This document shows, piece after piece, positions 1 through 20,977 of a stretch of DNA of 20,977 nt; position 1 is the first letter of the stretch; each line of letters starts with the position of its first letter. Source of the DNA: a virus. The notes under the pieces were generated by a model. That model worked only from the letters and a program-made list of their open reading frames with translations, searched no databases and was not told where the DNA came from. Where the stretch lies: positions 1 through 20,977 of the IMG/VR virus record IMGVR_UViG_3300017752_000218; one strand, 5' to 3'. The position numbers and the translations under genes are program-made.

Positions 1-231
1 GACGAAACCAATCCTGAGAAGTTTACTAACACTGCTCTCGTAGAACTGAACGAGTTGATGCGTGAGTATTACACTGGACTGAGGCAGACCATGCTCAGAC
101 AAAAGATCACTCTTAGTGCTTTCATCAACAAAGACGAGCAGTCCCTTAGCCAATACATGGACCTTACTCTTAAAAACGTAAACCAAGGGATCAAACAGAA
201 ACCCTTTAGCCTAAAGGATCTATTTCAATAA
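1..231 (+). CDS. 3' end of an unrecognised phage gene (truncated by window start)
   Basis: Frame 1 is open from the first base to a TAA at 229-231, giving the last 76 residues of a protein whose start is outside the window. The visible part is mainly helical and charged, with an ELNELMREYY stretch and a C-terminus ending KPFSLKDLFQ; it has no membrane segment or recognisable motif. The stop is two bases before the TerS start, so it belongs to the late transcription unit. In T7-like genomes this place is held by tail-fibre, holin or other late genes, but nothing in the sequence allows a choice. Reading frame confidence is good; function is unknown. Confidence 0.6.
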   Translation, partial: DETNPEKFTNTALVELNELMREYYTGLRQTMLRQKITLSAFINKDEQSLSQYMDLTLKNVNQGIKQKPFSLKDLFQ

Positions 232-232
232 T

Positions 233-469
233 ATGAATAAATCAAACAAAGACCTACTGGATGAACTGATGGCTTTGACCATCGAGGAACTCCTTACTGT
301 AATCAAGAGCGGAGAAGCTACTCCTGCTACACTTAACGTAGCTCGGCAACTGCTCCGCGATAACCAAATCACTTGCACTATCAAGGAGAACAGTCCACTG
401 TCAGAGCTTGTAGACGTATTACCTTTTGATGAATACAGAGAAGATACCAGAGAAGTTAAAGGACTTTAG
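233..469 (+). CDS. terS: small terminase subunit (T7 gp18-like)
   Basis: This 78-residue protein matches the length and layout of T7-type small terminase subunits, which recognise concatemeric phage DNA and hand it to the large subunit for packaging. The recognisable part is the central helical stretch around residues 14-45 (LTIEELLTVIKSGEATPATL then ARQLLRDNQI), typical of TerS from aquatic T7-like phages. A charged tail follows. It begins two bases after the previous stop with no clear Shine-Dalgarno sequence, and its 3' end overlaps the large terminase gene by about 41 bases, the expected arrangement for these partners. The call rests on that pattern and on position; no catalytic motif is expected. 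Confidence 0.8.
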   Translation: MNKSNKDLLDELMALTIEELLTVIKSGEATPATLNVARQLLRDNQITCTIKENSPLSELVDVLPFDEYREDTREVKGL

Positions 470-2108
470 GAACTTTTTATACTATGTCTGGCACTCTCTT
501 GAACAAATTAAGAGAGACCCTACGCCCATACAATACGACATTGCGGGGTTTATGCAAAACGGCCCTAAGCGTGGTGTTATTCAAGGCTTTAGAGGTGTGG
601 GCAAGAGTTGGATTTGCTCTGCTTTCGTGGTCCACCAACTACTCCTTGACCCCTCGAAGAACATCCTTGTCGTCTCTGCTTCTAAAACTCGTGCTGATGA
701 TTTCTCGACGTTCACACTGAGACTGCTGCACGAGCTGCCTCTACTGGAACACCTCAAGCCTAAGAACGACCAGCGCTTCAGTAAGGTATCTTTCGATGTT
801 GGACCCGCCCCAGCATCCCACGCACCCTCTGTTAAATCATTGGGTATAACCTCCCAGCTAACTGGTAGTCGTGCTGATATTATTATCGCTGATGATATTG
901 AAGTCCCCACTAACTCAGCTACGCAGACTATGCGGGATAAACTGAGCGAACAGATCAAGGAGTTTGACGCTATTCTCAAACCAGACGATGGTAGCAAAAT
1001 CTTGTTCTTAGGCACCCCACAGTGCGAAGACTCAGCTTACAGAAAGCTAGGAGAGCGTGGATACAATCTTAAGGTATGGCCTTCTGAAAGTATTACAGAG
1101 AAGGTCAATACAGGCGTCTACGGAGGAAGCGTATCCAGTCTCTGTATCGCAGAAAAAGCTGGAGAGCCTACTGAACCTACTCGATTTAGTGAATTTGACC
1201 TAAATGAGCGTAAAATATCTTACGGTTCTGCTGGTTATGCCCTCCAGTTTATGCTCAATACGGCGCTTTCTGACGTTGACCGCTTCCCTCTAAAGCTAGG
1301 AAACATTATTGTCCACGACATCGACAACGACCTCGGCCCTGAAAAGCTGGTATGGGCGCAGTCTCCTGACCTAGAGTGGACTAACCTTCCGTGTGTAGGT
1401 CTCAGGGGTGACCGCTTCTACCGCCCAATGAAGGTTGTAGGAGATATGGTTCCATATACAGGCTCAGTTCTTGCTATTGACCCTTCAGGACGCGGTAAGG
1501 ATGAGACTGGCTACGCTGTAGCTAAGATGCTTAACGGAAGTTTGTATATTCCAGAAGCTGGTGGTCTCAGTGGCGGCTATGACGAGGATACGTTGGTATC
1601 ACTGGTGCGTATAGCCAAGAAAAACAAGGTTAACAAGATTGTTGTCGAGTCTAACTTTGGTGACGGTATGTTCACGCAGCTTATACAGCCTATATTACGC
1701 CGAGAATACCCCTGTAGCATCGAAGAGGTAAGGCACTCGGTCCAGAAAGAGAAACGGATTATAGATACCTTAGAGCCTCTTCTAGGAGGTCATAGACTTG
1801 TTATCGATCCCTCCGTTATTGAAAAAGATTTTAAGTCTGCTCAGAAGTATTCACCTGAGCAACAGCTTCACTATATGTTATGTCACCAGATGACCAGAAT
1901 AACTAGCAGTAGAGGCTCTATAAGGCACGATGACCGCCTCGACGCGCTGTCGATAGCCTGCAACTACTGGGTAGAACAAATGGCTCAAGACGCTAACGAG
2001 AAGATCAGCGACAGAAAAGACGAATTACTTCGCGATGAGCTGGACAATTTTAAAAACGCCTACTACAAAAGAACAGGTAAAACCAACAATTCACTATCAT
2101 GGATATAG
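429..2108 (+). CDS. terL: large terminase subunit, packaging ATPase and nuclease (T7 gp19-like)
   Basis: The 559-residue protein drives DNA translocation into the prohead and cuts the concatemer. The N-terminal ATPase has a Walker A motif GFRGVGKS (residues 53-60) and a Walker B stretch ADIIIADD (149-156). The C-terminal RNase H-like nuclease has its acidic residues in AIDPSGRGKDE (D351), VVESNFGDG (E407) and RHDDRLDAL (D501, D502, D505), all typical of T7 gp19. Length is close to T7 gp19 (586 aa). I chose ATG at 429; a TTG directly before it at 426 is an alternative. It overlaps TerS upstream and the next small gene by 10 bases. All key motifs look intact. Confidence 0.97.
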   Translation: MNTEKIPEKLKDFRNFLYYVWHSLEQIKRDPTPIQYDIAGFMQNGPKRGVIQGFRGVGKSWICSAFVVHQLLLDPSKNILVVSASKTRADDFSTFTLRLLHELPLLEHLKPKNDQRFSKVSFDVGPAPASHAPSVKSLGITSQLTGSRADIIIADDIEVPTNSATQTMRDKLSEQIKEFDAILKPDDGSKILFLGTPQCEDSAYRKLGERGYNLKVWPSESITEKVNTGVYGGSVSSLCIAEKAGEPTEPTRFSEFDLNERKISYGSAGYALQFMLNTALSDVDRFPLKLGNIIVHDIDNDLGPEKLVWAQSPDLEWTNLPCVGLRGDRFYRPMKVVGDMVPYTGSVLAIDPSGRGKDETGYAVAKMLNGSLYIPEAGGLSGGYDEDTLVSLVRIAKKNKVNKIVVESNFGDGMFTQLIQPILRREYPCSIEEVRHSVQKEKRIIDTLEPLLGGHRLVIDPSVIEKDFKSAQKYSPEQQLHYMLCHQMTRITSSRGSIRHDDRLDALSIACNYWVEQMAQDANEKISDRKDELLRDELDNFKNAYYKRTGKTNNSLSWI

Positions 2109-2371
2109 AAGACATCCCCGTAAACAAAGCAGCGGCCATCCTTGGAGAACATTACAGAAACTATGTGATAATCTTCCAAGACGATGACGAGCCTACGGGG
2201 TATGACTTGGCTTACAGCGACCCATATGCAGCTAAAGGGCTGCTAGAGTCGGCTAAAACCTACCACAACAACTACCTAGAAGCAGGCACCATCGCTGATG
2301 GCGACGATGTTGAGTGGGTAGAGGTAGACGAAGATGAAGAAAATGATAGTGACGATTGGGGAATTTTTTAA
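2099..2371 (+). CDS. very acidic small protein downstream of terL, unknown function
   Basis: The 90-residue product begins inside the end of terL (10-base overlap) and ends at the terminator near 2414. About 25 residues are Asp or Glu against four Lys/Arg, so it should be strongly negative at neutral pH. The densest part is the tail after residue 66, which closes VDEDEENDSDDWGIF. There is no membrane segment, signal peptide or cysteine. The coupling to terL suggests a late product, possibly linked to packaging or DNA binding. The charge pattern also recalls DNA-mimic proteins, but that is only a resemblance in charge. I do not recognise the family with certainty. Confidence 0.75.
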   Translation: MDIEDIPVNKAAAILGEHYRNYVIIFQDDDEPTGYDLAYSDPYAAKGLLESAKTYHNNYLEAGTIADGDDVEWVEVDEDEENDSDDWGIF

Positions 2372-2413
2372 CTTTTGTGTTGTTGTTGTTGTGTTCATAA
2401 CATAAATGTGGTT

Positions 2414-2451
2414 GGGGGCGTTCTTGTCTGTGTTCAGGAGCGTCCCCTTTT
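2414..2451 (+). terminator. rho-independent terminator after the terminase operon
   Basis: GGGGGCGTTC (from 2414) can pair with GGAGCGTCCCC (ending 2447) with two G-T pairs, around a loop of about 11-12 bases, followed by TTTT. It lies 43 bases after the stop of the acidic gene and would close the late transcript. Confidence 0.65.
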
Positions 2452-2799
2452 GCCAAAATGTTTTTGGTAAAAATTTATGAGAGGGTAACGTATAGGTGGC
2501 TCGGCGCGATTTCCCCGTGATAGGCCGCAAATAAATAAAAATAGGGTCGCCGTGTGGCAATGTGCTTAGGTGTGCGGGCCGTATTGGACATAATGCATAT
2601 TGTGCGTTGTCTCGCGCGGGCGCGTGCTATTCTTTATTGCGGCCAGCGTGTGCAGACAGCAGGCGCCGAGCGCTGGACCGATCACAACGGCGGCCAGAAT
2701 AAAAAGCGCGTTTGCCTTTAAATAGGTGTTTTTTAATTTGACCGATGCGCAAGCGTTGCCAAGATGGGCGCCGATGCGGTCGCGTTTGGCCGCACAATT

Positions 2800-2822
2800 C
2801 ACACACACACACAACACACACA
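2800..2822 (+). repeat. CA-dinucleotide tract upstream of the first early-type gene
   Basis: A (CA)7 run starting at 2800 is followed, after one interruption, by ACACACACA and ends five bases before the ATG at 2827. No Shine-Dalgarno sequence accompanies it. A second such tract stands in the same position before the gene at 5832. Confidence 0.8.
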
Positions 2823-2826
2823 GCAT

Positions 2827-3111
2827 ATGATACACAATATAACAAAGCAGGACCAAGTAACAATTGCGGCCGCGAGGCTAGCAAGTCGAATTAAAGCCGT
2901 GGACCAAGCGGCCGAAATTCTGTTGGACGTCGCACGCCAAACTAAAGGCGAGCTTAAAGACGTGCATTTGACGACCGATACAATACAACGCACGTGGGCC
3001 GCATATAATACGCTTGGCGACGCCGACTGTAAAACACGCGGCGCGGCCGAGTTGCTAGAATGTTCAACGCATACATGGCCAAGCGAAGGACCGAAAGGCG
3101 GCGACAAATGA
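2827..3111 (+). CDS. unrecognised 94-residue early-region protein
   Basis: The frame encodes a largely helical soluble protein, alanine- and threonine-rich, without membrane segments or a motif I recognise. Residues about 8-45 look like two amphipathic helices (AAARLASRIKAVDQAAEILL). The start at 2827 comes just after a CA-repeat tract. An in-frame ATG at 2764 would add 21 residues, but these would include a translated CA repeat (HTHTQHTQH), which looks unlikely. The stop overlaps the next start as ATGA (3108-3111), so the genes are translationally coupled. Base composition is GC-rich and unlike the terminase genes, as in the rest of 2480-5230. Confidence 0.6.
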   Translation: MIHNITKQDQVTIAAARLASRIKAVDQAAEILLDVARQTKGELKDVHLTTDTIQRTWAAYNTLGDADCKTRGAAELLECSTHTWPSEGPKGGDK

Positions 3112-3293
3112 GCAAACGATACTACGACAGGCGCTTGCGCGAGCAATTGAAGCTCTCGCGTATGCTATTAACGGCGCAGATTGCGCATACATGGAACCAA
3201 GAGTTTGGGCCAAACGTGCGCGAGATTTTAGAGCGTGCTAAAGCCGAGATTTCCGCGGCTATTTACGAAATCGACGAAAGGCTAGCCAAGTGA
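3108..3293 (+). CDS. unrecognised small basic helical protein (61 aa)
   Basis: The product opens with a basic patch (MSKRYYDRRLREQLKLSR) and continues as charged helix to IYEIDERLAK. It has no cysteines and no membrane segment. I chose ATG 3108 because it overlaps the previous stop as ATGA, the pattern used elsewhere in this run. In-frame ATGs at 3060 and 3075 would add up to 16 very basic residues (FNAYMAKRRTERRRQ). The 3' end overlaps the next gene by four bases. The charge pattern would allow nucleic-acid binding, but there is no motif to prove it. Confidence 0.55.
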   Translation: MSKRYYDRRLREQLKLSRMLLTAQIAHTWNQEFGPNVREILERAKAEISAAIYEIDERLAK

Positions 3294-3526
3294 TCGCATA
3301 TAAAAGCAGTTTAAACGATGCCGAGCGTGCGCAAATTGACGATTATACCGACGACTTGTTGGCGTCAATTGAAGCCGACGGCGAGTTGCGCGAGGAATAC
3401 TACGCCGATACATCCAGCGGCGCACGCATTGACTTGCGCGGCGCTTCCCACACTGAAAAAGTAACTCTAGCCGTGCGCATGGACGTGCGCGGCAATATAA
3501 CAACCACACAATACGCAGGAAAATAA
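3290..3526 (+). CDS. unrecognised 78-residue protein with GTG start
   Basis: The gene starts with GTG, overlapping the upstream stop as GTGA (3290-3293), and ends five bases before the DUF932-like gene. The N-terminal half is acidic and helical (residues 8-40, DAERAQIDDYTDDLLASIEA and on). The second half looks like beta strands (RIDLRGASHTEKVTLAVRMD). No catalytic motif is visible. It is the third member of the coupled run and shares its GC-rich codon use, so it is probably expressed with the DUF932-like protein. Confidence 0.6.
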   Translation: MIAYKSSLNDAERAQIDDYTDDLLASIEADGELREEYYADTSSGARIDLRGASHTEKVTLAVRMDVRGNITTTQYAGK

Positions 3527-3530
3527 GAAA

Positions 3531-4313
3531 ATGATACATACAACAACAACAACCGAGGGCTTCGGCCCAAAAATGCTCAACCTTAATATAATGGCGGGCG
3601 ATATCGACGACCGCGGCGCAACGTTTGACGACGTATGCGCTATTGAAACACCGACGCCGACGGCCAGTTGGCGGCCAGTGGCACACGGGCGCACAATTGA
3701 AGCGCTAGAAAATGCGGCGAGCGCGCACGGCTTGGACGTCGTGCAGTCGAAGCATTTACTGTCTCGCGAGGGCGCGCGTTACTTTGGCCTGTTTCAAGTC
3801 AATATACCGAGCGCAAGCGGCGACATTGCAAGCGTGCTAGGTTTGCGCAATTCACACGACAAGGCGTTTCGTGCTGGTATAATGGCAGGCGACGCGCCGT
3901 TTGTTTGCAGTAATCTATGCTTTCACAACGAGATTGTGCTCGGCCGAAAGCATACGGCTGGCATGAATTTGCGCGTGCTCGGCCAGCTAATGCTCGAAGC
4001 GATAGATAGGCTAATCAGCGCGCGCGGCGTTATTGACGACCGCAACGACCGAATGAAAAATGTCACGTGCTCCGATCGCCAAGCTCACGATATCATATTG
4101 AAGGCCGCACGTAATGGAGCTTGTGCGCCGTCGCATATCGGGAAAGTTGCCGACCAGTGGCACAAGCCAGAACACGCCGAGTTTGCGGGCGAGAAAAACG
4201 TCTGGCGTTTACAAAACGCGTTTACAAACGTATGGCGTGGCACGCCGAGTGCAACGGCCAGTCGATCGGCGGCGCTTGCGCAGGTAATAAACGCCGAAAC
4301 AGCTTGCGTTTAA
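3531..4313 (+). CDS. DUF932-family protein (phage/plasmid type)
   Basis: The 260-residue protein shows landmarks I associate with the DUF932 family of phage- and plasmid-borne proteins: a helical stretch near 55-70 leading into a strand (YFGLFQVNI, 84-92), the sequence GLRNSHDKAFR (104-114) and the VCSN motif (125-128). The family's biochemical role is not established; it is common on plasmids and phages near replication or host-interaction genes. Here it is the last and largest gene of a coupled run, four bases after the previous stop, with a possible purine-rich ribosome site (AGGAAAA). A terminator follows within about 30 bases. Its N-terminus begins with a threonine run encoded by ACA repeats. 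Confidence 0.65.
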   Translation: MIHTTTTTEGFGPKMLNLNIMAGDIDDRGATFDDVCAIETPTPTASWRPVAHGRTIEALENAASAHGLDVVQSKHLLSREGARYFGLFQVNIPSASGDIASVLGLRNSHDKAFRAGIMAGDAPFVCSNLCFHNEIVLGRKHTAGMNLRVLGQLMLEAIDRLISARGVIDDRNDRMKNVTCSDRQAHDIILKAARNGACAPSHIGKVADQWHKPEHAEFAGEKNVWRLQNAFTNVWRGTPSATASRSAALAQVINAETACV

Positions 4314-4341
4314 AATAGCAACAAAAGCTTAAATGCTTTGC

Positions 4342-4367
4342 AAGGTCGCCGAAAGGCGGCCTTTTTT
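4342..4367 (+). terminator. rho-independent terminator between the DUF932-like and GP88-like genes
   Basis: AAGGTCGCC and GGCGGCCTT pair (one G-T pair) around a GAAA tetraloop, and the stem runs directly into a T run (4362-4367). It begins 28 bases after the DUF932-like stop and ends eight bases before the chosen GP88-like start, so that gene needs read-through or its own promoter. Confidence 0.8.
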
Positions 4368-4374
4368 GTGGCCT

Positions 4375-5076
4375 ATGTCTAAACATATACACAACAGCGG
4401 CCGAGCGCGGCCTTTAAAGCGCGATATCCTACAGCGGGCACACGAGACGTGTGGCACGCTTTCACAACCGTCAAAAATGCCATGCTATGGCTTTTCACTA
4501 CCAGCGCAACGTTGCCAAGTGGGCGGCAAACTGCAAAGCGTCAAAAATTCGACGTGCTTCAAATGCTATGCATTAAAAGGCAACTATTTACGCGGCAACG
4601 TGCGCAATGCGCTAGAGTTACGCTATAGCAAGTTAATGCAGGCGCAGGCCAGTGGAAAGCTGGACCAGTGGGCCGAGCAGATGGCCGCGCAGATTAACGC
4701 TTGCGAGAAAAGCGGCTTTTTTCGTTGGCACGATAGCGGCGACATTCAAAGTGCGGCGCATTTGCTGGCCATCTTTAAAGCGTGCGAGTTAACGCCGCAT
4801 ATAAAGCACTGGTTGCCGACTCGCGAGCTAGCACACACACGAGAGGCGCTAGCGGCGCGTAAAAAGCCGAGTAATTTAACGATTAGACTTTCCGCATTAA
4901 AGCGCGAGTTTCCGCCAAGCGCGGCCGTGGCCGAAAAATTAGGCGTGCAAACTTCGACCGTAAGTTGGACCGATAGCGGCGCGACGTGTGGCGCCAATAA
5001 AAACGGCGGCGAGTGTGGCGAATGTCGCGCGTGCTGGGCGCCGAGTGTGGCAAATGTCGATTACCCATTGCATTAA
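4375..5076 (+). CDS. GP88-like cysteine-rich phage protein
   Basis: The 233-residue protein resembles the phage Gene product 88 family, whose function is unknown to me. The signs are a CFKCYALKG motif (C61, C64), FRWHDSGD (116-123), a HWLPTREL segment (145-152) and SNLTIRLSA (166-174). There are also cysteines at 26, 37, 47 and 110 and a cluster at the C-terminus (C205, C214, C217, C220), so a metal or iron-sulfur site is plausible but not shown. I start it at ATG 4375 because the in-frame ATG at 4333 lies before a terminator hairpin that would otherwise be coding. It shares the atypical GC-rich composition of its neighbours. A 25-residue membrane peptide follows one base after its stop. Confidence 0.7.
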   Translation: MSKHIHNSGRARPLKRDILQRAHETCGTLSQPSKMPCYGFSLPAQRCQVGGKLQSVKNSTCFKCYALKGNYLRGNVRNALELRYSKLMQAQASGKLDQWAEQMAAQINACEKSGFFRWHDSGDIQSAAHLLAIFKACELTPHIKHWLPTRELAHTREALAARKKPSNLTIRLSALKREFPPSAAVAEKLGVQTSTVSWTDSGATCGANKNGGECGECRACWAPSVANVDYPLH

Positions 5077-5077
5077 A

Positions 5078-5155
5078 ATGGTAATGCTAATATTAACGGC
5101 GGCCATGCTTTCAGTGGGCGTGCTTTGCATAATCGGCGCTTTTATCGTGCGATAA
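5078..5155 (+). CDS. 25-residue single-membrane-segment peptide
   Basis: ATG is one base after the GP88-like stop. Nearly all of the 25 residues form one hydrophobic helix (MVMLILTAAMLSVGVLCIIG and on), ending in a single Arg. Codons resemble those of the genes before it. Position suggests translational coupling to the GP88-like gene. Small phage membrane peptides can be holin-like, pinholin-like or inhibitors of host membrane proteins; nothing here decides between these, and so short a frame could be accidental. Confidence 0.4.
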   Translation: MVMLILTAAMLSVGVLCIIGAFIVR

Positions 5156-5220
5156 ATTGACGGCGGCGCCGACGGCCAAACGAACGGCGGCCAGATTTGC
5201 GGCCCAAAATCTTGGCAGCA

Positions 5221-5250
5221 ATTTTCCATACCCTAGGGGTAAAATTTTTA
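5221..5250 (+). terminator. possible weak terminator
   Basis: ATTTT and TACCC on the left can pair with GGGTA and AAAAT on the right around a three-base loop, with a CCA bulge, followed by a T run. The bulge and tiny loop make it doubtful. It sits where the GC-rich segment ends. Confidence 0.3.
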
Positions 5251-5262
5251 TAATTATTTTTA

Positions 5263-5291
5263 TTGACCAGCGAATTAAATTTCAGTCAAAT
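5263..5291 (+). promoter_or_regulatory. candidate sigma70-like promoter before the SLT gene
   Basis: TTGACC (5263-5268) and TCAAAT (5286-5291) are separated by 17 bases, 44 bases before the SLT start. The -10 candidate is the beginning of the first TCAAATCTGTTTT repeat. The match is partial (five of six and four of six to consensus). Confidence 0.35.
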
Positions 5292-5323
5292 CTGTTTTTC
5301 CGAGCAATCAAATCTGTTTTTCC
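5285..5323 (+). repeat. TCAAATCTGTTTT repeat, copies 1 and 2
   Basis: GTCAAATCTGTTTTTCC at 5285-5301 and ATCAAATCTGTTTTTCC at 5307-5323 share 16 bases and are spaced 22 bases apart, two helical turns, on the same strand. The second ends 11 bases before the SLT start codon. The same core recurs at 5662 and 6510. Confidence 0.85.
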
Positions 5324-5334
5324 ACCACAAATTT

Positions 5335-5706
5335 ATGACGTATCTGACAATTATTTTAGCACTAATTGCAGTAGAATCTACTGACAATGACAACGCAATA
5401 GGAGACGATGGGCTTGCTTACGGGTGCCTACAGATGCACGCGGCCTATGTGCAGGACGCCGCAGAGTATGCGGGGGAGCAGTGGGTGCATGGGGATGCGT
5501 TTGATCGGCAAACATCCATTGATATATTTCTTGCTTACATGGCACGCTACGCAACCGAAGCCAGATTGGGCAGGGTTGTGACGGCCGAGGATATAGTGCG
5601 CATACACAACGGAGGCCCGAACGGCTGGAAAAAAGAATCTACCAAACCACACTGGAACAAAGTCAAATCTGTTTTAGTCAACACACAAACCCAATACAAA
5701 CTATGA
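5335..5706 (+). CDS. SLT-type lytic transglycosylase / endolysin-like enzyme
   Basis: The 123-residue product keeps the lysozyme-like SLT pattern: the catalytic Glu in an ES motif (E14, AVESTDNDNAIG), the GxxQ-type motif GCLQM (30-34) and HNGGPNG (91-97), which stands for the usual AYNAGP block near the active site. It should cleave peptidoglycan. The domain fills the whole protein and the ES motif is only 14 residues from the start. The hydrophobic TYLTIILALIAV before it may therefore be the first helix of the fold rather than an export signal. It overlaps a tiny membrane-protein gene as ATGA. Position among early-type genes, rather than beside terminase or primase, is unusual. Its 3' end contains repeat copy 3. 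Confidence 0.75.
   Translation: MTYLTIILALIAVESTDNDNAIGDDGLAYGCLQMHAAYVQDAAEYAGEQWVHGDAFDRQTSIDIFLAYMARYATEARLGRVVTAEDIVRIHNGGPNGWKKESTKPHWNKVKSVLVNTQTQYKL
5662..5676 (+). repeat. TCAAATCTGTTTT repeat, copy 3
   Basis: GTCAAATCTGTTTTA lies inside the end of the SLT coding sequence (encoding VKSVL) and 27 bases before the start of the 33-residue membrane protein. It is in the same orientation as the other copies. Confidence 0.8.
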
Positions 5707-5804
5707 AACTATCCGATGATCAAATCTTTGTGCTTTGCATGATGTCAAGCGTAGTGACAGCAATCATTTGCTTTTGCTACGGCTTCTACCACACGCAGTT
5801 ATAA
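5703..5804 (+). CDS. 33-residue membrane protein, holin candidate
   Basis: ATG overlaps the SLT stop as ATGA (5703-5706). The product is MKLSDDQ followed by one hydrophobic, cysteine-containing segment (residues 8-28, FVLCMMSSVVTAIICFCYGF) and a short polar tail YHTQL. Coupling to a muralytic enzyme is the classic place for a holin or other lysis partner, but the protein is smaller than most holins and the role is inferred from position only. Confidence 0.5.
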   Translation: MKLSDDQIFVLCMMSSVVTAIICFCYGFYHTQL

Positions 5805-5806
5805 AC

Positions 5807-5828
5807 CACACACACACACACACACACA
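5807..5828 (+). repeat. (CA)11 tract upstream of the gene at 5832
   Basis: Eleven perfect CA units end four bases before the ATG at 5832, where a Shine-Dalgarno sequence would be expected. This repeats the arrangement seen at 2800-2822. Confidence 0.9.
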
Positions 5829-5831
5829 ACC

Positions 5832-6113
5832 ATGAAAAAACTAATAAACCAACTACACACAGAGGTGCAGGATGCACTTAACGAGCCAGAGCCACACGAT
5901 TATTACGAGCGGCTAGAAAGAATGGAAGCTTTAGTAAAGAAGCTTAGAGCTGAAAGCGAGGGAACTATGATTCTGTCTCGGACGGCATACAACAAGGGGT
6001 TTTCGGATGCTATGGCTGGGGACAACTTCAACCCGCCGTATAAGATTAATGATGATCGGCATGCAGACTACTCGTTTGGATTTCAAATAGGATGCAAAGA
6101 ATACGAGGCATAG
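5832..6113 (+). CDS. unknown 93-residue protein, RMF-like C-terminal pattern
   Basis: The N-terminal half (residues 1-42) is charged and helical, probably a coiled coil (YYERLERMEALVKKLRAES). The C-terminal half has two aromatic-glycine helices, AYNKGFSDAMAGDNFNPPY and DYSFGFQIGCKEY. That pairing recalls the small RMF/CrpP-type fold of ribosome modulation factor, which has two short helices with Gly-aromatic repeats and an NPPY/CPY-like turn. The similarity is by eye and weak. The gene begins after a CA tract and precedes another unknown gene by five bases. Confidence 0.6.
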   Translation: MKKLINQLHTEVQDALNEPEPHDYYERLERMEALVKKLRAESEGTMILSRTAYNKGFSDAMAGDNFNPPYKINDDRHADYSFGFQIGCKEYEA

Positions 6114-6118
6114 ATCAC

Positions 6119-6433
6119 ATGGAAAAGCCACTACAATACAATCGCTATCTTATCCACCTCTCGATGATCAACCGTTACCTATGCTATCCTAAAAGCATGA
6201 CGGCAAAGACATATCATCGGCACAACAAGGACGACCTGCTTGAGATGGCAAAAGATATTAACCAGTTTGAGGATGCTGAGCTGGTAGCCTTGACGCCAGC
6301 AAGAGATGTTGAAATCCACGATGGTATGAAGTATACCAACACCAGAATAAGTGGAGACGAGATGCGCCTTTCTATGGCCGATGTCATGCCTGTTGGGGGT
6401 CACACTCTCGCCGATCCTAACTCAAGCTTCTAA
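6119..6433 (+). CDS. unrecognised 104-residue protein
   Basis: The product is hydrophilic, with a basic tyrosine-rich N-terminus (YNRYLIHLSMINRYLCYPKS), a central helix (DDLLEMAKDINQFEDAELVA) and a proline/glycine-containing tail. No motif is recognised. I chose ATG 6119, with a GAGG about ten bases upstream. An in-frame ATG at 6092 would overlap the previous gene by 22 bases, and ATGs at 6164 and 6197 are also possible. It is the last gene before the strong terminator at 6471. Confidence 0.5.
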   Translation: MEKPLQYNRYLIHLSMINRYLCYPKSMTAKTYHRHNKDDLLEMAKDINQFEDAELVALTPARDVEIHDGMKYTNTRISGDEMRLSMADVMPVGGHTLADPNSSF

Positions 6434-6470
6434 GGGTATTTTTGTCCCATTAAACGCTATTCCTGCCACA

Positions 6471-6504
6471 AAGGGCCTGATTCGTAATGAGTCAGGTCCT
6501 TTTT
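6471..6504 (+). terminator. strong rho-independent terminator before the RNA polymerase control region
   Basis: AAGGGCCTGATTC pairs with GAGTCAGGTCCTT (13 bp with two G-T pairs) around a five-base loop GTAAT, and a T run follows. It separates the early-type genes from the RNA polymerase gene. Confidence 0.9.
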
Positions 6505-6509
6505 CTTTG

Positions 6510-6525
6510 GTCAAATCTGTTTTTC
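6510..6525 (+). repeat. TCAAATCTGTTTT repeat, copy 4
   Basis: GTCAAATCTGTTTTTC follows the terminator directly and shares 16 bases with copy 1, in the same orientation. It lies about 200 bases before the RNA polymerase start. Confidence 0.85.
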
Positions 6526-6547
6526 TGTCCATAACGAACGATCAATC

Positions 6548-6579
6548 TTGACTCACCTCTATATGTATACATATATAAT
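6548..6579 (+). promoter_or_regulatory. candidate host-type promoter with a 16-bp palindrome in the spacer
   Basis: TTGACT (6548-6553) is followed after 18 bases by TATATA and, two bases later, by a perfect TATAAT (6574-6579). A perfect 16-bp palindrome, TATATGTATACATATA, occupies 6560-6575 between and into the boxes, where a repressor dimer would block the promoter. It could drive the phage RNA polymerase gene 145 bases downstream. A second TTGACA is present at 6685-6690 but has no good partner. Confidence 0.5.
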
Positions 6580-6589
6580 AGTTAATAAC

Positions 6590-6700
6590 TTGTTAACAAC
6601 TAGTATAGAATACAGTTATAGCTACTTAAAGAAAGAGTTATACTACATTCTATACTATATTCTATACAACTAGTTATACTATACTTGACAGTTATAATAA
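6590..6700. repeat. AT-rich region with repeated AGTTATA boxes and inverted repeats
   Basis: AGTTATA occurs at 6614, 6636, 6672 and 6690, all on the + strand. ATTCTATAC is repeated at 6647 and 6659, and TAGTATAGAAT (6601-6611) is the exact reverse complement of 6647-6657. CAACTAGT is repeated at 6597 and 6667. Such AT-rich iterated DNA next to the RNA polymerase gene could be a replication origin or a regulatory leader; no function is shown. Confidence 0.5.
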
Positions 6701-6722
6701 AGTAATACTACAACTATCCTTA

Positions 6723-9131
6723 ATGCAGAAACTAGATTTTCCAAACAAGGATAAAACAGCAGAGACGGAGATGCTGTCAAAGGGAGTAGATAAACTCCGT
6801 TCTCACGTAGAGTCAGCTCGTAACAGGGAAGCAGAAGCTGAGACTTGTTATGGTCAGCGACTGCTACGAGAGGCTGTTCCTTTGTTAGTAGATGGGATTG
6901 AAGATTGGTTTAAGCAACAGCGTAAATCTCCTAATCCAAGTAACGCTTATTACGAACTTTTTCAGCTGAGTCCTAAAGTTGTTTCATTCATAGCACTAAA
7001 AAGCATAGTAGATACACTGACACAGCGAAGGGCGTTAGCTTCTGCGGCTATAAAACTAGGAGCACTTGTAGAGGATGAAGCACACTTCGGAGCATTCTCA
7101 GAACATCCTAACTTTAAACAGATACTACAGGGGGCTGACAAACGCCCTAACTATAAGAAGAAGCGATACTATGTTATCCACTCTGAGAGAGGTGAAGTAT
7201 CAAAAGGAGCGGCCGAAGAGTGGGAGCGCTGGGGAACTAGAATCAAGCTCCATATTGGAACTGTTCTAATTACACTGATTAAAGAGTATACTGGTTTGTT
7301 GGATTATGTTATGATCCAGACCACGAAGAGAGGGCCAGCTCGTTTTATACAGGCAACGAAAAAAACTCAGGAGTGGATAGAAGAGATGATCCGATATAAC
7401 GAGGGTCTCGATCCTTTTTGGATGCCACTACAGGAGTTTCCTAAGCAGTGGACAGACAAGTGGAGTGGTGGCTATGATGTAGAGAACGGGTTGCCGCCAG
7501 TCAGTATTATTAAAACAAAGGATAAAGCATTCTTACGAAAGAATGAGGAGCCTATGACTGAGGTCATGTCCTGCCTTAATCATTTACAGAATACTCCGTG
7601 GTCTATTAACAAGCCAGTGTTCCAGACCTTATCAGATATATGGGATGATAATATAAAGATTGGATCACTACCAGCAAAGGAGGATGAGGAACTGCCGCCG
7701 CTGACCGAGGAGATGAAAGAGGACCCTAACGAACTTAAAATGTGGAAGCGTAGGGCCGCACAAGTTTACGAGTTTAACGCCTCCACGAAGAGCAGGCGCC
7801 TGCTGGTAATGAATACAATCATGATGGCAAAGAAGTTTGCCGACAAAAGATTGTTCCTTCCGCACCAGTGTGACTTTCGGGGGCGTGCTTATGCAATCCC
7901 TGCTTACCTTAACCACATGGGGCCAGACTTTAGTAAAGGGCTGATGAGGTTTGAAGCTGAAGAACCAGTTACAACCGACGCTCAATTAAAGTGGCTTCAC
8001 GTTCACGGCGCTAACACCTTCGGCATAAAAGGAACTTATGACCAGAGAGTAGCTTGGATAGAGGAGCATCAGAATAAAATTATAAACCTAGCTACAAACT
8101 ACAGGGCTGAGTTAGATTTTTTAAATGAAGCTGACGAAACCTTTCAGTTTATAGCTTACGCTCACGAGTTTAAGCGTCTGCACGAGACTAAAGGCACCTT
8201 CAACACTACATTGCCTTGCCAGATGGATGGCACAAACAACGGCCTGCAAATTTTAGGGATGCTAACAAGAGATGAATCATCTTGTATTGCTACCAATGTG
8301 GCACCGTCTGACATACCACAAGATATTTACGGTATTGTAGCCTTGAGAGCACGCGAGACGATGGCCCAAGACGACAACCCTTTTGCCAACCTATGGCTAC
8401 AGTTTGGCATAACCAGAGCGTGTGCCAAACGCCCTACAATGACACAACCCTATGGCTCAACCCCGCATAGTTGCAGAGCCTATGTCAACGGTTGGTATCT
8501 TGAGCAAGTGAGAGCAGGTAAGCCTGATCCATTTGACGAGGAAACTCGGTTTCAAGCTACCGCCTACCTTTCAACTCATATCTGGAATGCCATCAGTCAT
8601 GTTGTCGGCCGCCCAAGAGAAGCGATGGCTTGGCTACAGAAGACAGCAAGAAAGCTAGCCAACGCTGAGAAGCCTATGTATTGGGTCAGTCCCTCTGGCT
8701 TTCCTTGCTATCAGGCATATCCCAAGTGGATGGAGAAGTCTATCCGCACTAAGATAGGTGAGAAAGTATACCGCGTTAAGTTCCGTGAGGATACAGATAA
8801 GCTTTCCCCAAAACGTCAGGCGCAGGGTAGCTCCCCAAACTTTGTGCATAGTCTGGATGCGGCTTGCCTACACCTAACCGTAAATAGATGCGCCGAACAA
8901 GGCATCAGCAACTTTGCAATGGTTCATGACAGCTATGGCACACACTGCACGCAGGCTGATAAGCTTGCTCACGAGATACGCCAGTCAATGCACCACATCT
9001 TTAGCGACGATCAGTTGTTAAAATTAAAAACACACCTAGAGCATATCAACGAGTTGACACTCGACCCGTTGCCAGCTTATGGTTCCTTTGACATCAATGA
9101 TGTCTTAAACTCAAAGTATATATTCTCATGA
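6723..9131 (+). CDS. single-subunit DNA-directed RNA polymerase (T7 gp1-like)
   Basis: The 802-residue enzyme transcribes the middle and late phage genes from phage-specific promoters. The catalytic parts are intact and in order: a DFRGRAY block near 381-387 of the palm, the first catalytic Asp in MDGTNNGLQ (D502), the fingers motif RACAKRPTMTQPYG with R565, K569 and Y577 matching R627, K631 and Y639 of T7, and HDSYG with the second catalytic Asp (D736). It ends FS, close to the FAFA end of T7. It is about 80 residues shorter than T7 (883), mostly before the catalytic core. It follows an AT-rich control region and overlaps the SSB gene as ATGA. Confidence 0.97.
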   Translation: MQKLDFPNKDKTAETEMLSKGVDKLRSHVESARNREAEAETCYGQRLLREAVPLLVDGIEDWFKQQRKSPNPSNAYYELFQLSPKVVSFIALKSIVDTLTQRRALASAAIKLGALVEDEAHFGAFSEHPNFKQILQGADKRPNYKKKRYYVIHSERGEVSKGAAEEWERWGTRIKLHIGTVLITLIKEYTGLLDYVMIQTTKRGPARFIQATKKTQEWIEEMIRYNEGLDPFWMPLQEFPKQWTDKWSGGYDVENGLPPVSIIKTKDKAFLRKNEEPMTEVMSCLNHLQNTPWSINKPVFQTLSDIWDDNIKIGSLPAKEDEELPPLTEEMKEDPNELKMWKRRAAQVYEFNASTKSRRLLVMNTIMMAKKFADKRLFLPHQCDFRGRAYAIPAYLNHMGPDFSKGLMRFEAEEPVTTDAQLKWLHVHGANTFGIKGTYDQRVAWIEEHQNKIINLATNYRAELDFLNEADETFQFIAYAHEFKRLHETKGTFNTTLPCQMDGTNNGLQILGMLTRDESSCIATNVAPSDIPQDIYGIVALRARETMAQDDNPFANLWLQFGITRACAKRPTMTQPYGSTPHSCRAYVNGWYLEQVRAGKPDPFDEETRFQATAYLSTHIWNAISHVVGRPREAMAWLQKTARKLANAEKPMYWVSPSGFPCYQAYPKWMEKSIRTKIGEKVYRVKFREDTDKLSPKRQAQGSSPNFVHSLDAACLHLTVNRCAEQGISNFAMVHDSYGTHCTQADKLAHEIRQSMHHIFSDDQLLKLKTHLEHINELTLDPLPAYGSFDINDVLNSKYIFS

Positions 9132-9727
9132 ATAAAAAAACCATAACCACACCAAAGGGGATTGCGAAATATCCTCACGTTAACGAACCCAACACTCGCT
9201 TCAACGCTATGGGCGAATACAGTTGTCATATTATTGTGTCCGATGAGGACGGTAACGCATTCCGCGAAAAGGTCGAAAGTATTTTCGATGCTGAGTATGA
9301 GCGCGAGTGCATCATCCATAAAAAGAAACTCAAGAAGTCTGAGCACTTCCCTATCTTAAAAGACGAAGATGGCCAGTGGCTCATTAAGACAAAGCAGGTC
9401 GCTAAAGTAGAAGCTAAGAGCGGAGACGTCTACAGATTTGACGTTAAGCTTTTTGATTCTAGCGGCAGTCCTGTTAAGTCTGAGAACTGTAACGTAGGTA
9501 GCGGCAGTGAGGTCAAGTGTTCCGTAGAGCCTCGCGCTTGGTATAATCCTAGTGTTGGCTTTGGCATGACACTATCCTTGCGAGCTGTTCAGGTAATTGA
9601 GCTTGTTGAAGGTGGTGGCGGCAACGCTGACAGCTTTGGCTTTGGACAAGAAAATGGCTTTAAGGCTGAGACCTTTGACGAAGCGCTTACCGACGAGGAG
9701 GCAGGTGTAGAAGCTCTTGATTTTTAG
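9128..9727 (+). CDS. single-stranded DNA-binding protein (T7 gp2.5-like)
   Basis: The 199-residue protein has the gp2.5 pattern. It opens with KTITTPKGIAKYPHVNEPNT, has an OB-fold body with conserved strands (AMGEYSCHIIV, VEPRAWYNPSVGFGMTLSLRAVQVIEL), then a glycine-rich linker. It ends in an acidic tail with an aromatic residue (EALTDEEAGVEALDF), which in T7 contacts the polymerase and helicase. Length is near T7 gp2.5 (232). It overlaps the RNA polymerase stop by four bases and the endonuclease gene by 11 bases, within the replication block. Confidence 0.85.
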   Translation: MNKKTITTPKGIAKYPHVNEPNTRFNAMGEYSCHIIVSDEDGNAFREKVESIFDAEYERECIIHKKKLKKSEHFPILKDEDGQWLIKTKQVAKVEAKSGDVYRFDVKLFDSSGSPVKSENCNVGSGSEVKCSVEPRAWYNPSVGFGMTLSLRAVQVIELVEGGGGNADSFGFGQENGFKAETFDEALTDEEAGVEALDF

Positions 9728-10133
9728 ATCAAAGTTTGAACAGAAGGTTGCCTCGGCTCTAACAGATGCTGGGGCAACCTTTAACTACGAAGAGAGTGTT
9801 ATTCGTTTTGAACAGCCAGCAAAGGCTAGGAGATATACACCCGACTTCATTTTACCTAACGGAATTATCCTTGAGGTTAAAGGCTTTCTTAGCCGAGACG
9901 ACAGGATGAAACATAAGTGGATTAAGGAGCAACATCCTGATTTTGACATCCGCTTTGTATTCATGAATCCCAACACACGCATATCTAAATTATCTAAAAC
10001 ACGGTATCGGGAGTGGGCAGAAAAGCTCAATTATCCTTGGTGCTGTGGACCACAAATACCACAAGAATGGCTGAACTACAATCCCTCCAAACACACCAAC
10101 CCTGCCCCGACTGCGGGAGCAGAGACGCATTAA
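9717..10133 (+). CDS. endonuclease I, Holliday-junction resolvase (T7 gp3-like)
   Basis: The 138-residue enzyme should resolve branched DNA before packaging and degrade host DNA. The catalytic set is complete: E8, D43, E53 and K55 (in FEQKVA, RYTPDFILPNG and LEVKG) match E20, D55, E65 and K67 of T7 endonuclease I with a constant offset of 12. A C-terminal block SKLSKTRYREWAEKL is also typical. A stop at 9708-9710 limits the frame upstream, so the start must be the TTG at 9717 or the following ATT; GAGGAGG lies about 15 bases upstream. It overlaps the SSB gene by 11 bases and the primase-helicase gene by 67. Confidence 0.92.
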   Translation: MIFRSKFEQKVASALTDAGATFNYEESVIRFEQPAKARRYTPDFILPNGIILEVKGFLSRDDRMKHKWIKEQHPDFDIRFVFMNPNTRISKLSKTRYREWAEKLNYPWCCGPQIPQEWLNYNPSKHTNPAPTAGAETH

Positions 10134-11632
10134 CAATTAATACAGACTCTAGCACAAAGTGTTATTCCTGTGACACCTTCACGCCGAGTGGTGATGGGGC
10201 CGTCGAGCACACACCCTCTTTTAAAAACAGCAGGTTTGTAAGCGGTGAATACCAAGACCTAGTAAAGCGCAGAATCTCAGAGAAGATTTGTAAGCTTTAT
10301 AATTATCAAGTAGGCACACACGACAATAAGAACTGTCACATCGCATCCTATAAAGATAAGAGTGGGGTAGTCGTCGGCCAGAAGATACGTTTTTCCGACA
10401 AGACTTTTAAAATTATTGGAGATGTAAAAACTCCGTATGGCTGGCAACGTTTTTCCGACGGCCGCTATCTTGTAATTACTGAGGGAGAGATTGATGCTTT
10501 GTCAGTCGCCGAAGTATTCGATGGTAAGTATCCTGTCGTTTCTATTCCTAATGGTGCCGCCTCTGCTCCTAATTTTTTCAAGAAGCATTTAGATTACTTT
10601 GAAGGCTTTGATAATGTTGTCATCATGTTTGATATGGACGAGCAGGGTATCCTTGCCGCCAAAACCTGTGCATCTATTCTTTCTGTAGGAAAGGCTAAGA
10701 TAGCTAGGCTTACCGCAAAGGACCCTAACGAGCTTTTGGTAAGCGGTAAAGCAAAGGATTTGGTTCAGTCTTTCTGGAACGCAGAAGCCTATCGCCCTGA
10801 TGGTATTGTGCTTGGCACCGATATGTGGGCAAAGATTAACAACAAGGAAAAGGTTGAGAAGTGCGACTATCCCTACGATAGTTTAAATCGCATCACACGC
10901 GGATTACGTGTTGGTGAGATAGTAACCTTCTGCGCTGGTTCGGGGGTAGGCAAGTCCAGTCTGTGCAGGGAGATCGCTTACTCACTATTAAAACAAGAGC
11001 AGAAGCTGGGTTACATAGCGCTGGAAGAATCCATACAGCGCACTGCTATGGGCCTGATGGGTATACACGCTAACAAGCCTTTGCATTTGATGGACAATCT
11101 GCCGCCAGAGAAGGTAATGAAAGAAGCTTATGATGCTACAGTCGGCTCAGGAAATTACGTTACTTATGACCATTGGGGTTCGATTGAATCTGACAATCTC
11201 ATCAATCGTATTCGATACATGAATAAAGCTTTAGGGTGCAAGTGGATATTCCTTGACCACGTTTCGATTGTAGTATCTGGTCAGGACGGGGATGAGCGGA
11301 AGATGATTGATATATTAATGACTAAGCTAAGGTCTCTTGTTGAGGAGACTCAGGTAGGATTGCTGTTAGTATCGCATTTAAAGCGCCCAGAGGGTAGAGG
11401 CTTTGAAGAGGGAAGAGAGATTACCCTTGGCCATTTACGCGGCTCAGCTGGTTTAGGGCAACTATCCGATATGGTTATTGGTATTGAACGTAACCAGCAG
11501 GATGAGGACACCAAGAACCAGAGCACCGTCCGTATCCTAAAGAATCGCTTTAGCGGCGAAACAGGCATCGCTTGCTATTTAGAGTTTGATAATCAAACAT
11601 CTCGTTTAACCGAATTAAGTATAGAACTATAA
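10067..11632 (+). CDS. DNA primase-helicase (T7 gp4-like)
   Basis: The 521-residue bifunctional protein primes lagging-strand synthesis and unwinds DNA at the fork. The primase half begins with a four-cysteine zinc finger (C13, C16, C32, C35) and has a TOPRIM domain with TEGEIDAL (E139) and FDMDEQG (D189, D191). The hexameric helicase half has Walker A GSGVGKSS (K296) and LDHVSIVVSG (D397) followed by the SHLKRP and RGSAGLGQL segments. I chose ATG 10067, right before the zinc finger; an in-frame ATG at 10013 would add 18 residues deep inside the endonuclease gene. Length is close to the 566 residues of T7 gp4A. Confidence 0.95.
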   Translation: MAELQSLQTHQPCPDCGSRDALTINTDSSTKCYSCDTFTPSGDGAVEHTPSFKNSRFVSGEYQDLVKRRISEKICKLYNYQVGTHDNKNCHIASYKDKSGVVVGQKIRFSDKTFKIIGDVKTPYGWQRFSDGRYLVITEGEIDALSVAEVFDGKYPVVSIPNGAASAPNFFKKHLDYFEGFDNVVIMFDMDEQGILAAKTCASILSVGKAKIARLTAKDPNELLVSGKAKDLVQSFWNAEAYRPDGIVLGTDMWAKINNKEKVEKCDYPYDSLNRITRGLRVGEIVTFCAGSGVGKSSLCREIAYSLLKQEQKLGYIALEESIQRTAMGLMGIHANKPLHLMDNLPPEKVMKEAYDATVGSGNYVTYDHWGSIESDNLINRIRYMNKALGCKWIFLDHVSIVVSGQDGDERKMIDILMTKLRSLVEETQVGLLLVSHLKRPEGRGFEEGREITLGHLRGSAGLGQLSDMVIGIERNQQDEDTKNQSTVRILKNRFSGETGIACYLEFDNQTSRLTELSIEL

Positions 11633-11640
11633 TAAATAAT

Positions 11641-11838
11641 ATGCCACATAAATCTTCAGCAATGCTATTCAAACCAGACACCGAGCAAGTCCTTGTAAGA
11701 GGTCTTAACGCGATGACCAAGGCGTGCGACGCCTTATCAAATCAAAATGAAACACTAAATAAAGACATAGAGAGCATGAAGAAAAAGATACAACGTCTTC
11801 AAGAACGTGTTTTGTTAAATGAGGGGAGCAAAGAGTGA
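11641..11838 (+). CDS. small coiled-coil protein (65 aa), unknown function
   Basis: Residues about 15-58 form one long charged helix with heptad-like spacing (LNAMTKACDALSNQNETLNK, then IESMKKKIQRLQERVL), so a coiled coil is likely. It starts eight bases after the primase-helicase stop, without a Shine-Dalgarno sequence, and its stop overlaps the next gene as GTGA. Position in the replication block suggests an accessory role; the family is not recognised. Confidence 0.65.
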   Translation: MPHKSSAMLFKPDTEQVLVRGLNAMTKACDALSNQNETLNKDIESMKKKIQRLQERVLLNEGSKE

Positions 11839-12059
11839 TAGCTGATGAAGCTATAAAGTTCGACAACTGTAACGACGCCATCATCGGTGTTGACCAGCGG
11901 GGTTATTTAGTATATGACTACAGCAAGCTTGTCGAAGTTTTTAAAAAACAAGGAATGACGACAGACGAGGCCGTTGAATGGATAGATTACAATGTCCTCG
12001 GCGTTAAACCAGACCACTACACAATAATATATACACAGACTTACGATGATATTTTTTGA
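11835..12059 (+). CDS. conserved small phage protein between helicase and polymerase (74 aa)
   Basis: The product starts with GTG overlapping the previous stop. It has the pattern of a small conserved phage protein found in many lytic phages: NDAIIGVDQRGYLVYDYSKL, then EAVEWIDYNVLG near residues 44-57, ending in an aromatic segment. The function of that family is unknown to me. It overlaps the DNA polymerase gene by 14 bases, so the two are probably co-translated. Confidence 0.75.
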   Translation: MIADEAIKFDNCNDAIIGVDQRGYLVYDYSKLVEVFKKQGMTTDEAVEWIDYNVLGVKPDHYTIIYTQTYDDIF

Positions 12060-13836
12060 TTTAGAAACTAATGGAATAAATGACTGGTCTCGCCTTGAAG
12101 ACCTAGAAAACGTTTGGTGCCTATGCGCCTTTGATGGGAGCACAAGCATTATGCACCGCGCTGTTGGTGATGAGCAGATCAAAGAGTTGTTAAAGCTTTT
12201 TGAACAACACAATTATATTATTGGACATAACTCTGTTGGCTTTGATTACCCTGTTCTTCAGAAACTATATGGGTTTAGCCATCCTAACGTGTTAGATACC
12301 TTAATCATGGCCCGTTGTATTCATCCTGATATAAGAGATGAAGATTTTAAGAGAAACAATTTTCCGAAAGATTTGATTGGCCGCCACAGTCTTGACTCTT
12401 GGGGCTATCGTATCGGAAGCCACAAAGGCCAGTTCGGTGCCGCCTCTGATTGGTCTTCTTACTCGGACGAAATGGGAGAGTATTGCGAACAAGATGTTAA
12501 AGTAACACGCGATCTTTACCGCTATCTCATGTCAAAGGAAGTTTCTCCGCAAATGATAGAGTTGGAGCATAGGTTTGCTTTTGCCATGAGAGCACAAAAT
12601 TACAACGGCTTTCCGTTTAATATAAAAGAAGCTGAAAAACTTTGTGCGGAACTGACCTGCCGCAGAGCAGAATTGAAAGAAGAACTACAGGAGTTGTTCC
12701 CTGCTCAATTAGTTCCACTTAAAAGTTTTCTTTATAACACGCCAGATGGGAAAGAGTGGAAGACTAAGAAGGCCGCTACGGAGGCAGGCTACAAGGCTAA
12801 AGAAATTGTAAAGGGAAGAAACAAGACTAAGACTATTCCTTTTAATCCAAACTCTAGAGACCAGATTGCTGAGCACTTAATATCACAAGGGTGGAAGCCC
12901 GACGCATACGAAGGCAAACGCCCTGCGATTAACGAAGCAGTGTTAAATTCTATTGGTTCTGCTGAAGCTCTAAAGCTTTGTGAATATCTGTTAATAACTA
13001 AACGCCTTGGCCAGATTAGCGAAGGCAACCAAGCGTGGTTAAAGTTAGTAAAAGTTGACCGCATTCACGGCTCGATAAATACTAATGGCGCTGTGTCGGG
13101 GAGATGCACACACAACAACCCTAACTTGGCTCAGGTGCCAGCCTCTCGCGCACCTTATGGAGAGCAGTGCAGAAGTTTGTTTCACGCCCCAAAGGGCAAG
13201 GTGCTTGTAGGGGCCGACGCCTCTGGACTAGAGCTTAGATGTCTAGCTCACTACCTATGGCCTAAAGATAAAGGAGGCTACGCTAAAGAAATCCTTGAGG
13301 GAGACATACACACCACTAATCAGGAGGCGGCAGGGCTTGATACTAGAGACCAAGCTAAGACATTCATTTACGCTTTCTTGTATGGCGCAGGCGATGCTAA
13401 GATTGGTTCTATTGTTGGTGGGTCTAACGCTGACGGCCGTCGTTTAAAACAATCTTTCATGCAGAAGATACCAGCCATAAGTTATTTGGTCTCTGCCGTG
13501 AAACGAAAGGTAGAGATGGATAACACACTTAAAGGTTTGGATGGCCGCATACTTCCTTGCCGCTCGCCGCACAGCGCATTGAATCTTTTACTACAGTCAG
13601 CAGGCGCCGTCGTCATGAAACAAGCTTTAGTAGACTTCATTGATAGTGCTCGTTTGCCTTATGAATTACATGGCAACATTCACGATGAAGTCCAGTTTAG
13701 TTGTGATGCTGAGCACGCAGACGAGCTAGGTAGTTTGTTTTGCGATTCTTTAAAAACAGCAGGTAAAAAGCTTAAATTCCGCTGTCCTTTAGATGGGGAA
13801 TATAGCATCGGAAAAACGTGGGCAGAAACACACTAA
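12046..13836 (+). CDS. family A DNA polymerase with 3'-5' exonuclease (T7 gp5-like)
   Basis: The 596-residue replicative polymerase keeps a proofreading domain with D5 and E7 (DLETNG), D67 (GFDYP) and D150 (EQDVKVTRDLY). Its polymerase core has motif A GADASGLELR (D391), motif B RDQAKTFIYAFLYGAG (R434, K438, Y442) and motif C HDEVQ (D547). Y442 sits where Tyr526 is in T7, the form that accepts dideoxynucleotides. It is about 110 residues shorter than T7 gp5 (704). Much of the loss falls just before FNPNSRDQI (about 265-273), the place of the thioredoxin-binding loop in T7, which is much shorter here. Neighbours overlap it or lie within three bases. Confidence 0.96.
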   Translation: MIFFDLETNGINDWSRLEDLENVWCLCAFDGSTSIMHRAVGDEQIKELLKLFEQHNYIIGHNSVGFDYPVLQKLYGFSHPNVLDTLIMARCIHPDIRDEDFKRNNFPKDLIGRHSLDSWGYRIGSHKGQFGAASDWSSYSDEMGEYCEQDVKVTRDLYRYLMSKEVSPQMIELEHRFAFAMRAQNYNGFPFNIKEAEKLCAELTCRRAELKEELQELFPAQLVPLKSFLYNTPDGKEWKTKKAATEAGYKAKEIVKGRNKTKTIPFNPNSRDQIAEHLISQGWKPDAYEGKRPAINEAVLNSIGSAEALKLCEYLLITKRLGQISEGNQAWLKLVKVDRIHGSINTNGAVSGRCTHNNPNLAQVPASRAPYGEQCRSLFHAPKGKVLVGADASGLELRCLAHYLWPKDKGGYAKEILEGDIHTTNQEAAGLDTRDQAKTFIYAFLYGAGDAKIGSIVGGSNADGRRLKQSFMQKIPAISYLVSAVKRKVEMDNTLKGLDGRILPCRSPHSALNLLLQSAGAVVMKQALVDFIDSARLPYELHGNIHDEVQFSCDAEHADELGSLFCDSLKTAGKKLKFRCPLDGEYSIGKTWAETH

Positions 13837-13839
13837 TAT

Positions 13840-14322
13840 ATGGCATACCAAAATAAGTTTGATAAGACAGGCAGGGCCAGCCAACAAGGCGCGAAGGCAG
13901 AACAGGTTTTTAAAGAATCTGTGGATGCTTTTTTTGATGTAGATATAACTCCTTCAGACTTGGTAAATCAATTTAAGCATATTGACTACCACTGCGATCT
14001 TCCGATGACCGTAGATGTTAAAGCTATTAAAGACCCCGAAACTATCTGGGTTGAATTAAAGAATGTTCAAGGCAAGGAGGGCTGGCTTTATGGCGAAGCC
14101 ACCCACATTGCTTTTCAAAGGCCGTTAGGTTTTGTTGTTGTTAGACGTCTCCACTTGCTAGAGCTTGTTGAAACGCTTGTTGATATGGACGCTATGGTAT
14201 CTTCGCCAGCGGAATGTCTATACAAGCTCTATAGCCGTAGCAAGTGGGGGCGCAAAGACCTTTTAACAAAGATAAAACCAGCTGACCTTAACACACTTCC
14301 CTACGTGCTTATAAAGAAATGA
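13840..14322 (+). CDS. putative PD-(D/E)XK-type nuclease, conserved in phage replication blocks
   Basis: The 160-residue protein has an N-terminal helix with GAKAEQVFKES (E21), then MTVDVKAIK (D59) and, 13 residues on, VELKNVQGKEGWLYG with E72 and K74. That order, E...D...ExK on strand-like segments, is the signature of the PD-(D/E)XK nuclease fold, and the block around GKEGWLYGEATHIAFQRP is one I associate with phage proteins next to polymerases. Nuclease activity is inferred. It lies three bases after the polymerase and overlaps the exonuclease as ATGA, suggesting work in DNA processing or recombination. Confidence 0.65.
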   Translation: MAYQNKFDKTGRASQQGAKAEQVFKESVDAFFDVDITPSDLVNQFKHIDYHCDLPMTVDVKAIKDPETIWVELKNVQGKEGWLYGEATHIAFQRPLGFVVVRRLHLLELVETLVDMDAMVSSPAECLYKLYSRSKWGRKDLLTKIKPADLNTLPYVLIKK

Positions 14323-15017
14323 AAACTGTATTAATTGACGGAGACCAAATTGCTTACCTGTGTGCTTTTGCGTGTGAACACGAGATTGACTGGGGTGAAG
14401 ACGATATCACTTTAACAACATCTAAGTTCGACTTATCGAGTGCTTTAGATTCTCAGATTAAAAAGGCATTAAAGGAAACCGAAGCCACTTCTGCTCGCAT
14501 TGCTGTCTCTAACGCTGAGAACTTTCGCAAAGATATATACAGTGATTACAAGGCTAACCGCACCGCCCGTAAACCTCTTGGCCTTAAGTGGTGCCTTGAA
14601 TATCTACAAGAAAAGTATAAGGCCGAAACTCATATAGGCATCGAAGCTGACGACCTTATTGGTATTTGGGCCGCCAATAACCACGACAACATTATATGGG
14701 CAACAGACAAGGACTATCTTACTGTCCCTTGTATGTTATATCGCTGTAATGAGTTGTTGATTATCTCTGAAGAAGAGGCTGACCACTACTTGCGGTTGCA
14801 GACAATGGTCGGAGACACGGCTGATAACTACAAAGGCGCGAAAGGCTTTGGCGAGAAGACTGCTACAAGGTGGCTAGAAGAGCACGGCGACACTTGGGAG
14901 TCTGTTGCCGCCGCCTTTAAAAAGGCAGGACAAACTAAAGAGGATTTTATTATGAACGCAAGGCTGGCTCGGATTCTCCGCAGTCTTAAAGATTTAGATT
15001 GGTCTCCAGATGAATAA
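14319..15017 (+). CDS. 5'-3' exonuclease (T7 gp6-like, FEN family)
   Basis: The 232-residue enzyme should remove primers and degrade host DNA to nucleotides. The flap-nuclease acidic residues are in place: LIDGDQ (D7, D9), EADDLIG (E109, D111, D112) and ATDKDYL (D130, D132). An H3TH DNA-binding segment GDTADNYKGAKGFGEKTA covers 165-182, and the arch region has FRKDIYSDYKANR (69-81). It is somewhat shorter than T7 gp6 (300). It overlaps neighbours by four and eight bases. No key residue is missing. Confidence 0.92.
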   Translation: MKTVLIDGDQIAYLCAFACEHEIDWGEDDITLTTSKFDLSSALDSQIKKALKETEATSARIAVSNAENFRKDIYSDYKANRTARKPLGLKWCLEYLQEKYKAETHIGIEADDLIGIWAANNHDNIIWATDKDYLTVPCMLYRCNELLIISEEEADHYLRLQTMVGDTADNYKGAKGFGEKTATRWLEEHGDTWESVAAAFKKAGQTKEDFIMNARLARILRSLKDLDWSPDE

Positions 15018-15354
15018 ATTACCTGATAGCGGTGAGCGCAGTGAGTTTGATACAGGAGCTGTGCGTGATGCCATGCAAGGCAAGGGATGTCCTAGCCTTC
15101 TTCCTGTAGCTGCTTTGAGGGCTGCTTCTAAAAGATTTGAAGATGGAGCCAATAAGTATGGGCGAAACAATTGGCAGAAAGGTATCCCTCTTTCTAGATA
15201 TGTTGACGCTCTTTATCGCCACCTTTGGGCCTACATGGACGGATGCGACGCAGAAGATCATGGGGGCGCTGTAATCTGGAACGCTATGTGTCTTGTTCAA
15301 ACCAAGGCATGGATTGATTCAGGCAAACTTCCGCCAGAACTTAACGACTTATAA
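15010..15354 (+). CDS. dATP/dGTP diphosphohydrolase-like protein (MazG-like helical fold, DUF5664 type)
   Basis: The 114-residue product matches the small family named after the N-terminal domain of phage dATP/dGTP diphosphohydrolases. Visible signs are the block RFEDGANKYGRNNWQKGIPL (42-61), the helix YVDALYRHLWAYMDG (64-78) and the acidic metal-site candidate CDAEDHGGAVIWN (79-91). Such enzymes hydrolyse deoxynucleoside triphosphates, trimming selected purine dNTPs or shaping pools for phage replication. The placement directly after the exonuclease (eight-base overlap), which releases nucleotides from host DNA, fits a pool-control role. Substrate cannot be read from the sequence. Confidence 0.75.
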   Translation: MNKLPDSGERSEFDTGAVRDAMQGKGCPSLLPVAALRAASKRFEDGANKYGRNNWQKGIPLSRYVDALYRHLWAYMDGCDAEDHGGAVIWNAMCLVQTKAWIDSGKLPPELNDL

Positions 15355-15355
15355 T

Positions 15356-15362
15356 ATAGGAG
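15356..15362 (+). promoter_or_regulatory. clear Shine-Dalgarno sequence, unusual in this genome
   Basis: ATAGGAG before ATG 15371 at a spacing of eight bases is one of the very few good ribosome sites in the window. It decides the start of the 65-residue gene. Confidence 0.7.
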
Positions 15363-15370
15363 ACACGTAT

Positions 15371-15568
15371 ATGAATGAATTTCCCACAATAACAAAGGCC
15401 GTATTAAAAGCTTTAGAAGAGCGGTTTCCCATGAAAGACTTTGGGCAGACCAACGATATAAATAAATTAAACTTTCATTACGGCCAACGCTCCGTTCTTT
15501 CTTTTCTTAAATCTGAATATCATATTCAAAATCAAAACATCCTAAATAAACCTCAAATAACTAAATAA
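15371..15568 (+). CDS. small conserved hypothetical protein (65 aa)
   Basis: The product runs MNEFPTITKAVLKALEERFP, then a central NFHYGQRSVLSFLKSEYHIQ and a short polar tail. The pattern of an ALEERFP helix followed by GQRSVLSFL is one I associate with small proteins of T7-like aquatic phages whose function is not known. Start chosen by the Shine-Dalgarno sequence at 15356; an in-frame upstream start at 15293 would overlap the dNTP-hydrolase gene by 62 bases and is unlikely. It ends two bases before the proline-rich gene. Confidence 0.7.
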   Translation: MNEFPTITKAVLKALEERFPMKDFGQTNDINKLNFHYGQRSVLSFLKSEYHIQNQNILNKPQITK

Positions 15569-15570
15569 TT

Positions 15571-15774
15571 ATGGGTTCCGCACCGAAAATTCCTAAGCCC
15601 GCACCCCCTCCCGCACCCCCTCCTCCTCCTACTGAAGTAGCGGAGAAAGTAAAAAAACCTACAGCTCGTCGCCCTGAATCCAGCAAGCGTCGCGGCGCTT
15701 CTGCTCTCACAATCCGTCGTCCTTCCGTCAATGTTGGTGGTGGCAGTTCTGCTGGAGCTAACCTCCCTTATTAA
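15571..15774 (+). CDS. proline-rich small virion-associated protein (T7 gp6.7/gp7.3-like)
   Basis: The 67-residue protein opens MGSAPKIPKPAPPPAPPPPP, continues with a basic segment (KKPTARRPESSKRRGASALT) and ends glycine/serine-rich (GGGSSAGANLPY). This layout, with the basic RRGASALTIRR followed by a glycine-rich end, resembles the small T7 proteins gp6.7 and gp7.3, which are virion or tail-assembly proteins encoded just before the portal. Position before the structural genes agrees. It is low in complexity, so the match is by pattern only. Confidence 0.6.
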   Translation: MGSAPKIPKPAPPPAPPPPPTEVAEKVKKPTARRPESSKRRGASALTIRRPSVNVGGGSSAGANLPY

Positions 15775-15778
15775 TATT

Positions 15779-16066
15779 ATGGCCTTAAATTCTCTTAATA
15801 CTACCATCACTGCAAATGGTTCTACAGCTGTTCCAGATTGGAATGGGCGCCTTGGTGCCTTTCTTGTTTCAGGAACATTTGATGGAGCAACCGTTAAACT
15901 TGAACATCAGATTGGCTCTGAGTGGGTTTCCCTTGGTGTTGATACCACTGTCACTTCTTCGGGCGGTGCTCAGTTCATTACCCCTCAAGACCAACTACGT
16001 GTTACGGTCTCAGGAGCTGGAGGCTCTACCAATATCACAGTTGTAGTAAAACCTCTTGTCGTCTAA
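15779..16066 (+). CDS. small beta-rich structural protein candidate (95 aa)
   Basis: The product starts MALNSLNTTITANGSTAVPD and is composed of alternating beta strands rich in Thr, Ser, Gly and Val (GTFDGATVKLEHQIGSEWVS, RVTVSGAGGSTNITVVVKPL). No Cys, no charged clusters and no membrane segment are present. The composition and the GTFDGATVKLE pattern are typical of phage fibre, decoration or adaptor domains, so a virion part is likely. It begins four bases after the proline-rich gene and is followed by the LamG-like gene. Confidence 0.6.
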   Translation: MALNSLNTTITANGSTAVPDWNGRLGAFLVSGTFDGATVKLEHQIGSEWVSLGVDTTVTSSGGAQFITPQDQLRVTVSGAGGSTNITVVVKPLVV

Positions 16067-16078
16067 CGTCGCCTATAG

Positions 16079-16963
16079 ATGCTAAATCAGCGCCTTACTC
16101 GAAACCTGTTTACAGGCCAGACCGAACCCTTAACCGCTCCTCTTTCTTTTGATTTTACAGAAGACTTAGGAAACAAAAGAAACCTTTCTTTTTTTAGTCA
16201 GTTTGAAATACCTGCCGCCGCTTATTCGTTGAGGGCCTTGGGCAGTTATAACGAAAAGGTTGTGCGTGTGCGTCGTTCAAGCGACAACACGGAAAGGGAT
16301 TTTACTGCTTCTGGTGTATCTTCTGGTGCTTTAGTTGATTTTGTTGGTTCAGGCAATGATGGCTTTGTAGACACTTGGTATGATCAGTCAGGTAACGGCA
16401 ATGATGCGGAACAACCAACTGCTTCCAACCAGCCTAAGATTGTTATTTCTGGGGCGTTAGTTGGTAATGGGATACATTTTGATGGAAGTGGCGATTTACT
16501 TAATTTACCTCATCCGCTTATATCTAATATTAATTCAGCATCATTGTTTGTTGTAGCAACAAACGAAGCTACAGGATTTAAATTTATTCCGTTGGTTGGA
16601 GTAACCCTATCCACATCAGGCGGAGCAAGCCGTACTTTTCAAATGCCTTTCTACTTTATTTCTAGTTTATTCGCTTCCTATGGTTCAAACTCAGTTACTT
16701 TAGGCGCAGTTGATACTAATAAGCATTTATTTACAGCCGTAGCGGGTTCTTCAAATATGGAAGGATTTCAAGATGGCACATCCAAGGGAACATTGGATGC
16801 AGTATCTGGCTATAGCGAACCTACTTCTGGGGGTTTAGGAGGAGATGCGACTGGCACTTGGAATGGAAAACTTGAAGAGATTATTATTTATGCCTCTGAC
16901 CAATCAGATAACCGTGTAGCCCTTGAAGCCAACATTCAAGCCGCTTATCCAACCTTACCATAA
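16079..16963 (+). CDS. LamG / arabinofuranosidase-B-like virion protein
   Basis: The 294-residue protein has a concanavalin-type look. YSLRALGSYNEKVVRVRRSS (49-68) leads to GFVDTWYDQSGNGNDAEQ (95-112), the signature I associate with the AbfB catalytic-type lectin-like domain common in aquatic phage tail proteins. FDGSGDLL and an alternating beta pattern follow to LEEIIIYASDQS near the end. Such domains bind or cleave polysaccharides, so a tail-fibre or receptor-binding role on the host surface is plausible. Activity is not evident, since the key residues cannot be assigned by eye. It lies between small structural genes and a membrane-protein cassette, away from the usual T7 tail genes. Confidence 0.65.
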   Translation: MLNQRLTRNLFTGQTEPLTAPLSFDFTEDLGNKRNLSFFSQFEIPAAAYSLRALGSYNEKVVRVRRSSDNTERDFTASGVSSGALVDFVGSGNDGFVDTWYDQSGNGNDAEQPTASNQPKIVISGALVGNGIHFDGSGDLLNLPHPLISNINSASLFVVATNEATGFKFIPLVGVTLSTSGGASRTFQMPFYFISSLFASYGSNSVTLGAVDTNKHLFTAVAGSSNMEGFQDGTSKGTLDAVSGYSEPTSGGLGGDATGTWNGKLEEIIIYASDQSDNRVALEANIQAAYPTLP

Positions 16964-17217
16964 TGCTTTACTTAATATACGCAAGCAAAGAAGCCGCCAT
17001 TGAACGTGCCGACGAAGAAGGCAAGGAGATTGGCTACGGCTATTGGGTCGATGGTCAAGGCACACGTTGGCTTACCTATCCTAACGAAACCGCTGACCAT
17101 ATGTGGGCATTGGACGTAACTGACTACGACCTAGACGAGTCCGAGGAGTCATCAACCGTTGATCACTATACACCACTACCCGTTGATCACTATACACCCC
17201 TACCCGAAGAAGACTAA
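16963..17217 (+). CDS. small unknown protein with a duplicated VDHYTPLP tail
   Basis: The 84-residue product begins LYLIYASKEAAIERADEEGK with a WVDGQGTRWLTYPNE centre, a pattern seen in other short phage proteins of unknown role. Its acidic C-terminus has VDHYTPLP twice in succession, encoded by a 24-base tandem repeat. ATG shares one base with the previous stop (TAATG), so translation is coupled. The next gene starts five bases later. Confidence 0.6.
   Translation: MLYLIYASKEAAIERADEEGKEIGYGYWVDGQGTRWLTYPNETADHMWALDVTDYDLDESEESSTVDHYTPLPVDHYTPLPEED
17157..17204 (+). repeat. 24-bp tandem duplication inside a coding region
   Basis: CGTTGATCACTATACACCAC and the next four bases at 17157-17180 recur at 17181-17204 with one mismatch, keeping frame and adding eight residues to the protein. 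Confidence 0.9.
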
Positions 17218-17222
17218 ATGCT

Positions 17223-17387
17223 ATGGAAGACATTATATACAGATCAGCAATTGGAACAGGAGGCTTTATAGCTACCATTGAACTAGCTCCCGTCAACGAA
17301 CTGCTTGGTTTCTGCGTAGGTCTAGCGACCTTTATTTATATGTCAGCATCCGCAATCAAGGTAATCAACGAACTTAGAAAGAAATAA
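17223..17387 (+). CDS. small membrane protein (54 aa)
   Basis: The product MEDIIYRSAIGTGGFIATIE and onward has a hydrophobic stretch at residues 27-44 (LGFCVGLATFIYMSASA, preceded by NEL) and a basic tail ELRKK, so one or two membrane passes with the tail in the cytoplasm are expected. It is one base from the next gene and forms a set with the two following membrane proteins. Role could be lysis or an internal membrane function; no family is recognised. Confidence 0.5.
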   Translation: MEDIIYRSAIGTGGFIATIELAPVNELLGFCVGLATFIYMSASAIKVINELRKK

Positions 17388-17388
17388 T

Positions 17389-17787
17389 ATGACACCAGAA
17401 CTAATAGCAATGCTCGGAGGAGGACTCAGTGGCTTCGTAATGAAGCTTATTGGAACACAGATGGAAAACCAATCCCGTCAGTTTGAGCGTATGATTACGT
17501 CCCAGCAGACAGCCGATGTCTCAGCCGATGCCGCTTCTAAACGTGATGGTGGTGTATTAGTTCGTAGGTTCCTTGTAGTATCTACCGTCTTTGCCATTGT
17601 CCTTGCTCCATTCATCTTTGCGTGGACTGACACAGGTATTAGCGTTTCCAGAGATACTAGTGGCTTCTTAGGTCTATTTAAAGGCGTTAAATGGGAAACC
17701 ATTCAAGGCTTCGTAATCTTACCTGAAATTAGGCAGACTGCTCTAGCCATTGTAGGTTTCTACTTTGGCTCATCTCAAATCAAATAA
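17389..17787 (+). CDS. membrane protein, holin candidate (132 aa)
   Basis: Residues 3-21 (PELIAMLGGGLSGFVMKLI) form a possible first hydrophobic helix. A charged spacer with QMENQSRQFERMITSQQ follows. Then come a clear membrane segment at about 61-81 (FLVVSTVFAIVLAPFIFAW) and a last one near 112-128 (LPEIRQTALAIVGFYFGSSQ). This three-helix pattern with a RRF entry and a GFYFGS end recalls three-segment holins of gene-transfer-agent type. It lies between two smaller membrane proteins with no gap to the next. A lysis role is likely but unproved. Confidence 0.55.
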   Translation: MTPELIAMLGGGLSGFVMKLIGTQMENQSRQFERMITSQQTADVSADAASKRDGGVLVRRFLVVSTVFAIVLAPFIFAWTDTGISVSRDTSGFLGLFKGVKWETIQGFVILPEIRQTALAIVGFYFGSSQIK

Positions 17788-17943
17788 ATGAATGAAATCT
17801 TGCAAATCATTGCATCCCTGTGGCCAGTGTCAATCGGTATCATTACGCTCATTGTTGTGCTGGCTCGTATGCACTACAACATCGAAGCTCTTACGGAAAA
17901 AGTCAGGGTCTTGTTTGATTTCCACAATAAAAGAAAAGATTAA
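17788..17943 (+). CDS. small single-pass membrane protein (51 aa)
   Basis: ATG directly follows the stop of the holin candidate. Residues 5-26 are hydrophobic (LQIIASLWPVSIGIITLIVV), then an amphipathic, basic tail (HYNIEALTEKVRVLFDFHNK) in the cytoplasm or periplasm. The layout, one N-terminal anchor and a short helical tail, is common in phage lysis cassettes next to holins, but no spanin signal or lipobox is visible. Confidence 0.5.
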   Translation: MNEILQIIASLWPVSIGIITLIVVLARMHYNIEALTEKVRVLFDFHNKRKD

Positions 17944-17952
17944 ATAAATTTT

Positions 17953-19482
17953 ATGAATAAATCTGCTCAATCTATCTACACCTCGTTAGAGGGCCACCGC
18001 TATCAATATGTTGATAGGGCGAGACAATGTTCAAAACTGACATTACCCTACGTCATGCCAGACGAGGGCTTCGGCCCTCACAGTCGTTTAGAAACTCCCT
18101 TTCAGGGCGTTGGGGCCAGAGGAGTAAATAACCTCGCATCTAAATTACTGTTAGCACTCCTACCTCCCAACGCCCCTTTCTTCCGTCTCAACGTAGACAC
18201 CTTTGCTCTTCAGAATGAGGGCGCACCTCCTGAACTTATTACTGAAATTGAGTCCTCGCTACAACAAGTAGAGGAATCAGTAATGGATGAGATTAGTCGT
18301 GAGGCATACCGCACTGGCCTTCACGAAGCTTTAAAGCAACTTATCATCGCAGGTAATGCTTTAGTATACCTTCCCGATGAGGGCGGCCTTCGTGTATTCC
18401 GTCTTGATCGCTACGTTGTAAAGCGCGACCCGATGGGCAAGGTTACTCACATTGCTACGAAGGAAACAATGTCCTACAAGACTCTCTCCGAGGAGATGAA
18501 AGCTGTTGTAGGCGAGGCTGACGACGCTAGTGAGAACGTCAACCTTTACACCGCTGTTTGTCTACAGGATAACAAGTGGCATGTCTATCAAGACATCAAC
18601 GGCAACCCTGTTCCCGATTCGTATGGTACATATGCCATTGATCAAAACCCCTTTATACCTCTCCGCTTCTCCCGCATCGACGGTGAGAACTATGGACGAG
18701 GCTACGTCGAAGAATACCTTGGTGACCTACAGTCTCTTGAGAAGCTTACACAAGCTATCGTTGAAGGGTCTGCTGCGGCCGCTAAGGTGCTGTTCTTGCT
18801 GAATCCAAACGGTACGACTCGCGCCAAGGCTTTGGCTGAGACGCCTAATGGCGGCATCACTCAAGGCAACGCTGCTGATGTATCCGTTCTCCAGCTACAG
18901 AAATTTAACGACTTCCGTGTTGCTCAGGAGACAATGAACAGTATCAAAGAACGCCTAGGCCATGCCTTCCTTCTTACCTCTGGTGTTGTTCGTAACGCAG
19001 AGCGTGTTACCGCTGAAGAGATTCGTATGCTCAGTCAAGAGCTGGAGACAGCTATTGGCGGTCTCTACTCGCTTCTGTCTACCGAGCTGCAACTCCCCAT
19101 GATTAACCGTCTTATGAAGGTTATGAACAAGGCCAAGCGACTACCTAAGCTACCTGAAGGAATTGTTAACCCAATCATTATTACTGGTGTTGAGGCTCTT
19201 GGACGTGGTAACGATTTACAGAAACTTGATTTATTCTTGGCTGGCGCTGCACAGGTTGTAGGGCCGCAAGCAATCGCTGAATACGTTAGCGTTGGAGAAT
19301 ACTTCAAACGTCGCGCTACCTCGCTTGGTATTAAGACTACAGGACTGGTTAAGACCGAAGAAGAGATCCAACAAATTCGCCAACAAATGCAACAAAACCA
19401 GTTGACAGAAAAGCTCGGTCCTGCTGGTATAAAGGCACTGTCAGATCAGGCAGGTAACCTTCAACCAGAACCCGAATCTTAA
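17953..19482 (+). CDS. portal / head-tail connector protein (T7 gp8-like)
   Basis: The 509-residue protein is the T7-type portal, forming the ring through which DNA enters the prohead and to which the tail attaches. It has the conserved opening RYQYVDRARQCSKLTLPYVM, then GVGARGVNNLASKLLLALLP near 51-70 and the FFRLNVD block. The central QSLEKLTQAIVEGSAAAAKV and AERVTAEEIRMLSQELE helices (about 256-275 and 350-366) and a Gln-rich tail end the protein. Length is close to T7 gp8 (536). It starts without a Shine-Dalgarno sequence and is two bases from the scaffold gene. Confidence 0.95.
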   Translation: MNKSAQSIYTSLEGHRYQYVDRARQCSKLTLPYVMPDEGFGPHSRLETPFQGVGARGVNNLASKLLLALLPPNAPFFRLNVDTFALQNEGAPPELITEIESSLQQVEESVMDEISREAYRTGLHEALKQLIIAGNALVYLPDEGGLRVFRLDRYVVKRDPMGKVTHIATKETMSYKTLSEEMKAVVGEADDASENVNLYTAVCLQDNKWHVYQDINGNPVPDSYGTYAIDQNPFIPLRFSRIDGENYGRGYVEEYLGDLQSLEKLTQAIVEGSAAAAKVLFLLNPNGTTRAKALAETPNGGITQGNAADVSVLQLQKFNDFRVAQETMNSIKERLGHAFLLTSGVVRNAERVTAEEIRMLSQELETAIGGLYSLLSTELQLPMINRLMKVMNKAKRLPKLPEGIVNPIIITGVEALGRGNDLQKLDLFLAGAAQVVGPQAIAEYVSVGEYFKRRATSLGIKTTGLVKTEEEIQQIRQQMQQNQLTEKLGPAGIKALSDQAGNLQPEPES

Positions 19483-19484
19483 TT

Positions 19485-20249
19485 ATGTCCGACTTACAAC
19501 AAGTAGTTATTAGTGAACCCAGCGAAGACGAGAATATCACGCTCGAACAACAAGCAGCTCTGCAAGATGAGAACAACACGGATACACCCGTAGAGAATGA
19601 ATCAGCAGAATCTCAAGAGGAAGCCCGTCCTGAGTGGCTTCCTGAAAAGTTTCAGTCTCCTGAAGACTTAGCCAAGGCTTACAGCGAGCTAGAAAAGAAA
19701 GGCTCAACCAGTAATAATGATTCTAAAGAAGAAGCTCCTGCTGAGTCTAGCGAAATGAATACCGCTATTGAAGCGGCTACCGCTGAGTTCATGGAAGGCG
19801 GTGAGTTATCCGACAAGACCTTTGAATCTCTTAAGCAAGTTGGATTACCTCGTGACCTTGTAGAATCCTACATGGCAGGACAAGGAGCCTTGGCAGAAGG
19901 CCAAGTAGCTCAGGTCAAGGAAAGTGTAGGAGGCGAAGCTAACTACGAAGCTATGGCTGAATGGGCCGCTGATAACCTCGACGAAGGTGACCTCAACGCT
20001 TATAACGAAGTTGTAGAGAGTGGTACTATTGACCAAGCTCGTATGGCTGTTCGCGGATTGTTTTCACAATTTAAATCAGCAGGAGGTAAAGCTCCTACTC
20101 TTATGCAAGGCGCCACGCAAGGTGCGGGCGTTAAAGCTTTCGCATCCGCTGCTCAGGTAACTGAAGCAATGCGCGACCCTCGTTATAAGTCCGACCCAGC
20201 ATATCGAAGCACGGTCGAACAGCGTCTAGCAGTAACTACTGCTTTTTAA
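19485..20249 (+). CDS. capsid assembly scaffolding protein (T7 gp9-like)
   Basis: The 254-residue protein is acidic and Gln/Glu-rich in its N-terminal half (SEDENITLEQQAALQDENNT). It has the landmark PEWLPEKFQSPEDLAKAYSE (48-67) that opens the phage scaffold family, then helical blocks (LSDKTFESLKQVGLPRDLVE) and a C-terminal part ending DPAYRSTVEQRLAVTTAF. It would direct prohead assembly and leave before DNA is packaged. It lies right after the portal as in T7 and is followed by a terminator, then by small basic genes rather than the major capsid gene. Confidence 0.9.
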   Translation: MSDLQQVVISEPSEDENITLEQQAALQDENNTDTPVENESAESQEEARPEWLPEKFQSPEDLAKAYSELEKKGSTSNNDSKEEAPAESSEMNTAIEAATAEFMEGGELSDKTFESLKQVGLPRDLVESYMAGQGALAEGQVAQVKESVGGEANYEAMAEWAADNLDEGDLNAYNEVVESGTIDQARMAVRGLFSQFKSAGGKAPTLMQGATQGAGVKAFASAAQVTEAMRDPRYKSDPAYRSTVEQRLAVTTAF

Positions 20250-20256
20250 TTTAACT

Positions 20257-20278
20257 GCCCTCTTCGGAGGGCTTTTTT
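20257..20278 (+). terminator. rho-independent terminator after the scaffold gene
   Basis: GCCCTC and GAGGGC pair perfectly around a TTCG tetraloop and run into six T. It begins seven bases after the scaffold stop, inside the structural operon, so it probably reduces or resets transcription before the next genes. Confidence 0.9.
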
Positions 20279-20295
20279 GTATCCCCTCTCTATGA

Positions 20296-20538
20296 ATGAA
20301 AAAACGTAAAGGGCTATCCCTAAGAAAAGAACATAAATCCCCTACAGGTGGTCTTTCAAAAAAGGGACGAGATTATTACAATAGAAAAACAGGTTCTAAT
20401 CTTAAAGCACCTCAACCTAAAGGAGGCGCCCGTAAGCGTTCGTTCTGCGCTAGAATGTCTGGCGTAAAGGGACCAATGAAAGATTCTAAAGGACGACCTA
20501 CTCGTAAAGCTCTCGCCCTTCGTAAATGGAAATGTTAA
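20296..20538 (+). CDS. small basic protein, DUF6321-like
   Basis: The 80-residue product is very basic (KKRKGLSLRKEHK) with a conserved block GGLSKKGRDYYNRKTGSNLK, then GGARKRSFCARMSGVKGPMK and a closing RKALALRKWKC. This order of blocks is what I associate with DUF6321, a family in phages and some bacteria without known function. Two cysteines (C51, C80) and many Lys/Arg suggest nucleic-acid binding or a virion internal component. It follows the terminator by 17 bases. ATG 20296 is preceded by an out-of-frame ATG at 20292. Confidence 0.7.
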   Translation: MKKRKGLSLRKEHKSPTGGLSKKGRDYYNRKTGSNLKAPQPKGGARKRSFCARMSGVKGPMKDSKGRPTRKALALRKWKC

Positions 20539-20550
20539 CCTATAAATATC

Positions 20551-20655
20551 ATGCCTAAAGTTGGAAAGAAAGACTTCTCATACACTCCTAAAGGAATGGC
20601 TAAAGCTAAAGCGGCCGCCAAACGTAAAGGACTAAAGATCAAATACCGTGGCTAA
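20551..20655 (+). CDS. 34-residue basic peptide
   Basis: The frame encodes MPKVGKKDFSYTPKGMAKAK then AAAKRKGLKIKYRG, with about twelve basic and one acidic residues. It overlaps the next gene by eight bases, which supports it as real. Small lysine-rich peptides beginning MPKVGKK with a YTPKG turn occur in aquatic phages near structural genes; the function is unknown. Confidence 0.55.
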   Translation: MPKVGKKDFSYTPKGMAKAKAAAKRKGLKIKYRG

Positions 20656-20800
20656 AATCTGCCCTAAAGGTATTGCTTGGGCAAAGCGTACCTTCGACAA
20701 ATACCCATCAGCTTATGCAAACATGGCAGCGTCCAAGTATTGCAAAGACCCGAAATACGGAAAAGGCCGTAAGGGTCTCAAAGTTAGAAAGAAGAAATAA
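20648..20800 (+). CDS. 50-residue basic Cys-containing protein with GTG start
   Basis: Starting at GTG 20648 it reads MAKICPKGIAWAKRTFDKYP, SAYANMAASKYCKDPKYGKG and a lysine-rich tail. The KICPKG...AWAKRTFDKYPSAYAN...SKYCKDP pattern is one I associate with short conserved phage proteins of no known role. No ATG precedes it usefully. Two Cys could bind metal. The next gene starts directly after the stop. Confidence 0.6.
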   Translation: MAKICPKGIAWAKRTFDKYPSAYANMAASKYCKDPKYGKGRKGLKVRKKK

Positions 20801-20977
20801 TGGGTGAACTCGCAAAATGGAGAGCGCAGAACTGGGTCCGAATCGGAACGGACGGTAAAATCAAAGGAGCTTGCGGAACGTCTAAAAACAAAAAGAATCC
20901 CGACCGTTGCCTTCCAATGGCTAAAGCTAAGAGCTTATCAACGTCTGAGCGAGCAAATACAGCTCGAAAGAAAAAGA
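20801..20977 (+). CDS. 5' part of a small basic protein (truncated by window end)
   Basis: ATG follows the previous stop with no gap and 59 codons are visible. The product runs LAKWRAQNWVRIGTDGKIKG, then ACGTSKNKKNPDRCLPMAKA and a basic end. The NWVRIGTDGKIKGACGTSK...NPDRCLP pattern belongs to another family of short phage proteins (perhaps DUF5872-like, uncertain). It is the fourth in a row of small Lys-rich genes. The visible frame is probably nearly complete. Confidence 0.6.

Follow-up and report, generated by a model that had tools for sequence, protein, structure and literature searches.

The 20,977-nucleotide stretch of DNA analysed here (the window, which is the entire record) derives from a marine, T7-like phage and carries four exact copies of a 13-base sequence, TCAAATCTGTTTT, which we interpret, at a probability of roughly 0.47, as the operator of a sequence-specific DNA-binding regulator governing early transcription by the host RNA polymerase. 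As the landing site of a putative regulator, the 13-mer is probably a common phage control element and not new in kind. A search of the whole record located the copies at 5286-5298, 5308-5320, 5663-5675 and 6511-6523, all on the + strand, and no further match with up to two mismatches was found on either strand of the window. This agrees with the first-pass annotation, which had described a 13-base core present four times, on the + strand only and absent elsewhere in the 21 kb; its sequence for the element needs correction in one point, as copy 2 begins with A and not G. When the window was shuffled 200 times with dinucleotides preserved and simple repeats left out, no 13-mer reached three or more copies (0/200), and a 10-mer with four copies arose in 4 of 200 such shuffles. 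The 16-base form TCAAATCTGTTTTTCC occurs at 31 places in the viral collection, which is about the chance expectation; isolated matches elsewhere are therefore uninformative, and the significance of the element lies in its clustering. TCAAATCTGTTTT is not palindromic, and in the published literature only a yeast primer paper mentions it.

In T7, host promoters and early genes come first and the polymerase gene follows. The window resembles this layout in its terminase, its probable genome end, its variable left block and a polymerase gene behind a host-type promoter, and differs from it in having an SLT/destabilase unit and the repeated 13-mer between the left block and the polymerase gene. The terminase, with a T7-type nuclease domain, occupies 426-2108, and the T7-like gene set further includes a ssDNA-binding protein, endonuclease I, primase/helicase, portal and scaffold. 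Behind the terminase lies a GC-rich block (~2500-5250, 52-54% GC versus ~45%) of small genes together with the DUF932 and GP88 genes. At ~2463-2489, past the terminase and before this block, the motif GGTAAAAATTT.TGAGA..GTAACG (GGTAAAAATTTATGAGAGGGTAACG) marks the point where the left blocks of relatives cease to align; it is shared with the related contigs L053 and L231 and to some extent with L006, and may be a candidate genome end or packaging site. The pair formed by copies 1 and 2 lies past the left block; the SLT/destabilase gene and small genes separate it from a strong terminator, which is followed by copy 4 and then by the polymerase gene with its promoter:

3531-4313, + strand: DUF932 gene in the GC-rich left block, 74% protein identity to L053
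4390-5076 (start approximate), + strand: GP88-family gene in the left block, 70% protein identity to L053
5078-5155, + strand: 25-residue membrane peptide at the end of the left block
5229-5251, + strand: weak terminator-like hairpin with a T-rich tail, preceding the pair; the L053 counterpart (4430-4457) is strong
5263-5268, + strand: TTGACC, resembling a -35 hexamer, with a gap of 17 nt to copy 1 (16 nt in L053)
5286-5298, + strand: core copy 1, TCAAATCTGTTTT (16-17 base form GTCAAATCTGTTTTTCC), with TCAAAT in a putative -10 position
5308-5320, + strand: core copy 2, 22 bp past copy 1, with the SLT start codon 14 bases downstream
5335-5706, + strand: SLT/destabilase-type lysozyme gene (Pfam Destabilase, 2.2e-7)
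5663-5675, + strand: core copy 3, in the SLT end codons GTC AAA TCT GTT TTA (V-K-S-V-L)
5703-5804, + strand: 33-residue membrane peptide, missing from the sister contig
6470-6507, + strand: strong terminator of the SLT unit, directly 5' of copy 4
6511-6523, + strand: core copy 4, between the SLT-unit terminator and the RNA polymerase gene promoter
6548-6579, + strand: RNA polymerase gene promoter of host type, TTGACT with TATATA after an 18-nt spacer (alternatively TATAAT after 20 nt)
6723-9131, + strand: T7-type RNA polymerase (PHROG 414, 7.9e-215)

The operator reading draws mainly on the conservation of the pair. The sister contig G001/L005, whose polymerase is 99% identical, keeps all four cores and holds no more across 24.8 kb, which by itself is weak evidence at a divergence from the window of 2-3% around the sites. 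L053, a 6-kb contig, has a left block of ~70% nucleotide identity to the window (GP88 70%, DUF932 74% and SLT 75% at the protein level) and contains exact copies as a pair at 4553 and 4579, with a spacing of 26, and as a third site at 5417 in the last SLT codons. Since these copies are exact and the non-coding flanks of the copies are unalignable between the window and L053, the 13-mer is either under selection or recently shared. In both phages the GP88-operon terminator is followed by the pair as the first element and then by the next gene. We thus find a repeated sequence that lies at or in putative promoters and is conserved above its flanks, the pair being exact in L053, and copy 4 adjoins the only host-type promoter that is conserved at the polymerase gene. 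Against an operator count the restriction of the pair to two independent lineages, one of them represented by a 6-kb contig, and the presence in L054 of copy 3 without the pair.

The distribution among the other relatives is uneven. In L054, which matches L053 at 99% identity from SLT onward and differs from it in the genes upstream of SLT, the SLT-end copy stands alone and is exact. L006 (polymerase 86% identical) keeps the SLT and polymerase genes with a different left block and has no copy at up to two mismatches in 28 kb, and none lies upstream of the polymerase gene in L090, L214, L216-L219 or L221; among the relatives read, copy 4 is confined to the window lineage, i.e., the window and its sister. 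The first-pass annotation had proposed looking for loss of the element in close relatives with the same genes, and the outcome is divided: the site is kept in the sister and L053 and absent in L006 despite its SLT and polymerase genes. Pairs with 3-33 bases between the copies were found in only two contigs of the viral collection, the sister and L053, and searches with GP88, DUF932 and the polymerase for relatives of the module yielded no more pair carriers; L231 (DUF932 63%) stops short of the pair region. Isolate phages gave no meaningful DNA similarity to the pair region. Host or prophage copies of the pair were considered and rejected: eight bacterial contigs fit the pattern, but these are repeat arrays that differ in spacing and flanks and show no sign of the phage context.

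We then considered the copies in relation to promoters. TTGACC lies upstream of the TCAAAT of copy 1 at 17 nt in the window and 16 nt in L053, and in a ranking that used approximate sigma-70 base frequencies this combination was the best promoter-like match of the gap in L053 and the second best in the window. TCAAAT matches the sigma-70 -10 hexamer at 4 of 6 positions, and with C at the second position it is a poor box. No TTGACC-type -35 element is found at that spacing from copies 2, 3 and 4. Judged from these hexamers, the arrangement suggests a host-type promoter whose -10/start region coincides with copy 1 and whose initial transcribed region contains copy 2. Of the earlier suggestion that the element is part of a promoter, the host version thus has partial support, from copy 1 at a possible -10 position, and the version involving the phage polymerase is rejected. 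The promoter of the polymerase gene, TTGACT-18-TATATA, recurs in comparable form in all close relatives.

That TCAAATCTGTTTT could be the promoter used by the T7-type RNA polymerase of the phage itself is suggested by an element that is repeated on one strand and precedes genes in a phage encoding such a polymerase, and same-strand repetition is likewise a property of T7-type phage polymerase promoters. The 13-mer, however, does not follow the specificity loop and is absent from late genes. Residues 666-697 of the window polymerase align with residues 739-772 of T7 RNA polymerase (phmmer versus solved structures), which we take to be the specificity loop, and this segment is fully identical in the window and L006. 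Because the loops are identical, the same promoter would be expected in both phages, and the lack of any copy in the 28 kb of L006, whose polymerase is 86% identical overall, leads us to reject a phage-polymerase promoter. Moreover, phages of the L053 type carry the site with a polymerase only ~61% identical (measured on L054), and no copy precedes the portal, scaffold or other late genes, nor is one present in the sister past the window; these two contigs cover about two thirds of the genome, the remainder being structural genes, if ~40 kb is assumed, the usual size of T7-like phage genomes. We regard this explanation as very improbable. A separate sequence, GTTATAGCTACTTAAAGAAAGAGTTATAC at 6618-6646, lies between the polymerase gene and its promoter. 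L006 has it unchanged, and a related unit of ~65 bp is present in two to three tandem copies in L216-L219; it is a candidate phage-polymerase promoter or replication origin.

If the 13-mer is an operator, a protein bound at the pair, with copy 1 over the -10/start of the SLT-unit promoter and copy 2 just downstream, would prevent transcription from it. The centre of copy 4 is ~65 bp 5' of the point where transcription of the polymerase gene probably starts; from there the same factor could influence that gene, and the position would suit activation or an auxiliary contact; copy 3, within the end of the SLT gene, would serve as an auxiliary, intragenic site. Protein binding to TCAAATCTGTTTT and repression at the pair are what we infer from this arrangement. 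Among the three readings put forward in the first-pass annotation, a binding site for a regulator is the best supported, as two divergent phages have kept the pair where a transcription unit begins, with the binding itself an inferred step. The pair fits tight dimer-dimer cooperation poorly, because the site is non-palindromic and the spacings of 22 and 26 bp differ. The 22-base distance reported earlier is correct, but its description as two turns does not hold, as 22 bp corresponds to 2.1 turns and the spacing in L053 is 26 bp.

A regulator of TCAAATCTGTTTT could be host-encoded, or it could be a small protein of the phage that escaped recognition. Genes for MarR (PF01047), HTH_3 and integrase (PF00589) gave no match in seven records, all of them partial genomes, and scans of the small genes gave no DNA-binding protein of the MarR/HTH_3 type. 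An IHF site was also considered, and by-eye comparison showed that its consensus does not fit TCAAATCTGTTTT.

Copy 3 lies in coding sequence, as claimed earlier, and its core at 5663-5675 forms the last codons of the SLT gene. Between the window and L054, 5 of 5 core codons are identical, versus 33 of 82 same-residue codons gene-wide (chance ~1%). The match to the non-coding copies is too long for coincidence, given a gene of 372 bases, so copy 3 is either a site in its own right or the source of the others. The latter possibility extends to an explanation in which copy 3 is ordinary SLT coding sequence and copies 1, 2 and 4 are functionless stray duplicates inherited with the block. It would account for L054, which has copy 3 without the others, and V-K-S/A-V-L is a normal protein end, with L006 carrying near-identical residues (V-K-A-V-L) in other codons. 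Beyond the sister, L053 and L054, the core is absent from the SLT end of other SLT relatives. Yet only 13-16 bases are common to the copies, with the same core limits and unrelated flanks in two divergent lineages, and functionless copies would be expected to decay where the surrounding non-coding DNA no longer aligns. Stray duplication is, in our judgement, decidedly unlikely. The statement that each site precedes a gene is loosely true: copy 3 is the end of SLT, and its link to the 33-residue gene is weakened because the sister contig without that gene keeps copy 3, while copy 4 stands 200 bp before the polymerase gene and precedes it only loosely, being upstream of that gene's own promoter.

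The position of the pair at the edge of the GC-rich block (~53% versus 45%) also raises the possibility that TCAAATCTGTTTT marks module borders, as a short stretch of homology or as a recombinase target, and serves in the exchange of the left block and the SLT cassette between phages. L053 and L054 pass from unrelated to 93% identical ~24 bases past the pair, and the divergence between the window and its sister falls near the pair, from 7.4% in GP88 to ~2% in SLT. The kinship of the SLT and polymerase genes conflicts, with SLT identities of 75% to L053/L054 and 73% to L006 against polymerase identities of 61% and 86%, and the SLT gene is flanked by the pair and copy 3. However, the breakpoints lie near the repeats and not inside them, we found no locus with the SLT segment excised or swapped exactly at the 13-mer, L054 and L006 differ on both sides without the 13-mer, no tyrosine integrase was found in the records searched, and a tandem pair plus a fourth copy beside a promoter would be unneeded. 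We consider recombination at the element unlikely. The earlier proposal of a mobile or recombination-linked repeat is correct in placing the pair at the edge of an exchangeable block, but no cassette exchange at the repeats was seen; comparison of these contigs supports left-block exchange between phages well and does not support exchange at the 13-mer. A new transcription unit would, moreover, naturally begin at the block edge. Across the GC-rich block (2500-5250), the divergence between window and sister is 7.4-7.7%, versus ~2% in neighbouring genes. Viral contigs contain at least 80 relatives of the SLT/destabilase gene, mostly without such an RNA polymerase gene nearby, and the lysozyme looks like a widely exchanged cargo gene.

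As every copy lies on the coding strand, and copies 2 and 3 and their L053 counterparts are 14-40 bases 5' of a start codon, the transcript form, UCAAAUCUGUUUU, might instead be the target of a protein or small RNA controlling translation or stability of the next gene. Leaders in this phage group often hold RNA devices, e.g., the type II hammerhead-like elements of L054. No consistent fold emerged for the 13-mer, the pair being more stably folded than shuffles in L053 (z -3.3) and not in the window (z -0.7), and Rfam gave no match at threshold in the window. Copy 4 would seldom be placed in an mRNA leader, because a strong terminator immediately precedes it and the next promoter lies downstream. 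An RNA-level role accordingly ranks as improbable. The type II hammerhead-like elements (RF02276) occupy early-gene leaders of L054 at 3389-3449, 3831-3881 and 4838-4899; their 28-32 bits fall short of the gathering score (37), but the motifs of the core, CTGACGA, CGAAAC and GTC, are present. A further hammerhead-like element was seen by eye at ~4995-5046 of L053, directly 5' of the SLT gene. SLT leaders without the pair share a hairpin, GAGC...GCTC in L006 (9040-9090) and L054 (5945-6000) and AAGC...GCTT in L090 (~5945-6000), in whose place the window has the pair and L053 the hammerhead-like element.

Returning to the operator reading, known systems offer partial parallels. The lac O1/O2 and gal OE/OI operators are palindromic sites over the promoter with one several hundred bases into the transcribed gene. 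They share with the window the combination of promoter sites and an intragenic auxiliary site, and differ in that the window sites are direct, asymmetric and putative. For LUZ100, a temperate T7-like phage, a MarR-like regulator has been hypothesised to act at sites around the phage polymerase promoter (PMC10134795). LUZ100 and its relatives resemble the present phage as T7-like phages with proposed regulator sites by the phage RNA polymerase promoter (PMC10134795); the differences are that searches for MarR-like and integrase genes gave no match here, that the 13-mer is non-palindromic and that most copies surround the SLT unit, not the polymerase promoter. As far as the gene content of these records allows a test, the window would not belong with the MarR-type T7-like lysogeny switches, as neither the regulator nor the integrase gene was found in the seven partial records.

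We tentatively suggest a small regulon, which we would still hold to be rather doubtful, in which one factor acts on the lysozyme unit and the RNA polymerase gene with no recognisable lysogeny switch, the site riding the edge of an exchangeable early block and the polymerase-side site having been gained in this lineage only. In the usual description, T7-like phages rely on host promoters at first, turn to their own polymerase later and lack control of the operator type. If TCAAATCTGTTTT is an operator, it would provide a defined 13-bp probe for fishing out the regulator, and a conserved set of operators extending to the polymerase gene, if true, would point to a decision step in this marine phage group.
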